Shown piece by piece: positions 1-64,000 of a stretch of 64,000 nt of DNA. The stretch is from contig NZ_LXEI01000008.1 of assembly GCF_001642835.1 (NCBI RefSeq), positions 62,001 through 126,000 on the forward strand, read 5' to 3'. The DNA is from Pseudotamlana agarivorans (lineage in GTDB: Bacteria > Bacteroidota > Bacteroidia > Flavobacteriales > Flavobacteriaceae). Both the position numbers and the translations under genes were made by a program. The notes beneath the pieces are model-generated. The model was not told where the DNA came from, ran no database searches, and worked only from the letters and a program-made list of their open reading frames with translations. Position 1 is the first letter of the stretch, and each line of letters begins with the position of its first letter.

Positions 1-512
1 ACACTTTTAGGTTGCAATCTATTTTTTCTTTGAATATCAATAACGTCATCTATGCGCTGCATTAAGGCATCAACATGCGCTTTACCTTTTTTTTCTTGGC
101 CAAGTACTTTTGCTATTGTTAAAACAGAATCAAAAACATCATCTAAAGACTGTGGTGTAATAGCAATAATTTCTGGTGTTTTTTCCAACATTGAAACTGC
201 AGCTGCAGTACATTCGGTATCTATTTGGCATACTTCACAAACATCTTGGGTAAAAATGACATCGGGTAAAATCTGCTCTAACTTTTCTTGATCTACATAG
301 TATAAACTTTCACCTTTATTTTTACTATTCGAAAATAACGTATCGATTTCCTTACTCGTATAATTTTTACCTTCCAAAACACATCTTACAACAGGTGTCT
401 TTTCATTTAAAGCTTGGGCAGGGCATTCGAAGGTTATTCCCTCCAACAAATCTTGGAGTCCCATGTCATAAATCATTTGAGTTACTGCAGGTAAAAAAGA
501 AGAAACAATCAT
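1..512 (-). CDS. Cytosolic cobalamin-binding BtuF-like protein (partial)
   Basis: The gene runs off the left edge, so only the N-terminal 170 residues are visible, starting with MIVSSFLPAVTQMIYDMG. The SFLPAVTQ opening, the 'ILPDVIFTQ' strand and the DVCEVC cysteine pair are typical of periplasmic-binding-fold proteins of the BtuF/FecB superfamily annotated as cobalamin-binding. There is no signal peptide or lipobox: the protein begins directly with the first beta strand, so this copy is probably cytosolic, unlike the lipoprotein BtuF at 4224. An in-frame TTG lies three codons upstream, but the ATG is preferred. It is divergent from cobU with a 98-bp gap and fits the corrinoid salvage locus. 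The exact ligand is inferred from context. Confidence 0.75.
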   Translation of the reverse strand, partial: MIVSSFLPAVTQMIYDMGLQDLLEGITFECPAQALNEKTPVVRCVLEGKNYTSKEIDTLFSNSKNKGESLYYVDQEKLEQILPDVIFTQDVCEVCQIDTECTAAAVSMLEKTPEIIAITPQSLDDVFDSVLTIAKVLGQEKKGKAHVDALMQRIDDVIDIQRKNRLQPKS

Positions 513-610
513 AATTTTCAAATATTAAAAAACAAAAATACATACTTTTAATATAGCTTTCCTGTTTAAGAAATGTTTTTAACCTTTGCTACTTAACATC
601 AGATCGAATT

Positions 611-1114
611 ATGATTTACTACATCACAGGAGGCGAACGTTCAGGTAAAAGCAGTTACGCCCAAAACTTGGCTTTATCATTTTCTAACAGTCCAAAATAT
701 ATTGCAACGTCACGAATTTGGGACGGTGATCACAGAAAACGCATAGAGAGACATCAAGCCGATCGTGATGAGCGCTGGACTTCCGTTGAAGAGGAAAAAG
801 AAGTTGCTAATCACATCAACCCAAAAGATGTTGTTGTTATAGACTGCGTGACCTTGTGGCTTACCAATTTTTTTATCGACACAAAAAATGATATTGAAAA
901 AGCTTTAGAATTAGCTAAAGTAGAATTCAACAAACTTTTAGATTTGGATGCTACCATTATCATCATTTCCAATGAAATTGGTATGGGCGTGCATGCCCAA
1001 ACCGAAATTGGTCGAAAATTCACCGAATTGCAAGGTTGGATGAATCAGCATATTGCCAAAAACGCCGATAAAGCCACTGTAATGATTTCAGGAATACCAC
1101 TAACGCTAAAATAA
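611..1114 (+). CDS. cobU: Adenosylcobinamide kinase / adenosylcobinamide-phosphate guanylyltransferase
   Basis: This bifunctional enzyme phosphorylates adenosylcobinamide and then attaches GMP, making AdoCbi-GDP for nucleotide loop assembly. The 167-residue length matches the family (about 180). The P-loop GGERSGKSS is at residues 7-15, the ERHQADR segment carrying the guanylylated histidine follows near residue 45, and the conserved NEIGMGVH motif sits near residue 120. It is the first gene of cobU-cobT-cobS-cobC, with cobT starting 6 bp after its stop. No corrin-ring synthesis genes are visible nearby, which suggests salvage rather than de novo synthesis in this locus. Identification is secure. 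Confidence 0.96.
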   Translation: MIYYITGGERSGKSSYAQNLALSFSNSPKYIATSRIWDGDHRKRIERHQADRDERWTSVEEEKEVANHINPKDVVVIDCVTLWLTNFFIDTKNDIEKALELAKVEFNKLLDLDATIIIISNEIGMGVHAQTEIGRKFTELQGWMNQHIAKNADKATVMISGIPLTLK

Positions 1115-1120
1115 TTAATC

Positions 1121-2143
1121 ATGGTTAAAACCGATTTACAACAAGCCCTTCAACACAAAATAGACACTAAAACAAAACCGCTTGGTGCCTTAGGAAAATT
1201 AGAAAATCTAGCCTTTAAAATAGGCTGTATTCAAAATACTGAAACCCCAAAAATCACGAATCCAACCATCGTTGTTTTTGCTGGAGACCATGGTATTGCT
1301 GCCAAAGGTGAAGTGAATCCTTTTCCGCAGGAAGTAACCGCACAAATGGTTTATAATTTTGTAAACGGCGGTGCAGCAATCAATGTTTTTAGTAAAACAA
1401 ACGACATCGATTTAAAAGTTGTTGATGCTGGCGTTAATCATACGTTTGATAGCGAAATAGGTATTATTGACGCCAAGATTGATTTTGGTACTAAAAATTA
1501 CCAAAATGAGCCAGCCATGACATTGCAACAGTGCGAAGAAGCTTTCAAAAAGGCTGAAATCATTGTTGAAAACCTTCATAAAAATGGTTGTAACACCATA
1601 GGTTTTGGTGAAATGGGTATTAGTAATACCTCATCGGCTGCCTTGTTAATGAGTTATTTCACAAAAAACCCTGTTAAAGATTGTGTGGGTTCTGGTACTG
1701 GTTTAGACTCCCAAGGAATCTCGAAAAAAGCTGAAATTCTTGAAAGCGTTTTTCAAAAATATACCCCACAATCCCCTAAAGAAGCTCTGGCGACTTTCGG
1801 CGGATTTGAAATCGCCATGATTTGCGCAGCCATATTAAAAGCCAGTGCATTAAACATGGTTGTGGTTATTGATGGCTTTATTGTGACCTCAGCACTATTA
1901 GTCGCTAAAGCGATAAATCCTGAAGTGATTGATCATGTTGTTTTTGCCCATAACTCCAATGAGAAAGGCCATAAAAATATGTTAGCGTTTTTAAAGGCTG
2001 AACCTCTTTTAGATCTAGGTTTACGATTAGGAGAAGGTACTGGTGCAGCTCTAGCAATTCCGCTTTTAAGAGCTTCCGTAGATTTTTTAAACAACATGGC
2101 TAGCTTTGAAAGTGCTGGTGTTAGTGGAGAATCTGAAAACTAA
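1121..2143 (+). CDS. cobT: Nicotinate-nucleotide--dimethylbenzimidazole phosphoribosyltransferase
   Basis: CobT makes alpha-ribazole phosphate from nicotinate mononucleotide and dimethylbenzimidazole, the lower-ligand precursor of cobalamin. The 340-residue protein has the family landmarks: TKPLGALGKLE near the N-terminus, the FAGDHGIAAKGE loop, the FGEMGISNTSSAA segment, and the C-terminal GEGTGAA motif whose glutamate (about E305) corresponds to the catalytic base of the Salmonella enzyme. Start ATG is 6 bp after cobU, consistent with one transcript. No dimethylbenzimidazole synthesis gene is visible in the window, so the base may be imported or made elsewhere. Confidence 0.97.
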   Translation: MVKTDLQQALQHKIDTKTKPLGALGKLENLAFKIGCIQNTETPKITNPTIVVFAGDHGIAAKGEVNPFPQEVTAQMVYNFVNGGAAINVFSKTNDIDLKVVDAGVNHTFDSEIGIIDAKIDFGTKNYQNEPAMTLQQCEEAFKKAEIIVENLHKNGCNTIGFGEMGISNTSSAALLMSYFTKNPVKDCVGSGTGLDSQGISKKAEILESVFQKYTPQSPKEALATFGGFEIAMICAAILKASALNMVVVIDGFIVTSALLVAKAINPEVIDHVVFAHNSNEKGHKNMLAFLKAEPLLDLGLRLGEGTGAALAIPLLRASVDFLNNMASFESAGVSGESEN

Positions 2144-2184
2144 AATCGTGAAGCACCCATTAAAGAAACTATAGTTATAAACAT

Positions 2185-2946
2185 ATGAAAAGAGAGCTCC
2201 AAATATTCCTTACGGCCATCATGTTTTTTACGCGAATCCCTTGTCCGAAGTGGGTGAATCATGAACCAGAATTTTTAACCAAGAGTTCCAAATATTTTTC
2301 TTTAGTCGGCATTATTGTAGGGGCTATCGGTGCCTTAGTTTACTATGCCGCCTCTTACGTGTTTTCTACTGAAATTGCTATCGCCCTAAGTATGGTCGCC
2401 ACGATATATACTACAGGAGCCTTTCATGAAGATGGCTTTGCCGATGTTTGCGACGGATTAGGTGGCGGCTGGACCAAAGAGAAAATCTTACTCATCATGA
2501 AAGATTCTCGATTGGGCACTTATGGTGCCGCAGGACTAGGCCTAATTTTGGGTATTAAATTTTTAGCTCTGACTGATATGCCGGTATACCTCATTCCGCT
2601 CATCATTATTTCGGGACATAGCCTAAGCCGATTTATAGCCACGACCCTTATTTATACGCATCCCTACGTTCGCGACACCGAAGACAGTAAGGCCAAGCCT
2701 GCAGCAAAAAGCATGAGTATGGGTATGTTAGCCAGCAGCGCTATTTTTGGTGTTTTACCACTATTTTTTTTCAAAACATGGTGGGTTTTCGCAACCATAA
2801 TCCCGTGTTATTTAGCCAAAATGTATCTGGCAGCTAAGTTTAAAAAATGGCTTGGCGGACAAACGGGCGATTGTGCAGGAGCAGTTCAACAATTTTCAGA
2901 AGTTATCTTTTATTTAAGTATTTTAGCCTTATGGAAATTTATCTAA
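2185..2946 (+). CDS. cobS: Adenosylcobinamide-GDP ribazoletransferase (cobalamin synthase)
   Basis: CobS joins AdoCbi-GDP to alpha-ribazole (phosphate) at the membrane. The 253-residue protein has several hydrophobic membrane segments, the early FFTRIP motif (residues 15-20) and the diagnostic FHEDGFADVCDG motif at residues 80-91 that binds Mg2+ and nucleotide. A second conserved stretch, GGQTGDCAGA, lies near the C-terminus. The gene follows cobT by 41 bp and its end overlaps the start of cobC by 16 bp in another frame, which suggests translational coupling. Confidence 0.97.
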   Translation: MKRELQIFLTAIMFFTRIPCPKWVNHEPEFLTKSSKYFSLVGIIVGAIGALVYYAASYVFSTEIAIALSMVATIYTTGAFHEDGFADVCDGLGGGWTKEKILLIMKDSRLGTYGAAGLGLILGIKFLALTDMPVYLIPLIIISGHSLSRFIATTLIYTHPYVRDTEDSKAKPAAKSMSMGMLASSAIFGVLPLFFFKTWWVFATIIPCYLAKMYLAAKFKKWLGGQTGDCAGAVQQFSEVIFYLSILALWKFI

Positions 2947-3497
2947 TTAGACACACCACGCCACAAGTTGAGAAAGGTATTTGTTACGGACAAACCGATT
3001 TGGATTTAATTGAAAATTTCCAATCTGAATTTGAAACCGTAGTTTCTAAAATTCCTCAAAACGAAAATATCAGCGTGTTTTCTAGTCCGTTGAAACGTTG
3101 CACCCAATTGGCGGACACCTTAAGCAATCAAGTCATTTTAGACAACCGCTTGAAGGAACTCAATTTTGGTGCTTGGGAACTAAAACCGTGGAACGACATT
3201 CCTGAAACCGAAATGAACCCATGGATGCAAGAGTTTGTGAACACCGCCGTACCCAATGGAGAATCTTACAGTGAACTAGCTTCACGAGTACGATCTTTTT
3301 TTCAAGCCTTATTAATTTTAAAAACTCAGAAGAACGTCGTTATTGTATCGCATGCAGGTCCAATTCGTGCGTTTCTTGCACACGTTTTAGATATCCCTTT
3401 AAAAGATTCATTCAAAATAAAAATAAACTATGGCGACGTGTTTCACCTTCGTTTACAGGGTAAGTCTTTTAAATTGGTTAGTGATGTTGACTTATAA
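2931..3497 (+). CDS. cobC: Alpha-ribazole phosphatase, histidine phosphatase family
   Basis: This is a phosphoglycerate-mutase-like phosphatase, expected to dephosphorylate alpha-ribazole-5'-phosphate or adenosylcobalamin phosphate as the last step of nucleotide loop assembly. The ATG at 2931 is chosen because it yields MEIYLIRHTTP with the catalytic RH pair at residues 7-8; the frame stays open 84 bases further upstream, but that part lies inside cobS and has no family similarity. The second catalytic motif is SHAGPIRAF in the last quarter. Length 188 residues. Its last 20 bases overlap the convergent DUF71 gene. The substrate is assigned from locus context. Confidence 0.9.
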   Translation: MEIYLIRHTTPQVEKGICYGQTDLDLIENFQSEFETVVSKIPQNENISVFSSPLKRCTQLADTLSNQVILDNRLKELNFGAWELKPWNDIPETEMNPWMQEFVNTAVPNGESYSELASRVRSFFQALLILKTQKNVVIVSHAGPIRAFLAHVLDIPLKDSFKIKINYGDVFHLRLQGKSFKLVSDVDL

Positions 3498-4137
3498 GTT
3501 TCAAATTAGCAAAATTATAGTTGCTTGAAACAGCTTTGCTTTCTATATCAACATTAATTTTATGTTTGAAAAACGGTGCGTTAACCACCAAGGTATGGAA
3601 CTCTCCATTTTCGCCACAGGCATCAATCCCTTTATTTTCCAACTCTTCTACTAAATCAGATGTCATTGTCCTTCCAAGGTAATCGGGACCTAACTCTTGG
3701 TTGCAAGACACAATAATGGCTTCAATGCCGACATCAATCATCTCTAAAACCAACTGTTTTCTATGCCCTTGCCATAAAGGCAAAATAGCCTCTAGCGCTG
3801 CTGCAGTTGAAACTTTTTCTTCCCATGCCCTATGCGATTCAATATCAATATCTCCAAAAACAGCATGAGTTATGGGGTAAGACTGGGTGATTTTCTTTAA
3901 ATTTTCAATGTATTTAACCTCATAATCTGTCCATGTACTACTAAAAAAATGGATAGGTAAGCCTAAGGCTTCAGCTTGCGCTTGTAAGATGTCTTTAGGA
4001 ATACCGTGAGACCGCGATCTGTCTCCAAATTCATTCATAACATTTAAAAGTACCGTTGGCTCAAAACCAAGTTTTGTAGCCTTATAAAAGGCGTAACAAC
4101 TATCCTTACCACCACTCCATGAACACAAAAATCTCAT
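3478..4137 (-). CDS. DUF71/COG2102 ATP-pyrophosphatase (diphthine-ammonia ligase family, bacterial B12-associated type)
   Basis: A 219-residue adenine-nucleotide alpha-hydrolase-like protein. The pyrophosphatase loop SGGKDS is at residues 8-13 and the family-specific C-terminal GENGEFHT motif follows near residue 175. In eukaryotes and archaea this family amidates diphthine, a modification that bacteria lack. Here the gene is embedded between cobC and btuF. Comparative genomics of DUF71/COG2102 has proposed that a bacterial subgroup acts in B12 salvage, which this setting supports. The actual substrate (a corrinoid amide or carboxylate, for example) is inference. It is convergent with cobC (20-bp overlap) and divergent from btuF. 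Confidence 0.88.
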   Translation of the reverse strand: MRFLCSWSGGKDSCYAFYKATKLGFEPTVLLNVMNEFGDRSRSHGIPKDILQAQAEALGLPIHFFSSTWTDYEVKYIENLKKITQSYPITHAVFGDIDIESHRAWEEKVSTAAALEAILPLWQGHRKQLVLEMIDVGIEAIIVSCNQELGPDYLGRTMTSDLVEELENKGIDACGENGEFHTLVVNAPFFKHKINVDIESKAVSSNYNFANLKLISQHH

Positions 4138-4223
4138 ATTATTTTATTTAATTTGTTCGAAAGTAAACTTAAGTATGTCGTAATACAAAAAAAATAATGA
4201 CCTTTGAATTTCAATTATAATCC

Positions 4224-5363
4224 ATGCGTTTTTTAATTTTACTTTCCCTTAGCTGCCTTTTTTTAACTTCTTGCAAGGATGAAAAGAAGAATACCCCTCC
4301 AAATCAAGAAGTTGTATCAACACCTGAAAACATCAAGTACGCCAAGGGATTTAGCATTACCAATTATAAAAATTATACCGAAATTATTGTCACCTCGCCT
4401 TGGCCAGGAAGCCAGGACGCTTTCAGATATCTTTTAGTGGATAACGATGAAGATATCCCTGAATTTCGTGAATCTACAGTTATCATTAAACGTCCTATCA
4501 CTAAAGTTGTGGCCATGTCTACAACCAATATTCCTGCATTGGAATATTTGAATGTAGAAGACCGCTTGGTTGGTTTCCCTTCAACCAAATTTATTTCATC
4601 AGAGAAAACTAGAGCCCTTATCGATAAAGGCCATATTAAAGATTTGAATAACGATTTAGAAATAAATATGGAACTGTTTTTGGAGTTGCAGCCAGACTTA
4701 GTGATTGCCTTTTCCGTAAACGGAATCAATAAATCTTTAAACCAAATAGAAAAATTTGGCTACCCCGTGGTTTTAGACGGATCGTGGACAGAAGAACATC
4801 CACTAGGGCGTGCCGAATGGATTAAATTTATGGGAGCGCTTTTCAACAAACAAGATGAAGCTAATGCCATTTTTGAATCCATTGAAGCCGATTATTTAGA
4901 GGCTAAAAAATTAGCTATGGAGGTCAATGAAAAACCCGTTATCATTTCAGGATCCATGTTTAACGATGTATGGAATATGCCTGGAGGAAAAAGTTATATC
5001 GCTAAATATTTCGAAGATGCTAATACCAATTATATCTGGAAAGACGACCTTTCAAACGGTAGTATACATCTCAACTTCGAGAATGTTTTAGAACGTGGTC
5101 GTGAAGCAGATTTATGGATTGGTGCCGGGTCCTTTTACAACCTTGAAGACATGAAAAAAAGTCATAAAGGATACACTTATTTTGATGCTTACAAGAACAA
5201 AAATATTTACTCGTACACCAAAAAAACCGGTCCGAAAGGTGGCATATTGTATTATGAATTAGGTCCTCTACGCCCCGATCTTATTTTAAAAGATATCATC
5301 AATATTTCGCATCCTTATTTATTAAAAGATTACGAAAACTACTTTTATAAACGTTTAGACTAG
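4224..5363 (+). CDS. btuF: Corrinoid ABC transporter substrate-binding lipoprotein
   Basis: A 379-residue periplasmic-binding-fold protein (FecB/BtuF type). It opens with a lipoprotein signal, hydrophobic residues 3-15 and lipobox LTSC with Cys17, so it should be a lipid-anchored envelope protein. The domain starts with the VVAMSTTNIPALEYLNVEDRL pattern and includes the LQPDLVIAF strand typical of the family. It is followed directly by a BtuC permease and a BtuD ATPase, forming a complete importer. The cobalamin assignment rests on adjacency to cobUTSC; a siderophore or heme ligand cannot be excluded from sequence alone. Confidence 0.88.
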   Translation: MRFLILLSLSCLFLTSCKDEKKNTPPNQEVVSTPENIKYAKGFSITNYKNYTEIIVTSPWPGSQDAFRYLLVDNDEDIPEFRESTVIIKRPITKVVAMSTTNIPALEYLNVEDRLVGFPSTKFISSEKTRALIDKGHIKDLNNDLEINMELFLELQPDLVIAFSVNGINKSLNQIEKFGYPVVLDGSWTEEHPLGRAEWIKFMGALFNKQDEANAIFESIEADYLEAKKLAMEVNEKPVIISGSMFNDVWNMPGGKSYIAKYFEDANTNYIWKDDLSNGSIHLNFENVLERGREADLWIGAGSFYNLEDMKKSHKGYTYFDAYKNKNIYSYTKKTGPKGGILYYELGPLRPDLILKDIINISHPYLLKDYENYFYKRLD

Positions 5364-6392
5364 TTGCAAAATCCTAAAAAATATCAACTCATATTTATAG
5401 CACTTATTCTGCTACTCATTGTTTGTTTTTTTATAAATATCAGTTTGGGGTCTATTTCAATTCCCAATAAAGATATTGTTAAAACCATTTTAGGAACAAG
5501 CGATAATGTATCTTGGCATCATATTATTATAAATTACAGACTCCCTAAGGCTTTTACCGCCATGATTGTAGGCTCTGGTCTGGGTGTTTCAGGCTTGATG
5601 ATGCAAACCTTATTTAGAAACCCTTTAGCAGGACCTTTTGTATTGGGTATTACTTCTGGTGCCAGTTTAGGTGTGGCCATTGTTACCATGGGTGCCTCCC
5701 TATTTGGCGGGGTGCTTCTCGGTGTTTTAGCCTCAAAATGGACTTTGGTTATAGCTGCCACGTTAGGAAGTTTTTTAGTGTTACTTACCGTTTTAATTGT
5801 ATCGACTAAGGTTCGTGATGCTATGGCCATTCTTATTATTGGTCTTATGTTTGGTAGTATTTCGGCTGCAGTGGTTAACGTCCTATCCTATTTCAGTTCG
5901 GCCGAAGAATTGCAACAATATTTCTTTTGGGGCTTTGGTAGTTTGGGCAATTTATCTTGGCAAGAGCTCCTTATTCTTTTTGCACTTTATGCTTTAGGCA
6001 TCCTTTTAAGCTTAGCTGCTATTAAAAGTTTAAATTCATTATTACTGGGCGAAAATTACGCCAAAAGTCTAGGGTTAAACATTAAAAAAAGTAGGCTCCT
6101 CATTATAACCTCTACCAGTTTATTAGCGGGAACCATTACGGCTTTTGCAGGTCCCATTGCTTTTATCGGGCTCGCCATACCGCATATAACCAGACAAGTT
6201 TTTAGCACCTCCAATCATAAAATATTATTACCTGCCGTATTTTTATTCGGTGCTATAATCATGTTAATTTGTGATAGTATAGCGCAACTACCTACTAGCG
6301 ATTATACCTTACCTATTAACGCCATTACCTCTTTAATAGGTGCCCCTGTGGTTATTTGGTTATTGGTTAGAAAAAGAAAAATGATGTTTTAA
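5364..6392 (+). CDS. btuC: FecCD/BtuC-family ABC transporter permease
   Basis: A 342-residue polytopic membrane permease of the FecCD family, with about ten hydrophobic segments. Recognisable motifs include the YRLPK...VGSGLGVSGLMMQTLFRNPLA stretch (residues 54-90) and the GPIAFIGLAIPHITR cytoplasmic coupling region near residue 270. The start is TTG immediately after the btuF stop; the next in-frame ATG would remove the first membrane segment, so TTG is preferred. The stop overlaps the btuD ATG by one base (TAATG). It should form the membrane channel of the corrinoid importer. Confidence 0.93.
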   Translation: MQNPKKYQLIFIALILLLIVCFFINISLGSISIPNKDIVKTILGTSDNVSWHHIIINYRLPKAFTAMIVGSGLGVSGLMMQTLFRNPLAGPFVLGITSGASLGVAIVTMGASLFGGVLLGVLASKWTLVIAATLGSFLVLLTVLIVSTKVRDAMAILIIGLMFGSISAAVVNVLSYFSSAEELQQYFFWGFGSLGNLSWQELLILFALYALGILLSLAAIKSLNSLLLGENYAKSLGLNIKKSRLLIITSTSLLAGTITAFAGPIAFIGLAIPHITRQVFSTSNHKILLPAVFLFGAIIMLICDSIAQLPTSDYTLPINAITSLIGAPVVIWLLVRKRKMMF

Positions 6393-7186
6393 TGACTAGG
6401 CCCGCTACACATATCGTTTTAAAAGCCGAGGATCTTTCCATTGGTTATACCTCTAAAAAAGAGCATCATATTATCGCTTCAAACATTAATATTGAGTTAC
6501 ACAAAGGGGAATTGGTAGGCTTAATTGGCGCCAATGGCATTGGAAAATCGACACTTTTACGCTCAATAACCAACGTACAACCTGCACTCTCTGGAAGTAT
6601 CGCTATAAATGATAAAAATTTAAACAGCTATTCTAATTTAGAACTTGCTAAAGTTTTAAGTCTGGTACTAACTGAGAAACTAGCGTCTAAAAACTTAACC
6701 GTTTTTGAACTCGTGGCCTTAGGCAGGCAACCTTATACCAATTGGATTGGTAATTTTTCTGAAAACGATAAAACCAAGATTCATGAAGCGCTATCACACA
6801 TTAAAATTGAAAACCTTATAAACAAAAAATGTTTTGAATTGAGTGATGGTCAGCTTCAAAAAGTGATGATTGCACGAGCCTTAGCTCAAGATACCGATTT
6901 AATTATTCTAGATGAACCTACCACACATTTGGACATGTATCACAAAGCCTATATTTTGAAACTCCTTCAAAAACTGGCTAAAGAAACCCAAAAAACCATT
7001 TTATTTTCCTCACATGAAATCGATTTAGCCATTCAACTATGTGACAAATTAATTGTGATGACTGAAGCCGCCGTAGTTTCAGACCAACCTTGTAACCTGA
7101 TTTCAAAAGGCACATTCGACACCTTATTCCCTGAAGATTTAATTGCTTTTGATGCGAATACGGGAAGTTTTAGGGTAAAAAAATAA
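6392..7186 (+). CDS. btuD: ABC transporter ATP-binding protein, corrinoid/siderophore type
   Basis: The ATPase of the importer, 264 residues. Walker A GANGIGKST is at residues 46-54, the signature is LSDGQ at 150-154 (a common variant of LSGGQ), Walker B LIILDEP follows at 170-176, and SSHEID carries the switch histidine. The Q-loop region reads LVLTEK, so the usual glutamine is not obvious there. The gene overlaps btuC by one base, which supports co-translation. No clear terminator is visible after it. Confidence 0.93.
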   Translation: MTRPATHIVLKAEDLSIGYTSKKEHHIIASNINIELHKGELVGLIGANGIGKSTLLRSITNVQPALSGSIAINDKNLNSYSNLELAKVLSLVLTEKLASKNLTVFELVALGRQPYTNWIGNFSENDKTKIHEALSHIKIENLINKKCFELSDGQLQKVMIARALAQDTDLIILDEPTTHLDMYHKAYILKLLQKLAKETQKTILFSSHEIDLAIQLCDKLIVMTEAAVVSDQPCNLISKGTFDTLFPEDLIAFDANTGSFRVKK

Positions 7187-7260
7187 TGTTTTCAGCTTTA
7201 AACAAAATTAACTATCTTTAAATATTTGATTTACTGAATATTACAAAACTCTCTCCTTAA

Positions 7261-7334
7261 GAAAATTAAAAGCAGACCTGAATTTTTATGCCATGCATCG
7301 GGATAAAAAATGGCATTGATCACTTTTAATTTTC
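7261..7334. repeat. Nested inverted repeat ahead of the TPR gene
   Basis: Outer arms GAAAATTAAAAG (7261-7272) and CTTTTAATTTTC (7323-7334) are perfectly complementary over 12 bp. Inside lies a second perfect pair, ATGCCAT (7288-7294) and ATGGCAT (7310-7316). The structure ends 6 bp before the ATG at 7341. It has no T-run after it, so it does not look like a terminator for btuD; an mRNA leader structure or a protein site is possible. Confidence 0.55.
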
Positions 7335-7340
7335 AATCAA

Positions 7341-9071
7341 ATGAAATCTAGATTCATAATTGCTATTAGCAGCACCCTATTACTGGTTCTGGTCTATGGC
7401 TCAATAACTTTTTCTTTATCTGAAGCAACCCCCAAATTACCAAAACTGGTGATGAGTACTATATCATGCACACCTGCAAAGTATTTGTTAGAAGACATAG
7501 ATTCCACGAAACAAATTTCACCATTGTTTAATAATTTAGGAAAGCTCCATTTTAAAGTGACCACCAAAAACGATAGAGCTCAAGCATTCTTTAACCAAGG
7601 GGTGAAATTATCATATGCCTTTAATCATGCGGAAGCACATCGTTCCTTTATGGAAGCCGCACGCTTAGACCCTGATATGGCTATGGCATTCTGGGGACAA
7701 GCATTTGCCTTAGGACCTAACATAAATGATCCTACACCAACCGATGAGCGCAAAACAAAAATTAACGAAGCCATTACCAAAGCGCTTTTATTAAAACCAA
7801 ATGCCAGTAATAAAGAACAGGAACTCATAAAAGCGCTTTCGTCAAGGTATAGTAACGATTTCAAAGCGAATCCAGACACACTCAACATGGCCTATATGAA
7901 AGCTATGGAAACCGTATTGCAACATTTTCCTGAAGATGCTAATATTCAAATTCTATATGCTGCCTCAGTTATGAATACCATACCGTGGAATTATTGGGAC
8001 AAAAATGGAGAGCCATCTCCAAATATCAAAGAAGCTAAAGCAGCCTTAGAGAAAGCCATGACACTCGAACCAGAAAATCCAGGAGCCCACCATTATTTCA
8101 TTCATATGGTTGAACTTCCTTATCCCGATATGGGCGTGGCAAGTGCCGATAAACTTGCTTCGCTAATGCCTGGAGCCGGACATATTGTACACATGCCTTC
8201 TCATATTTATATTCGAGTTGGCAGATACAAAGATGCGGTAACGACGAACCAAAAAGCCATATTGGCCGATGAAAACTATATTTCACAATGTTTTTCGCAA
8301 GGCCTTTATCCGCTTGGTTATTATCCGCATAACATTCATTTTTTATGGTCGTCGGCGAGTTTATTGGGCGCCAGCGATATTGCCATTGATGCCGCAAAAA
8401 AAACAGCCGAAAAAGTACCTATGGGCGAATTTTTAGAAATGCCTTTCTTGCAGGATTTTGCAGCCACTCCATTACTGGCTTACACACGGTTTGGCAAGTG
8501 GAACGAGATTTTAACCATTCCTGCGCCTAGTTCAAAAATCAAACATCTTAACCTGATGCGACACTATGCCCGAGGCATAGCATTTATAAGAAAAGGGAAT
8601 ATAGATAAGGCTCAAATAGAACTAGATAAAATTGAAATTCTGAAAAATGATCCTGAATTAGAAACCTTGGTGGCCACAGCTAATAATGCTTCCATACATT
8701 CAGCTCATATTGCCTTTGAAGTCGTTTCAGGAGAGCTCGAGGCTGCAAAAGGGAATTTAAATCAGGCCATCACACATTTACAAAAGGCCGTTGTTTTTGA
8801 AGATGCCCTAGTATACACCGAACCCGCTGCTTGGCACATTCCTACCCGTCAAAGTTTAGGAGCCATTTTAATGAAAGCAAAGAAATATAAGGAAGCCGAA
8901 AATATTTATACGGAAGATTTAAGCATTTTGAGACAAAATGGTTGGTCGTTGATAGGATTATACAATAGCCTAATCGCTCAAGGAAAAACAACAGAAGCCA
9001 AGACCATAAAAGCCGAGTTTGATAAAGCTTGGAAAGATGCAGACATTACCATAAACAATTCAATTTTATAA
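7341..9071 (+). CDS. Exported tetratricopeptide-repeat protein of unknown function
   Basis: A 576-residue protein with an N-terminal hydrophobic segment (residues 5-25) that could be a signal peptide or anchor. TPR-like helices run through the rest (for example FNQGVKLSYAFNHAEAHRSF and LQKAVVFEDALVY). A conserved central part is rich in histidines: H250, H251, H255, then H281, H285 and H289 in GHIVHMPSHIYIRVGRY. This arrangement is typical of a widespread family annotated only as TPR proteins. I do not know a function. It follows the B12 operon but is separated by 154 bp, so a link to corrinoids is not shown. Confidence 0.85.
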   Translation: MKSRFIIAISSTLLLVLVYGSITFSLSEATPKLPKLVMSTISCTPAKYLLEDIDSTKQISPLFNNLGKLHFKVTTKNDRAQAFFNQGVKLSYAFNHAEAHRSFMEAARLDPDMAMAFWGQAFALGPNINDPTPTDERKTKINEAITKALLLKPNASNKEQELIKALSSRYSNDFKANPDTLNMAYMKAMETVLQHFPEDANIQILYAASVMNTIPWNYWDKNGEPSPNIKEAKAALEKAMTLEPENPGAHHYFIHMVELPYPDMGVASADKLASLMPGAGHIVHMPSHIYIRVGRYKDAVTTNQKAILADENYISQCFSQGLYPLGYYPHNIHFLWSSASLLGASDIAIDAAKKTAEKVPMGEFLEMPFLQDFAATPLLAYTRFGKWNEILTIPAPSSKIKHLNLMRHYARGIAFIRKGNIDKAQIELDKIEILKNDPELETLVATANNASIHSAHIAFEVVSGELEAAKGNLNQAITHLQKAVVFEDALVYTEPAAWHIPTRQSLGAILMKAKKYKEAENIYTEDLSILRQNGWSLIGLYNSLIAQGKTTEAKTIKAEFDKAWKDADITINNSIL

Positions 9072-9182
9072 GTAAATCACACATAAGCTGCTTAATTTAT
9101 TTTAATAATTTACAGAAAATCTGGAATTCCTAAAAATGTTATTAAATTGAATCTTGAGATTAATTCTTAAATCTAAAAAATA

Positions 9183-9190
9183 TATATTTG
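9183..9190 (+). promoter_or_regulatory. Candidate -7 promoter element for rmuC
   Basis: TATATTTG matches the Bacteroidota consensus TAnnTTTG and lies 19 bp before the rmuC ATG. No good TTTG -33 box is visible at the usual spacing. Confidence 0.35.
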
Positions 9191-9208
9191 AATATATTTC
9201 TTTTTTAA

Positions 9209-10597
9209 ATGAACGACAATCTCATATTAATAATCGCTATTCTTATTGCTGCTGCCATTGGCGCTTATATTGGTAAACTGATTACAAACCTTAAAAGTAA
9301 AAGCGAAAAAAGTACTTTAGAAGAACGTAATAATAATTTACAACAACAATTAGCCGATTTTAAACAACAAGCAGAAAGTGACAAACAAAAGGAATTCAAT
9401 CACTTCAACAGCCAGTTGGATGCCTTAAAAGAGACCATTTCTAAAATTGAAACCGAACGTGAAGCCATTCGACGTGAAAAGGATTTTTTAAACACCGAAT
9501 TGACACGTAAAAATTCTGAATTTGAAAATCTTCAATTAAAAAATGATGAACAAAAAGCTGAAGTAGAAAAACTTCAAGAAAAGTTCACCAAAGAATTTGA
9601 GAATCTTGCCAATAAAATTCTAGACGAAAAATCTGAGAAATTTACCATTCAGAATAAAGAAAACATCAAGAATATTTTAAATCCGCTGCAAGAGAAAATT
9701 AAAACTTTTGAAGAAAAAGTAGATAGCTCTCAAAAAGAAAGCCTCATCATGCATTCGGCACTTAAAGAACAGTTGCTAGGCTTGAAGGATTTAAACCTAC
9801 AAATGACCAAAGAAACCACCAATTTAACCCGCGCATTAAAAGGTGACAGCAAAATGCAAGGAAACTGGGGCGAATTGGTATTAGAGCGCGTATTGGAAAA
9901 ATCGGGCTTAGAAAAAGATCGTGAATACTTTGTACAGCAAAGTTTCACCAAAGCCGATGGCACTAGAGTATTACCAGATGTGGTATTAAGCCTTCCAGAT
10001 GGCAAAAAAATGATTATTGACAGCAAGGTGTCACTAACCGATTACGAACGCTTAGTAAATGCCGAAGACGATGACAAAGCCATTCACTTAAAAGCCCATG
10101 TTAATTCTATTAAGCGCCATGTAGACCAGCTTTCAGAAAAGAACTATCAAGATTTATACGATATGGAATCTCCGGATTTCGTATTGATGTTTATCCCTAT
10201 AGAACCTGCCTTTGCTGTGGTTGTACATGAAGATAATACGATTTACAACAAAGCTTTTGAAAAGAATATTGTTATTGTAACACCATCTACCCTCCTAGCC
10301 ACATTACGTACTATTGATACCATGTGGAATAACGAGAAGCAGCAACGCAATGCCTTAGAAATTGCTAGACAAGCCGGTGCGCTATATGATAAATTTGAAG
10401 GCCTAGTCACCGATTTAACAGGTGTAGGTAAAAAAATAGATGCTGCTAAGAGTGATTATTCAGCAGCTATGAATAAATTAGTAGACGGTAGAGGGAACAT
10501 CATTACAAGCATTGAAAAGCTTAAAAAGATGGGAGCCAAAGCCAAAAAAGCACTTCCTGAAGCCATTATCAAACGTGCCGAAGAAGATCATATTTAA
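9209..10597 (+). CDS. rmuC: DNA recombination protein RmuC homolog
   Basis: A 462-residue protein with one N-terminal membrane segment (residues 3-22), a long coiled coil (about 30-140, rich in E, K, Q and N), and the RmuC core in the second half. Core motifs include KGDSKMQGNWGELVLERVLEKSGL (about 214-237), DGKKMIIDSKVSLTDYE and the TPSTLLATLRTIDTMW helix. In E. coli RmuC limits inversion at short inverted repeats, and its core is related to restriction-type nucleases. It is 12 bp upstream of a small membrane gene and probably shares its transcript. Confidence 0.93.
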   Translation: MNDNLILIIAILIAAAIGAYIGKLITNLKSKSEKSTLEERNNNLQQQLADFKQQAESDKQKEFNHFNSQLDALKETISKIETEREAIRREKDFLNTELTRKNSEFENLQLKNDEQKAEVEKLQEKFTKEFENLANKILDEKSEKFTIQNKENIKNILNPLQEKIKTFEEKVDSSQKESLIMHSALKEQLLGLKDLNLQMTKETTNLTRALKGDSKMQGNWGELVLERVLEKSGLEKDREYFVQQSFTKADGTRVLPDVVLSLPDGKKMIIDSKVSLTDYERLVNAEDDDKAIHLKAHVNSIKRHVDQLSEKNYQDLYDMESPDFVLMFIPIEPAFAVVVHEDNTIYNKAFEKNIVIVTPSTLLATLRTIDTMWNNEKQQRNALEIARQAGALYDKFEGLVTDLTGVGKKIDAAKSDYSAAMNKLVDGRGNIITSIEKLKKMGAKAKKALPEAIIKRAEEDHI

Positions 10598-10609
10598 TAC
10601 GAAAACATC

Positions 10610-10987
10610 ATGATAAAAGTAATTTTTAAAATTATTATCGCCCTAATCATCGTAGCTGCAGGCTATTTCTGCTTTATTTATTTTGCACATTATAGCGAAG
10701 GCGTTCGGGCAGGTGAATTGGTTAAATTCACTAAAAAAGGTATGGTGATTAAAACTTGGGAAGGTCAAATAAGTCAGGGCGTTTCAGAATCTCAGTTTTT
10801 TGAGTTTTCGGTAGAAAAAGGCGAACAAGCTGTTATAGACGACCTTAATAATTATCAAGGAGAATATGTAAAACTTCACTATTTCGAACGCTACAGAAAC
10901 CTCTTTTGGCTAGGTCATACCAAACACTTTGTAACCAAAGTTGAAAAAATTAAAAAACACGAAAAAAACACACTCCTTAATAAATAG
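10610..10987 (+). CDS. Small membrane-anchored protein, conserved in Flavobacteriia
   Basis: A 125-residue protein with one N-terminal membrane helix (residues 4-26) and a short soluble beta-rich domain containing YSEGVRAGELVKFTKKG and the VKLHYFERYRNLFWLG end. Homologs in flavobacteria are often labelled '6-phosphogluconate dehydrogenase' in databases, which I regard as an annotation error: there is no Rossmann fold or dehydrogenase motif and the protein is far too short. Function unknown. It lies between rmuC and a thioesterase with small gaps. Confidence 0.8.
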   Translation: MIKVIFKIIIALIIVAAGYFCFIYFAHYSEGVRAGELVKFTKKGMVIKTWEGQISQGVSESQFFEFSVEKGEQAVIDDLNNYQGEYVKLHYFERYRNLFWLGHTKHFVTKVEKIKKHEKNTLLNK

Positions 10988-10991
10988 TTTT

Positions 10992-11528
10992 ATGTTTAAA
11001 CACGCATCAGAATCACAAGTTTCAATTACCCAACTCATGCTCCCATCCCACTCCAATTTTAGTGGTAAAATTCATGGCGGACATATTTTAGGCTTAATGG
11101 ATCAAATTGCCTTCGCCTGTGCTTCAAAGCATTCGAGACATTATTGTGTGACAGCATCTGTTAATCGAGTGGATTTTCTTAATCCTATTGAAGTTGGTGA
11201 ATTGGTCACTTTAAAAGCCTCTATAAACTACACAGGTAACACCTCTATGGTGGTTGGCCTACGCGTAGAATCTCAAAATATTCAATCTGGTGAAATAAAG
11301 CACTGTAATTCGTCATATTTTACTATGGTAGCTAAAGACGAAAATGGAAATAATGTACCTGTACCAGGGCTCATATTAGACGATAAGCAAAGCATACGAC
11401 GCTTTGCTAGAAGTATTGCACGACAAGAGCAGTCAAAATCCAGAACTTCTACATTCAAGGCATCAGAATTTATAATGGAAGAACACCTTGCCTTGTTAAA
11501 AAATCAAAATGCCAAAATAGCATTATAA
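10992..11528 (+). CDS. Acyl-CoA thioesterase, hotdog fold (YciA/BACH type)
   Basis: Hydrolyses acyl-CoA thioesters. The 178-residue protein has the hotdog landmark NFSGKIHGGHILGLMDQIAF, with the active-site aspartate in LMDQ, then RVDFLNPIEVGELV and a C-terminal tail. The ATG at 10992 is chosen over an in-frame codon at 10941, since the latter would overlap the preceding gene by 47 bases and add residues without family similarity; with 10992 the gap to the preceding stop is 4 bp. It ends just before a strong bidirectional terminator shared with carB. Confidence 0.9.
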   Translation: MFKHASESQVSITQLMLPSHSNFSGKIHGGHILGLMDQIAFACASKHSRHYCVTASVNRVDFLNPIEVGELVTLKASINYTGNTSMVVGLRVESQNIQSGEIKHCNSSYFTMVAKDENGNNVPVPGLILDDKQSIRRFARSIARQEQSKSRTSTFKASEFIMEEHLALLKNQNAKIAL

Positions 11529-11556
11529 AAAAAGCCGCTTTAAGCGGCTTTTTTTA
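11527..11556. terminator. Bidirectional terminator between thioesterase and carB
   Basis: The hairpin AAGCCGCTT/AAGCGGCTT (11532-11550) is flanked by an A-run on the left and a T-run on the right, so it can end transcription of both convergent genes. Confidence 0.88.
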
Positions 11557-11574
11557 TATCTATATCTCAGTAAA

Positions 11575-14430
11575 TTACTTACTCAAGTACATTTTACGTC
11601 TTGCGTATAAGTCGTAAAACTGATCATCTTTTAAGCTATCTATAAATAAGATACTTTCACCTGTACTCTTCATTTCAGGTCCTAAACGCTTATCTACATT
11701 CGGGAATTTATTAAAAGAGAATACCGGTTGTTTAATTGCATAACCTTCAAGTTGAGGGTTAAATTTAAAGTCGGTTACCTTTTTAGCTCCCAACATTACT
11801 TTAGTCGCGTAATTTACATAAGGCTCTTTGTAAGCTTTAGCTATAAATGGTACGGTTCTAGAAGCTCTTGGGTTTGCTTCGATAATGTAAACTTTATCAT
11901 CTTTAACGGCAAACTGAATGTTAATTAAACCTACCGTATTTAATGCTCTAGCAATGGTGTGGGTATGGTCTATAATTTGTTGCATCACCAAGTCACCTAA
12001 GTTGAAGGCTGGTAAAGTCGCATTAGAATCTCCAGAGTGTACCCCACAAGGTTCGATATGCTCCATGATACCAATAATGTATACATTTCCATCGGCATCG
12101 CAAATCGCATCTGCTTCAGCTTCAATAGCACCATCTAAGTAGTGATCTAATAACAGTTTATTGTTTGGAATTTTTCTTAGTAAATCAACAACGTGCTCTA
12201 CTAATTCTTCTTTATTGATAACAATTTTCATCCCTTGACCACCTAATACATACGATGGACGTACTAAGATTGGGAAATCTAATTCTTCAGCTAATTTTAA
12301 AGCTTCATCAGCATTTTCAGCAACTCCAAATTCAGGGTAAGGAATATTGTGATCCTTTAATAGTTTAGAGAAACTTCCGCGGTCTTCAGCTAAATCTAAA
12401 GCCTCGAAACTCGTTCCTATAATTTTGATACCGTATTTGGTTAGCTTTTCTGCTAATTTTAAAGCGGTTTGTCCACCTAATTGCACGATAACACCTTCTG
12501 GGTTTTCATGACGGATGATATCGTAGATATGCTCCCAGAATACTGGCTCGAAGTATAATTTATCGGCCGTATCGAAATCGGTAGAAACCGTTTCAGGGTT
12601 ACAGTTAATCATGATGGTTTCGTAACCACACTCGGCAGCTGCTAAAACCCCATGCACACAACAGTAATCAAACTCGATACCTTGTCCGATTCGGTTTGGT
12701 CCAGAACCTAAAACAACAATCTTCTTTTTATCGGTTACCACACTTTCGTTGTGTACGTATGTTTCGCCTTCGGCGCTTTCAATCGTATTTTCGAAAGTTG
12801 AATAGTAATATGGTGTTTTAGCCGTAAACTCTGCAGCACAGGTATCTACTAACTTAAACACACGTTGAATGTTAAGTTCTTCCCTTTTATTATACACCTG
12901 ACTTTCTAAACAGCCCAACATGTGTGCTATTTGACGGTCACCATATCCTTTTTGCTTCGCTTCTAAAAGTAAATCGCGATCTAAAGTATCGATAGTGTAT
13001 GTAGAAATTTCTTTTTCTAATTGGAATAATTCCTCGTACTGCTTTAAGTACCACATATCAATTTTAGTGATATCGTAAATCTGACTTAAAGGAATTCCCA
13101 TGGCAATGGCATCGTAAATTACGAATACACGATCCCAACTTGCATTGGTTAATTTATCGATGATTTGGTTATAATCGGTATACCCTTTTCCATCGGCACC
13201 TAAACCATTACGTTTAATTTCTAAAGACTGAGTGGCTTTATGAAGTGCTTCTTGGAACGAACGTCCAATACCCATAACCTCACCTACGGCTTTCATTTGA
13301 AGACCTAAAGTACGATCAGATCCTTCAAATTTATCAAAGTTCCAACGTGGTATTTTTACGATAACGTAATCTAAAGTCGGCTCAAATAAAGCTGAAGTTG
13401 ATTTTGTAATTTGGTTATCTAATTCATCTAAAGTGTAACCTATAGCTAATTTAGTAGCAATTTTAGCGATAGGATATCCTGTAGCTTTACTTGCTAATGC
13501 CGATGAACGTGACACACGAGGGTTAATTTCAATGGCAATAATTTCTTCTTTCTCATCTGGACTTACAGCAAACTGTACGTTACATCCACCTTCAAAATCA
13601 CCAATACTACGCATCATTTTAATAGCCATATCACGCATTTTCTGGAAGGTGGTATCGCTTAATGTCATGGCTGGTGCCACGGTGATAGAGTCTCCTGTAT
13701 GAATTCCCATCGGGTCCATATTTTCAATAGAACAGATAATAACTACGTTATCGTTTCTATCACGAAGTAACTCTAACTCATATTCTTTCCAGCCCATCAT
13801 GGCCTTATCGATCATAACTTCGTGAATTGGAGATACTTCAAGACCATGTCTTAAAAGTTTATCAAAATCCTTCTCTTCGTAAACAATAGCGGCTCCTGCA
13901 CCACCTAAAGTAAAGGAAGAACGAATACATAATGGGAAACCAAATTCTTGTGCAATTTCTTTACCTTTTAAAAATGATGTTGCTGTAGCTTGAGGTGCCA
14001 TAGCTACACCAATTTTATTCATCAACTCTCTAAATTGCTCTCTATCTTCTGTAATATTAATCGCGTTGATATCAACACCTATTAATTCTACTCCAAAATC
14101 TTTCCAAATCCCCTTTTCATCAGCTTCAATACATAAATTTAATGCCGTTTGTCCTCCCATAGTAGGTAAAACAGCATCAATTTGAGGGTGTTCTTCTAAA
14201 ATTTTAATAATCGACTTTGTAGTTAAAGGTAACAAGTACACATGATCGGCCATAGAAGGATCGGTCATGATAGTTGCAGGGTTCGAATTAATTAAAATAG
14301 TTTCAATTCCATCTTCTCTTAAAGATCTCAAAGATTGTGACCCTGAATAGTCAAACTCACACGCTTGTCCAATTACAATTGGCCCAGACCCTATAATAAG
14401 TATCGATTTTAATTTTGGATTTTTAGGCAT
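11575..14430 (-). CDS. carB: Carbamoyl-phosphate synthase large chain, short form
   Basis: CarB makes carbamoyl phosphate from bicarbonate, ammonia and two ATP for pyrimidine and arginine synthesis. Two ATP-grasp halves are clear: GSGPIVIGQACEFDYSG at the start and GSGPNRIGQGIEFDYCC near residue 577, each followed by its own PSYVLGG/SSFTLGG segment. The protein has 951 residues where the E. coli enzyme has 1073; it ends where the E. coli allosteric (MGS-like) domain would begin, so UMP/ornithine control through that domain should be missing. No carA is adjacent. A promoter element lies about 40 bp upstream. Confidence 0.97.
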   Translation of the reverse strand: MPKNPKLKSILIIGSGPIVIGQACEFDYSGSQSLRSLREDGIETILINSNPATIMTDPSMADHVYLLPLTTKSIIKILEEHPQIDAVLPTMGGQTALNLCIEADEKGIWKDFGVELIGVDINAINITEDREQFRELMNKIGVAMAPQATATSFLKGKEIAQEFGFPLCIRSSFTLGGAGAAIVYEEKDFDKLLRHGLEVSPIHEVMIDKAMMGWKEYELELLRDRNDNVVIICSIENMDPMGIHTGDSITVAPAMTLSDTTFQKMRDMAIKMMRSIGDFEGGCNVQFAVSPDEKEEIIAIEINPRVSRSSALASKATGYPIAKIATKLAIGYTLDELDNQITKSTSALFEPTLDYVIVKIPRWNFDKFEGSDRTLGLQMKAVGEVMGIGRSFQEALHKATQSLEIKRNGLGADGKGYTDYNQIIDKLTNASWDRVFVIYDAIAMGIPLSQIYDITKIDMWYLKQYEELFQLEKEISTYTIDTLDRDLLLEAKQKGYGDRQIAHMLGCLESQVYNKREELNIQRVFKLVDTCAAEFTAKTPYYYSTFENTIESAEGETYVHNESVVTDKKKIVVLGSGPNRIGQGIEFDYCCVHGVLAAAECGYETIMINCNPETVSTDFDTADKLYFEPVFWEHIYDIIRHENPEGVIVQLGGQTALKLAEKLTKYGIKIIGTSFEALDLAEDRGSFSKLLKDHNIPYPEFGVAENADEALKLAEELDFPILVRPSYVLGGQGMKIVINKEELVEHVVDLLRKIPNNKLLLDHYLDGAIEAEADAICDADGNVYIIGIMEHIEPCGVHSGDSNATLPAFNLGDLVMQQIIDHTHTIARALNTVGLINIQFAVKDDKVYIIEANPRASRTVPFIAKAYKEPYVNYATKVMLGAKKVTDFKFNPQLEGYAIKQPVFSFNKFPNVDKRLGPEMKSTGESILFIDSLKDDQFYDLYARRKMYLSK

Positions 14431-14468
14431 TTTATGATCTAGTTATAATATTGAAAGTTAATGATTTA

Positions 14469-14476
14469 CAAAAATA
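14469..14476 (-). promoter_or_regulatory. Candidate -7 promoter element for carB
   Basis: On the minus strand this reads TATTTTTG, matching TAnnTTTG. It sits between the rpmH terminator and carB, giving a leader of roughly 30 nt and implying that carB is transcribed separately from rpmH. Confidence 0.45.
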
Positions 14477-14490
14477 ATAATAAGATGATA

Positions 14491-14522
14491 TAAAAAAAGG
14501 CGTTACACTTAAGTAACACCTT
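14491..14522 (-). terminator. Terminator of rpmH
   Basis: The minus-strand transcript folds GGTGTTAC (14513-14520) against GTAACGCC (14499-14506) with one G-U pair, followed by seven U residues (complement of 14492-14498). Confidence 0.8.
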
Positions 14523-14548
14523 TATTTTTATAAACAATTATTCATCAA

Positions 14549-14710
14549 TTATTTTTTATGTCTAGTTTCAGATGATACAGACAATTTTTTTCTTCCTTTA
14601 GCTCTTCTACGTGCTAATACCTTTCTACCGTTAGCAGAAGCCATTCTTTCTCTGAAACCGTGTTTGTTTCTTCTCTTTCTTTTAGAAGGCTGAAATGTTC
14701 TTTTACTCAT
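14549..14710 (-). CDS. rpmH: 50S ribosomal protein L34
   Basis: A 53-residue basic protein beginning [20 protein letters not shown] and continuing with [20 protein letters not shown], which is unmistakable L34; the C-terminal tail [10 protein letters not shown] is a little longer than in E. coli (46 residues). It has its own consensus promoter and terminator and so forms a single-gene transcription unit. The neighbours dnaA and rnpA, common for rpmH in other phyla, are not present here. Confidence 0.97.
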
Positions 14711-14779
14711 TGTCTTATATCTTTAATTCTGAAAATGTATGTTTTTTTTAATCCTTTGGCCTTTCTTCAAAACCGAGGG

Positions 14780-14810
14780 CAAATATACAAAGAGTTTTTA
14801 CTTCCGCAAA
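14780..14810 (-). promoter_or_regulatory. Consensus promoter of rpmH
   Basis: Read on the minus strand: TTTG (complement of 14807-14810), a 19-nt spacer, then TATATTTG (complement of 14780-14787). This is an exact fit to the Bacteroidota TTTG-N19-TAnnTTTG pattern. The expected start is near 14773, giving a leader of about 60 nt. Confidence 0.78.
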
Positions 14811-14867
14811 CCTAAATGTAAAAAAAATTGAATAATTTTTATTTTGTAACCCATAGCATGTAAGTCC

Positions 14868-14917
14868 TTTATATATTAAGGTTAAGACCTTTCTTTTGTT
14901 ATTCCTTAATATATAAA
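14868..14917. repeat. 14-bp perfect inverted repeat
   Basis: TTTATATATTAAGG (14868-14881) and CCTTAATATATAAA (14904-14917) are exact reverse complements with a 22-nt loop. There is no T-run, so it is not a normal terminator. It lies about 95 bp upstream of the gene at 15013. Confidence 0.6.
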
Positions 14918-15012
14918 ATTTGATAAAAATTTAGTTTCTTTGCAATCTTAAATGACCAAAATACGTCGTTTTTTCAAGAACGACTTCTAAAAATTATTCG
15001 AAAATACAGATT

Positions 15013-15588
15013 ATGTTCAACAAAAATATAAAACTTGTTTTAGCTGTAGCGATTATTGCTTATGCCGTGTATCAATTTACCGAAAGTAATATCGGCAACG
15101 GTATTATGCTTATCCTACTATCATTGATATTCATTTTTCTTTATTTCAAGAATGAATTCATACTATTAGCCTTTTTAAAATTACGTAAGCAAGATTTTGA
15201 AGGCGCTAAAGGATGGCTCAATAAAATTAAAAACCCGGAAGGTGCTTTAGTAAAAAAACAACAAGGCTACTATAACTACTTACATGGTATCATGGTTTCT
15301 CAAACCAATATGAATGAATCTGAAAAGTTTTTCAAAAAAGCCATTGCTTTAGGACTTTCTATGGATCATGATTTAGCCATGGCAAAATTGAATTTAGCAG
15401 GAATCGCTTTTTCTAAACGCAGAAAACAAGAAGCACAAAAACTACTTTCTGAAGCGACAAAACTGGATAAACAAGGTATGTTAACCGATCAAATTAAAAT
15501 GATGAAGGACAACATGAAACGCGCACAAATGCCAAATCAGCATTACGGCGCTGGTGGTTCTTTAAGAGCACAAAAACGTCGCGGCTAA
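15013..15588 (+). CDS. Membrane protein with TPR-like C-terminal part (annotated DUF2892 in relatives)
   Basis: A 191-residue protein with two N-terminal membrane helices (about residues 6-22 and 29-45), followed by a cytoplasmic helical region with TPR-like pairs (GAKGWLNKIKNPEGA, ESEKFFKKAIALGLSMDHDLAMAKLNLAGIA in part) and a basic C-terminal tail. Conserved in flavobacteria; function unknown. It stands alone and ends at a bidirectional terminator. Confidence 0.82.
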   Translation: MFNKNIKLVLAVAIIAYAVYQFTESNIGNGIMLILLSLIFIFLYFKNEFILLAFLKLRKQDFEGAKGWLNKIKNPEGALVKKQQGYYNYLHGIMVSQTNMNESEKFFKKAIALGLSMDHDLAMAKLNLAGIAFSKRRKQEAQKLLSEATKLDKQGMLTDQIKMMKDNMKRAQMPNQHYGAGGSLRAQKRRG

Positions 15589-15609
15589 CAATCCTTATAA
15601 AACACACAT

Positions 15610-15648
15610 AAAAAAAGCTCAAAACTTTCAGTTTTGAGCTTTTTTTAT
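15610..15648. terminator. Bidirectional terminator
   Basis: AAAGCTCAAAAC (15614-15625) pairs with GTTTTGAGCTTT (15631-15642), flanked by A- and T-runs. It serves the plus gene ending at 15588 and the minus gene ending at 15685. Confidence 0.88.
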
Positions 15649-15684
15649 TGGCTAAATCTTCTTGGTAAGATTTCAACCAAAATA

Positions 15685-16611
15685 TTATTTATTAGGGTAC
15701 ACCCCTTTCATTGGGATTTCAATATGATATAGCTTACGACTGCTATTATTAAGTTTAGGTTCACGTAACCAAGGATTGTGAATTTTTAAAATCTTATAAT
15801 TGATATCAAACTTTTTAGCAAATACAGCAAAATCGGTTACTGCGGTATCAACCTTAACCGTATAAGATGGCACTTCGCTATATAAATCTTTTTCTCTAAA
15901 ATTGAATCCGTATTTCTTAGGGTTTGATAAAATTTCTTTTAAAGCTATGATTCTAAACACATAGCGCCCAGTTTCTTCTCCTAATAATAAATCGTAATAA
16001 TCATCAACCATTTGATCACTTAATCGGCGCGACACTCCTGAATTCCCTGCATTGTAGGCCGCCGCAGCGAGCGTCCAACTACCTAGCAATTCTTTAGATT
16101 TTAGCAAGTACTGACAAGCCGCTTCCGTAGATTTCTCAAGATGATAACGTTCATCAACATTATCGTTTACTTCTAAACCATATTCTCTTGCTGTGGCTGG
16201 CATGATTTGCCAAATACCTCGAGCACCAGCTGGAGATACCACATTCACTAAGCCACTTTCTATAACCGCTAAATACTTAAAGTCATCTGGAATACCGTAC
16301 TTTTTTAAAATAGGTTCTATAACTGGGAAACATTTATTTGCACGCTTAAACATGAGCAAGCCATTGGATTGCCAGTATGTATTTACGAGCAACTCCCTAT
16401 CCATACGCTCGTAAATATCTGGATTTTTTAAAGGGACTGGTTCGCCTGCAAAATCTAAATGTTCTGGAATTTGTAAAGCATAAACATTATAGCCGTTTAC
16501 CCTTTCTTTTTCGTAATTTTCATCGGTAGGCACATCTTGTACGGCGTAAATAAAAATCCCACACAAGCTTAATAGCCCTATAAATATAAAACCTTTTTGT
16601 ATTCTTTTCAT
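15685..16611 (-). CDS. Lytic transglycosylase, SLT domain (MltD-like)
   Basis: Cleaves peptidoglycan glycan strands. The 308-residue protein has an N-terminal hydrophobic segment (residues 8-24), then an SLT fold: the catalytic glutamate E118 in AVIESGL, the GARGIWQIMPATAREYGL motif, and AAAAYNAGNSGV. The C-terminal part (YTVKVDTAVTDFAVFAKKFDINYKIL) resembles a degenerate LysM-type tail. It lies 36 bp downstream of a hydrolase gene on the same strand and may share its transcript. Confidence 0.92.
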   Translation of the reverse strand: MKRIQKGFIFIGLLSLCGIFIYAVQDVPTDENYEKERVNGYNVYALQIPEHLDFAGEPVPLKNPDIYERMDRELLVNTYWQSNGLLMFKRANKCFPVIEPILKKYGIPDDFKYLAVIESGLVNVVSPAGARGIWQIMPATAREYGLEVNDNVDERYHLEKSTEAACQYLLKSKELLGSWTLAAAAYNAGNSGVSRRLSDQMVDDYYDLLLGEETGRYVFRIIALKEILSNPKKYGFNFREKDLYSEVPSYTVKVDTAVTDFAVFAKKFDINYKILKIHNPWLREPKLNNSSRKLYHIEIPMKGVYPNK

Positions 16612-16647
16612 TGCTCTAATTTTACCTTAAAGGTAGAGAAATTTCGA

Positions 16648-17313
16648 TTATTCTGCTAATATAATTTGAGGTAAATTCGCGTTAAACCACCTGTATTTAT
16701 TAATAATCATGATATGGGTTCCCTCAGGAATACGGGTGCAATTGCTAATGTATTGCATCGGAAAAACAGGGTCTTTATCGCCATGAATGTGAATTAAATT
16801 TGGATCGTACGACTCTTGGTCCCAGCACACCATTTCCTTAATAGCCCAACTTAAATATTTAGGATCATTCACTGAAAGATACTTTTTATACAAGGCCAAG
16901 CGCTTGGTAACTTCCTTTCCGAAGGCGTATTTTTCTAGAACATCAATCTTACTTGCCAATTGCGTAGGCACGATTTTATAAGCACCTGTGGTTCTAGCCA
17001 ATTGCATGGTTTTAGGCAACTCAAATTTACTCTTAACGCTTGAAACGATAATAAGTTTTCTCACCTGGATATGCTTACTCATTTCTTGAACCAACACTCC
17101 CCCAAAGGAAACCCCTATTAAAACTGGATTTTCATGCTTTATGTTTTTGGTCATTCTTAAAGCATAATCTGAAATAGGCTCATCTTTTAAAGGTAACATC
17201 CATTCTAAAAAATGCATTTCAAAAGTGTCTTTAGGCAGGTCGATATATTCAAAAATTTGTGAGCTTGCTGCCATGCCCGGCATGAAGTAAACAGGTATTA
17301 GCGACTGAATCAT
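16648..17313 (-). CDS. Alpha/beta hydrolase
   Basis: A compact 221-residue hydrolase. It starts with the PVYFMPGMAASSQIFE oxyanion-type loop, has the nucleophile elbow GVSFGG (Ser69), an acidic residue in HIHGDKDPVFP near residue 175, and a final histidine in EGTHIMI. There is no lid domain or signal peptide, so it should be cytosolic. The substrate is unknown. It lies upstream of the lytic transglycosylase and is divergent from the small GNAT gene. Confidence 0.85.
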   Translation of the reverse strand: MIQSLIPVYFMPGMAASSQIFEYIDLPKDTFEMHFLEWMLPLKDEPISDYALRMTKNIKHENPVLIGVSFGGVLVQEMSKHIQVRKLIIVSSVKSKFELPKTMQLARTTGAYKIVPTQLASKIDVLEKYAFGKEVTKRLALYKKYLSVNDPKYLSWAIKEMVCWDQESYDPNLIHIHGDKDPVFPMQYISNCTRIPEGTHIMIINKYRWFNANLPQIILAE

Positions 17314-17358
17314 AAGGTATTAACTTTTAATTTACTTTCAGTTAACAATTTTTTTTCG

Positions 17359-17366
17359 TACTTTTG
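17359..17366 (+). promoter_or_regulatory. Candidate -7 promoter element for the GNAT gene
   Basis: TACTTTTG matches TAnnTTTG and lies 63 bp upstream of the ATG at 17429. Confidence 0.45.
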
Positions 17367-17428
17367 CGCAAAGTTATAGTAATACCCCCCTCGCTAGACT
17401 AACAATCCGAAACATAAACTTAGACAAA

Positions 17429-17725
17429 ATGGTGGAAGCTGCAGAATTAATTGACAACGATTTTTTACGTCAATATGAACTTAAGATTGACGATCATTTA
17501 GCGAAAATTGAATACTCTTTACAAGAACGAAAAATTTTTTTAACCAAATTAGTAATTCCTGAAAGTATTACCAATGATGAATTTAAAAAAGATTTTTTAG
17601 CCCTTGTTTTCGATCAAATTCAAGAACGTAATTTAAGCGTGGTACCTACGAGTCCTGAAATCGCTAAATTCATGAGAAGTAACAGAAAGTACAAACGAAT
17701 GCTTCCTGTAGGAGTAAGAATTTAA
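17429..17725 (+). CDS. Small GNAT-like N-acetyltransferase domain protein
   Basis: A 98-residue protein. The YELKIDDHLAKIEYSLQERKIFLTKL core followed by PTSPEIAKFMRSNRKYK matches the minimal GNAT-like family (YidJ/YjdJ type), which keeps the beta strands and acetyl-CoA helix of acetyltransferases but is much shorter than classical members. Relatives in flavobacteria are about the same length, so it is not truncated. The acceptor is unknown. It is a single-gene unit ending in a bidirectional terminator. Confidence 0.78.
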   Translation: MVEAAELIDNDFLRQYELKIDDHLAKIEYSLQERKIFLTKLVIPESITNDEFKKDFLALVFDQIQERNLSVVPTSPEIAKFMRSNRKYKRMLPVGVRI

Positions 17726-17749
17726 TAGCATTAACAAAACGCTATAAAA

Positions 17750-17787
17750 CAAGAAGCTGTCTCTAAAATCGAGGCAGCTTTTTTTAT
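17750..17787. terminator. Bidirectional terminator
   Basis: AAGCTGTCTC (17754-17763) pairs with GAGGCAGCTT (17771-17780) with one G-U pair, then a T-run. It separates the GNAT gene from mtaB and overlaps the mtaB stop region. Confidence 0.85.
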
Positions 17788-19115
17788 GATATATTATTGA
17801 GTACTTCTGCAAAATCAAATCGCACTAACCCATCGTCATCGATTTCAGTAAGTACCACTTCATGAAGTGTGTTTACCAATTCTGGATTCCAAGGTGTTTT
17901 TACTTTAACGTAATTCTCGGTAAACCCATGAATGTAGCCTTCCTTATTTTCGCTTTCAAATAACACGGTTCTTTGCGTTCCTAACTGACTCTCATAAAAA
18001 GCACGACGTTTTTTAACCGATAACCCTCTAAGCATCTTACTACGTTTGGATCGCACATTATTAGGTACAACGCCATCCATGTCTACAGCCTCGGTATTAT
18101 CACGTTCTGAATACGTGAACACATGTAAATAAGAAATATCCAGTGTACTTAAAAAATTATAGGTCTCTAAAAAAAGTTCATCAGTTTCACCAGGAAAACC
18201 AACAATAACATCCACACCTATACAAGCATAAGGCATGACTTCTTTAATTTTTGAAACACGATCTACATACAATTCACGCATGTAACGACGTTTCATTTTT
18301 TTTAGAATTTCGTTAGAACCAGACTGTAAAGGCACATGAAAATGAGGTACAAAAGCCCTAGATTTAGAAACGAGATCGATGGTTTCGTTTTTAAGTAAAT
18401 TAGGCTCTATTGAAGAAATTCTTAAACGCTCAATCCCTTCCACTTTATCTAATTCGGTAACCAAATCTAAAAAAGTATGCTCGTGTTTTTTATTGCCGAA
18501 TTCACCTTTACCGTAGTCACCAATATTAACACCAGTTAAAACGATTTCTTTAATATTTTGCTCCGAAATTTCTCGAGCATTTTTTAAGACGTTAGTCATG
18601 GTATCACTTCTAGAAATACCTCGAGCTAAAGGAATGGTACAATAGGTACATTTATAATCGCAACCATCTTGCACTTTTAAAAAGGCACGCGTTCGATCGC
18701 CAATGGAATAAGAACCCACATAAAAATCGGCATCTTCGATTTCGCAGGAATGCACTTCACCAAAATCGTTTTTAGATAAATCGTTAAGGTAGTCGGTAAT
18801 TTTAAACTTCTCGGTAGCACCAAGTACCAAATCTACGCCATGAACATCAGCCAATTCTTGCGGCTTTAACTGGGCATAACACCCTACAGCTGCCACAAAA
18901 GCATTCTCATTGTTCTTTTGGGCTTGTTTTACAATCGTTTTAAATCGCTTATCGGCATTTTCGGTAACCGAACAAGTATTAATCACATAGATATCTGCTT
19001 TTTCAGAAAAATCAACCCTATCAAAACCTTCTTTACTAAAATCTCTAGCAATGGTAGAGGTTTCTGAAAAATTTAATTTACAACCTAAAGTATAAAATGC
19101 GACTTTCTTATTCAT
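17784..19115 (-). CDS. mtaB: tRNA t6A37 methylthiotransferase
   Basis: A radical SAM methylthiotransferase that converts t6A37 to ms2t6A in tRNAs reading ANN codons. The 443-residue protein has the N-terminal UPF0004 cysteines C12 (TLGCKLN), C48 (NTCSV) and C79 (VGCYAQ), the radical SAM cluster C152-x3-C156-x2-C159 in CDYKCTYCTIP, and a TRAM-like end. The LGCKLN and SVTENADKRFK motifs favour MtaB over MiaB or RimO. Single gene, divergent from the binding protein at 19267. Confidence 0.93.
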   Translation of the reverse strand: MNKKVAFYTLGCKLNFSETSTIARDFSKEGFDRVDFSEKADIYVINTCSVTENADKRFKTIVKQAQKNNENAFVAAVGCYAQLKPQELADVHGVDLVLGATEKFKITDYLNDLSKNDFGEVHSCEIEDADFYVGSYSIGDRTRAFLKVQDGCDYKCTYCTIPLARGISRSDTMTNVLKNAREISEQNIKEIVLTGVNIGDYGKGEFGNKKHEHTFLDLVTELDKVEGIERLRISSIEPNLLKNETIDLVSKSRAFVPHFHVPLQSGSNEILKKMKRRYMRELYVDRVSKIKEVMPYACIGVDVIVGFPGETDELFLETYNFLSTLDISYLHVFTYSERDNTEAVDMDGVVPNNVRSKRSKMLRGLSVKKRRAFYESQLGTQRTVLFESENKEGYIHGFTENYVKVKTPWNPELVNTLHEVVLTEIDDDGLVRFDFAEVLNNIS

Positions 19116-19266
19116 GGTATTTTGTCACCTTGAATTTGCTTCAAGATCTTTTAAAAATTATCTTTACCTTTTCTCATACAGAAACAAAAAGAAAGCATTC
19201 TAACAGAGAATGACACACTTGAAGCTCAAAAAATATGAGGGTGCAAATTTACAACTAATTAGTTAT

Positions 19267-20889
19267 ATGATAAAACCTAATCTTAAACAAATAATAAGCT
19301 ATTTATCAGTTACTTATCTCACCCTTTTCTTTTTATCTTGTAAGACCGACCACGACATCAATAGAGATCATTTGGTTTTTCGGTACAACGAATACGCTAA
19401 TATCAATACTTTAGATCCGGCTTTTTCGAGAACATTGCAAGACAACTCGGTTTGTAATCAGCTTTTTAACGGCCTCGTTCAACTGGATGACGAGCTCAAT
19501 ATTCTACCGTGTATTGCAAAGAATTGGACCATTTCGGAAGACGGCATGACCTACCAATTTAATCTGCGTCAAGATGTATGGTTTCATAACCACGAATTAT
19601 TTGGCAAAGACTCTACAAGAACGGTTGTAGCAAACGATTTTAAATACAGCTTTAACCGACTTAGAGATGAAAAAATTGCCTCACCAGGCAGCTGGGTTTT
19701 AAACAAAGTGGACGATTTTGAAGCTGTTAACGACAGTATTTTTGAAATTAAACTTACACAACCTTTCCCTGCTTTTATCGGACTTTTAACCATGAAGTAC
19801 TGCTCGGTCATTCCGCATGAAGTTGCTGATTTTTATGGATTTGAATTTAGAAGTCACCCTATTGGAACAGGTCCTTTTAAGTTTAAACGCTGGGAAGAAA
19901 ACATCAAACTTGTTTTTAGAAAAAATCACAATTATTTTGAAACCGACCAAGAAGGCAGGAAACTGCCTTATTTAGAAGCCGTTGCTATTACGTTTCTCCC
20001 TGACAAACAGAGTGAATTTTTACAGTTTGCACAAGGAAATATCGATTATGTTTCTGGTTTAGACGCTTCATATAAAGATGAAATATTAACTGCCAACGGA
20101 AAACTCCAAAAACAATATGCCGAATCGGTAAACATGATTCGTGGACCCTACTTAAATACGGAATATTTAGGTTTTTATTTAGATTCTGAAACGCCCGAAA
20201 TACAATCGGAACTCCTAAGAAAAGCTATTAATTACGGTTTTGACAGAAAAAAAATGATTGTTTACTTAAGAAACGGCATTGGCACACCTGCTAACGGTGG
20301 CTTTATCCCCATGGGTTTACCGGGATATGACAAAACCATTGGTTACGATTACCAACCTGAAAGAGCAAAAAAGCTAGTATCACAATTTATAACTGAAACT
20401 GGAATTGTCAACCCTAAAATAACTTTAGTAACGACTAGCAACTACCTAAGTTTTTGCGAATTTATGCAACGTGAACTAGAAAAAACTGGACTAAACATAC
20501 AGGTTGACGTGATGCCCGAAGCATCTCTACGCTCGGCCCGCTCTAACGGTAAGGTGGATATGTTTAGAAGTTCATGGATAGCCGATTATTTGGATGCTGA
20601 AAACTACTTATCCATTTTTTACAGTAAAAACTTTGCTCCTCATGGTTCTAATTATTTTCATTTTAAAAATGACACTTTCGACCAATTATACAATAAAGCT
20701 TTTACAGTAACCGATATCGAGGAAAGAAAAAAAATATACACAACCATGGATTCTATAGCTATGGATAAAGCACTTATGGTTCCACTGTACTACGATGAAG
20801 TCATTCGTTTTACGAGAAAAAATGTAAAAGGCTTAGGGGTTAACCCTATCAATTTACTCGATCTCAAACACGTAAAAAAGACGCTTTAA
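19267..20889 (+). CDS. Peptide/nickel-type ABC transporter substrate-binding lipoprotein (SBP_bac_5)
   Basis: A 540-residue solute-binding protein of the OppA/DppA family. The ATG at 19267 is chosen over one at 19210 because it places the hydrophobic signal and lipobox FLSC (Cys25) at the normal distance from the N-terminus. Family features include YANINTLDPAFSRTLQDNSV near the start, HPIGTGPFKFKRWEENIKLVF, and RSSWIADYLDAENYLSIFYS near the C-terminus. No permease or ATPase gene is adjacent, so its partner lies elsewhere or it acts alone. The stop overlaps the convergent YhhN-like gene by 4 bp. Confidence 0.9.
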   Translation: MIKPNLKQIISYLSVTYLTLFFLSCKTDHDINRDHLVFRYNEYANINTLDPAFSRTLQDNSVCNQLFNGLVQLDDELNILPCIAKNWTISEDGMTYQFNLRQDVWFHNHELFGKDSTRTVVANDFKYSFNRLRDEKIASPGSWVLNKVDDFEAVNDSIFEIKLTQPFPAFIGLLTMKYCSVIPHEVADFYGFEFRSHPIGTGPFKFKRWEENIKLVFRKNHNYFETDQEGRKLPYLEAVAITFLPDKQSEFLQFAQGNIDYVSGLDASYKDEILTANGKLQKQYAESVNMIRGPYLNTEYLGFYLDSETPEIQSELLRKAINYGFDRKKMIVYLRNGIGTPANGGFIPMGLPGYDKTIGYDYQPERAKKLVSQFITETGIVNPKITLVTTSNYLSFCEFMQRELEKTGLNIQVDVMPEASLRSARSNGKVDMFRSSWIADYLDAENYLSIFYSKNFAPHGSNYFHFKNDTFDQLYNKAFTVTDIEERKKIYTTMDSIAMDKALMVPLYYDEVIRFTRKNVKGLGVNPINLLDLKHVKKTL

Positions 20890-21602
20890 ACATCTTCTAA
20901 GCGTTTTTCAATAATTACGCCGTGCACCATGAAATAGACACCTGTGGCATAAAAAAACATGATACTAAAGTCTTGATAAGGCACATCTGTTTTAAAGGTT
21001 TTTATAACCATAATTCCTTCAGAAATCATATAACATATCACACCGTAAAACACCGAAAGATAACTTTTTCTATCAACGACTTCTTTACGCAAATAAGCAA
21101 ACTGACATAAGAGTAATGAAATAAAGTAACTCATTAAAGTTGGCAGAAAATAGTTTCCTAAATCCTCATAGATATAACTCACTAATCCAACAGTATAAAT
21201 AAAAATGGCTATAGAAAAAGGAATTAAACGACGTACTTGAAAATCTGATTTGTGAGAAAACCGAAAGCATAAAAACAATTTTGCCACAGAATATATAAAC
21301 AAGCTAGTCATTAAAAGATACATGTTTTCGTGGTTGATAATTAAAAAATCTGCTAAAAAAAAACAAACTAAGGCTAGCATGGTCCATGAAAAATTACGCT
21401 TTATAGCAGCCTCATTATTAAAATAGTAGTACGCAATAAGAAGTCCTAAAACCCAAGGTTTTGAAAAATAACGATACGGAACTGCAGGCAAATTTATTTT
21501 TACAGCAGTATCAATTATTAAAACTGTAAAGAATAAGATCGCAAACTTTTTTTTGTCTCGTATAATGTTCAACATAATGTTTAATTTGGATCCATTCTTC
21601 AA
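20886..21602 (-). CDS. YhhN/TMEM86-like membrane protein, copy 1
   Basis: A 238-residue protein with about seven or eight membrane helices. The FFLADFLII segment, the CYMISEGIMV segment and the C-terminal FFYATGVYFMVHGVI helix follow the YhhN (lysoplasmalogenase) pattern, though the classical aspartate in the second motif is glutamate here. An internal ATG at 21575 (MLNIIRDKKKF) aligns with the start of copy 2 and may be the true start. It is a close paralog of the next gene; both upstream regions share similar sequence. The enzymatic activity is unproven. Confidence 0.72.
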   Translation of the reverse strand: MKNGSKLNIMLNIIRDKKKFAILFFTVLIIDTAVKINLPAVPYRYFSKPWVLGLLIAYYYFNNEAAIKRNFSWTMLALVCFFLADFLIINHENMYLLMTSLFIYSVAKLFLCFRFSHKSDFQVRRLIPFSIAIFIYTVGLVSYIYEDLGNYFLPTLMSYFISLLLCQFAYLRKEVVDRKSYLSVFYGVICYMISEGIMVIKTFKTDVPYQDFSIMFFYATGVYFMVHGVIIEKRLEDV

Positions 21603-21775
21603 TAAAACCTAAATTAAGGTTAGGTTATTATTTTAACCAATGCCAAATTACAAAAAAAACAAATTCAATTTAATAAATAGAAAAATTGCAAACTTTAGTA
21701 TTTGGCATACTAGTTAAAACATAATAATGAGTTTTATATTTTGTTTGTGATGGATTCTTTTTTCTGTAGAATGGA

Positions 21776-22471
21776 TTAAAAATAGCTTTCTGGCTCCATT
21801 CTTTTCTCGGTAATTATACCGTGTATAATCAAATAAATTCCAGTCGCATAGAAAAACATGATGGAAAAGTCTTGAAAAAGCACATCAGTTTTAAAGGTAT
21901 TTATAATAGTAATACCTTCAGAAACCATGTAACACAACACCCCAGATAATACAAAAAGATAACTCTTTTTATCTACAACTTCCTTTCGAAGATAAGCAAA
22001 CTGACATAAGAGTAAGGATATAAAATAACTGATAAGCGCGAAGATAAAATAACTTCCCAATCCGTCGTGTATATACAAAATTAACACAACCGTATAAACA
22101 AATATAACGATGGAAAACGGAATTAAACGACTGACTTTAAAATCGGATTTATGTGAGAACCGAAAACACAGAAATATCTTTGCTAGGGTATATACTACAA
22201 AGCTAGAAACCAATAACACTTGATTTTCTCTATTTATTATCAACAAATCGGCTACAAAAAAGGAACACAAGGCCAACATGACCCAAAAAAAGTTACGGTT
22301 CTCTGAAGGCGAATAATTATAATAGTAATATAAAACGATTAGTAATATGGTTGGCGTCTTAGAGATAAAACGGTAAGGCCATGGGAAATTAGTTTTAACA
22401 ATGGTATCGATGATAAGCATCACAAAAAAAAGCAAGGCAAACTTTTTTTTATCCTTTAGTATCGTCAACAT
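21776..22471 (-). CDS. YhhN/TMEM86-like membrane protein, copy 2
   Basis: A 231-residue polytopic membrane protein similar over its whole length to copy 1: both contain AKIFLCFRFSHKSDF or AKLFLCFRFSHKSDF, SYFISLLLCQFAYLRKEVVD, and MFFYATG. The N-terminus MLTILKDKKKFALLFF and C-terminus IIHGIITEKR also match. The 173-bp gap between copies contains a duplicated promoter-like tract. Family members in animals and some bacteria hydrolyse lysoplasmalogens, but the conserved acidic residues differ enough here that this is only a guess. Confidence 0.72.
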   Translation of the reverse strand: MLTILKDKKKFALLFFVMLIIDTIVKTNFPWPYRFISKTPTILLIVLYYYYNYSPSENRNFFWVMLALCSFFVADLLIINRENQVLLVSSFVVYTLAKIFLCFRFSHKSDFKVSRLIPFSIVIFVYTVVLILYIHDGLGSYFIFALISYFISLLLCQFAYLRKEVVDKKSYLFVLSGVLCYMVSEGITIINTFKTDVLFQDFSIMFFYATGIYLIIHGIITEKRMEPESYF

Positions 22472-22637
22472 ATTATTTCGTTTGGGGTGGCTAGGGTAAA
22501 AACTAAATAAATTAAGTTTTAACCGTGCACAAATTACAAAAAAAATGCTAGTCCTTTAAAAAAAATACCAAGTCCATTATGGCTAAAAAATCATACAGCA
22601 AAACTATGCTCATAATTAGAACACCAAGTCAACATAT

Positions 22638-23813
22638 TTAATCACGTCTAAACTTTTTAGAAACTTCAAAAACATGCTCTAGGATGGCCTTGTCTTGTTC
22701 GGTAAGTTCAATATTTCGCCTTGACATCACTACATGGGCAACTTCAAAAGCCTTTTTGGTTAAATAGGTTGTAAATCCACTGCTTCCACCCCAACTAAAA
22801 CTAGGCACAAAGTTTCTTGGAAATCCGCTACCAAAAATATTGGCACTCACACCTACAACGGTTCCTGTATTAAACATGGTGTTAATTCCACACTTACTAT
22901 GATCTCCCATCATAAGACCACAAAACTGCAACCCTGTTTTAGCAAAGCCCTCAGTTTGATAGTCCCACAAACGAACTTCGGCATAGTTATTTTTCAAATT
23001 AGAATTATTGGTATCGGCACCAAGGTTACACCACTCACCCAATACAGAATTTCCTAAAAAGCCATCATGCCCTTTGTTAGAATAACCAAATAAAACAGAA
23101 TTATTAATTTCACCACCTACTTTACTATAAGGTCCCACTGTAGTAGGCCCATATATTTTAGCACCCATTTTCACTGTAGCATGGTCGCATAAAGCAAAAG
23201 GCCCTCTAATGATAGCGCCTTCCATTATTTCAGTGTTTTTACCTATATAAATAGGACCACTAGAGGCATTTAAAGTCACAAACTCTAAACGCGCACCATC
23301 TTCTATAAAAATATTTTCTGGTGCAATGATATTATTACTAGAAGGAATGGATTGAGATTTTCTACCTTCAGTAATGAGATCAAAATCTTCCTGAATCGCC
23401 TCGCCGTTTTTGGAAAAAATATCCCAAGTATGGTTGATTTGAATGGTTTCCGCTTCAAATTCTATGGCTTCGTAGGCATCAAAATCAATATCTTCTTGCT
23501 CTTCTTTCGCAAAAAAAGCAATCACATCCTCTCCATTAAAAATAGCCTGATTCTCTTGAAGATCTTTAATCATTTCCACCAGTTCTGGACTTGGAAGGTA
23601 GGAAGCATTAATCATCACATTGTCTTCCATTTCTACCATCGGAAACTTATCAGCTAAATAATCTTCGGTAACGGTGGTACTAGTGCAATCTAAAAAAGAT
23701 TCCCACTTCTCACGAATGGTTAAAATGCCAACACGAATATCGGCAACAGGTCTTGTGTAAGTAAAAGGCAACAGATTGTTACGGGAAGGACCATCAAAAA
23801 GAATGTAGTTCAT
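22638..23813 (-). CDS. Alternative bacterial GlmU: sugar nucleotidyltransferase/acetyltransferase-like protein
   Basis: A 391-residue protein of the 'alt_bact_glmU' type found in Bacteroidota, thought to supply UDP-GlcNAc where classical GlmU is absent. The N-terminal part (ILFDGPSRNNLLPFTYTRPVADIR) is a divergent nucleotidyltransferase lacking the standard GxGTRM motif; the C-terminal half is a left-handed beta helix (hexapeptide repeats such as GPIYIGKNTEIMEGAIIRGP). The ATG at 23813 is preferred to one at 23843, as it gives the family start MNYILFDGPSR. The exact substrate is inferred from the family name. Confidence 0.87.
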   Translation of the reverse strand: MNYILFDGPSRNNLLPFTYTRPVADIRVGILTIREKWESFLDCTSTTVTEDYLADKFPMVEMEDNVMINASYLPSPELVEMIKDLQENQAIFNGEDVIAFFAKEEQEDIDFDAYEAIEFEAETIQINHTWDIFSKNGEAIQEDFDLITEGRKSQSIPSSNNIIAPENIFIEDGARLEFVTLNASSGPIYIGKNTEIMEGAIIRGPFALCDHATVKMGAKIYGPTTVGPYSKVGGEINNSVLFGYSNKGHDGFLGNSVLGEWCNLGADTNNSNLKNNYAEVRLWDYQTEGFAKTGLQFCGLMMGDHSKCGINTMFNTGTVVGVSANIFGSGFPRNFVPSFSWGGSSGFTTYLTKKAFEVAHVVMSRRNIELTEQDKAILEHVFEVSKKFRRD

Positions 23814-23836
23814 TTTTAGATATAAAATTAAGAGAC

Positions 23837-23997
23837 ATACCAATTCTTGTTTAAAATACCCTTAATAAAATGCTCTTATTTCCTTTCTATTTCAGAATAA
23901 AAAGAAACCGTAGCTCAGCTATGCTTTATTTTTCTTCTTTCTATAAAGAAAAAAATCAAAATTTTATTTTAAGATCATTTTAAACAAGAATTGGTAT
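23837..23997. repeat. 161-bp imperfect palindrome, MITE-like
   Basis: The outer 21 bp (23837-23857) are an exact reverse complement of 23977-23997; the inner parts remain partly complementary up to a palindromic centre, TAGCTCAGCTA (23911-23921). The ends read TACCAATTC...GAATTGGTA, so a TA could be the target duplication. There is no coding capacity. It fits a small non-autonomous element or a large hairpin in the gap upstream of the alternative GlmU gene. Confidence 0.7.
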
Positions 23998-24071
23998 TAG
24001 GCCTTCGAGATTTTTTCTCAAAAATACCTAACTCATGTTTTGCAATCCAAAAATAGCTTAATTCGGTAAAT

Positions 24072-24104
24072 AAAAAAAGCCTCTCTTTAACAGAAAGGCT
24101 TTTA
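24072..24104 (-). terminator. Terminator of rpmE2
   Basis: On the minus strand AAGCCTTTCT pairs with AGAGAGGCTT (one mismatch; 24078-24102), followed by a run of U residues (complement of 24072-24078). Confidence 0.8.
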
Positions 24105-24124
24105 AAATATATTTTTTTGCTAAA

Positions 24125-24376
24125 TTATTTTTTAAACTTAGCGTACTTAGTTTTGAATTTATCAATTCTACCAGCTGTATCTACTAATTTAGATTTACCA
24201 GTGTAGAACGGGTGCGATGTTCTAGAAATCTCCATTTTTATTAATGGATACTCAACACCATCAACTTCAAGAGTTTCGTTAGTTTCTGCTGTAGACTTTG
24301 TTAAGAATACATCTTCGTTAGACATATCTTTAAATGCTACAATTCTATAATTTTCTGGATGTATCTCTTTTCTCAT
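24125..24376 (-). CDS. rpmE2: 50S ribosomal protein L31 type B
   Basis: An 83-residue L31 beginning [19 protein letters not shown] and containing [20 protein letters not shown]. The zinc-binding CxxC motif of the other L31 form is absent, which defines type B. The ATG at 24376 is chosen because a promoter element (24413-24420) overlaps the longer reading frame that would start at 24415. It is a single-gene unit with its own terminator. Confidence 0.95.
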
Positions 24377-24412
24377 CGCTAAATGCTTTTTATTACTTTC
24401 AATTTTGGAGTG

Positions 24413-24443
24413 CAAATTTAGTTATTTTTTACAAACCTGCAAT
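24413..24443 (-). promoter_or_regulatory. Promoter of rpmE2
   Basis: Minus-strand order: ATTG (complement of 24440-24443), 19-nt spacer, TAAATTTG (complement of 24413-24420). This is close to TTTG-N19-TAnnTTTG and decides the L31 start at 24376. Confidence 0.62.
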
Positions 24444-24557
24444 ACTTTTTATATTTTTTTATCTTTTTATTTGTTTCTGTTTTAGGAACATGACGTATTC
24501 CTTGTCAAACAAATCGTAATGTCAAAATTTTTTCACAAAACAAATGTAACGTTTTAA

Positions 24558-24565
24558 TATATTTG
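24558..24565 (+). promoter_or_regulatory. Candidate -7 promoter element for the DUF4199 gene
   Basis: TATATTTG matches TAnnTTTG and lies 44 bp upstream of the ATG at 24610. Confidence 0.42.
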
Positions 24566-24609
24566 AATACTAAGAGAAGTCACTAAAAATTAATTAATCA
24601 AAAAACATT

Positions 24610-25143
24610 ATGGAAAATTCTTTAAAGTCCATTGCAACACATTACGGCCTATACTTAGGAGCTCTATTATCATTTTTAACCGTTATAATTTATGCCGTTA
24701 ATTTGGATTTATTTGTTAATGTATATTATGGTTTTTCCTTGTATTTTATTGTTATTATTTTCGGTATCATAACCGTGGCAAAAGTAAAAGCGAATTACAA
24801 CGGCTTCTTATCTTTTAAAAACGCCTTTACCTCTTATTTTATAACCATTTTAATAGGCTTAACTATAAGTTCACTTGTTTCGTTTGTTATTTTCAACTTT
24901 ATAGACCCTGAAGCGGCCGAAATTTTAAAAACCAAAACTATAGACATGCTAGCTAATACTTTAGAAGGCCTGAATACCCCGGTAGACCAAATTGATGAAA
25001 TGGTTGAAAAAGTTGAGTCTCAAAATATGTTTTCAATAGGTAACGTTTTTCAAAGTTTAGTAGTAAATTATTTAATCCCATTATGTATCATCGGACTCAT
25101 AGTTGCGGCTGCATTGAAAAAAAGTAACCCAGAGGCCGAATAA
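24610..25143 (+). CDS. DUF4199 membrane protein
   Basis: A 177-residue protein with four membrane helices: about residues 12-30, 37-56, 72-98 and a last one near 150-170. It has the family's FKNAFTSYFITILIG segment and a soluble loop between helices 3 and 4 (DPEAAEILKTKTIDMLANT). DUF4199 proteins are common in Bacteroidota and have no known function. The gene directly precedes a GT2 glycosyltransferase in the same direction, an arrangement I recall as frequent in flavobacteria. Confidence 0.85.
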   Translation: MENSLKSIATHYGLYLGALLSFLTVIIYAVNLDLFVNVYYGFSLYFIVIIFGIITVAKVKANYNGFLSFKNAFTSYFITILIGLTISSLVSFVIFNFIDPEAAEILKTKTIDMLANTLEGLNTPVDQIDEMVEKVESQNMFSIGNVFQSLVVNYLIPLCIIGLIVAAALKKSNPEAE

Positions 25144-25149
25144 ATTCTG

Positions 25150-25157
25150 TATTTTTG
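25150..25157 (+). promoter_or_regulatory. Candidate -7 promoter element for the GT2 gene
   Basis: TATTTTTG matches TAnnTTTG and lies 23 bp upstream of the ATG, so the transcript would have a very short leader and the GT2 gene could be expressed apart from DUF4199. Confidence 0.4.
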
Positions 25158-25180
25158 AATATTATTTCGAAAATATTCAA

Positions 25181-26131
25181 ATGAACATATCTGTAGTAAT
25201 TCCACTACTTAACGAACAAGACTCTTTAATCGAACTTCATGATTGGATCGCACGCGTGATGCTATCCAATCAGTTTTCATATGAAATCATCTTTATTGAC
25301 GATGGCAGTACCGATGATTCCTGGAAGGTTATTACCGATTTGGCTTCACAAGACATTCATGTAAAAGGCATTCAATTTTTAAGAAACTACGGAAAATCAC
25401 AGGCTCTTCACGCTGGTTTTGAAAAAGCTCAGGGCGAAGTGGTAATTACCATGGATGCCGATTTACAAGACAACCCCGATGAAATCCCCGAGCTTTATCA
25501 TATGATTAAAGCAGAAGGCTACGATCTTGTTTCGGGATGGAAAAAGAAACGCTACGATTCCGTATTGTCTAAAAACTTACCTTCTAAACTGTTTAATTGG
25601 GCTGCCAGAAAAACTTCGGGGGTAAAATTAAACGATTTTAACTGTGGCTTAAAAGCTTATAGGTTAGAAGTTGTAAAAAACATTGATGTCAATGGTGAAA
25701 TGCACCGCTACATCCCTGTACTTTCAAAAAACGCAGGTTTTAGCAATATTGGTGAAAAAGTGGTACAACACCAAGCACGAAAATATGGTGTTACAAAGTT
25801 CGGAATCGATAGGTTTTTACATGGTTTTCTAGACCTCATTACCATTTGGTTTTTATCCCGTTTTGGCAAACGCCCCATGCATTTATTCGGAGCCTTAGGT
25901 TTTATTATGATTGCCATAGGTTTTGCTTTTGCTTTTTACTTAGGACTAGATAAACTCTGGATCAACCCTCAAGGCAGACTCATAACCGAGCGTCCGCAAT
26001 TCTACATCTCACTTTCCACTATGATAATAGGAACACAATTTTTTGTGGCTGGCTTTTTAGGAGAGATCATTTTACGAACTAAATCAGATAAAAAACGCTA
26101 TACCATTAAAGGGGCGTTAAACTTAAATTAA
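25181..26131 (+). CDS. Glycosyltransferase family 2, membrane-anchored (GtrB/DPM1-like)
   Basis: A 316-residue enzyme likely to transfer a sugar from a nucleotide donor to polyprenyl phosphate. The GT2 fold is clear: SVVIPLLNEQDSL at the start, FIDDGSTDDSW, and the DXD region MDADLQDNPDE near residue 91. The middle carries NDFNCGLKAYR, typical of the DPM1/GtrB/ArnC branch. Two membrane helices at about 233-255 and 268-290 anchor it, as in GtrB. The specific sugar is unknown. Confidence 0.9.
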   Translation: MNISVVIPLLNEQDSLIELHDWIARVMLSNQFSYEIIFIDDGSTDDSWKVITDLASQDIHVKGIQFLRNYGKSQALHAGFEKAQGEVVITMDADLQDNPDEIPELYHMIKAEGYDLVSGWKKKRYDSVLSKNLPSKLFNWAARKTSGVKLNDFNCGLKAYRLEVVKNIDVNGEMHRYIPVLSKNAGFSNIGEKVVQHQARKYGVTKFGIDRFLHGFLDLITIWFLSRFGKRPMHLFGALGFIMIAIGFAFAFYLGLDKLWINPQGRLITERPQFYISLSTMIIGTQFFVAGFLGEIILRTKSDKKRYTIKGALNLN

Positions 26132-26202
26132 TATTTCAAAATGCAGTATGATCATTTCTTTATGTTTTCTGTATTAACAACTAAATAAAAAGAGGAATTA
26201 AC

Positions 26203-26210
26203 TATTTTTG
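26203..26210 (+). promoter_or_regulatory. Candidate -7 promoter element for the phosphoglucomutase gene
   Basis: TATTTTTG matches TAnnTTTG, 22 bp upstream of the ATG. Confidence 0.42.
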
Positions 26211-26232
26211 TATCCCTTTACTTTACAACATT

Positions 26233-27963
26233 ATGATACACATTGAACCAAAAATTTTAGAGAGAATAAACAGTTGGTTAACACCAGCGTTTGATGAAGA
26301 AACACAAAACACAATTAAAGAAAGCATCGCGCATAAACCTAAAGATATCCAAGAAAGCTTTTATAAAGACTTAGAGTTTGGAACCGGAGGTATGCGTGGT
26401 ATCATGGGAGTTGGAACCAACAGAATAAACAAATACACCCTTGGAAAAAGTACCCAAGGCCTTAGCGATTATTTGCATAAACAATTTCCTAATGAAACTC
26501 CAAAAGCTGTAATTGCTTACGATTGTAGACATAACAGCAAATCTTTAGCTAAAGTAGTTGCCGATGTGTTTTCTGCAAATGGCATTGAAGTTTATTTATT
26601 TGAAGATTTACGTCCAACACCAGAATTATCTTTTGCTGTAAAACATTTAAATTGTCACTGTGGTATCGTGTTAACCGCATCACACAATCCTCCAGAATAC
26701 AACGGATATAAAGTGTATTGGCAAGATGGCGGACAATTAGTACCACCACACGACAAAGGTGTTATTGACGTGATTAACACAGTTGATTATGCCAACATAA
26801 AGTTTGATGCTAACGAGCAACTTATTCATACTATAGGCAAGGTCGTTGATGATGTTTTTATTGATGCCTCAGTAGAAAAAGGAAGTGTTGGTGCTACTCA
26901 AAAAGCTAAAGATGATCTTACTATCGTTTTCACTTCGCTTCATGGAACATCAATTACTGCTGTTCCTGAAACTTTAAAACGTGCAGGTTATAAAAATGTA
27001 CATATCGTAAAAGAACAAGAAGTACCAGATGGCGATTTCCCAACAGTTAAATCACCAAATCCTGAGGAACCTGCTGCTTTAAAAATGGCTTTAGAACTTG
27101 CCGAAAAAGTTAATGCTGATATCGTTATTGGTACCGATCCAGACTGTGACCGATTAGGGGTTGCTGTTCGTAATTCCGAAAATGAATTACAACTACTTAA
27201 CGGAAATCAAACTATGGTGATGATGACGGATTTCTTACTTAAACAATGGAAAGCCGAAGACCGTATTAAAGGTAAAGAGTTTATTGCTTCGACGATTGTT
27301 TCTACCCCAATGCTTAGCAAATTAGCAGCATCATATGAGGTAGAAAGTAAAATTGTTTTAACCGGATTTAAATGGATTGCTAAACTGATTCATGATTTCC
27401 CAGAATTAGATTTCATAGGTGGTGGTGAAGAAAGTTTTGGTTATATGGTAGGTGATTTTGTTCGCGATAAAGATGCCGTAACCTCTACCCTTTTAGCCTG
27501 TGAAATTGCAGCCATAACGAAATCTCATGGCAGTTCTTTCTTTAACGAACTTATTCAGTTGTATACCGAACACGGTTTTTACAAAGAAAAACTCGTTTCA
27601 CTTACTAAAAAAGGCATAGAAGGCGCCGAAGAAATTAAACAAATGATGGTCGACGCTAGAGAAAACCCGCTTGCTATTATCAATGGCTCTAAAGTGTTAA
27701 AAATCGAAGATTACGATTTATCTGAAGCCAAAAACATGCTAACCGGTGAGACCACTAAAATTGACATCCCTAAATCGAATGTAATCATTTACTATACAGA
27801 AGACGGTAGCCAAGTAGCATTACGACCAAGTGGTACAGAACCAAAAATTAAGTTCTACGTTAGTGTAAACACCGCTTTATCGAATGTCAACGATTTTGCA
27901 GCTACAGATACGGAACTTGACAACAAGGCAGAAGCCATTTTAAAAGACATGAACCTTATTTAA
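26233..27963 (+). CDS. Phosphoglucomutase/phosphomannomutase (alpha-D-phosphohexomutase)
   Basis: Interconverts hexose 1- and 6-phosphates through a phosphoserine. The 576-residue protein has [13 protein letters not shown] near residue 50, the phosphoserine loop [16 protein letters not shown] near residue 147, the metal loop DPDCDRLG near residue 302, the sugar loop GGGEESFGY and the phosphate-binding [12 protein letters not shown] near the C-terminus. Length and motifs match the PgcA-type enzymes. Its stop overlaps the next gene's ATG by one base (TAATG). Confidence 0.95.
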
Positions 27964-29795
27964 TGAATAATTTTTATAACCTTTTACAATACGCCAAACC
28001 ATATAAAAAGTTTGCTATTGGGCATGTCATATCTAATATATTCTATGCTCTATTTGGCACCTTGTCGTTCGTTGCCCTCATCCCCATGCTTGATGTTCTT
28101 TTTAAGCCTAAGGAAGTTAGTGCAGCACCTGCTGTAAAACCCGTTTATGAAGGGCTTGGCAGTATCGACGATTACGGTAAGGACCTACTAGCATACGAAG
28201 TTAGTCAGCACGCTGGCAACGATCCTCAAAAAGCCCTATTTCTTGTGGTTAGCCTAATTATTATCCTATTCTTGTTAAAAAACATTTTTGGATATATGGC
28301 CAACTACTTCATGGTTTTTCTAAGAAATGGCGTGGTAAGAGACTTAAGAACGGCTGTTTATAAAAAAACCGTAAGCCTACCACTCGCCTACTTTTCTGAG
28401 CAGAAAAAAGGTGATATCATGTCTAGAGTAACCTCCGACGTTTCGACTTTACAGTACTCTATGCTTCCCATGTTAGAACTTATCGCTAGAGAACCTCTAA
28501 TGATTATTTTCACCATCGGGACCATGTTTATTTTAAGTGCAAAACTCACCCTATTCGTGTTTATTTTTATTCCTATATCTGGATTCATTATTTCTAGAAT
28601 TGGTAAAACACTAAAAAGAAAATCTGATCGTGTACAAAGAGAACAGGGTACCATTCTTTCTATTTTAGAAGAAACCTTAACGGGCTTACGAATTATTAAA
28701 GGTTTTAATGCTGAAGATAAATTTAATGCCCGTTTTCAAAATTCATCCAACAAGTCTTATCACTTTTCAAATAAGCTATTAAACCGACAAAACCTAGCCT
28801 CTCCAACCAGCGAGTTTTTAGGCATTTTGGTTATTGGTATTTTACTTTGGTATGGCGGACAATTGGTACTTATAGACAAATCGTTGGATGGCAGTTCGTT
28901 TATTGCTTTTATGGGATTAGCTTACAATATTATGGTGCCTGCAAAAGCTATTTCTCGTGGCATTTATAATGTAAAGCAAGGTAGCGCTTCCGCGGAAAGA
29001 ATCCAGGAAATTATTGATACGCCTAACCCTTTGAAGGATATTGAAAACGCCATTGAAAAAGAAAGTTTCGATAGTGAAATCAAATTTGATAACATTTGGT
29101 TTAAGTATAAAGACGATTACGTTTTAAAGAATTTCAGTTTAAACATTCCTAAAGGAAAAACCGTTGCTCTTGTAGGGCAATCTGGTAGTGGAAAATCTAC
29201 CATTGCCAACCTCATCACCCGTTTTTACGATGTAAACAAAGGTGAAATACTTATGGACGGGATTAATATTAAAAATTTAGCAACAAAATCTTTGCGTGAT
29301 CAACTCGGTATTGTGACTCAAGATGCTATTCTTTTTAATGAAACCATAAAAAACAACCTAAAACTAGGGAATGATCAAGCTTCTGATGAAGACATCATTG
29401 AAGCTTTAAAAGTTGCTAATGCTTGGGAGTTTGTTAAAGAACTTCCTGAAGGTATAGAAACCAATATTGGTGATGCTGGAAACAAATTGTCTGGCGGACA
29501 AAAACAACGTTTAAGTATTGCTCGTGCCGTACTTAAGAGTCCACCAATCATGGTTTTAGACGAAGCGACATCAGCACTTGATACCGAAAGCGAACGTTTA
29601 GTTCAGGAAGCTTTAGAGAATATGATGAAAAACAGAACCTCTATTGTTATCGCACACCGCCTTTCAACCATACAAAAAGCCGATGAAATTGTAGTTCTAA
29701 ACAAAGGAGAAATCGTTGAACAAGGCAAGCACAGTGAGCTTATGGATAAAAAAGGCGTTTATCAAAAGTTGGTTGCCATGCAAAGTTTCGAATAA
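27963..29795 (+). CDS. ABC transporter, fused permease and ATPase (MsbA-type exporter)
   Basis: A 610-residue half-transporter with an N-terminal membrane domain of about six helices (residues 15-340) and a C-terminal ATPase: Walker A GQSGSGKST near residue 405, signature LSGGQKQR, Walker B IMVLDEATSAL and the H-loop IAHRLST. The architecture fits lipid flippases such as MsbA, or drug exporters. Periplasmic loop 1 carries an insertion (KPKEVSAAPAVKPVYEGLG and beyond) that is longer than in E. coli MsbA. Overlap with the phosphoglucomutase gene suggests co-expression. Confidence 0.93.
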   Translation: MNNFYNLLQYAKPYKKFAIGHVISNIFYALFGTLSFVALIPMLDVLFKPKEVSAAPAVKPVYEGLGSIDDYGKDLLAYEVSQHAGNDPQKALFLVVSLIIILFLLKNIFGYMANYFMVFLRNGVVRDLRTAVYKKTVSLPLAYFSEQKKGDIMSRVTSDVSTLQYSMLPMLELIAREPLMIIFTIGTMFILSAKLTLFVFIFIPISGFIISRIGKTLKRKSDRVQREQGTILSILEETLTGLRIIKGFNAEDKFNARFQNSSNKSYHFSNKLLNRQNLASPTSEFLGILVIGILLWYGGQLVLIDKSLDGSSFIAFMGLAYNIMVPAKAISRGIYNVKQGSASAERIQEIIDTPNPLKDIENAIEKESFDSEIKFDNIWFKYKDDYVLKNFSLNIPKGKTVALVGQSGSGKSTIANLITRFYDVNKGEILMDGINIKNLATKSLRDQLGIVTQDAILFNETIKNNLKLGNDQASDEDIIEALKVANAWEFVKELPEGIETNIGDAGNKLSGGQKQRLSIARAVLKSPPIMVLDEATSALDTESERLVQEALENMMKNRTSIVIAHRLSTIQKADEIVVLNKGEIVEQGKHSELMDKKGVYQKLVAMQSFE

Positions 29796-29820
29796 TCTTG
29801 GTATTTGAAGAAAAAAAATA

Positions 29821-29923
29821 AACCTAACTTAATAGAAAATTAGAAAAAGGATAGAGATTTGGGTTTCTATCCTTTTTTCTGTTCCTGTCAGACTTGGGGA
29901 CATCTAACAACATAAGTTAGGTT
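29821..29923. repeat. 11-bp inverted repeat enclosing the terminator
   Basis: AACCTAACTTA (29821-29831) and TAAGTTAGGTT (29913-29923) are exact reverse complements around the terminator hairpin. Confidence 0.5.
29840..29880 (+). terminator. Terminator of the ABC exporter gene
   Basis: AAAAAGGATAGA (29844-29855) pairs with TCTATCCTTTTT (29866-29877) with a 10-nt loop and a T-run. Confidence 0.85.
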
Positions 29924-30115
29924 GTGAAACAAAAATAAACTACAAGTCTTAATTTAGCAAGGAAAAATACAGTTAATCGTCATTTACGAACGTTTCGTCG
30001 ATAAAACAATCTATAATCCTTTGATTTACAAATCATTTAAAATCTGAGTAAAACAAAAAGCATACGGCATTAAACTTTTTGTAATTTTAGGAGTCCAATA
30101 TGCAAACATTACTTA

Positions 30116-30658
30116 GTGACCGACGAAATAACACTAATAAAACAGCTACAATCTGAACACCAAAAGGATCAAGCCTTTAAGGCGTTGCTAAGCCAATATA
30201 AAGAACGTTTGTATTGGCACATTCGTCATATTGTTAAATCTCACGACGACGCCGATGATGTTTTACAGAACACCTTTATAAAAATTTATAAAAACATACA
30301 TAATTTTAAAGGGGACAGTAAGTTATTTTCTTGGATGTACCGTATTGCAACAAACGAGTCTTTAACTTTTTTAAGCAAAAAAGCCAAGCAGTTACAAATT
30401 ACCAACGAAGAGCTTCAAACCGCTTCCATTAATAATTTAACCTCAGATGTTTATTTTGAAGGCGACGAAATTCAATTAAAATTGCAGCAAGCCATTGCAT
30501 CCCTTCCAGAAAAGCAACAATTGGTATTTAATATGAAATACTTTCAAGATTTAAAATATAAGGATATGGCCGAAATATTAAACACAAGCGAAGGCGCATT
30601 AAAAGCTTCATACCATATTGCTGTAAAAAAACTTGAAGCCTATTTAACCCAAGATTAA
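30116..30658 (+). CDS. ECF-type RNA polymerase sigma factor
   Basis: A 180-residue sigma-70 family protein. Region 2 contains HDDADDVLQNTFIKIYKNIHNF and FSWMYRIATNES; region 4 contains LPEKQQLVFNMKYFQDLKYKDMAEIL followed by the recognition helix region GALKASYHIAVKKLE. Regions 1 and 3 are absent, as expected for ECF factors. The start is GTG at 30116; no ATG is available before region 2. It is followed at 33 bp by a one-helix membrane protein and then a Spy-like periplasmic protein, which probably regulate it. Confidence 0.93.
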   Translation: MTDEITLIKQLQSEHQKDQAFKALLSQYKERLYWHIRHIVKSHDDADDVLQNTFIKIYKNIHNFKGDSKLFSWMYRIATNESLTFLSKKAKQLQITNEELQTASINNLTSDVYFEGDEIQLKLQQAIASLPEKQQLVFNMKYFQDLKYKDMAEILNTSEGALKASYHIAVKKLEAYLTQD

Positions 30659-30691
30659 ACCTTTACAAAAAAACTAAGTCTTATTAATAAG

Positions 30692-31207
30692 ATGAAAACA
30701 AATAAAATACATAATATTAAGTCTTCTGGTTTTAAAGCCCCGCAGGATTATTTTGATGCTTTTGATGACAAACTCATGAACAAGCTTAAAAATGAGTCGC
30801 CTGTACAGGGTAAAAAAACTAGTGGTTTTGAAGTGCCTAAAGATTATTTTAAAACTTTAGACGATACCATTATTAAGCAGATTGAAAGTGACAAACCTAC
30901 AACTAAAGTCATTCCGCTTTTCAATAAAAAAATGATTTTATACGCTACAAGTATCGCGGCTGCTGTGCTATTACTATTTAATTTATCGTTGTTTGATACG
31001 AATAGCAAACCAACGTTTGATAGCTTGGATTCTCAATCTGTTGAAAATTATATTTTGAATGAAAACATAAGCTTTTCAGAATTGGCTTCACTTTTTTCTG
31101 ATGAAGAATTGAATGCAACCATATTTTCTGAAGACCATATAGACGATGAAAACATAGAGAATTACCTCCTTGATTATTCTGATATTGAAACTTTATTAAC
31201 CGAATAA
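30692..31207 (+). CDS. Single-helix membrane protein, probable partner (anti-sigma-like) of the ECF factor
   Basis: A 171-residue protein with a cytoplasmic N-terminal part, one membrane helix at about residues 79-96 and an acidic C-terminal part. The N-terminal part holds a repeated module: SGFKAPQDYFDAFDDKLMNK (about 11-30) and SGFEVPKDYFKTLDDTIIKQ (about 43-62). The topology and position directly after the sigma gene resemble an anti-sigma factor, but no zinc-binding HxxxCxxC motif is present, so the role is inferred. It is followed 4 bp later by the Spy-like gene. Confidence 0.7.
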   Translation: MKTNKIHNIKSSGFKAPQDYFDAFDDKLMNKLKNESPVQGKKTSGFEVPKDYFKTLDDTIIKQIESDKPTTKVIPLFNKKMILYATSIAAAVLLLFNLSLFDTNSKPTFDSLDSQSVENYILNENISFSELASLFSDEELNATIFSEDHIDDENIENYLLDYSDIETLLTE

Positions 31208-31211
31208 ACAC

Positions 31212-31652
31212 ATGAAAAAGATACTTCTTATACTTCTATTTTGCTGTTCACTTTCTGTTACAGCACAAAAAAACAAACGTGATCATATCAAGGCTTTGAA
31301 AGTTGCTTATATCACAGAGAAACTAGACTTCACGCCTAGCGAAGCACAAAAATTTTGGCCTGTTTACAACGCTTACGAAGAAAAACATAGCCAAATTAAA
31401 CATGATGAATTAAGACAAATTCGAAGTGAGATTAAATCGAATTTCGATACCATGACCGATGAGCAAGCGAAAGCCTTAATCGAAAAAGAAAATAAAGCTG
31501 AGATGCAATTACATCAGCTTCGCATGGATTTTAATAAGGACCTTGCTAAAATCATTCCTCCGAAAAAAATAATTTTACTTAAAGTTTCGGAAGAAGATTT
31601 TAGAAGAAAAATGTTTGAAGAGTTTAAAAAACGTAGAGGCGAAAAACGTTAG
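31212..31652 (+). CDS. Spy/CpxP-like periplasmic protein ('sensor of ECF-type sigma factor')
   Basis: A 146-residue exported protein: signal peptide MKKILLILLFCCSLSVTAQ, then an all-helical basic domain with YITEKLDFTPSEAQKFWPVY and LDFTPSEA-like features of the Spy/CpxP fold (the LTxxQ motif is replaced here). Similar flavobacterial genes next to ECF factors are labelled as sensors of ECF sigma factors. It may sense envelope stress or chaperone periplasmic proteins. The stop overlaps the convergent Ycf48-like gene by 4 bp. Confidence 0.75.
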   Translation: MKKILLILLFCCSLSVTAQKNKRDHIKALKVAYITEKLDFTPSEAQKFWPVYNAYEEKHSQIKHDELRQIRSEIKSNFDTMTDEQAKALIEKENKAEMQLHQLRMDFNKDLAKIIPPKKIILLKVSEEDFRRKMFEEFKKRRGEKR

Positions 31653-32806
31653 TACGTTACATTAATACTATCTTTAAAAGTTAGTTTAGCAATTTTACCA
31701 GGCCCTGTACCATAAGCTACCGAATCGTTTAAAAAGCGTAAGGCATAAAACCCAGCTTCGGTAACCTCTTTCCAACTATTACCAGAATCTGTGCTATAAT
31801 AGACACCTTGAAAACTGCTTGCTACCAGAGCCTGACCACCACTTCTTGGCACATATTGAACACAGCTGCTATATCCTGGCTTTTGATTTTGAGCTACTAA
31901 CTCCCATGTTTTACCTCCATCGGAAGTTCTAATTTTATTGGCTGCATTCAATTCCGGATGCTTATAGTCCCCGCCAATTGCAAAGCCATGTAATTCATCA
32001 TAAAAATCGATCGAGTAAATACCTTGAGTATCTCCTTCACTAGAAATATCTGTTTTAGTAACCTGCCATGTTTGGCCGCGATCTTCAGTATAATAAATGT
32101 TACCATGAGTTGTTCCAAACCACGCTTTATCACCTAAGGTTTTTATATTTGTGTTACTTGCAGCAAAAGCACCTTCACCAGCTTCGGCTTCTGGCAATTG
32201 TGAACAATCCAGTTTTTTCCAAGTGGCACCGCCATCTCTGGTGATGATAACTGAGATACAACCATTCACACTATCTCCAATAGCAATACCATCTTTGTCG
32301 TCCCAAAACGTCATCGCATCATAAAAAACACCTTCACCCTGTTCTTCATAGACCAATACCATACGCCCTTTATCACCTGTTTTATAAAGCAAAGCAGGAT
32401 TTTCAATACTCAACATAAAGAAATCTGATGAAGTATGTGCCGTTGCTCTAAAGTTTAGAGTCAAGGTATCGCGCTCTATAATGGAGGTTTGCCACATGCC
32501 TGTTTTAAGATCATTCATACCAAAAATTCCTTTGTTGGCAGCAAAAGCTAAAGTTTTATCTTTTAAAATTTCAAGTGTTCGGATACTGACGTCGGCATCA
32601 CGAAAAATACCTTCAACCTCAACAACGTTTACATTTTTAAGAATTATAGGCTCTTCAACGGTTATAGGAGAAATAGCCAAACTATCGTCGTGTATCACAA
32701 CAGGCATTTCATCAATAGGTTCTAATGAAGATTCGGTTGAAGTATCACGACCTTTTTTACAGCTAAATACAAACAATACAAGGAGGAATGGTAAAATATG
32801 TTTCAT
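31649..32806 (-). CDS. Ycf48/BNR-repeat lipoprotein
   Basis: A 385-residue lipoprotein: signal with lipobox VFSC (Cys16), a low-complexity acidic linker, then a beta-propeller made of BNR/Asp-box repeats such as TRDGGATWKKL, TEDRGQTWQVT, TSDGGKTWELV and STDSGNSWKEV. Family members are annotated as photosystem II assembly-like (Ycf48) or 'oxidoreductase' in flavobacteria; neither name describes a known activity here. It should be a surface or periplasmic scaffold or a glycan-binding protein. Convergent with the Spy-like gene. Confidence 0.82.
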   Translation of the reverse strand: MKHILPFLLVLFVFSCKKGRDTSTESSLEPIDEMPVVIHDDSLAISPITVEEPIILKNVNVVEVEGIFRDADVSIRTLEILKDKTLAFAANKGIFGMNDLKTGMWQTSIIERDTLTLNFRATAHTSSDFFMLSIENPALLYKTGDKGRMVLVYEEQGEGVFYDAMTFWDDKDGIAIGDSVNGCISVIITRDGGATWKKLDCSQLPEAEAGEGAFAASNTNIKTLGDKAWFGTTHGNIYYTEDRGQTWQVTKTDISSEGDTQGIYSIDFYDELHGFAIGGDYKHPELNAANKIRTSDGGKTWELVAQNQKPGYSSCVQYVPRSGGQALVASSFQGVYYSTDSGNSWKEVTEAGFYALRFLNDSVAYGTGPGKIAKLTFKDSINVTY

Positions 32807-32910
32807 CTAAAAATTTTTTATAAAAATAGGAATCTAGGCCAACTAACTAAAGCCATTTACTTAATAAAATAGTAAAAATTAAAAATGTCGTGAATTCGTA
32901 GCAATTAACG

Positions 32911-32918
32911 TAACTTTG
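32911..32918 (+). promoter_or_regulatory. Candidate -7 promoter element for the RsmB-like gene
   Basis: TAACTTTG matches TAnnTTTG and lies 20 bp upstream of the ATG at 32939. Confidence 0.45.
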
Positions 32919-32938
32919 CACCCTTATTATAATATACG

Positions 32939-34153
32939 ATGCGAATACACAGAAATTTAAGCTTTGCGGTTATTGATGGTTTAACACTCATCTTTAACGA
33001 AGGGAAATATGCCGATAAGGTGATTCAACAACTTTTAAAACGTGATAAACGTTGGGGATCTCGTGACAGAGGTTTTGTTGCCGAAACCACCTACGATATT
33101 GTGCGTTGGAAACGCTTATATGCTGAAATCGCAGAAGTCAAAGCACCTTTTGATCGGGACAACCTATGGCGTATGTTTGCTGTTTGGGCAACTTTAAAGG
33201 GTATTAATTTACCTGATTGGAAGTATTTTGAAAACACGCCTACTCGTAAAATTAAAGGCCGTTTTGATGAACTTTCTCAAATAAGAAAATTTAAAGAATC
33301 GATTCCCGATTGGCTTGATGAAGTTGGTGAAAAAGAATTAGGAGCAGAATTTTGGACTAAAGAAATAGCAGCCCTAAACGAGCAAGCCGATGTTATTTTA
33401 AGAGTGAATACTCTAAAAACGACCAAAGAAAAATTACAAGCCGAATTATTCGATTTAAATATAGAAACCGAATTTATTAAAGGCTATCCAAGCGCTTTAA
33501 AGCTAAAAGAACGTGCTAATGTTTTTTCTACTGAAGCTTTTAAAAATGGGCATTTTGAAGTTCAAGACGCCTCTTCTCAACTGGTTGCCGAGTTTGCTAA
33601 TGTACAACCTGGAATGCGTGTGGTAGATACTTGTGCCGGTGCTGGAGGTAAAACGTTACACTTGGCCTCTTTAATGGAAAACAAGGGGCAAATTATTGCC
33701 ATGGATATCTATGCCAATAAACTTCATGAATTAAAACGTCGTGCGAAACGTAATGGCGCTCACAATATAGAACCTCGAGCCATCGATTCGACTAAGGTGA
33801 TTAAAAAACTTTATGATAAGGCAGACCGTGTGGTTATTGATGCGCCTTGCTCTGGTTTAGGTGTATTACGAAGAAATCCGGATGCTAAATGGAAGCTACA
33901 ACCAGAATTTCTTGATAAAATAAGAAAAACACAGCAGGAGATTTTACAACAGTATTCCAAAATGGTTAAAGCTGGCGGACAAATGGTATATGCTACTTGT
34001 TCGGTTCTACCTTCTGAAAACCAAGAGCAAGTTGCAAAATTCTTAAAATCGGAAGCAGGAGCGAATTTCTCATTATTAAAAGACAATAAAGTATCAGCTC
34101 ATAAATCTGGGTTTGATGGTTTTTATATGGCTCTATTGGAGCGTAAGGCTTAA
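32939..34153 (+). CDS. RsmB/NOP-family RNA (cytosine-5) methyltransferase
   Basis: A 404-residue RNA m5C methyltransferase. The SAM-binding region has VVDTCAGAGGKTLHLASLM, the first catalytic cysteine is C304 in DAPCSGLGVLRRNPDAKW and the second is C354 in YATCSVLPSENQEQV. The N-terminal part (residues 1-150) is helical and resembles the NusB-like half of RsmB only weakly. The likely target is 16S rRNA, but which cytosine is not evident. A repeat-derived hairpin follows the gene. Confidence 0.9.
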   Translation: MRIHRNLSFAVIDGLTLIFNEGKYADKVIQQLLKRDKRWGSRDRGFVAETTYDIVRWKRLYAEIAEVKAPFDRDNLWRMFAVWATLKGINLPDWKYFENTPTRKIKGRFDELSQIRKFKESIPDWLDEVGEKELGAEFWTKEIAALNEQADVILRVNTLKTTKEKLQAELFDLNIETEFIKGYPSALKLKERANVFSTEAFKNGHFEVQDASSQLVAEFANVQPGMRVVDTCAGAGGKTLHLASLMENKGQIIAMDIYANKLHELKRRAKRNGAHNIEPRAIDSTKVIKKLYDKADRVVIDAPCSGLGVLRRNPDAKWKLQPEFLDKIRKTQQEILQQYSKMVKAGGQMVYATCSVLPSENQEQVAKFLKSEAGANFSLLKDNKVSAHKSGFDGFYMALLERKA

Positions 34154-34169
34154 TACCTTCGGTAAGAAT

Positions 34170-34204
34170 GTCTGCCTATATCTGCCTATCGCAGACAGGT
34201 ATAG
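34170..34204. repeat. Flavobacterial palindromic repeat remnant
   Basis: TCTGCCTATA and TCTGCCTATC occur in tandem (34171-34190), followed by GCAGACAGGTATA (34191-34203), which is complementary to the copies. This resembles an intergenic repeat I associate with flavobacteria. No function is evident, and no other copy was seen in the window. Confidence 0.5.
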
Positions 34205-34323
34205 TCAAATAAGTTTCGGTGATAAAACACCAATTCGACTACGTTTTCTTTAAATCTAAATCAATTTCAACAGAATTTCACCTGTAGATTTTGAAACGAT
34301 ACGATTCTTTGTATTTTTAATAC

Positions 34324-35184
34324 ATGGATTCGACCTTACGGACACATATCTCTGAAATTATAAGCAAACCCATCCATCATGTCTCAGATTTACAAGGTGG
34401 AGACATCTCCCATGCTTACAAAATTATTTGTGATGGCCATGCTTATTTTTTAAAAACTAATGAAGCCGCTTATGCCTTAGAAATGTTTCAGAGTGAAGTG
34501 ACTTCGTTAGGTGCTATAAAGCATACCAATACCATAAAAACACCTGAAATTATATCTTGTGGGATTTTTAAAAACCGCGCCTATTTGTTATTGGAATTTA
34601 TTCCCACCAAAACTGCTGATGCTTCCGATTTTAAAACTTTAGGAAAACAACTCGCCCAACTACACCAAAACACACAGGAAAACTTTGGCTTTCCCCAACA
34701 TAATTTCATTGGAAAACTCACTCAAAGCAATACCGAACACAACAATTGGTTAGAATTTTACACTTACGAGCGTTTACTTCCGCAGCTAAACTTAGCCACA
34801 GAAAAGAGTTTATTAAAAGCCAATGAAGCACCTAGCGAAGCCCAAATCCTTTCCACTTTAAAACCACTTTTTGAAAACATCAAGCCAAGTTTAATTCATG
34901 GCGACTTATGGAGCGGTAATTATCTCATTTCTGATAACGATGTGCCCTACCTTATTGACCCTGCTGCTTATTATGGGCATTATGAAGTTGATATTGCCAT
35001 GAGCCAACTTTTTGGTGGTTTTGACCAAGAATTCTATGAAGCTTATTTGCAGGAAGTTGAACAAGAAAGCTTCAATCAAAAACGAATAGAAATTTATCAA
35101 CTCTACTTTCTTTTAGTGCATTTAAATATGTTTGGCTACTCCTACTATACCGATGTTGTGCACATTCTACGTAAGTATTTTTAG
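34324..35184 (+). CDS. Fructosamine kinase family protein
   Basis: A 286-residue aminoglycoside-phosphotransferase-like kinase. Features: HVSDLQGGDISHAYKI as the glycine-rich loop, YFLKTNE with the ATP-binding lysine, the LLLEFIPT hinge, catalytic HGDLWSGN with D194, and the IDPAAYYGHYEVDIAM metal motif. Members phosphorylate ketosamines (glycated amines) for deglycation. It is a single gene between an RNA methyltransferase and purL; the natural substrate is not evident. Confidence 0.9.
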   Translation: MDSTLRTHISEIISKPIHHVSDLQGGDISHAYKIICDGHAYFLKTNEAAYALEMFQSEVTSLGAIKHTNTIKTPEIISCGIFKNRAYLLLEFIPTKTADASDFKTLGKQLAQLHQNTQENFGFPQHNFIGKLTQSNTEHNNWLEFYTYERLLPQLNLATEKSLLKANEAPSEAQILSTLKPLFENIKPSLIHGDLWSGNYLISDNDVPYLIDPAAYYGHYEVDIAMSQLFGGFDQEFYEAYLQEVEQESFNQKRIEIYQLYFLLVHLNMFGYSYYTDVVHILRKYF

Positions 35185-35244
35185 CCCTACTTTCTGTTTC
35201 AAAAAACACCAATAAAAAACCAAACACAAATCATTAAAATTGTG

Positions 35245-35252
35245 TATTTTTG
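35245..35252 (+). promoter_or_regulatory. -7 promoter element of purL
   Basis: TATTTTTG matches TAnnTTTG. It overlaps the upstream extension of the purL frame, so it supports the ATG at 35286 rather than an earlier start at 35250. Confidence 0.5.
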
Positions 35253-35285
35253 CCTTTTTTAAAACTTACACATAATACATCTAAA

Positions 35286-38200
35286 ATGATTCATTTCTTT
35301 GGAAACGTAACCAGCAAAGTTTTCGCTGTTCAAACAACAAAAGAATTATCAACTGAAACTATTTCTAAATTAGAATGGTTATTTGGCAATCAGCCAAAAA
35401 TAGAACAAGCATCATTGGATGCTTTTTTTGTTGGACCCCGAGCTGCTATGATTACGCCTTGGAGTACGAATGCTGTGGAAATCACTCAAAATATGGGGAT
35501 TTCAGACATTATTAGAATTGAAGAATTTCAAGCTGTCGCTGAAAACTTTAAAGATTTTGATCCGATGATTTCGGAAAAATTTAAGGGGCTAAATCAGGAT
35601 TCATTTACTATTGATATTCAGCCTGAAGCGATTTTAAACATTGAAGATATTGCTGCTTACAATACGCAAGAGGGTTTATCTTTAAGTGATGAAGAGGTGG
35701 CTTATCTAGAAGGTGTGGCTAAAAAAATTGGTCGCCCGTTAACCGATTCTGAGGTTTTCGGATTTTCGCAAGTGAACTCTGAGCACTGTCGTCACAAAAT
35801 TTTTAACGGAACCTTTGTGATTGATGGCGAAGAAAAACCTACCTCTTTATTTAAGTTAATTAAAGAAACATCGAAACAACATCCTAACGATATTGTTTCG
35901 GCTTATAAAGATAACGTGGCTTTTATTAAAGGCCCTAAAGTGGAGCAATTTGCACCAAAACGTGCCGATATTCCTGATTTTTACGAAACTAAAGATTTCG
36001 ATTCTGTGATTTCGCTTAAAGCGGAAACTCATAACTTCCCTACTACTGTTGAGCCTTTTAACGGTGCTGCAACTGGTTCGGGTGGTGAAATTCGTGATAG
36101 ATTAGCCGGCGGAAAAGGTTCTATTCCTTTAGCTGGAACGGCAGTTTATATGACCTCGTATTCAAGATTAGAAGAAAACAGACCTTGGGAACAAAAGTTT
36201 GAAGCTAGAAAATGGCTATACCAAACCCCAATGGATATATTAATTAAAGCCTCCAATGGTGCTTCCGATTTTGGTAACAAATTCGGTCAGCCCCTAATTA
36301 CAGGTTCTGTATTAACTTTCGAGCATAATGAAAATCAGTCTTCAAGCGATGCTGCTGCCAGACGTTTAGGTTTTGACAAAGTGATTATGCAAGCGGGTGG
36401 TATTGGTTATGGAAAAGCAGATCAAGCCTTAAAAGACAAGCCTAAAGCAGGTGATAAAATAGTTATTCTTGGTGGTGAAAATTACCGTATTGGAATGGGT
36501 GGTGCTGCGGTATCATCGGCCGATACTGGAGAATTTGCTTCAGGAATTGAATTAAACGCGGTACAGCGTTCGAATCCAGAAATGCAAAAACGTGCTGCTA
36601 ATGCCGTTCGTGGTATGGTGGAAGGCGATGAAAACTTTATCGTTTCGATTCACGATCACGGTGCAGGCGGACACTTAAACTGTCTTTCGGAATTGGTTGA
36701 AGACACCGGTGGAAAAATCGATTTAGATGCGCTTCCAGTTGGAGATCCAACTTTATCAGACAAAGAAATTATTGGTAACGAATCGCAAGAGCGTATGGGC
36801 TTAGTGATTGCCGAAAAACATATTGAAACCTTACACAAAATTGCCGATCGTGAGCGTTCACCAATGTATACTGTAGGTGATGTTACTGGAGACGACCGTT
36901 TTACGTTTCAGTCTAAAACCAAAGGAAATACACCAATGGATTTAGCCCTAGAAGATATGTTTGGAAGTTCTCCTAAAACCGTTTTAACAGATAAAACAGT
37001 TACTAGAAAATATAAAAACGCCAGATACAAAACCAAAAACATTAGCATTTACTTAAATCAAGTTTTACAATTAGAAGCGGTAGCTTGTAAAGATTGGTTA
37101 ACAAACAAGGTAGACCGTTGTGTTGGAGGAAAAGTGGCGAAACAACAATGTGTTGGACCTTTACAAATCCCATTAAACAATGTTGGGGTTATGGCTTTAG
37201 ATTTTAAAGGCAAAGAAGGTATTGCAACAACCATTGGTCACTCCCCTATTTCTGGGTTAATTAACCCGCAAGCAGGAAGTAGAAACTCAATTACCGAATC
37301 GCTTACCAACATTGTTTGGGCGCCATTAAAGGATGGCTTACAATCCGTTTCGCTTTCGGCAAACTGGATGTGGCCTTGTAAAAATGAAGGCGAAGATGCG
37401 CGTTTGTATGAAGCAGTTCAAGCAGTTTCAGAATTTGCGATCGATTTAGGTGTGAATGTGCCAACAGGTAAAGATTCGCTTTCAATGAAGCAAAAATACC
37501 CTGATGGTGATGTGATTTCTCCTGGAACGGTTATTATTTCTGCAGGAGCTAACTGTAACGATATCAACAAAGTGGTAGAACCTGTTTTAAAACAAAACGG
37601 CGGAAACATATACTACATTAACATCTCTCAAGATGACTTTAAACTAGGTGGAAGTTCTTTCAACCAAGTATTAAATGCTATTGGTAGCGATGCGCCTGAC
37701 GTGAAGAATCCTGCTTTTGTTAAGACAGCTTTCAATACCATTCAAGATTTAATTAAAGCGGATAAAATACAAGCTGGGCATGATGTAGCTTCTGGTGGTT
37801 TAATTACCACTTTATTAGAGCTTTGTTTTGCTGATGTAAATTTAGGTGCCGATTTAGACCTTTCTGCCTTAAACGAAGAAGATTCTATTAAGGTTTTATT
37901 TGCTGAAAACAGCGGATTAATTTTCCAAGCGGATGCTTCGGTAGAAACAGTTTTAGCTGAAAACAACATTGAGTTCTTCAACATTGGTTCTGCGAATGAC
38001 ACTGGAAACCTCAACATTAAAAATAACGACGATACGTTCACATTCAACGTTGTTGAAACTAGAGACGTTTGGTATAAAACATCTTTCTTATTAGACCAAA
38101 AGCAAACGGCAAATGGTTTAGCTCAAGATCGTTTTGATAATTTTAAAAATCAACCGCTACAATACACATTCCCTGAAAACTTTACAGGTGTGATGGCAGA

Positions 38201-38978
38201 CATCGTGAAAAATACAGCCCCAGTTGGCAAACGCCCTAAAGCTGCTATTCTTCGTGAAAAAGGATCTAACTCAGAACGTGAAATGGCCAATGCTATGTTT
38301 TTAGCTGGATTTGATGTGAAAGACGTACACATGACCGATTTAATTTCTGGTCGTGAAACTTTAGAAGACATTCAGTTTTTAGGTGCTGTTGGTGGTTTCT
38401 CTAACTCCGATGTTTTAGGATCGGCTAAAGGTTGGGCAGGAGCCATTAAATACAACGAAAAAGCGAATAAAGCGATACAGAATTTCTTTAAAAGAGAAGA
38501 TACGCTTTCTGTAGGAATCTGTAATGGTTGTCAGTTATTTATGGAACTGGAAGAAATTAATCCAGAACATGACATTCACGGAAAAATGCACCATAACGAT
38601 TCTCAGAAACACGAGAGTTCGTTTACTTCTGTAAAAATTCAAGAGAACCACTCGGTAATGCTTTCTAGCCTTGCTGGAAGTACTTTAGGCGTTTGGATTT
38701 CACATGGTGAAGGAAAATTTAATTTACCTTATGCAGAAGACCAATACAATATTGTAGCAAAATATGGTTATGAAGGTTACCCAAATAACCCTAACGGCTC
38801 TGATTATAACACAGCCATGCTTTGTGATAAAACAGGTCGTCACTTAGTAACCATGCCACATATTGAACGTTCTACGTTCCAATGGAACTGGGCAAACTAC
38901 CCAAAAAACAGAAAAGACGAAGTAACACCATGGTTGGAAGCGTTTGTGAATGCACGACTTTGGATTGAGAAGAAATAA
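35286..38978 (+). CDS. purL: Phosphoribosylformylglycinamidine synthase, large single-chain form
   Basis: Converts FGAR, glutamine and ATP to FGAM in purine synthesis. The 1230-residue protein is the fused type (PurS-like, synthetase and glutaminase in one chain) as in E. coli. Landmarks: VNSEHCRHKIFNG and SLKAETHNFPTTVEPFNGAATG in the synthetase part, HDHGAGGHLNCLSELVED, and the C-terminal class I glutaminase with nucleophile cysteine in GICNGCQLFMEL and the histidine in SHGEGKF. The start at 35286 gives MIHFFGNVTSKVFAVQT. A terminator follows. Confidence 0.97.
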   Translation: MIHFFGNVTSKVFAVQTTKELSTETISKLEWLFGNQPKIEQASLDAFFVGPRAAMITPWSTNAVEITQNMGISDIIRIEEFQAVAENFKDFDPMISEKFKGLNQDSFTIDIQPEAILNIEDIAAYNTQEGLSLSDEEVAYLEGVAKKIGRPLTDSEVFGFSQVNSEHCRHKIFNGTFVIDGEEKPTSLFKLIKETSKQHPNDIVSAYKDNVAFIKGPKVEQFAPKRADIPDFYETKDFDSVISLKAETHNFPTTVEPFNGAATGSGGEIRDRLAGGKGSIPLAGTAVYMTSYSRLEENRPWEQKFEARKWLYQTPMDILIKASNGASDFGNKFGQPLITGSVLTFEHNENQSSSDAAARRLGFDKVIMQAGGIGYGKADQALKDKPKAGDKIVILGGENYRIGMGGAAVSSADTGEFASGIELNAVQRSNPEMQKRAANAVRGMVEGDENFIVSIHDHGAGGHLNCLSELVEDTGGKIDLDALPVGDPTLSDKEIIGNESQERMGLVIAEKHIETLHKIADRERSPMYTVGDVTGDDRFTFQSKTKGNTPMDLALEDMFGSSPKTVLTDKTVTRKYKNARYKTKNISIYLNQVLQLEAVACKDWLTNKVDRCVGGKVAKQQCVGPLQIPLNNVGVMALDFKGKEGIATTIGHSPISGLINPQAGSRNSITESLTNIVWAPLKDGLQSVSLSANWMWPCKNEGEDARLYEAVQAVSEFAIDLGVNVPTGKDSLSMKQKYPDGDVISPGTVIISAGANCNDINKVVEPVLKQNGGNIYYINISQDDFKLGGSSFNQVLNAIGSDAPDVKNPAFVKTAFNTIQDLIKADKIQAGHDVASGGLITTLLELCFADVNLGADLDLSALNEEDSIKVLFAENSGLIFQADASVETVLAENNIEFFNIGSANDTGNLNIKNNDDTFTFNVVETRDVWYKTSFLLDQKQTANGLAQDRFDNFKNQPLQYTFPENFTGVMADIVKNTAPVGKRPKAAILREKGSNSEREMANAMFLAGFDVKDVHMTDLISGRETLEDIQFLGAVGGFSNSDVLGSAKGWAGAIKYNEKANKAIQNFFKREDTLSVGICNGCQLFMELEEINPEHDIHGKMHHNDSQKHESSFTSVKIQENHSVMLSSLAGSTLGVWISHGEGKFNLPYAEDQYNIVAKYGYEGYPNNPNGSDYNTAMLCDKTGRHLVTMPHIERSTFQWNWANYPKNRKDEVTPWLEAFVNARLWIEKK

Positions 38979-39002
38979 TTCTTTACAACATAAATATTTT
39001 TC

Positions 39003-39042
39003 TTAAACGAGAGGTTGCCTAGTTCGGCAGCCTCTCGTTTAT
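39003..39042 (+). terminator. Terminator of purL
   Basis: AAACGAGAGG-TTGCC (39005-39019) pairs with GGCAG-CCTCTCGTTT (39026-39040), a long stable stem, with a short T-run. Confidence 0.85.
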
Positions 39043-39088
39043 ATTTATAATACAATTTAATTTTTAACGTAATGAAAGTCTGGAGTAT

Positions 39089-39096
39089 TATATTTG
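39089..39096 (+). promoter_or_regulatory. Candidate -7 promoter element for the histidine kinase operon
   Basis: TATATTTG matches TAnnTTTG and lies 34 bp upstream of the ATG at 39131. Confidence 0.42.
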
Positions 39097-39130
39097 TAGA
39101 TGGAACATTCCTACAGCGAAAATACCCCTA

Positions 39131-41158
39131 ATGAAAAAAACGTTTTTAATTATTTCACTTCTACTATATGGTTTTAGTCATGCACAAAACGATATTGACA
39201 AACGTCATGCGGATGCCTTAAAAAAACAAATAGATCTAGAAGTAAACAAACCAAAAAAACTACAATTACTAGATAGTCTAGCAACCTTTGTTTGGAAAAA
39301 AAAAGTATTACCTTATGATTCTATCTCTAGAATTGCCATAGACTTTGCTGTAGAAATCGACTCTTTTAACAGTGCTGCCTATAACACAACAAACCTCATT
39401 AATTATTACAATAATTATTTAGGAAAACCGAAAGAAGGTTTAGCAGTCTTTACAAAATATTTTAACATTTTTAAAGGTCAAATAAGTGACCAAAATATGG
39501 CCTGTTTATTTATAGATTCAGGTGACAGTTACTATTTTATTAAAGAAAAAGATTCTGCCTTGCTGCAATATGATAAAGCTATTGAATATGCTAAAAAAGC
39601 TAATAACGAAAGACTCTTAGCTACTGCTAAATTATACCAAGGTTACGCCTATACCGATGAAGGTGATTTTGTAAATGCTTCAAAAACTTTACAAGAGGTA
39701 TCTAAAATTTTTATTAAACTAAAAGACACTTCTAAAATTGTTTCTGTAAAAAATTCACTTTCTATATTATACAGCTATAATGGCTTCTCAAAAGAAGGTC
39801 AACAAGAGCGACGAGAGGCGATTTCCCTGGCTGAAAAAGCTAATGACCATGCCTCTTTAACAACCTTTTATTTTAACCAAGCTTTTGACAACAAAAAAGA
39901 AGGTTTAGAAAAGGAACGTTTAAAAAACCTACACAAATCCTTAACTGCAGTAAAAAAAACCAACCGTTTCAATTACTTTAAACCTATAATATTTACAGCC
40001 TTAGCATCTGCATACGCTGAGAATGACAGTATAAAAAAAGCTAAATGGTACTTAAAAAAGGTTGAAGAAGACAAAGAAAACACAGAAGGTATTTATGAGC
40101 ACCACTATTATAAAGCACTAAAAAAGATTGCTTTTGCCGAAAGAAAATATGCTGAAGCTGAACAGCTAGGTTTAAAACACCTCAAAATTGTAACATCATC
40201 CAACCAGATCGAGAACATACAACTTGCTCAGGCATTTTTAGCAAAGGTTTACGAAAAGCTAAATAAACTTGACCTAGCCTATAAATATTATAAAATCTAT
40301 AAAAAATCTGAAGATTCAATACTTTCTGTTCGGAAAACAAAGGCACTAGCCTATTACCAAACACTGTATGAAACCGCCAAGCGAGATCAACAAATAACGG
40401 AACAAAATACTCAAATTGAATTATTAGATGAACAAAACAAGCGTAAACAACAAGTCCTTTGGTTTGGAGGTCTCTCTCTCATTGCTTTATTTACTATTAT
40501 TTATTTATGGCGTTCCTATAAGTTTTCACAACGTAAAAGCTTACTAGAAAAGACTTTTGCACAAGATTTAATTAGAAACATTGAAACAGAACGAAAACGT
40601 ATATCCAGTGAATTACACGATAGTGTCGGACAAAGTTTGTTATTGATTAAAAATAAAATTTTTCTAAATTCTGAAAACAAAACCGACACAGGTTTAGTTG
40701 ATGGGGCTATTGAAGAAATTCGCACCATATCGCAACAACTTCATCCGTTTCAATTCGAGCAACTGGGACTTATAAAATCCATAAAAAATACTGTTGAAAA
40801 TTTTCAACAAAACTCAGAAATTTTCTATTCGGAAAATATAGAAATCACGGAATCAAACATACCTAAGGACAGTGAAATTTTCGTTTTTAGGATGATTCAA
40901 GAATGCTTAAATAATGTAGAAAAACATTCGCAAGCAAAAGCTTGTAACATAACGATTGAAGTCCATAAAAAAATGGTATGGTTTCAAATTAAGGACAACG
41001 GAATTGGTTTTGATATCACCGAAAACAGTAAAACGCTTAATAGCCTAGGTATGAAAACCCTTAAAGAACGTGCTCAAATTATCAACGCTCAAATTCATAT
41101 AGAATCAGTAAAAACTAAAGGTACAACTGTACTAATAAAAGTTCCTAAAGAAAAATAA
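39131..41158 (+). CDS. TPR-containing sensor histidine kinase, NarX/HisKA_3 type
   Basis: A 675-residue kinase with a signal peptide (MKKTFLIISLLLYGFSHAQ), a long TPR region in the periplasm (about 30-410), a coiled stretch, one membrane helix near residues 442-460, then HisKA_3 with phosphoacceptor H496 in RISSELHDSVGQSLLLI and an HATPase domain with NNVEKHSQA and KDNGIGFD. This layout is common in Bacteroidota. It probably phosphorylates the LuxR-type regulator whose ATG is 1 bp after its stop. The signal is unknown. Confidence 0.93.
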   Translation: MKKTFLIISLLLYGFSHAQNDIDKRHADALKKQIDLEVNKPKKLQLLDSLATFVWKKKVLPYDSISRIAIDFAVEIDSFNSAAYNTTNLINYYNNYLGKPKEGLAVFTKYFNIFKGQISDQNMACLFIDSGDSYYFIKEKDSALLQYDKAIEYAKKANNERLLATAKLYQGYAYTDEGDFVNASKTLQEVSKIFIKLKDTSKIVSVKNSLSILYSYNGFSKEGQQERREAISLAEKANDHASLTTFYFNQAFDNKKEGLEKERLKNLHKSLTAVKKTNRFNYFKPIIFTALASAYAENDSIKKAKWYLKKVEEDKENTEGIYEHHYYKALKKIAFAERKYAEAEQLGLKHLKIVTSSNQIENIQLAQAFLAKVYEKLNKLDLAYKYYKIYKKSEDSILSVRKTKALAYYQTLYETAKRDQQITEQNTQIELLDEQNKRKQQVLWFGGLSLIALFTIIYLWRSYKFSQRKSLLEKTFAQDLIRNIETERKRISSELHDSVGQSLLLIKNKIFLNSENKTDTGLVDGAIEEIRTISQQLHPFQFEQLGLIKSIKNTVENFQQNSEIFYSENIEITESNIPKDSEIFVFRMIQECLNNVEKHSQAKACNITIEVHKKMVWFQIKDNGIGFDITENSKTLNSLGMKTLKERAQIINAQIHIESVKTKGTTVLIKVPKEK

Positions 41159-41159
41159 C

Positions 41160-41783
41160 ATGCCAACTTCTATAATACTAGCCGACGACCATCCACTTCT
41201 TCTTAATGGATCCAAAGAGTTTCTAGAAAAGCTCGGTTATAACATTTTAGACACCGCAACCGATGGACAGAAAGCATATAATAAAATATTAAAACATAGA
41301 CCTGACATTGCAATTTTAGATTTTGAAATGCCGACCCTAAACGGGCTAGAGGTTGCAAAAGACCTAAAACGCAACCAAATTCCTTCTAAAATAATTATTT
41401 TAACATTACACAAACAAGAAGCTTTACTTAATGAAATAGGAAAAACCATTGATGGCTATTTAACCAAAGACAGTGCTTTGGAAGAACTTGAAGAGGCTAT
41501 CAATACAGTTAAAAAAGGCAAAACATTTCTTGGCTCCATTTTAAGAAAATCAGATCTTAAAAAAGATAAAAACACTTATAAACTAACTGCTTCAGAAATA
41601 AAAATCTTAAAATATTTGAATGAAAACTATACAAGCAGTCAAATCGCTGACGAACTTTTCATATCCATCCGTACTGTTGAAAAACACAGAAGTAATATTA
41701 TAAAAAAATTAGGATTAGACTCTTCTAATTATAGTGCATTAATAATTTGGTTAAAAAACAATCCTGATTTTTTTAATACTTAA
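41160..41783 (+). CDS. LuxR-family (NarL-type) response regulator
   Basis: A 207-residue regulator with a receiver domain (acidic pair D9-D10, phosphoacceptor D54 in ILDFEMP, switch threonine in ILTLH, lysine in LTKDS) and a C-terminal LuxR helix-turn-helix (LTASEIKILKYLNENYTSSQIADELFISIRTVEKHRSNII, seen in parts). It starts 1 bp after the kinase stop, so the two are co-expressed. Targets are unknown; the secreted TPR protein 33 bp downstream is a candidate. Confidence 0.95.
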   Translation: MPTSIILADDHPLLLNGSKEFLEKLGYNILDTATDGQKAYNKILKHRPDIAILDFEMPTLNGLEVAKDLKRNQIPSKIIILTLHKQEALLNEIGKTIDGYLTKDSALEELEEAINTVKKGKTFLGSILRKSDLKKDKNTYKLTASEIKILKYLNENYTSSQIADELFISIRTVEKHRSNIIKKLGLDSSNYSALIIWLKNNPDFFNT

Positions 41784-41816
41784 GTTTGTCGCTTACAAAA
41801 ATGTACTTTTCAACTT

Positions 41817-43226
41817 ATGAAAAACTTACTGACTGTCCTGCTATTTCTAACTTCAATAGGAAATTTGATTGCTCAATCTGAAAAATCAAACATTACGAAA
41901 CGCTATTTCTACCATGATAAAGTTATCGCTAGAGAAAAATGGTTTGGTGATGACAGGAAAATAGACAGTCTAAAAACATACTACAAATCTGGAAAACTTG
42001 ATGAATGCTTTTATTTTCATAATGGAAGATATCAAGGAAAATCATATAAATACAACCCTGCTGGAGAAAAAATAACCACTTGGGAATTTGATAACGGAGA
42101 ACTTATTAGTAGAACGGACCACATCATTGAGTTTAATAAGAAAACAGAAGAAAAAGTCCTAAAAGCACATGCTACGCTTAAAGAATTGAATCTTGAAATA
42201 AAGAACGATCCTAAAAGTTTAAAATTAAGGTTTCAAAGAGCACGCATAAGAAAATATCTTGACAACAACACATTAGCTCTTAATGATTTTAAAACAGCAG
42301 AAAAGCACCTATTAAAAATTTCGGAAACCAAAAAAGTACCTGAAAAAATATTAGGAAGTCTTTACGACAATTTGGCTAATATTTATGCAGATTATGAAAT
42401 GCACGACTACTGCATTCAATACAAACTAAAAGCTATAAAAGCTTCACCTAAAGAAAGTAGGCTTTACCATAATCTGGGTTCTTACCTTATAACCGTTAAA
42501 TCATACCGGCTAGGCATAGTATATTTAAACAAAGCCATTGAAATAGTGCCAAACCATTCGTTCGCCAATTGGGCACTCTCGGCCGCTTATACCGATTTAG
42601 GAGAATACGATAAAGCCATGATTTGTGTAAATACCGCTTTTAAGAATGAAGCGAATTTATATAAGCGAGGTGAAAAAAACACAGAAAGAGACCTAAGAAC
42701 CATTCGAGGTTTATTATATCATAAATTAGGCGATTCGGATAAAGGCATAGCCGATTTAGAAGAAGCCTTAATTATAAATAACAACAATTCTTTTGCCTAT
42801 AGGAATTTAGGTGAAGTTTACTTCGACCTAGGCAATTACAATAATGCTTGTGAATTATTAACCAAAGCTAAAACACTGGGCTACGAAAAAACATTCGACC
42901 GTGATGATTTACAAGACTACCTTGATTATTCTTGTGAACACGTTGTTGATGAAAACCAAATAGCAGAAACAACATCTGAAACATTTGAAACTACAAAATT
43001 AGCCGAAAAACCATATGCTTATCCTAACCCAACAAAAGGTGAAGTAAACATTAAAAATCTGCTGTTTGAAGATTACGATTTTTTAATTTTTGATTTTTCC
43101 GGAAAACTAGTTAAACAAGGTGAAAAAAACACAGGTATTAATTTATCTGAATTACCAAGTGGTGTTTATATTATTAAAGTAATCCATAAGGATAAAAGTG
43201 AAACCTTTAGAGTTATTCGAGAATAA
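41817..43226 (+). CDS. Secreted TPR protein with type IX secretion C-terminal domain
   Basis: A 469-residue protein: signal peptide MKNLLTVLLFLTSIGNLIAQ, a MORN-like segment (YYKSGKLDECFYFHNGRYQG) around 55-95, TPR repeats through the middle (about 120-380), and a C-terminal T9SS type A sorting domain starting at AYPNPTKGEVNIKN with the LPSGVYIIKV motif. It should be exported and attached to or released from the surface by the gliding-motility-linked secretion system. It lies directly after the two-component pair and may be part of that system's output or input. Confidence 0.88.
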   Translation: MKNLLTVLLFLTSIGNLIAQSEKSNITKRYFYHDKVIAREKWFGDDRKIDSLKTYYKSGKLDECFYFHNGRYQGKSYKYNPAGEKITTWEFDNGELISRTDHIIEFNKKTEEKVLKAHATLKELNLEIKNDPKSLKLRFQRARIRKYLDNNTLALNDFKTAEKHLLKISETKKVPEKILGSLYDNLANIYADYEMHDYCIQYKLKAIKASPKESRLYHNLGSYLITVKSYRLGIVYLNKAIEIVPNHSFANWALSAAYTDLGEYDKAMICVNTAFKNEANLYKRGEKNTERDLRTIRGLLYHKLGDSDKGIADLEEALIINNNNSFAYRNLGEVYFDLGNYNNACELLTKAKTLGYEKTFDRDDLQDYLDYSCEHVVDENQIAETTSETFETTKLAEKPYAYPNPTKGEVNIKNLLFEDYDFLIFDFSGKLVKQGEKNTGINLSELPSGVYIIKVIHKDKSETFRVIRE

Positions 43227-43245
43227 ATCTTAAAACAAAATAACT

Positions 43246-43287
43246 AAAAAGGGTGTCTTTCATATATTGAAAAACACCCTTTTTTAT
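43246..43287. terminator. Bidirectional terminator
   Basis: AAAAAGGGTGT with TTTCA (43246-43261) pairs with TGAAA-ACACCCTTTTT (43268-43284), one mismatch, A-run left and T-run right. It serves the secreted TPR gene and focA. Confidence 0.85.
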
Positions 43288-43325
43288 TATAATTATTTCT
43301 GTTATTAACTGATAATTTAAAACTC

Positions 43326-44108
43326 TTAATTCTCTTCTTTCCCAAACAAATATCCATAAGGCATCCCTACAAATAAGGCGCCTCCAACAATATTACCTAA
43401 AGTGGCAGGAATTAAATTTTTAATAAAGAAAGTACTCCAAGTAATATCGGCACCTTCAAAAATAGATAACGGAATAAAGTACATATTGGCAATACTGTGT
43501 TCAAAGCCCATCGTTACAAAGGCCATAACAGGAATCCAAATGGCTACTATTTTTCCAATCGTGTTTTTAGCGGCTATACCTTGCCAAATTGCTAAGCACA
43601 CCAACCAGTTGGCTCCGATCCCTTTTATAAAAGTCACGAGAAACGTATTGCTTGTTTTGCTTTTGGCTATTTTATGAACCATATCAATATACGGTGTATC
43701 TGCTACTAGGTGCGTTAAATAAGTTATGATATAAGCCACAAATAAAGCGCCGACAAAATTTCCTATGTACACTAATCCCCAGTTTCTTAACATGGCGTAT
43801 GCACGCTGTCTTTTGGTTAAAATATTAGGAATGAAATAGGCATTATTTCCTGTAAAAAGTTCGGCGCCAACAATAACCACCAAAATAAGTCCGAGCGGGA
43901 ACGCTGCGCCAAATAAAAATTTCGCAAACCCCGGATTATTAGCTGCTATTCCAGGAGAGCCACCAGATATAATAATGGCTAATAAACCTCCAAAAGCGAC
44001 GTAAGCTCCTGCTAAAAATGCTAGAATTAATGTTTTACTAACTTTATAGCCTTCTTTATTCAAGGCTATTTCATTCACTATTTTTATACCTTCTTTAGGG
44101 GTGTGCAT
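43326..44108 (-). CDS. focA: Formate/nitrite transporter family protein
   Basis: A 260-residue channel with six membrane helices. Family signatures are AAFPLGLILVVIVGAELFTGNN (about residue 68-89), NWGLVYIGNFVGAL and MGFEHSIANMYFIPL near residue 200. The C-terminus GNIVGGALFVGMPYGY is also typical. It is the last gene of pflB-pflA-focA, so formate export (or import) is the probable role rather than nitrite. The gap to pflA is 34 bp. Confidence 0.93.
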   Translation of the reverse strand: MHTPKEGIKIVNEIALNKEGYKVSKTLILAFLAGAYVAFGGLLAIIISGGSPGIAANNPGFAKFLFGAAFPLGLILVVIVGAELFTGNNAYFIPNILTKRQRAYAMLRNWGLVYIGNFVGALFVAYIITYLTHLVADTPYIDMVHKIAKSKTSNTFLVTFIKGIGANWLVCLAIWQGIAAKNTIGKIVAIWIPVMAFVTMGFEHSIANMYFIPLSIFEGADITWSTFFIKNLIPATLGNIVGGALFVGMPYGYLFGKEEN

Positions 44109-44142
44109 GATATAATTGATGTAATAAATTTTAAGGAGAATA

Positions 44143-44895
44143 CTAATTCACCTTAACTTCTTTAAAATATTGATTTAAAATTTCTACAGCAGCATCGATC
44201 TCCTCCTTCGTGTTTTCACGAGCATCTTTCAACTCATACTCCCAACCTAAGGCTTCCCATTTATGGATGCCTAATTTATGATACGGCTGAATTTCTAACT
44301 TTTCAATGGTTTTATAATCCTTGAAATGTTTTCCAAGAGCATGAAGTAATTCGGGTTTGTTAGTAATACCAGGAATTAACACGTATCGCAGCCACATCGC
44401 TTTTCCTGATTCTTCACGATGTTTAGCAAAAGTTAAAGCTGTTTTCATATTACGTTGCCCGGTTAAAGCTTCGTAACCTTCTTCGGTCATGTGTTTAATA
44501 TCTAACATGATTAAATCGGCATAATCGTCTAACAAAGTTTTTGCGAAGTTGTTTAAAAGTCGGCCGTTTGTATCAATATTAGTATGAATCCCCTCTTCTT
44601 TTAATCGCTTGAAAAAAGGAACAAGCGCTTTCGATTGTAATAAAGGTTCGCCCCCTGAAACGGTAACACCTCCTTTTTTTCCGAAGTAAGGCTTCACTTT
44701 TAATACCTTTTCAACCAATTCTTCAATCTCGTATGGTTGACCTCCAGAAGTTTCAATCGTATCTGGATTATGACAATACACACACTTCAATTTACAGCCT
44801 TGTAAAAAAACTACAAAACGAATGCCTGGTCCGTCATGGGTCCCAAAAGATTCAATGGAATGAACATGTAATATATGGTCTTGAGTTTTTGCCAT
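44143..44895 (-). CDS. pflA: Pyruvate formate-lyase activating enzyme
   Basis: A radical SAM enzyme that installs the glycyl radical in PflB. The 250-residue protein has the cluster motif C34-x3-C38-x2-C41 in GCKLKCVYCHNPDT, the SGGEPLLQ motif and DTNGRL. The ATG at 44895 (MAKTQDHILHVHSIES) is preferred over an in-frame TTG at 44910. It lies downstream of pflB with a 97-bp gap that contains a hairpin followed by T-rich sequence, which may lower its expression relative to pflB. Confidence 0.95.
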   Translation of the reverse strand: MAKTQDHILHVHSIESFGTHDGPGIRFVVFLQGCKLKCVYCHNPDTIETSGGQPYEIEELVEKVLKVKPYFGKKGGVTVSGGEPLLQSKALVPFFKRLKEEGIHTNIDTNGRLLNNFAKTLLDDYADLIMLDIKHMTEEGYEALTGQRNMKTALTFAKHREESGKAMWLRYVLIPGITNKPELLHALGKHFKDYKTIEKLEIQPYHKLGIHKWEALGWEYELKDARENTKEEIDAAVEILNQYFKEVKVN

Positions 44896-44910
44896 GTTAG
44901 TTATCTTCAA

Positions 44911-44971
44911 ATTTAAATAAAAAAATAAGCATCTGAAAAATACAGTATTTATACTTCATTTCCAGATGCTT
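44911..44971 (-). terminator. Hairpin with T-rich tail between pflB and pflA (attenuator)
   Basis: On the minus strand AAGCATCTG (complement of 44963-44971) pairs with CAGATGCTT (complement of 44927-44935), followed by ATTTTTTTATTT. As pflA and focA follow with no other clear promoter, it may act as a partial terminator or mRNA stabiliser. Confidence 0.65.
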
Positions 44972-44992
44972 TTTCAAAATATAAATAAAACT

Positions 44993-47218
44993 CTACATGG
45001 ATTCGTGGAAAGAACGTGTAATCACTTCTAATTGCTGTTCTCTTGTTAATCTAACAAAGTTCACAGCATATCCAGAAACACGAATGGTTAATTGAGGATA
45101 ATCCTCTGGGCGCTCCATAGCATCCATTAACATTTCTCTGTCTAAAACATTCACATTTAAGTGCTGTGCTTTTCTACTGAAATAGCCATCAATAATAGTT
45201 GCTAAATTGTCGATACGATCTGTTTCAGAAGATCCTAAGGATTTTGGCACCATTGAGAATGTGTTTGAAATACCGTCTAATGAATCTTTATAATCAATTT
45301 TAGAAACTGAATTTAAAGAAGCAATAGCACCGTTACAATCACGACCGTGCATTGGATTTGCTCCAGGAGCAAAAGCGACACCACTTGGTCTACCATCTGG
45401 CGTAGCTCCGGTTTTCTTACCGTAAGACACATTTGATGTGATGGTTAATACAGACATTGTTGGTTCTGCATCTTTATAAACTGGCAATTGTTTTAGCTCG
45501 TTATTAAAATCGGCTACAGCATTAGCAGCTAAGGTATCTACGCGGTCATCATCATTTCCGTATTTTGGAAACTCACCTTCAATTTTAAAATCAACCGTTA
45601 AACCATCTTCATTTCTTATCGGTTTTACTTTCGCATATTTAATAGCTGATAGTGAATCGGCTACAATAGACAATCCTGCAATACCATAGGCAATATTGAT
45701 GCCGGGGTTAGTATCGATTAAAGCCATTTGCGCTTTTTCGTAATAGTACTTATCGTGCATGTAGTGAATAATATTCATAGAATCATTATACACACGAGCC
45801 ACTTCTTTCATAGCGATTTTAAAGTTCGCCATTACAGTATCGAAATCTAAATACTCACCATCCAATTCTTTAATACCATCAACCATAGGTTTTCCAGTAT
45901 TTTCACAACGTCCGCCATTAACAGCTAACAATAATGTTTTAGCTAAGTTGGTACGTGCTCCAAAAAACTGAATAGATTTCCCTAAGCTTTGGTAAGACAC
46001 ACAACATGCAATTCCGTAATCGTCAGATCCACGTTGTGCACGCATTAAATTATCATTTTCAAACTGAATTGAAGAAGTATCAATCGCTACTTTAGCACAA
46101 TAATCTTTAAAATTTTGCGGTAACTCTTGAGACCATAAAATCGTCATATTCGGTTCAGGTGAAGGCCCTAAATTATATAAGGTATTTAAGAAACGGAACG
46201 ATGTTTTAGTTACTTTCGTTCTACCATCTTCAAACATACCACCAATAGCCTCGGTTACCCAAGTAGGATCTCCTGCAAAAATTTCATCGTAAGCCGCCAT
46301 TCTTAAGTGACGTACCATACGTAATTTCATAACGAACTGATCGATGTACTCTTGAGCTTGTTCTTCTGTAATTAAGCCTTCTTTTAAATCATTTTCAATA
46401 TAAATATCTAAGAAGGTAGACACATTACCTAATGACATCGCAGCACCATCTTGCTCTTTTACAGCAGCTAAATAAGCCATGTAAGTCCATTGTACTGCTT
46501 CTTGAGCGTTTTGAGCTGGACGACCTAATTCCAAATCGTATTTAGCACCCAATTCAAGCATATCATTTAATGCTTTTATTTGCGATGACACTTCTTCACG
46601 TAAACGAATAACAGCTTCTGTCATTGGTCCAGTGATGTTGCTTAAGTCTTCTTTTTTAGCTTCAATTAAAGCGTTAATTCCGTAAAGGGCCACACGACGA
46701 TAATCTCCTATAATTCTACCTCTAGCATAATTATCAGGTAATCCAGTTAAAAACCCTAGGGAACGGAATTTTCTAATTTCAGCATTATAAGCATCAAAAA
46801 CACCATCGTTATGGGTTTTAACGTATTTAGAAAATAATTCGGTTAAATTATCATTAGGTTTTACGCCTTGTTCCTGTAAAGCTTTTTGAACCACTTTAAA
46901 ACCTCCAAAAGGTTTCATAGCACGCTTTAATAACTCATCGGTTTGTAAACCAACAATAACTTCATTGTCTTTATCTATATATCCCGCTTCAAAAGCGTTT
47001 ACTGAAGAAATTACTTCTGTATCAACGGCACGTACACCGTTTCTTTGTCTCTCTTCTTGGGTCGCAACTTTACAAACTTCCCATAATTTGTTAGTTTTCT
47101 CGCTTGGTCCAACTAAAAATTCATGAGTTCCATGGTACGGTGTGATGTTTTGAAATACAAAATCTCTAACATTAATGTTCTCCGTCCAAATTCCGTTTTT
47201 AAACTGTTTTACTTCCAT
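44993..47218 (-). CDS. pflB: Formate C-acetyltransferase (pyruvate formate-lyase)
   Basis: Converts pyruvate and CoA to acetyl-CoA and formate with a glycyl radical. The 741-residue protein has the catalytic cysteine pair C405-C406 in [10 protein letters not shown] and the glycyl radical residue G716 in RVSGYAVNF near the C-terminus, corresponding to C418/C419 and G734 in E. coli. It is oxygen-sensitive, so expression should be restricted to anoxia; a CRP/FNR-like palindrome lies upstream. First gene of pflB-pflA-focA. Confidence 0.97.
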
Positions 47219-47268
47219 GTGTTTTATATTAATCTTTTAAATATAATTTCGCATCCATGATGTGTATA

Positions 47269-47276
47269 CAAAGGTA
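47269..47276 (-). promoter_or_regulatory. -7 promoter element of pflB
   Basis: On the minus strand this reads TACCTTTG, matching TAnnTTTG. The expected start is near 47265, giving a leader of about 47 nt. Confidence 0.55.
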
Positions 47277-47295
47277 TAACCTGTTCTCATCTAAT

Positions 47296-47328
47296 AAACT
47301 GACATTTATCAGTTTCCAGTTTAAACTG
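47296..47328. promoter_or_regulatory. CRP/FNR-like operator of pflB with extra half-sites
   Basis: AAACTGACATTTATCAGTTT (47296-47315) is a perfect 7-6-7 inverted repeat of the CRP/FNR kind. CAGTTTAAACTG (47317-47328) follows and adds two more AACTG/CAGTT half-sites. The first site is centred about 40-41 bp upstream of the predicted pflB start, the classical position for activation. The regulator itself is not in the window. Confidence 0.6.
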
Positions 47329-47654
47329 AGGATTTTACCTCTCGAAAACGTTTGAAATTCAATTATTAGACTTTAATTATTTCAATGTTTTCAGTTTTTT
47401 TAAAGAGGAGTTATTTTAATTCCACCATAGACACCAGAAATCTTCAATATTTCAACCTCAACATTAAAAGATTCATAAAAGCTTTATAATTTATCTTTTT
47501 TTATTGTTAGGGTATATTTTGAACATGGAAATGCATTAATCTTATTCTAAGGCTAAAAAATTAACAAATGTTTATCTTATCTTGTAAAGTCTTATTTGAT
47601 AATCTTATTTAATTTCATATTTTGCGCGATACCACACTATACTAGAAACATAAG

Positions 47655-49430
47655 ATGACTGAAATCACTAGATTATTTGATTTTCCTTATTTTCAACTTG
47701 AAAATAAACCAACTGATTCTGCTTTAGTTACAAAATACAACGGCGAATGGGTTAAAACATCCACTCAAGAATATATTGATAAAGCCAATGCCATGAGCCG
47801 CGCTTTGTTGAAACTTGGGGTCAATAAAGATGATAAAATAGCGGTTATTTCATCTTCTAATCGAACCGAATGGAATCTAGTAGATATTGGTGTTTTACAA
47901 CTTGGTGCTCAAAATGTACCTATATACCCAACGATTTCTGCTGAAGACTATGAATTTATTTTAAATCATAGCGAATCGATTTACTGTTTTGTTTCAGATG
48001 AAGAGGTTTTAGAAAAAGTTAATAAAGTTAGACATCGTACAAAATTAAAAGAGATTTATTCCTTTAATATCATCGAGGGATGTAAACACTACTCTGAATT
48101 GTTAGAGCTTGGAGCTGATACTAGTAATCAAAACGATGTTGAAACCAGAAAAGATGCTGTATCCCCTAACGATCTAGCAACGATTATTTACACCTCAGGA
48201 ACCACAGGTAAACCCAAAGGTGTGATGCTTTCTCACTGGAATATTACTAGCAATGTATTAAATAGTATTCCAAGGTTACCTATAAGAGGAGAAAAAACCA
48301 AAATTTTAAGCTTTTTACCTATTTGCCATATTTTCGAACGTGTATTGATTTACATCTATCAGCATGCGGGAGCATCGATTTATTACGCCGAAAGTCTTGA
48401 CAAAATTGCCGATAATGCTAAGGAAATTAAGCCTAACCTTATGAGTGTGGTCCCTAGACTTTTAGAAAAAGTTTATGACAAAATCATGGCCAAAGGCACC
48501 GAGCTTACCGGTGTTAAAAAAGCACTATTCTTTTGGGCTGTAAGCCTAGGTGAAATATGGGAGCCTTATAAACAAAATGGCGCTTGGTATGAATTTAAAC
48601 TGAGTATTGCCAACAAACTTATTTTTAGTAAATGGCGTGAAGCTTTAGGAGGTGAATTGTATACGATGGTTTCTGGAAGCGCTGCACTACAGCCCCGTTT
48701 AGCCAGAATATTTTGTGCTGCTGGCATGCAAATTATGGAAGGTTACGGACTTACAGAAACATCGCCCGTGATATCGGTTGGAAAGTACGCCGATAACATG
48801 TTTAAAATTGGCACCGTTGGAAAACCTATAGCGAATACTGAAGTAAAAATTGCTGAAGATGGTGAAATCCTAATTAAAGGACCAAACGTGATGCTTGGTT
48901 ACTACAAAGACCCTGAAAAAACAGCCGAAGTTATAACAGGTGATTATTTTCATACCGGAGACAAAGGGGAAATTGATAGTGAGGGCTTTTTAAAAATAAC
49001 AGGGCGTAAAAAGGAAATGTTTAAAACTTCTGGTGGTAAATACGTAATTCCTACCCTACTTGAAAACGATTTAAAACAATCCCGCTTTATTGAACAAATC
49101 ATGGTTATTGGCGAAGGCGAAAAAATGCCAGCAGCCCTTATTCAACCAAACTTTGAATTTATTAACGAGTGGATTGAACGCAAAAAACATCAAATTGATA
49201 CGCGCGATACGACAGCCATTGCTAATTCTGAAGTCGTCATAAATCGCATTCAAAAAGAAATAGACCATTGCAACAAAAAATTTGGTAAGTGGGAACAAAT
49301 TAAAACTTTCCGGTTAACTCCAGATGTGTGGTCTATAAAATCTGGACACCTTACACCTACTATGAAAATGCGTAGATCCGTGATTAAAGAAATGTACCAT
49401 GATCTTATTGAAAATATTTATAGACCTTAA
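47655..49430 (+). CDS. fadD: Long-chain fatty acid--CoA ligase (AMP-binding)
   Basis: Activates fatty acids to acyl-CoA via acyl-adenylate. The 591-residue protein has the P-loop-like YTSGTTGKPKGVMLSH (about 178-193), the GYGLTETSPVISVG motif, and the FHTGDKGEIDSEGFLKITGRKKE motif with the catalytic lysine region near the C-terminus. It resembles the FAA1/long-chain branch (also called FadD15-type) and has no signal peptide. It lies upstream of the beta-oxidation cluster, separated by a serine hydrolase. Confidence 0.93.
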   Translation: MTEITRLFDFPYFQLENKPTDSALVTKYNGEWVKTSTQEYIDKANAMSRALLKLGVNKDDKIAVISSSNRTEWNLVDIGVLQLGAQNVPIYPTISAEDYEFILNHSESIYCFVSDEEVLEKVNKVRHRTKLKEIYSFNIIEGCKHYSELLELGADTSNQNDVETRKDAVSPNDLATIIYTSGTTGKPKGVMLSHWNITSNVLNSIPRLPIRGEKTKILSFLPICHIFERVLIYIYQHAGASIYYAESLDKIADNAKEIKPNLMSVVPRLLEKVYDKIMAKGTELTGVKKALFFWAVSLGEIWEPYKQNGAWYEFKLSIANKLIFSKWREALGGELYTMVSGSAALQPRLARIFCAAGMQIMEGYGLTETSPVISVGKYADNMFKIGTVGKPIANTEVKIAEDGEILIKGPNVMLGYYKDPEKTAEVITGDYFHTGDKGEIDSEGFLKITGRKKEMFKTSGGKYVIPTLLENDLKQSRFIEQIMVIGEGEKMPAALIQPNFEFINEWIERKKHQIDTRDTTAIANSEVVINRIQKEIDHCNKKFGKWEQIKTFRLTPDVWSIKSGHLTPTMKMRRSVIKEMYHDLIENIYRP

Positions 49431-49509
49431 TACCACGAATAGCTAGACTTTATTTTTTCACATTAGCAGAATTAACAGGACTAATTTTTTGTATATTTAT
49501 TACATAACC

Positions 49510-49523
49510 CCTTAATATTAAGG
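49510..49523. promoter_or_regulatory. 14-bp perfect palindrome before the serine hydrolase
   Basis: CCTTAATATTAAGG is an exact palindrome ending 3 bp before the ATG at 49527. It could be a repressor site or a leader structure. Its CCTTAATAT half resembles the arms at 14868-14917. Confidence 0.4.
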
Positions 49524-49526
49524 ATT

Positions 49527-51107
49527 ATGAATAAAAAATTTACATTTTTAGTGCTAGTACTTTTACTTGGACTTTTGCCTCAAGTTTCCACTTCCCAGGT
49601 TTCTGATAAAGAAATTGATGCCATTGTTAAAAAATCCATGGATAACTTTACAGTAGCCGGGGCCTCCATTGCCGTTGTGAAAGATGGTAAAATTATTATT
49701 CAAAAAGGATACGGCGTAACCTCTATCGAAACCCATCAAAAGGTAGATAAAAACACCATTTTTGGCATTGCTTCAAACACAAAAGCATTTACCGCAGCAG
49801 CCCTAGCTATTCTTGTTGATGAAGGTAAACTAACATGGAATGACCCCGTAATTAAGCATATTCCAGAATTTAAAATGTATAATGCTTATGCTACAAACAA
49901 CTTCAACATTATCGACCTCATCACGCATCGTAGTGGTTTAGCAGAAGGTGCTGGAGACTTGATGCTGATGCCTACAGGCTCAGATTTTACAATGAATGAT
50001 GTTCTAACTAACTACCAATACTTTAAACCTGTTTCAGCTTTTAGAACAGAGGCCGCTTACAATACCGTTCTCTTTTTGGTAGCAAGGGAAATTATTACCA
50101 GAATTAGTGGTATTTCTTACGGAGCATTTATTCAGAAACGAATTTTAGAACCACTTAACATGAACAATTCCTGTTATGGCTATTCCAAAACTTTAAATAA
50201 ACCCAATGTCTCAAAATTTCATATCAGCAAGGAAAACAAATTAAACATTGAAGAAACTCCTAATTGGGATAATAAAAAAGTAAAAGATGCTCTTGAATTT
50301 GACTTCGTTTACTCTAATGCCCATGATATGACGAGTTGGATGCTTCTTCATCTTAATAAAGGAAAATATGGCCCAGATTTGAAGCAGCAACTTTTTTCTG
50401 AAAAAAATCTTCAAGAAATATGGAAAATCCACACGGTAATAACTCAATCTAAAAACCCAAGATACCATTCAAATTTCTCAGGAGTTGGATTAGGCTGGGG
50501 ATTAAAGGATATTAACGGTCATTTACAGGCTTCACATATAGGCGGTTTTATGGAGAATAGAATTACCTTAATTCCAGACTTGAATCTTGGTATTATGGTG
50601 CTAACAAACACCTCCTTTGATGGTTATGGCTTAATAAATGCCGTTACTCAATCCATTTTAGATAAATATTTAGGTTTAGATGAATTTGATTGGATAAAGA
50701 CTTATAAAGACTGGCTAAATTTCGATAATACTGAAGCTGATGCTGTGGTCGATAAAGTATGGGCTACGATTAAAACAACCGATACCAAACATCTCGATTT
50801 AAAAAACTATATAGGTTCCTACAAGGACCCTTGGCTAGGCACCGTAGAAATCTCAAATAAAGAAAATAAACTCTGGTTTGAATCCTTACGTTCTCCGAAA
50901 TTATCTGGCCCCATGTACTTCTATAAAGCAAACACCTTTGCTGTAAAATGGACCGATTTTGGTATGCCAGACACAGATGCCTTCGTCATGTTTCAATTGG
51001 ATGAAGAAGGTAAAGCTATAGGTTTTAAAATGAAAGGTATTTCACCTATAACAGTCCCTAGCAACAATTACCCTGATTTAGATTTTACTAAAATGAAGGA
51101 CAACTAA
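49527..51107 (+). CDS. Secreted serine hydrolase, class C beta-lactamase fold
   Basis: A 526-residue exported protein: signal peptide to about residue 23 (ending VSTSQ), then a beta-lactamase/penicillin-binding fold with S83-x-x-K86 in ASNTKAF, a YN pair at 179-180 in the usual YxN region, and a HIGGF motif standing for the KTG/HxG element. A C-terminal beta-rich domain (about 425-526, similar to DUF3471) completes it. Such proteins are usually esterases or D-amino-acid peptidases rather than true beta-lactamases. It sits between fadD and the MarR gene, so an esterase releasing fatty acids is possible but unproven. Confidence 0.85.
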   Translation: MNKKFTFLVLVLLLGLLPQVSTSQVSDKEIDAIVKKSMDNFTVAGASIAVVKDGKIIIQKGYGVTSIETHQKVDKNTIFGIASNTKAFTAAALAILVDEGKLTWNDPVIKHIPEFKMYNAYATNNFNIIDLITHRSGLAEGAGDLMLMPTGSDFTMNDVLTNYQYFKPVSAFRTEAAYNTVLFLVAREIITRISGISYGAFIQKRILEPLNMNNSCYGYSKTLNKPNVSKFHISKENKLNIEETPNWDNKKVKDALEFDFVYSNAHDMTSWMLLHLNKGKYGPDLKQQLFSEKNLQEIWKIHTVITQSKNPRYHSNFSGVGLGWGLKDINGHLQASHIGGFMENRITLIPDLNLGIMVLTNTSFDGYGLINAVTQSILDKYLGLDEFDWIKTYKDWLNFDNTEADAVVDKVWATIKTTDTKHLDLKNYIGSYKDPWLGTVEISNKENKLWFESLRSPKLSGPMYFYKANTFAVKWTDFGMPDTDAFVMFQLDEEGKAIGFKMKGISPITVPSNNYPDLDFTKMKDN

Positions 51108-51213
51108 TCTCTTTTTTTAAATGCGAGTCATTCCAATTTAAACAAGACTTATGTTTGTCCTGTAATCTTTTACTTTTTAATAAAAAATTAGCTTAAATTT
51201 CTCGCATCTTTGT

Positions 51214-51239
51214 TATGCGTGCATAGCAAAATTCGCTAT
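51214..51239. promoter_or_regulatory. Candidate MarR operator
   Basis: TATGCGTGCATA (51214-51225) is a 5-2-5 inverted repeat, and ATAGC...GCTAT (51223-51239) a second, overlapping one. Both lie just upstream of or over the -7 element of the MarR gene, a position suited to repression. MarR proteins bind such short palindromes. Confidence 0.5.
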
Positions 51240-51244
51240 ATTTG
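51237..51244 (+). promoter_or_regulatory. -7 promoter element of the marR-fad operon
   Basis: TATATTTG matches TAnnTTTG, 21 bp upstream of the MarR ATG. A TTTG at 51209-51212 is present but with a 24-nt spacer, longer than usual. Confidence 0.5.
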
Positions 51245-51265
51245 GGAAAATGATCCAAATATAAC

Positions 51266-51700
51266 ATGAAAGACAAGACCATTGATTATATATTGAGAAC
51301 GACCTGGTTAACGGTTCAAAAAATGTATAATGAGGAAGCTGCAAAAATAGACAGCACCATGGCTACAGGCTTTACTCTACTGAGTATCGATCCAGAAAAA
51401 GGAACACCATCAACGGCTTTAGGCCCTAGAATGGGCATGGAAGCAACTAGTTTATCGAGACTACTAAAATCGATGGAAACCAAAGGATTTATTGAACGAA
51501 AACCAAATCCAGAAGATGGTAGAGGCGTAATTATTACACTCACAGACTATGGACTCGAAAAGAGAGAAATCTCTAAAGACAAGGTTTTAACCTTTAATGA
51601 AGCCATCCGTAAAAATGTTTCCGAAGAACAATTAAATCATTTCTACGAAGTTGCCGAAGTCATAAATCAAATGGTGTGCAACAAAAAAATCTACAACTAA
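51266..51700 (+). CDS. MarR-family transcriptional regulator
   Basis: A 144-residue winged-helix regulator. The helix-turn-helix region includes MGMEATSLSRLLKSMETKGFIERKPNPEDGRGVIITLT, of which DGRGVIITLT is the wing. It starts 20 bp before fadN and is the first gene of the beta-oxidation operon, so autoregulated control by acyl-CoA or fatty acid is a reasonable inference. The ligand cannot be read from sequence. Confidence 0.93.
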   Translation: MKDKTIDYILRTTWLTVQKMYNEEAAKIDSTMATGFTLLSIDPEKGTPSTALGPRMGMEATSLSRLLKSMETKGFIERKPNPEDGRGVIITLTDYGLEKREISKDKVLTFNEAIRKNVSEEQLNHFYEVAEVINQMVCNKKIYN

Positions 51701-51719
51701 ACCCAATAGCTAAACTATA

Positions 51720-54128
51720 ATGAGCAAAAGAAGAATTAATAAGGTAGCCATAATTGGCTCTGGAATCATGGGAAGCGGTATAGCATGTCATTTCGCCAAT
51801 ATTGGTGTTGACGTCCTTTTGCTAGACATCGTTCCTAACGAACTTAATGCTAAAGAAAAAGCACAGGGACTAACACTTGAAAACAAATCGGTAAGAAACC
51901 GTATCGTTAACGAGGCTTTATCTGCAGCTTTAAAATCTTCTCCTTCTCCGATTTATCATAAAAGTTTTGCCAGCAGAATAACAACCGGAAATTTAGAAGA
52001 TGATATTGAAAAAGTGTCTCAAGTCGATTGGATTATGGAAGTGGTCGTGGAGCGACTTGACATCAAAAAACAAGTCTTTGAAAAGCTTGAAAAACACAGA
52101 ACTCCTGGAACGCTTATTACAAGTAACACCTCTGGGATTCCAATAAAATTTATGAGTGAAGGTCGTAGTGATGATTTTCAAAAGCATTTCTGCGGTACAC
52201 ACTTTTTTAATCCTGCGCGTTACTTAAAATTGTTCGAGATCATTCCTGGTCCTAAAACAGCAGATTCTGTAATTGACTTTTTAAATCAATATGGCGAAAA
52301 GTATTTAGGAAAAACATCTGTAATCGCAAAAGACACGCCTGCGTTTATTGGAAACCGAATCGGTATTTTCAGTATCATGAGTTTATTTCATACGGTTAAA
52401 AGTATGGACTTAACCATCGAAGAGGTTGATAAACTAACAGGTCCTGTTATAGGTAGACCAAAATCAGCTACCTTTCGTACTGTAGATGTTGTGGGCTTAG
52501 ACACCCTCGTTCATGTGGCCAATGGTTTGTTTGAAAATGTACCAAATGATGAACGTCATGAGATTTTTAAAATCCCCGATTTTATAGCCTCTATGATGGA
52601 AAACAAATGGCTAGGTAGTAAAACAGGACAGGGTTTTTATAAGAAAATTAAAAATGAAGAAGGCCAGAGCGAAATTTTATCTTTAGACCTTAATAATTTA
52701 GAGTATCGAAAGAAAAAATCAGCAAAATTTGCCACTTTAGAACTCACGAAGCCAATTGAAAAAGTTATCGATAGGTTCAAAATATTAGTGAATGGGAAAG
52801 ATAAAGCTGGTGAATTCTACCGTAAAACCTTTGCGACTTTATTTGCTTATGTATCACATAGAATTCCTGAAATTTCAGATAAAATTTACAAAATAGATGA
52901 TGCCATGAAAGCTGGTTTCGGTTGGGAACACGGTCCTTTTCAAATCTGGGACGCTATTGGTGTTGAAAAAGGTTTAGAACTTATCAAATCTGAAGGTTCG
53001 GAGCCTGCTCCTTGGGTCAATGAAATGGTCGCTCTAGGAAACACATCTTTTTATACGGTGAAAGAAGGTGCCTCCTATTTTTATGACATACCTTCTAAAA
53101 CACAACAAAAAATTCCTGGACAGGATGCTTTTATTATTCTAGATAACATCAGAAAATCTAATGAAGTATTTAAAAATTCAGGTGTAGTTGTTGAAGATTT
53201 AGGTGATGGTATTTTAAACTGTGAATTTCAGTCTAAAATGAATACCATTGGCGGCGATGTTTTAGCGGGACTTAACAAAGCAGTCGATATAGCTGAAAAA
53301 GATTTCGACGGACTCGTTATAGGAAATCAAGGAGCCAACTTTTCAGTAGGCGCTAATATCGGTATGATTTTTATGATGGCGGTAGAGCAAGAATATGACG
53401 AGCTTAATGCTGCTATAAAATATTTCCAAGATACCATGATGCGCATGCGCTATTCATCAATCCCAACAGTTTCTGCGCCTCATGGCATGTCCTTAGGTGG
53501 TGCTTGTGAACTTTCTATGCATGCCGACAAAGTTGTGGCAGCTGCCGAAACTTATATCGGACTGGTGGAATTTGGCGTGGGTGTCATCCCTGGAGGTGCA
53601 GGATCTAAAGAAATGGCCCTTCGTGCTTCAGATAGCTTTAGAAAAGGAGATGTAGAATTGAATGTATTACAGGAATATTTCCTCACTATTGGTATGGCCA
53701 AAGTAGCAACTTCGGCTTACGAAGCTTTCGATTTAGGCATTCTACAAAAAGGAAAAGATATTGTGGTAACAAATAAAGATTGTCAAATAGCGACAGCAAA
53801 AGCTCATGCCAGAATTTTGGCCGATGCAGGCTATACCAAACCCGTAAAGCGTAAAGATGTAAAAGTTCTAGGTAAGCAAGCTCTTGGTATGTTTTTAGTA
53901 GGAACGGATTCTATGGAAGCTGCGAATTTTATTAGCGAACATGATCAAAAAATCGCTAACAAACTGGCCTATGTTATGGCTGGTGGTGACTTATCAGAAC
54001 CAGCTCTAGTTACCGAACAATATTTATTGGATCTAGAGCGCGAGGCTTTCCTAAGTTTATGTACCGAACGTAAAACTTTAGAACGCATTCAGCACATGCT
54101 AAAAACAGGGAAACCTCTTAGAAATTAG
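51720..54128 (+). CDS. fadN: 3-hydroxyacyl-CoA dehydrogenase / enoyl-CoA hydratase, FadN type
   Basis: A 802-residue bifunctional beta-oxidation enzyme. The NAD-binding dehydrogenase comes first (GSGIMGSGIACHFANIGVDV from residue 13) and a crotonase domain is at the C-terminal side (VIGNQGANFSVGANIGM, SLGGACELSMHADKVV). This order is the reverse of E. coli FadB but matches Bacillus subtilis FadN (789 residues). Together with the next two genes it reproduces the fadN-fadA-fadE set. Starts 19 bp after marR. Confidence 0.94.
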   Translation: MSKRRINKVAIIGSGIMGSGIACHFANIGVDVLLLDIVPNELNAKEKAQGLTLENKSVRNRIVNEALSAALKSSPSPIYHKSFASRITTGNLEDDIEKVSQVDWIMEVVVERLDIKKQVFEKLEKHRTPGTLITSNTSGIPIKFMSEGRSDDFQKHFCGTHFFNPARYLKLFEIIPGPKTADSVIDFLNQYGEKYLGKTSVIAKDTPAFIGNRIGIFSIMSLFHTVKSMDLTIEEVDKLTGPVIGRPKSATFRTVDVVGLDTLVHVANGLFENVPNDERHEIFKIPDFIASMMENKWLGSKTGQGFYKKIKNEEGQSEILSLDLNNLEYRKKKSAKFATLELTKPIEKVIDRFKILVNGKDKAGEFYRKTFATLFAYVSHRIPEISDKIYKIDDAMKAGFGWEHGPFQIWDAIGVEKGLELIKSEGSEPAPWVNEMVALGNTSFYTVKEGASYFYDIPSKTQQKIPGQDAFIILDNIRKSNEVFKNSGVVVEDLGDGILNCEFQSKMNTIGGDVLAGLNKAVDIAEKDFDGLVIGNQGANFSVGANIGMIFMMAVEQEYDELNAAIKYFQDTMMRMRYSSIPTVSAPHGMSLGGACELSMHADKVVAAAETYIGLVEFGVGVIPGGAGSKEMALRASDSFRKGDVELNVLQEYFLTIGMAKVATSAYEAFDLGILQKGKDIVVTNKDCQIATAKAHARILADAGYTKPVKRKDVKVLGKQALGMFLVGTDSMEAANFISEHDQKIANKLAYVMAGGDLSEPALVTEQYLLDLEREAFLSLCTERKTLERIQHMLKTGKPLRN

Positions 54129-54131
54129 AAG

Positions 54132-54266
54132 AGCCCCCAAACCCCCAAAAGGGGAACGTAAAAACTTGTGCGTGAAAATTTGTAACCATGAAAAAATAAT
54201 CAGAAATAACTAATAAAATCCTATTGACCCCTAATAGGTATTTCCCCTTCGGGGGGCTAGGGGGCT
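54132..54266. repeat. Paired GC-rich inverted repeat, fadN-fadA gap
   Basis: A C-rich block (54132-54156, AGCCCCC...AAGGGGAA) and its imperfect reverse complement (54242-54266, TTCCCC...GGGGGCT) match at about 21 of 25 positions and enclose about 85 AT-rich bases. The right block ends 3 bp before the fadA ATG. The composition is strikingly unlike the surroundings. Confidence 0.72.
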
Positions 54267-54269
54267 AAT

Positions 54270-55460
54270 ATGAAACAAGCATATATAGTAAAAGCATATA
54301 GAACAGCCGTTGGAAAAGCGCCGAAAGGTGTTTTCCGATTCAAACGCACCGATGAATTGGCTGCCGAAACCATTCAGCACATGATGAAAGCCTTACCTCA
54401 ATTGGATAAAGATCGCATAGACGATGTTATTGTAGGTAATGCTATGCCTGAAGGTTCACAAGGTTTAAATATGGCGCGTTTAATTTCCTTAATGGGATTA
54501 AACTCTGTTGAAGTTCCTGGTGTTACGGTCAATCGTTTTTGTTCTTCTGGTATTGAAACCATTGGTATTGCAACCGCTAAAATTCAAGCTGGCATGGCTG
54601 ATTGTATTATCGCCGGTGGCGCTGAAAGTATGAGCGCTGTTCCTATGACTGGCTACAAACCAGAACTGAATTACGATATCGTAAAAGCAGGTCATGAAGA
54701 TTATTACTGGGGTATGGGAAATACCGCTGAAGCTGTGGCGAATCAATTTAATGTGTCTCGTGAAGACCAAGATGAATTCGCTTATCATTCACATATGAAA
54801 GCTTTAAAAGCTCAAGCTGAGAACCGTTTTCAAGATCAGATAGTGCCCATTGAAGTTAATGAAACGTATATTGATGCCAACGGCAAAAAGGCAAATAAAT
54901 CATATACAGTTACTAAAGATGAAGGGCCTCGTGCCGGAACAAGTCTAGAAGCACTTGCCAAACTTCGTCCTGTTTTCGCTCAAGGCGGAAGTGTAACAGC
55001 AGGAAACTCGTCGCAGATGAGTGATGGTGCTGCTTTTGTCATGATTATGAGTGAGGACATGGTAAAAGAGCTTAACCTTGAACCTATTGCTAGATTGGTA
55101 AATTATGCCGCTGCAGGTGTCGAACCACGCATTATGGGTATCGGACCAGTAAAAGCGATACCAAAAGCACTTAAACAAGCGGGATTACAACAAAAAGATT
55201 TAGAGCTTATAGAACTTAACGAAGCCTTTGCATCGCAAGCCCTTGCTGTAATTCGTGAACTAGACCTTAACCCAGATTTGGTAAATGTTAATGGGGGCGC
55301 CATTGCTTTAGGTCATCCATTAGGTTGTACTGGTGCAAAACTTTCTGTTCAGTTATTTGACGAAATGCGCAAAAGAAATATGACAGGAAAATACGGTGCC
55401 GTCACCATGTGCGTAGGAACTGGTCAAGGCGCTTGTGGGGTTTTTGAGTTTTTGAAGTAA
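54270..55460 (+). CDS. fadA: Acetyl-CoA C-acyltransferase (thiolase)
   Basis: Cleaves 3-ketoacyl-CoA in the last step of beta-oxidation. The 396-residue thiolase has the nucleophile C91 in NRFCSSGIET, the ELNEAFASQALA segment, the histidine in GGAIALGHPLGCTGA and the second cysteine in MCVGTGQGACG. Close in size to Bacillus FadA (391). It lies between two gaps that each hold a GC-rich inverted repeat pair, and its ATG is almost abutted by the first. Confidence 0.97.
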   Translation: MKQAYIVKAYRTAVGKAPKGVFRFKRTDELAAETIQHMMKALPQLDKDRIDDVIVGNAMPEGSQGLNMARLISLMGLNSVEVPGVTVNRFCSSGIETIGIATAKIQAGMADCIIAGGAESMSAVPMTGYKPELNYDIVKAGHEDYYWGMGNTAEAVANQFNVSREDQDEFAYHSHMKALKAQAENRFQDQIVPIEVNETYIDANGKKANKSYTVTKDEGPRAGTSLEALAKLRPVFAQGGSVTAGNSSQMSDGAAFVMIMSEDMVKELNLEPIARLVNYAAAGVEPRIMGIGPVKAIPKALKQAGLQQKDLELIELNEAFASQALAVIRELDLNPDLVNVNGGAIALGHPLGCTGAKLSVQLFDEMRKRNMTGKYGAVTMCVGTGQGACGVFEFLK

Positions 55461-55461
55461 A

Positions 55462-55577
55462 GGCCCCTCCTAGCCTCCCCAAAGGGGAGTAACTATATAA
55501 AGTAGAGAATTTAAACTAAAGTATAACTAAAAACCACCCTGCATCAATTCTTCCACTTTGGAGGAGTTATAGGGAGC
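55462..55577. repeat. Paired GC-rich inverted repeat, fadA-fadE gap
   Basis: A block with CCTCCTAGCCTCCCC AAAGGGGAG (55462-55489) and a degraded reverse complement (55550-55577, with CACTTTGGAGGAG and AGGGAGC) enclose about 60 AT-rich bases. The right block ends 5 bp before the fadE ATG and happens to contain GGAGGAG. The layout matches the repeat pair ahead of fadA. Confidence 0.68.
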
Positions 55578-55582
55578 ATATT

Positions 55583-57385
55583 ATGGAAAAAGACATTTTA
55601 CGTGGCGGACAATTTCTAGTAAAAGAGATTAACTGCGAAGACATATTCACACCAGAAGATTTTAATGAAGATCAACTCATGATGAAAGAAGCGGTTACCG
55701 AGTTTATTGACCGCGAAGTATGGCCCAAAAAAGCTCAATTTGAACAAAAAGATTATGCGCTTACCGAATCCTGTATGCGAAAAGCTGCAGACTTAGGTTT
55801 TTTAAGTATCTCTGTACCTGAAGCTTATGGAGGTATGGGCATGGGCTTTGTTGATACCATGTTAGTGTGCGACTATATATCTGGGGCCACAGGCTCTTTT
55901 AGCACGGCTTTTGGTGCCCATACTGGTATTGGAACTATGCCAATCACCCTTTACGGCACTGAAGAACAAAAGCAAAAATATGTACCTAAATTAGCCTCTG
56001 GCGAATGGTTTGGAGCCTATTGTTTAACAGAACCTAGTGCAGGAAGTGATGCTAACTCTGGAAAAACTAAAGCCGTACTTTCTGAGGATGGTAAGTCCTA
56101 TAAAATTACAGGACAAAAGATGTGGATTTCTAACGCAGGATTCTGTAGCTTAATGATTGTTTTTGCACGTATCGAAGACGACAAAAATATCACAGGTTTT
56201 ATCGTAGAATACAATCCCGAAAACCCGAACGGCATTACTCTAGGTGAAGAGGAACACAAACTTGGTATTCGTGCTTCTTCTACAAGACAAGTATTTTTTA
56301 ATGATACCGTTGTTCCTACAGAAAACATGTTGTCCACTCGAGGAAACGGATTCAAAATTGCGATGAATGCTTTAAATGTAGGCCGTATTAAACTTGCTGC
56401 TGCTTGTTTAGATGCCCAGCGCCGTGTTATTACAGAATCTGTAAAATATGCCAACGAACGCATTCAATTTAAAGTGCCTATTTCAAGTTTTGGTGCCATG
56501 AGACAAAAAATTGCTGAAATGGCAACCAATTGTTGGGTGGGTGAAGCAGCAAGTTATAGAGCAGCAAAAGACATCGAAGATCGCATTGAACTTAGAAAAA
56601 GCAATGGCAAGGACTCTGAGCAGGAAGCCGAATTAAAAGGTGTTGAAGAATATGCTATCGAATGTTCTATTCTAAAAGTAGCTGTTTCAGAATTTATCCA
56701 AAAATGTACCGATGAGGGCATTCAGATATTTGGAGGTATGGGCTTTTCGGAAGACACCCCAATTGAATCGGCTTGGAGAGACGCAAGAATTTCCAGAATT
56801 TACGAAGGCACCAATGAAATTAACCGTATGCTTTCTATAGGTATGCTTATCAAAAAAGCTATGAAAGGCCATGTTGATGTCCTTACCCCTGCCATGGCTG
56901 TAAAAGAAGAATTAATGGGAATACCTTCTTTTGAAACACCCGATTATTCTGAGTTGTTTTCGGAAGAAAAAAATATCATCAAAAACCTTAAAAAATTATT
57001 TTTAATGGTGGCTGGTGCCACTCTTCAAAAGTACGGTGAAGAAATAGAGCACCAACAGCAACTCATGTTAGCAGCTTCCGATATTTTAATTCAAATTTAT
57101 CTGGCTGAATCAGCCATTTTACGTGCCGAAAAAATGGCAAAAAAGAATGGTGAAGAAAAAGTTAAAGAACAAATTGCTATGGCAAAACTTAACTTATTTC
57201 ACGCCATCGATGTGATTGAAACCGCTGGTAAGCATTCTATCATATCGTTTTCCTCTGGCGACGAACAACGTATGATGCTCATGGGACTAAAACGCTACAT
57301 CAAATACGTAAACATGCCTAACATCATTGAATTAAGAAATATTATTGCTGAAAAAGTAATTAAGGAAAATAAATATTGTTTTTAA
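55583..57385 (+). CDS. fadE: Acyl-CoA dehydrogenase, FadE (YusJ) type
   Basis: FAD-dependent first enzyme of beta-oxidation. The 600-residue protein has an acyl-CoA dehydrogenase core: EDQLMMKEAVTEFIDREVWP, FGAYCLTEPSAGSDANSG (FAD/acyl site), KMWISNAGF, and IQIFGGMGFSEDTPIESAWRDARI with the EGTNEINRML motif, then an extra C-terminal helical domain of about 180 residues as in the 594-residue Bacillus FadE. It completes fadN-fadA-fadE. The electron transfer flavoprotein genes are not in the window. Confidence 0.95.
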   Translation: MEKDILRGGQFLVKEINCEDIFTPEDFNEDQLMMKEAVTEFIDREVWPKKAQFEQKDYALTESCMRKAADLGFLSISVPEAYGGMGMGFVDTMLVCDYISGATGSFSTAFGAHTGIGTMPITLYGTEEQKQKYVPKLASGEWFGAYCLTEPSAGSDANSGKTKAVLSEDGKSYKITGQKMWISNAGFCSLMIVFARIEDDKNITGFIVEYNPENPNGITLGEEEHKLGIRASSTRQVFFNDTVVPTENMLSTRGNGFKIAMNALNVGRIKLAAACLDAQRRVITESVKYANERIQFKVPISSFGAMRQKIAEMATNCWVGEAASYRAAKDIEDRIELRKSNGKDSEQEAELKGVEEYAIECSILKVAVSEFIQKCTDEGIQIFGGMGFSEDTPIESAWRDARISRIYEGTNEINRMLSIGMLIKKAMKGHVDVLTPAMAVKEELMGIPSFETPDYSELFSEEKNIIKNLKKLFLMVAGATLQKYGEEIEHQQQLMLAASDILIQIYLAESAILRAEKMAKKNGEEKVKEQIAMAKLNLFHAIDVIETAGKHSIISFSSGDEQRMMLMGLKRYIKYVNMPNIIELRNIIAEKVIKENKYCF

Positions 57386-57412
57386 AAAAATATTCAGTAT
57401 TTTTAATTTAAG

Positions 57413-57515
57413 ACTCATCTTTACTTTTGTTATTTAACTGAAAATAAGATGACACTTATCCAGATAAGTACTTCTGAAATTTATTCCGAATTACTAATAA
57501 AAAGTAAAGATGAGT
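57413..57515. repeat. 16-bp inverted repeat with an inner palindrome
   Basis: ACTCATCTTTACTTTT (57413-57428) and its exact reverse complement (57500-57515) enclose a second pair, ACTTATC/GATAAGT (57454-57469). The block lies downstream of fadE and before its terminator. Confidence 0.6.
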
Positions 57516-57539
57516 TCTTAGTGACTAACTCAAATTATA

Positions 57540-57576
57540 AAAACGCTTCGAAAATTCATTTCGAGGCGTTTTTTGT
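57540..57576 (+). terminator. Terminator of the fad operon
   Basis: AAACGCTTCGAAA (57541-57553) pairs with TTTCGAGGCGTTT (57559-57571) with one G-U pair, followed by a T-run. Confidence 0.85.
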
Positions 57577-57661
57577 TTTCGGTACTATTAAACCGTATTA
57601 GTTTCAAAACACGATCTTAAACCATTAAAATTTAATAATTTTACCTTCTAATTTATTTATA

Positions 57662-59308
57662 ATGAAACAACGTTTACCTTGGCTCATACTCTGCTTATAT
57701 CTTATTTGTTTTTCCGCGGAAGCGCAACATTTATTTTCTAACAGCAAAAACTTCACACGGCAAGACACCCTTAGAGGTAGCATTACTCCCGAACGTACTT
57801 GGTGGGATTTAACATACTACCATCTGGATATTATAGTAGAGCCAAATAATAAATTCATTTCTGGAAAAAACACCATTCAATATAAGGTTTTAAAAGAAAA
57901 TCAAGTTCTACAAATTGATTTACAACAACCTCTAAAAATCACGAAAGCGACTCAAAACAACAAAGAGTTACACATAAAACATGACGGTAACGCTCATTTT
58001 ATTACTTTAAAAGACCAACAAAAAATAGGTAGTATACAAAATGTAGCGGTGTATTATGAAGGACAACCTAAAGCTGCAAAAAATGCACCTTGGGATGGTG
58101 GATTTTCATGGAAAAAAGACAAAAATGGTAATGATTTTATTGCGACGTCCTGCCAAGGATTGGGTGCAAGCGTTTGGTGGCCATGTAAAGATCACATGTA
58201 CGATGAGGTAGACAGCATGCTCATTAGTGTAAATATTCCAAAACACCTTACGGATGTTTCTAATGGTAGGCTGCGAAGCGTAAAAGAATACGACCACACA
58301 AAAACCTATACTTGGTTTGTAAATAACCCCATTAACAATTACGGGGTTAATGTGAATATTGGCGATTATGCACACTTTTCGGAAGTTTATAATGGTCTAA
58401 AAGGAAAATTGGATATGGATTATTATGTGCTTAAAGACAACCTTGAAAAAGCCAAAGTTCATTTTAAAGATGCACCAAAAATGATGAAGGCTTTCGAACA
58501 TTGGTTTGGCCCATACCCATTTTATGAAGACGGCTATAAACTTGTGGAAGTCCCTTATCTGGGTATGGAACACCAAAGCTCTGTAACCTATGGAAACCAC
58601 TACCAACAAGGTTATTTAGGAAGCGATTTGTCTGGTACTGGCTGGGGTTTAAAATTTGATTTTCTTATTATTCATGAATCAGGACACGAATGGTTTGCGA
58701 ATAACATTACGAATAAGGATATTGCTGATATGTGGATACATGAAAGTTTTACGGCGTACTCTGAATCTCTATTCTTAGATTATTACTACGGAAAACAAGC
58801 CGCTTCGGAATACATGATTGGAACACGAAGAAGTATCTCAAATGACAAACCCATTATTGGTGAATATCATGTAAATAATGAGGGCTCAGGAGACATGTAT
58901 TATAAAGGCGCTAACATGCTACACACCCTTCGACAACTTATTGAAGACGATGAGAAATGGCGAAAAATCCTCGTTGGAATGAATAAAACCTTCTACCATC
59001 AAACGGTAACAACCCAGCAAATTGAAAACTATTTAAGTCAAAATTCTGGCATCGATCTAACGGCATTCTTTAATCAGTATTTAAGAACCATACAAATCCC
59101 TACTTTAGAATACCGTATAGACGACAGCGTCTTAAAATATCGTTGGACCAATATTGTTGAAGACTTTGATATGCCTATTCAAATTACCATAAATAACATT
59201 GAACAGTGGCTATATCCTAACTCGGAATGGAAAACTTTAAACAACGAGAAAACGATTTCCACATTTAATGTTGATGAAGATTTCTACATAAACACAAAAA
59301 ATCTTTAA
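57662..59308 (+). CDS. Exported M1-family metallopeptidase
   Basis: A 548-residue zinc peptidase with a signal peptide ending near residue 21 (SAEAQ). The N-terminal beta domain is followed by the LGMEHQSSVTYG exopeptidase loop, the zinc motif H338-E339-x-x-H342 (HESGHEW) and E361 in WIHESFTAYSE, spaced as in M1 aminopeptidases. The C-terminal helical domain is short, so it is a compact M1 form. Likely role: release of N-terminal residues in the periplasm or outside. Confidence 0.92.
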   Translation: MKQRLPWLILCLYLICFSAEAQHLFSNSKNFTRQDTLRGSITPERTWWDLTYYHLDIIVEPNNKFISGKNTIQYKVLKENQVLQIDLQQPLKITKATQNNKELHIKHDGNAHFITLKDQQKIGSIQNVAVYYEGQPKAAKNAPWDGGFSWKKDKNGNDFIATSCQGLGASVWWPCKDHMYDEVDSMLISVNIPKHLTDVSNGRLRSVKEYDHTKTYTWFVNNPINNYGVNVNIGDYAHFSEVYNGLKGKLDMDYYVLKDNLEKAKVHFKDAPKMMKAFEHWFGPYPFYEDGYKLVEVPYLGMEHQSSVTYGNHYQQGYLGSDLSGTGWGLKFDFLIIHESGHEWFANNITNKDIADMWIHESFTAYSESLFLDYYYGKQAASEYMIGTRRSISNDKPIIGEYHVNNEGSGDMYYKGANMLHTLRQLIEDDEKWRKILVGMNKTFYHQTVTTQQIENYLSQNSGIDLTAFFNQYLRTIQIPTLEYRIDDSVLKYRWTNIVEDFDMPIQITINNIEQWLYPNSEWKTLNNEKTISTFNVDEDFYINTKNL

Positions 59309-59311
59309 GTT

Positions 59312-59878
59312 TTGAATGAGATTCAGGAATCATACTTTGCAAGGGATACAGATTGGTTTGATTGGCTTCTTAAAAATCACAACAAAGAAAAAGGCGTCTA
59401 TTTAATTTTTTACAAGCTAGAAACCAACATCCCCACAATGCGCTGGGAAGAAGCTGTAAAAGTGGCCTTATGCTTTGGTTGGATAGACTCCAAAGTACAA
59501 AGCTTAGGTGACGGTAAAAGACGTCAATATTTTTGTCCGAGAAACCCTAAAAGTAGCTGGAGCGCTATCAATAAAAAATATGTAAACGAACTCATTGAGA
59601 CTAGCTTAATGCAGGAATCTGGATATAAAGCTATTGAAATAGCTAAAGAGTCGGGAGCTTGGACAGCTATGGACGATGTTGAAAAAGGCGTTATTCCAAT
59701 AGAACTTCAAGATGCATTCAATAATAATCCACAGGCCTATAAAAATTATAAGAACTTCGCTAAAGGTTATCAAAAATCGTATTTATTTTATCTCGAAAGT
59801 GCTAAACGTGAAGCCACCAAACAGAAAAGGATAGTTGAAATTATAAATCTTTGTGAGGCTAATAAAAAGATGCGTTAG
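59312..59878 (+). CDS. YdeI/OmpD-associated family protein
   Basis: A 188-residue soluble protein. The WEEAVKVALCFGWIDSKVQSL and RRQYFCPRNPKSSWSAINKKYV segments followed by the AWTAMDD and the KSYLFYLESAKREATKQKRI end are the family hallmark. The start is TTG at 59312, 3 bp after the peptidase stop; no suitable ATG is present in frame. Relatives are implicated in resistance to polymyxin-like or bacteriocin-type peptides, but the mechanism is unknown. Confidence 0.85.
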   Translation: MNEIQESYFARDTDWFDWLLKNHNKEKGVYLIFYKLETNIPTMRWEEAVKVALCFGWIDSKVQSLGDGKRRQYFCPRNPKSSWSAINKKYVNELIETSLMQESGYKAIEIAKESGAWTAMDDVEKGVIPIELQDAFNNNPQAYKNYKNFAKGYQKSYLFYLESAKREATKQKRIVEIINLCEANKKMR

Positions 59879-59936
59879 CTTTAGGCTTTAGGAAATTTAA
59901 AAAATCTGATTAAAGCCTATGAAATAAAATATATCG

Positions 59937-59968
59937 CAAAAAAAACCCAAGATCTTCACCTTGGGTTC
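59937..59968 (-). terminator. Terminator of the DUF4293 gene
   Basis: On the minus strand AACCCAAG pairs with CTTGGGTT (59944-59951 with 59960-59967), followed by a U-run (complement of 59937-59945). Confidence 0.8.
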
Positions 59969-59996
59969 ACGCACTAATATTACTAAGATGTTAGGT

Positions 59997-60407
59997 TTAT
60001 CGTAATCGATCTACAGATTTTACAAGATCTTCATCCTTCTTGATGGCCTTATTGGCTAAAGCCAAAAATACGATAGAAACAATAGGGAGAAGCATCCCAA
60101 TACCTTTCTCAGAAACCGCCGTTTCTCCAGATACATTTAGAGATAAATACACAAAAAATCCTAATAAAAAAAAGTTTAATATGATGTTAAGACGTCCCAA
60201 CATAAACTGAGACTTCCTATTTTTGTAACGCAAGATAGAGGTTATAGAAAAAAGCGCTGAGGTTAAAAACATAAAGTAAATGTATGTAGTGTCATCGGCG
60301 TAAACTTTTACCCCATCGACAGTTTCCCATAGGTTAAAGGCAAAAATTAGTCCGCCAGAAACTCCAGCTGCTAACAATAAATATATGGTTTGTATACGTT
60401 GTAACAT
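59997..60407 (-). CDS. DUF4293 membrane protein
   Basis: A 136-residue protein with four membrane helices and the characteristic start MLQRIQTIYLLLAAGVSGGL. DUF4293 is found in Bacteroidota, usually next to rho, with no known function. The gene is divergent from rho and has a promoter element 23 bp upstream and its own terminator. Confidence 0.87.
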   Translation of the reverse strand: MLQRIQTIYLLLAAGVSGGLIFAFNLWETVDGVKVYADDTTYIYFMFLTSALFSITSILRYKNRKSQFMLGRLNIILNFFLLGFFVYLSLNVSGETAVSEKGIGMLLPIVSIVFLALANKAIKKDEDLVKSVDRLR

Positions 60408-60429
60408 GTGCTTTTTCTACTCTGAAAGG

Positions 60430-60437
60430 CAAAAATA
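60430..60437 (-). promoter_or_regulatory. -7 promoter element of the DUF4293 gene
   Basis: On the minus strand TATTTTTG matches TAnnTTTG, 23 bp upstream of the ATG. Confidence 0.45.
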
Positions 60438-60442
60438 AAAGA

Positions 60443-60485
60443 ATTAATGCAATAAAATAAAATAAAGTTGTATAATTGCATTAAT
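60443..60485. repeat. 11-bp inverted repeat in the DUF4293-rho gap
   Basis: ATTAATGCAAT (60443-60453) and ATTGCATTAAT (60475-60485) are exact reverse complements about 110-150 bp upstream of rho. It may be a binding site for a shared regulator or part of the rho leader. Confidence 0.45.
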
Positions 60486-60591
60486 AATTCTCAACAGTCG
60501 CAAATACAAGCGATTAAATCTTCAGATTAAACTCATTTTTTCAGAATAACTTAAGTTAGTGTTCAGTAACAACATATTCAATTAAACATCA

Positions 60592-62280
60592 ATGTTTGAA
60601 ATTTCACAATTAAAAGAAAAAAAGCTCGCTGATTTACAGGAGATTGCTAAGAAATTGAACGTTCCAAAGTTTCGTTCATTAAAAAAATTAGATCTTGTAT
60701 ACCAAATATTAGATCAGCAAGCTGCAGACCCTAAAGCGGTTAAAGCAGCTGTAACACCAACAGAACCTATTGAACCAGCTAAAAATATAGAAGAAAAGGA
60801 CACAAAAACAGCAAAGCCTGCGACTAGAAAACCTAGACAACGTGTTCAAAAACCAGTTAGAAATACCCCTCAAAAAGCAGAAGAAAATGCTGCTACACCA
60901 ACCGATAAAAAAGAAGAAGCTCCAGTTTCAGAACCAGTGAAAACTGAAACAGCTCCTAAACCAAAAAAAGAAGCTCCAAAACAAGACAATAGCCCGAAAC
61001 CAAAAAAACAAACCGATACGCCGGCTAATAAACAAGCTTCAAGAAATCAAAATAACCAAAATCAGAACAATCAAAATAAAAATCAACATAGAAACCAAAA
61101 AAATGGTAATGTTGAAAAAGGCAATAAAGACAACAGAAACCGTTACCGTGAGCCTGATTTCGAATTTGATGCCATCATTGAAAGCGAAGGTGTTTTAGAC
61201 ATCATGCAAGACGGATATGGTTTTTTACGTTCTTCCGATTATAACTATTTATCATCACCAGATGACATTTATGTGTCTCAATCACAAATTAGATTGTTTG
61301 GTTTAAAAACAGGTGATACAGTTTTAGGTCATGTACGTCCGCCTAAAGAGGGTGAAAAATATTTCCCTTTAATTAAGGTAAGTAAAATTAATGGTCAGAA
61401 TCCAAATGTCGTTAGAGACCGTGTATCGTTTGAACACCTAACCCCACTTTTCCCGCAAGAAAAATTTAATATAGCTGAAAAACAAAGTACCATTTCTACG
61501 CGAATCATGGATTTGTTTGCGCCAATTGGAAAAGGACAACGTGGTATGATTGTTTCTCAACCAAAAACAGGTAAAACAATGTTATTGAAGGATGTGGCTA
61601 ATGCTATTGCTGCCAACCATCCTGAAGTTTACCAAATGATTTTATTAATTGATGAACGTCCTGAAGAGGTTACTGACATGCAACGTAACGTTCGTGGTGA
61701 AGTCATTGCTTCTACTTTCGACAAGGAAGCACATGAGCATGTAAAAATTGCAAACATCGTACTAGAAAAAGCAAAACGCTTAGTTGAATGTGGACATGAT
61801 GTAGTTATCCTATTAGACTCCATTACACGTTTGGCTCGTGCTTACAATACCGTACAACCAGCTTCTGGTAAAATATTAAGTGGTGGTGTTGATGCCAATG
61901 CTTTACACAAACCAAAACGTTTCTTTGGTGCTGCTCGTAATATCGAAAATGGTGGTTCATTAACCATTATTGCTACCGCTCTTACTGAAACAGGTTCTAA
62001 AATGGATGAGGTTATTTTTGAAGAATTTAAAGGAACCGGTAACATGGAACTTCAATTGGATAGAAAGATTTCTAACCGTAGAATTTTCCCTGCTATCGAT
62101 TTAACCTCTTCAAGTACACGTCGTGACGATATTTTATTAGATGACACAACAGTTCAACGTATGTGGGTAATGCGTAAGTATCTTGCCGACATGAACCCAG
62201 TTGAAGCCATGGAATTTATTAACGAACGCTTCAAACAGACTAAAAACAATGAGGAGTTTTTAATTTCTATGAACGGATAA
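60592..62280 (+). CDS. rho: Transcription termination factor Rho with long N-terminal insertion
   Basis: A 562-residue Rho, longer than the E. coli protein (419) because residues about 42-185 form a low-complexity insertion: first K/P/A/E-rich, then N/Q-rich ([14 protein letters not shown]). The Rho_N helix is at 5-40; the RNA-binding domain follows with [17 protein letters not shown], then the ATPase with PKTGKT at 324-329, [13 protein letters not shown] and [11 protein letters not shown]. Such insertions are common in Bacteroidota Rho and are expected to help RNA binding or condensation. Single-gene unit with a strong terminator. Confidence 0.96.
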
Positions 62281-62302
62281 ATTTTAAAAACATAAATAAT
62301 TT

Positions 62303-62331
62303 AGCCCTAACAAAATTGTTAGGGCTTTTTT
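62303..62331 (+). terminator. Terminator of rho
   Basis: AGCCCTAACAA (62303-62313) pairs with TTGTTAGGGCT (62316-62326), followed by a T-run. Confidence 0.88.
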
Positions 62332-62472
62332 ATGTTCTTCATTTAGATTATATTTAATCAGAAGAAAGCTTATTTATTTCTTATTTAATTGCCCAATAAT
62401 CACAGTAATCTACACTCCTAATATCATAATAGAAGTTAGAGCTCCCTTTCCTTTAAAAACAAAATATCAATC

Positions 62473-63165
62473 ATGACCAATAAAATACGCTTACTATTCT
62501 TAACCTTAACGTTCACAACCACAATGTTCGCTCAATTATCTTCTCATAAAAAAGAAGCGGTTAACCGAGTAGAAATGCAATATTTACTATACACGCCTAC
62601 ACAAAATAACGAGAAGTCCCCACTTGTTGTTTTTTTACATGGTGGTGCAGAAAGTGATAAAGATTTAAATGTCGCCAAAGCTCACGGCATACCAAAACGT
62701 ATTACAGAGGGTAAAGATTTTCCTTTTTACGTTTTTGCTCCACTTAACCCCAATAAAAAAGGTCTTTGGGACGATCGAACTATTCATAACATGGCTATGA
62801 ATTTAGCAGACTCGCTACCTATTGACAAAAAACGCATCTATCTCGCCGGACTTAGTCGTGGTGGTGATGGCATATGGCGAATAGCTGTAAATAACCCTAA
62901 CACCTATGCCGCTATGATTTCGGTATGTGCCGCAGATATTCCAATGATTTATATAAAATGGGCTAAAAACCTTCCTGTATGGTTTTTTCATGGCGAAAAA
63001 GACGCTGTTGTTCCGGTAGAACAAACCAAAGAAGCCTATAATACTTTAAAAAAACTAAACCCAAATACAAAACTAACTTTATACCCAAATGCGACTCACG
63101 ATAGTTGGACCGAAACTTACAATAACGAAGCGGTGTACTCCTGGCTACTAAAACAGCATTTGTAA
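62473..63165 (+). CDS. Exported alpha/beta hydrolase (phospholipase/carboxylesterase-like)
   Basis: A 230-residue secreted hydrolase. Signal peptide to about residue 20 (TTMFAQ), oxyanion loop FLHGGAESDKDL, nucleophile in LAGLSRGGDG, aspartate in FHGEKDAVVPVEQT and histidine in PNATHDSW. The layout fits the small esterases associated with carbohydrate acetyl/feruloyl removal and the 'predicted peptidase' group. The substrate cannot be told from sequence. Ends at a bidirectional terminator. Confidence 0.88.
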   Translation: MTNKIRLLFLTLTFTTTMFAQLSSHKKEAVNRVEMQYLLYTPTQNNEKSPLVVFLHGGAESDKDLNVAKAHGIPKRITEGKDFPFYVFAPLNPNKKGLWDDRTIHNMAMNLADSLPIDKKRIYLAGLSRGGDGIWRIAVNNPNTYAAMISVCAADIPMIYIKWAKNLPVWFFHGEKDAVVPVEQTKEAYNTLKKLNPNTKLTLYPNATHDSWTETYNNEAVYSWLLKQHL

Positions 63166-63211
63166 GCATTTAATGAGTACTATCTCGACAACAAACTAGG
63201 ATATGTATTAT

Positions 63212-63253
63212 CATAAAAAAGCCCCTCAACGCTAATCGTTAAGGGGCTTTTAG
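63212..63253. terminator. Bidirectional terminator
   Basis: AAAAGCCCCTCAACG (63217-63231) pairs with CGTTAAGGGGCTTTT (63237-63251) with one G-U or mismatch, A-run left and T-run right. Confidence 0.88.
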
Positions 63254-63278
63254 TATTATTATATAACTTAAACCAAAA

Positions 63279-63659
63279 TTAATACGCTAATAAGAGCTCT
63301 TTATATGCTCTTAAATCGGCAATATTCGTTTTATTTTTAAGATTTCTAGTTAAAGAAATAACATATTTAAGACTTTCTACAGGATCTACAACAGCAGCTT
63401 CTTCTTCAACGGCTGCAACTTCACCATCCTCTGTTAATAACTCATCATCATCTTCTAACATAGGAATTAGAAATGAATCATGCTCTTCAATATGCTCGTA
63501 AGTATATCTTAATACTTTAACCACTAAAGGGGCTTCTTCTTCTATAGCGTAAGTTCTTAATTCTTTAATATCATTTATTAAAGTATCCGTATTAATTCCT
63601 GTGTTATCTAAATCAACAAGAATTTTATCTATTAATTTTATTGCTTTTGAATTTTCCAA
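63279..63659 (-). CDS. Acidic hypothetical protein
   Basis: A 126-residue soluble, helical, strongly acidic protein. The middle has a glutamate- and aspartate-rich segment (EDDDELLTEDGEVAAVEEEAA) between two helical parts, the C-terminal one ending NLKNKTNIADLRAYKELLLAY. No motif of an enzyme or binding domain is visible. I do not recognise the family but the frame has codon use like its neighbours and its own promoter element 39 bp upstream, so it is very likely real. It sits between an esterase and rpsT. Confidence 0.75.
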   Translation of the reverse strand: MENSKAIKLIDKILVDLDNTGINTDTLINDIKELRTYAIEEEAPLVVKVLRYTYEHIEEHDSFLIPMLEDDDELLTEDGEVAAVEEEAAVVDPVESLKYVISLTRNLKNKTNIADLRAYKELLLAY

Positions 63660-63697
63660 AGAGGTAATATTATGAGTGTTATTAACTTTTATTACTG

Positions 63698-63705
63698 CAA
63701 ATTTA
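63698..63705 (-). promoter_or_regulatory. -7 promoter element of the acidic hypothetical gene
   Basis: On the minus strand TAAATTTG matches TAnnTTTG, 39 bp upstream of the ATG at 63659. Confidence 0.5.
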
Positions 63706-63784
63706 GAGTATTAAAATAAAATTCACTCCATTTTGACTGCTTTTTTTACCCCTATAGTAACATTAAAATCAGCTCAATATGGCG

Positions 63785-63819
63785 CAAAAAAAAAGCTTCT
63801 CATTTCTGAGAAGCTTTCG
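63785..63819 (-). terminator. Terminator of rpsT
   Basis: AAAGCTTCTCA (63792-63802) pairs with TGAGAAGCTTT (63807-63817); on the minus strand a run of U residues (complement of 63786-63794) follows. Confidence 0.87.
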
Positions 63820-63849
63820 TATATATTTTAAAATCTTAAGTCGAAAGAA

Positions 63850-64000
63850 TTATAGAGCTGCAACGTGCTTTGCTAAACCAGATTTAAGGTTAGCAGCTTT
63901 GTTAGCATGTATAATGTTTTTCTTTGCTAATTTATCTAGCATAGAAACTACAGAAGGATATAAAGTCTCAGCCTCATTCTTATCACTTAACTCACGTAAT
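63850..64000 (-). CDS. rpsT: 30S ribosomal protein S20 (partial)
   Basis: The C-terminal 49 residues of S20 are visible, running off the right edge. The decoded end reads SMLDKLAKKNIIHANKAANL followed by KSGLAKHVAAL, matching the S20 C-terminus (KNKAARHKSRL-type end in E. coli). It binds 16S rRNA early in 30S assembly. The stop is at 63850-63852 and a strong terminator follows. Confidence 0.93.
   Translation of the reverse strand, partial: LRELSDKNEAETLYPSVVSMLDKLAKKNIIHANKAANLKSGLAKHVAAL

Follow-up and report, generated by a model that had tools for sequence, protein, structure and literature searches.

A putative FNR-type class II operator upstream of pflB in Pseudotamlana agarivorans and the regulon predicted from it

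Introduction

The classical position of a class II activator is -41.5, and the FNR and DNR class II sites of proteobacteria are centred there, as is predicted for the site described here. FnrS of E. coli is a small RNA that is activated by FNR, and Cra/FruR provides LacI-family control of glycolysis in the same organism. In Bacteroidota, to our knowledge, promoters do without the usual -10 and -35 elements, and the activation of their transcription is poorly understood.

Further points of reference come from the accessible parts of three published accounts. The TAnnTTTG promoter box of F. psychrophilum is placed there at -12 to -5 (PMC9723704). The DNR/FNR box is given as TTGATnnnnATCAA and the DNR box as CTTGATnnnnATCAAG, hcp is the central target in published regulons of HcpR, and GTAACnnnnGTTAC is the box assigned to HcpR2 from Bacteroides and others (PMC1274295). 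FopS, a family with 14 copies in B. thetaiotaomicron, is described in Bacteroidaceae and reportedly prevents the translation of susC close to its start codon; induction by bile salts and a possible, unnamed regulator belong to the same description (PMC11697453). The published work that was searched, where subscription papers are poorly covered and an absence is weak evidence, yielded neither a definition of a flavobacterial FNR regulon nor an FNR-driven small RNA of Bacteroidota nor a gap/pgk/pfl operator.

The pflB cluster and its promoter

The window, by which we mean the whole 64-kb stretch of P. agarivorans DNA that was analysed, contains pflB, pflA and a gene for a formate/nitrite-family transporter, which together are one fermentation cluster (Table 1). 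An earlier note on this DNA had proposed a CRP/FNR-type operator at the class II activating position before pflB, with a transcription start near 47265 and with the operator covering the place of the -33 element. All of this agrees with the present analysis. When the pflB box is set at -12 to -5, the predicted start lies within one base of the proposed one and the centre of the TGA-N6-TCA palindrome falls at -41.5, so that the operator overlaps the -33 region. The additional half-sites of the earlier note, CAGTTTAAACTG, are indeed present, but they are absent from all five congeneric genomes and were rejected as such.

Table 1. Positions of the features at the pflB locus (window coordinates) and of the small-RNA genes (genome coordinates)
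Feature	Position	Strand	Basis or remark
pflB, formate C-acetyltransferase	44993..47218	-	TIGR01255, 1093 bits (cutoff 994)
pflA, pyruvate formate-lyase activating enzyme	44143..44895	-	TIGR02493, 287 bits (cutoff 232)
Formate/nitrite-family transporter	43326..44108	-	TIGR00790, 252 bits (cutoff 232)
Putative FNR-type operator AAACTGACATTTATCAGTTT, upstream of pflB	47296..47315	-	exact match
Operator core TGAY-N4-RTCA	47300-47311; centre 47305/47306 = -41.5	-	sequence
-7 promoter box TACCTTTG, TAnnTTTG class	47269..47276	-	sequence; consensus and position from the accessible part of PMC9723704
Predicted pflB transcription start	47264	-	from box at -12 to -5; 5'UTR of about 46 nt
Second conserved element TCAAACGTTTTCG, LacI-type-looking	47343..47355	-	centre 43 bp upstream of operator centre
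CAGTTTAAACTG, additional half-sites of the earlier note	47317..47328	-	present, not conserved
Small-RNA gene, copy 1	G000:C12:41327-41438	-	FNR-type palindrome at -41.5
Small-RNA gene, copy 2	G000:C12:41619-41730	-	FNR-type palindrome at -41.5
Small-RNA gene, copy 3	G000:C12:43110-43221	-	FNR-type palindrome at -41.5
Small-RNA gene, copy 4	G000:C33:47176-47287	+	FNR-type palindrome at -41.5

Conservation and spacing of the operator

The pflB site is the sole exact match to AAACTGA-N6-TCAGTTT both in the window and in the 3.83-Mb genome. With up to three mismatches to this pattern, which is that of the earlier note, the window holds 12 matches against 8.5 expected, and 19 of 100 shuffles reach 12. 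Since enrichment within the window is absent, the case for the operator rests on its conservation and its spacing.

The pflB loci compared are the best 80 of 588 from one scan, with 300 bp upstream examined, and the set of Flavobacteriia (n = 42, window included) was grouped by us from record titles and similarity. The core TGAY-N4-RTCA is found upstream of pflB in 31 of these 42, where shuffling gives a mean of 0.59 and a maximum of 4 in 200 shuffles, and in only three of 39 upstream regions from other Bacteroidota (shuffle mean 0.76, maximum 3). The 41 orthologue regions contain 31 palindrome sites, two of them in one region. Where a TAnnTTTG box accompanies the site, its distance from the site centre is 29 bp in 22 of 25 cases and 28 bp in the other three, which are Lutibacter rows; no such box occurs at any other offset between 8 and 80 bp in these regions. 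Every one of the 11 Flavobacteriia that have no strict palindrome has a homologue of the candidate regulator P0001 described below. One half of the palindrome is visible by eye in six of them (Polaribacter-like, Formosa and Robertkochia) and no half-site in four (two Wenyingzhuangia, Flavicella and one Lutibacter), with L077 left out. Among the congeners, the left half AAACTGA is kept at pflB in five of five and the right half TCAGTTT in three of five.

Very probably, a gene switch of the oxygen-sensing kind docks at the conserved palindrome ahead of pflB, and both the operator and its class II position are as well supported as sequence allows.

A predicted regulon built on the palindrome and its promoter box

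The earlier note had suggested that the half-site AACTGA, as a departure from the FNR half-site of E. coli, could define a regulon. The anaerobic genes are found instead by (A/C)TGAYAWWTRTCA(T/G), and the departure is smaller than claimed, the core TGA-N6-TCA being common to the published DNR/FNR and HcpR boxes. Exact matches to the orthologue-derived motif MTGAYAWWTRTCAK number 16 genome-wide; 15 of them were opened, and the sixteenth is pflB. Besides pflB they include pta, ccoN, fnr/ccoI, hemN, hemE, a cytochrome c gene and a napA-like gene (names given by eye, except where family profile matches supply them), and the earlier note's expectation of similar sites before other low-oxygen genes is thereby borne out.

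The spacing seen at pflB recurs at these sites. Around the 16 exact palindromes, scanned over 8-80 bp in both directions, TAnnTTTG boxes occur seven times at 29 bp, once at 53 bp and once at 74 bp; the seven belong to pta, a thioredoxin-like gene, the cytochrome c gene, ccoN, hemN, a gene for a secreted protein of unassigned function and pflB. At the same distance of 29 bp, hemE has TAGTTTTA and ccoI has CATTTTTG. Four of the 16 sites head a putative small-RNA gene of about 95 nt, also at -41.5. A box in this arrangement is lacking at cytochrome oxidase subunit III (L108), the napA-like gene and the H+-pyrophosphatase gene hppA (L114), and the first and last of these sites are possibly those of a repressor or sites at other positions.

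The composite Site-N23-TAnnTTTG has 11 exact matches in the genome, against none for the pattern read backwards, and 33 against 8 with one mismatch. Additional exact places lie at an orf of unassigned function and, by eye, at a porin-like and a transporter-like gene, while one inside a gene (C7:62274) is taken for chance. Over 31 genomes, this one included, 118 + 91 = 209 matches in 26 of the genomes stand against 3 + 1 = 4 for the reversed pattern. Matches in related genomes are not independent. The reversed control is a generous one, for it preserves composition but loses the oligonucleotide habit that promoters have; the offset histogram is cleaner as a control.

The bare palindrome with one mismatch has 66 genome matches against 52 in the control, which is barely above it and too weak to call members; it was rejected for this use in favour of exact or box-coupled sites. 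The pattern AAACTGA-N6-TCAGTTT with up to two mismatches has 62 genome matches against 22, an excess that is real in number. With one mismatch it has seven places, of which four were opened; these lie between amt-type and PII-type genes, at the 3' end of an ORF before a tatA-like gene, inside a gene, and, at C12:10914 (L170), before a gene for a secreted protein of 241 aa. The last is 29 bp from a TACCTTTG box and thus shares the operator-box geometry of pflB. None of the four could be tied by eye to a recognisable anaerobic gene, and, judged by these four, the genome scan that the earlier note had proposed with this pattern does not recover the regulon; the pattern was rejected as a regulon motif. 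One of its two-mismatch copies, G000:C11:198371-198390 (L007), is found about 40-50 bp before the gene of the CRP-family protein P0003.

The notion that the pflB palindrome is a chance AT-rich inverted repeat that no regulator reads could draw on the degenerate pattern, which is not enriched in the window, and on the bare palindrome, which at one mismatch is hardly above control. It is strongly disfavoured by the conservation in 31 of 42 sequences, the fixed 29-bp spacing and the composite matches over 31 genomes, and its probability is close to nil. The pflB site appears instead to be part of a regulon of the FNR type, a kind already known in principle and here in a variant fitted to Bacteroidota promoters.

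The candidate regulator and its paralogues

The genome has five matches to PF13545 and sixteen to the cNMP-binding domain PF00027. The 225-aa protein P0001, encoded divergently from ccoI with a palindrome in between, has both domains, that is, a cNMP-binding fold and a Crp-type HTH. Its best PDB match is 2gau, a Crp/Fnr-family entry, with 102 bits, followed by FNR-type entries with 76-79 bits and E. coli-type CRP with about 50 bits. The recognition helix E-S-x-I-R is kept in 31 of 31 P0001-type sequences, as are cysteines 4, 7, 53 and 106, while C29 and C59 are kept in 28 of 31. When P0001 is compared with the cluster ligand set of FNR, three of the four cysteines align with C4, C7 and C106, and the third N-terminal one aligns with N13. 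A putative cluster in P0001 might use C53 or C29 as a substitute ligand.

A P0001 homologue is present in all 49 pflB genomes searched (five of the 55 intended loci, and L033, were left out), with best identities of 48-89% in 40 Flavobacteriia and 28-41% in nine Bacteroidales. All nine Bacteroidales have the homologue, while the pflB site occurs in only three of 39 non-Flavobacteriia. The best 30 P0001 orthologue loci were opened, and upstream of the gene the palindrome occurs within 330 bp in 22 of them. It precedes the inferred start codon by 40-46 bp in 20 of these 22, and only six of the 22 have a box at 29 bp towards ccoI. The regulator of the pflB operator is likely P0001, although several observations count against this reading: the missing third FNR cysteine, the many cNMP-binding paralogues, the homologues in Flavobacteriia and Bacteroidales that lack the site, the few boxes towards ccoI, the exact sites with no box at 29 bp and the weak result of the bare palindrome with one mismatch.

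A second FNR-like protein, P0002 (L006 1000-1749, G000:C7), also has N-terminal cysteines and a recognition helix similar to that of P0001, and its gene lies beside a globin gene and, by eye, an NrfD-like gene. The main reader of the site could instead be a nitrogen-oxide sensor of the HcpR or DNR type, from the same superfamily and for example P0002, so that pflB would be under nitrosative and not oxygen control. P0002 has the same domains as P0001 and matches FNR entries, its gene lies about 7 kb away from the napA-like gene, one of those with an exact site, and the HcpR box TTGACnnnnGTCAA, as given in the accessible part of PMC1274295, has the same core. Against this, the sites centre on genes for cbb3 oxidase, haem synthesis and fermentation, and the palindrome precedes P0001 orthologues in 22 of 30 loci; we regard nitrosative control as unlikely.

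A cAMP-type CRP or a MalR-like carbon regulator is a far less probable user of the site. The CRP-like consensus wTGTGAnnnnnnTCACAw also has the TGA-N6-TCA core, according to the accessible part of PMC1274295, and the part available of a bioreactor study predicted that flavobacterial CRP/FNR homologues are carbon (MalR-like) regulators (PMC8510549). P0001, however, fits FNR better than CRP by the bit scores given above, it has conserved N-terminal cysteines and C106, and the genes next to the sites are low-oxygen genes.

A second element shared with glycolysis genes

The element TCAAACGTTTTCG, which is missing from the earlier note's account of the operator, has three exact copies in the genome, preceding gap (GAPDH), pgk and pflB. 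With one mismatch it has 12 genome matches against 15 in the control and so is not above it. Full TCAAACGTTTTCG is found in five of five congeners, in each at 43 bp from the FNR site, and its core AACGTTTT in 24 of the 42 Flavobacteriia pflB upstream regions. The sequence AAACGTTT, in our view, resembles LacI-type operators.

In the 20 sequences that have both AACGTTTT and the FNR site (window included; second, distant AACGTTTT matches in L051 and L067 dropped), the centre-to-centre distance is 43 bp in one, 44 in two, 52 in one, 53 in two, 54 in ten and 55 in four, and no distance of 45-51 bp occurs. The two classes are one helical turn apart. This suggests that TCAAACGTTTTCG and the FNR site at pflB are in helical phase, with two proteins on one face of the helix.

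A predicted multicopy small-RNA gene, probably on the same switch

The sites C12:41467, 41759, 43250 and C33:47134 each precede a near-identical stretch of about 95 nt with a terminator at its end. Another regulator's operator had been considered for these four sites on account of their GGTTTATGA..TCATAA flank and was rejected, the alignment showing the heads of small-RNA genes (Table 1). A covariance model of the RNA has matches with E of 0.01 or less in 13 of 60 genomes (own included), in a search with stricter filters that lose weak matches. Strong scores are found in all six genomes of the genus, with 4, 2, 2, 3, 6 and 3 copies, 20 in all; a fifth match in the present genome (C6:85718, 32.6 bits) is weak and was left out of the count. 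Outside the genus, weak matches in G007, G008, G015, G026 (two) and G048, with E from 4e-6 to 0.009, were rejected by eye as unrelated terminators or gene starts. G034 (L211, C7) has eight model matches, of which one is the reverse-strand counterpart of another; the 90 bp before them contain no FNR core.

All 20 counted copies, some of which are near-identical duplicates within a genome, have an FNR palindrome, a box with TTTG as its end at 29 bp from it, and an intact seed, GTGGTTCGTTTT(T/A)CATA. The first base of their box is G in ten and C in ten and never the consensus T. The same replacement of T by C or G at -12 of the -7 box is seen at ccoI (L110 1096-1109), and perhaps it marks strictly activator-dependent promoters. 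The consensus folding has 32 pairs, five of them with two-sided changes; since three of these five lie in the DNA palindrome, the RNA covariation is modest. Downstream of one copy there is a Flavo-1 RNA (RF01705; L120 1880-2029, plus strand) with 54.6 bits against a cutoff of 42.

No Rfam family scores over its gathering cutoff at the small RNA. A 201-base stretch of L118 gives SR1 with 30.3 bits (cutoff 45, E 0.00019) and FopS with 23.6 bits (E 0.098), as well as Ref1C, BTnc201 and others; when L116, L118 and L120 are given whole, FopS has an E of 4.4. The score lies below the gathering score of 56 for FopS (RF04319), and membership is not assigned. By eye we prefer the likeness to FopS over the higher-scoring SR1, on account of the phylum and the shared blocks.

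The pattern TTTTTCAT-N9..14-GGTTAGTTTA has 27 exact places in 17 of 395 Flavobacteriales, against 6 in the control. Four are the copies of the present genome, and nine (G019, G052 and G114) look like small RNAs with terminators, and the 130 bp before each of them lack an FNR core. These nine (L280-L282, L288-L290, L292, L294 and L295) and the G034 matches (L211) are FopS-like candidates of other Flavobacteriales with no FNR site just upstream. Of the remaining 14 places, five, read as genes, are the antisense of leaders of the form TAAACTAACC-N9..14-ATGAAAAA (L270, L272, L274, L277 and L286), and three of the five genes are SusC-like by eye. The small RNA is thus complementary to a leader type of other flavobacteria.

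In the present genome, the leader pattern ACTAACC-N6..16-ATGAAAA shows no enrichment, with four matches outside the small RNAs against three in the control. A 20-nt seed pattern with up to three mismatches has eight places against one in the control: four are the small RNAs, and the other four, all with three mismatches, were rejected as targets, the two that were opened both being inside genes. The best duplex, at -30.5 kcal/mol, is with C47:57587, which encodes a 202-aa protein, and is a single candidate. The predicted RNA of the multicopy gene may shut off nutrient-receptor genes.

It seems fairly probable that the FNR regulon drives a genus-wide, multicopy FopS-like small RNA from the -41.5 position, so that loss of oxygen would activate fermentation and respiration genes while the small RNA, by pairing with start codons, would repress outer-membrane and SusC-type protein synthesis, with pflB gated in addition by the phase-locked glycolysis operator. 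Bacteroidota would then have a counterpart of the FnrS arm whose RNA scaffold is unrelated. What surprises in the finding is the phase-locked glycolysis element and the multicopy small RNA.

Proposed mechanism

We consider it highly probable that the pflB palindrome serves for class II activation by an FNR-like dimer of the CRP/FNR family, probably one that senses oxygen, with P0001 as the candidate. Binding, activation, oxygen sensing and the choice among paralogues are predicted here from the motif, its conservation and spacing, the neighbouring genes, and the candidate regulator with its cysteines. When oxygen is low, TGAY-N4-RTCA, with its centre at -41.5, would be occupied by the dimer. 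In this position the dimer would reach over the place of the -33 element and bring the primary-sigma polymerase of Bacteroidota to the pflB TAnnTTTG box. The same arrangement would serve pta, ccoN, hemN, hemE, ccoI, the cytochrome c gene and the multicopy small-RNA gene. At pflB, a second factor on TCAAACGTTTTCG, bound to the same face of the helix, would add a glycolysis signal.

A fixed activator position of -41.5 beside TAnnTTTG across the Flavobacteriia would make these promoters a testable model set. For marine flavobacteria, the sites outline a concrete oxygen regulon, linked to a glycolysis element common to gap, pgk and pflB, and they predict a small RNA under oxygen control, akin to those that, according to recent work, control glycan receptors in gut Bacteroides.

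Comparison with known systems

The proteobacterial FNR and DNR class II sites share with the present ones the TGA-N6-TCA core, pfl, cbb3 oxidase and hemN as neighbours, and a site at the regulator gene. Here, however, the base before TGA is mostly A or C and not T, the fourth core base is C or T, the partner promoter is the Bacteroidota TAnnTTTG box and not a -10/-35 pair, and P0001 keeps three of the four cluster cysteines of FNR by alignment. HcpR has a nearly identical core, TGAC-N4-GTCA, but the opened sites of the present regulon are at oxidase, haem and fermentation genes. Cra/FruR of E. coli likewise has one operator sequence at glycolysis genes; in the present case the genes are gap, pgk and pflB, and the operator is a different one, TCAAACGTTTTCG.

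The small-RNA gene resembles that of FnrS in standing behind an FNR-type site, whereas its sequence is unrelated, it is multicopy, and its RNA is a predicted one. With FopS and GibS of Bacteroides it shares multicopy paralogous short RNAs, GUG..UUUUUCAU and GGUUA blocks, a 3' terminator, and a seed complementary to leader or AUG regions, some of SusC type and, for the present RNA, in other flavobacteria. It differs from them in its FopS score of 23.6 bits against a cutoff of 56 and in the FNR-type site that precedes it.
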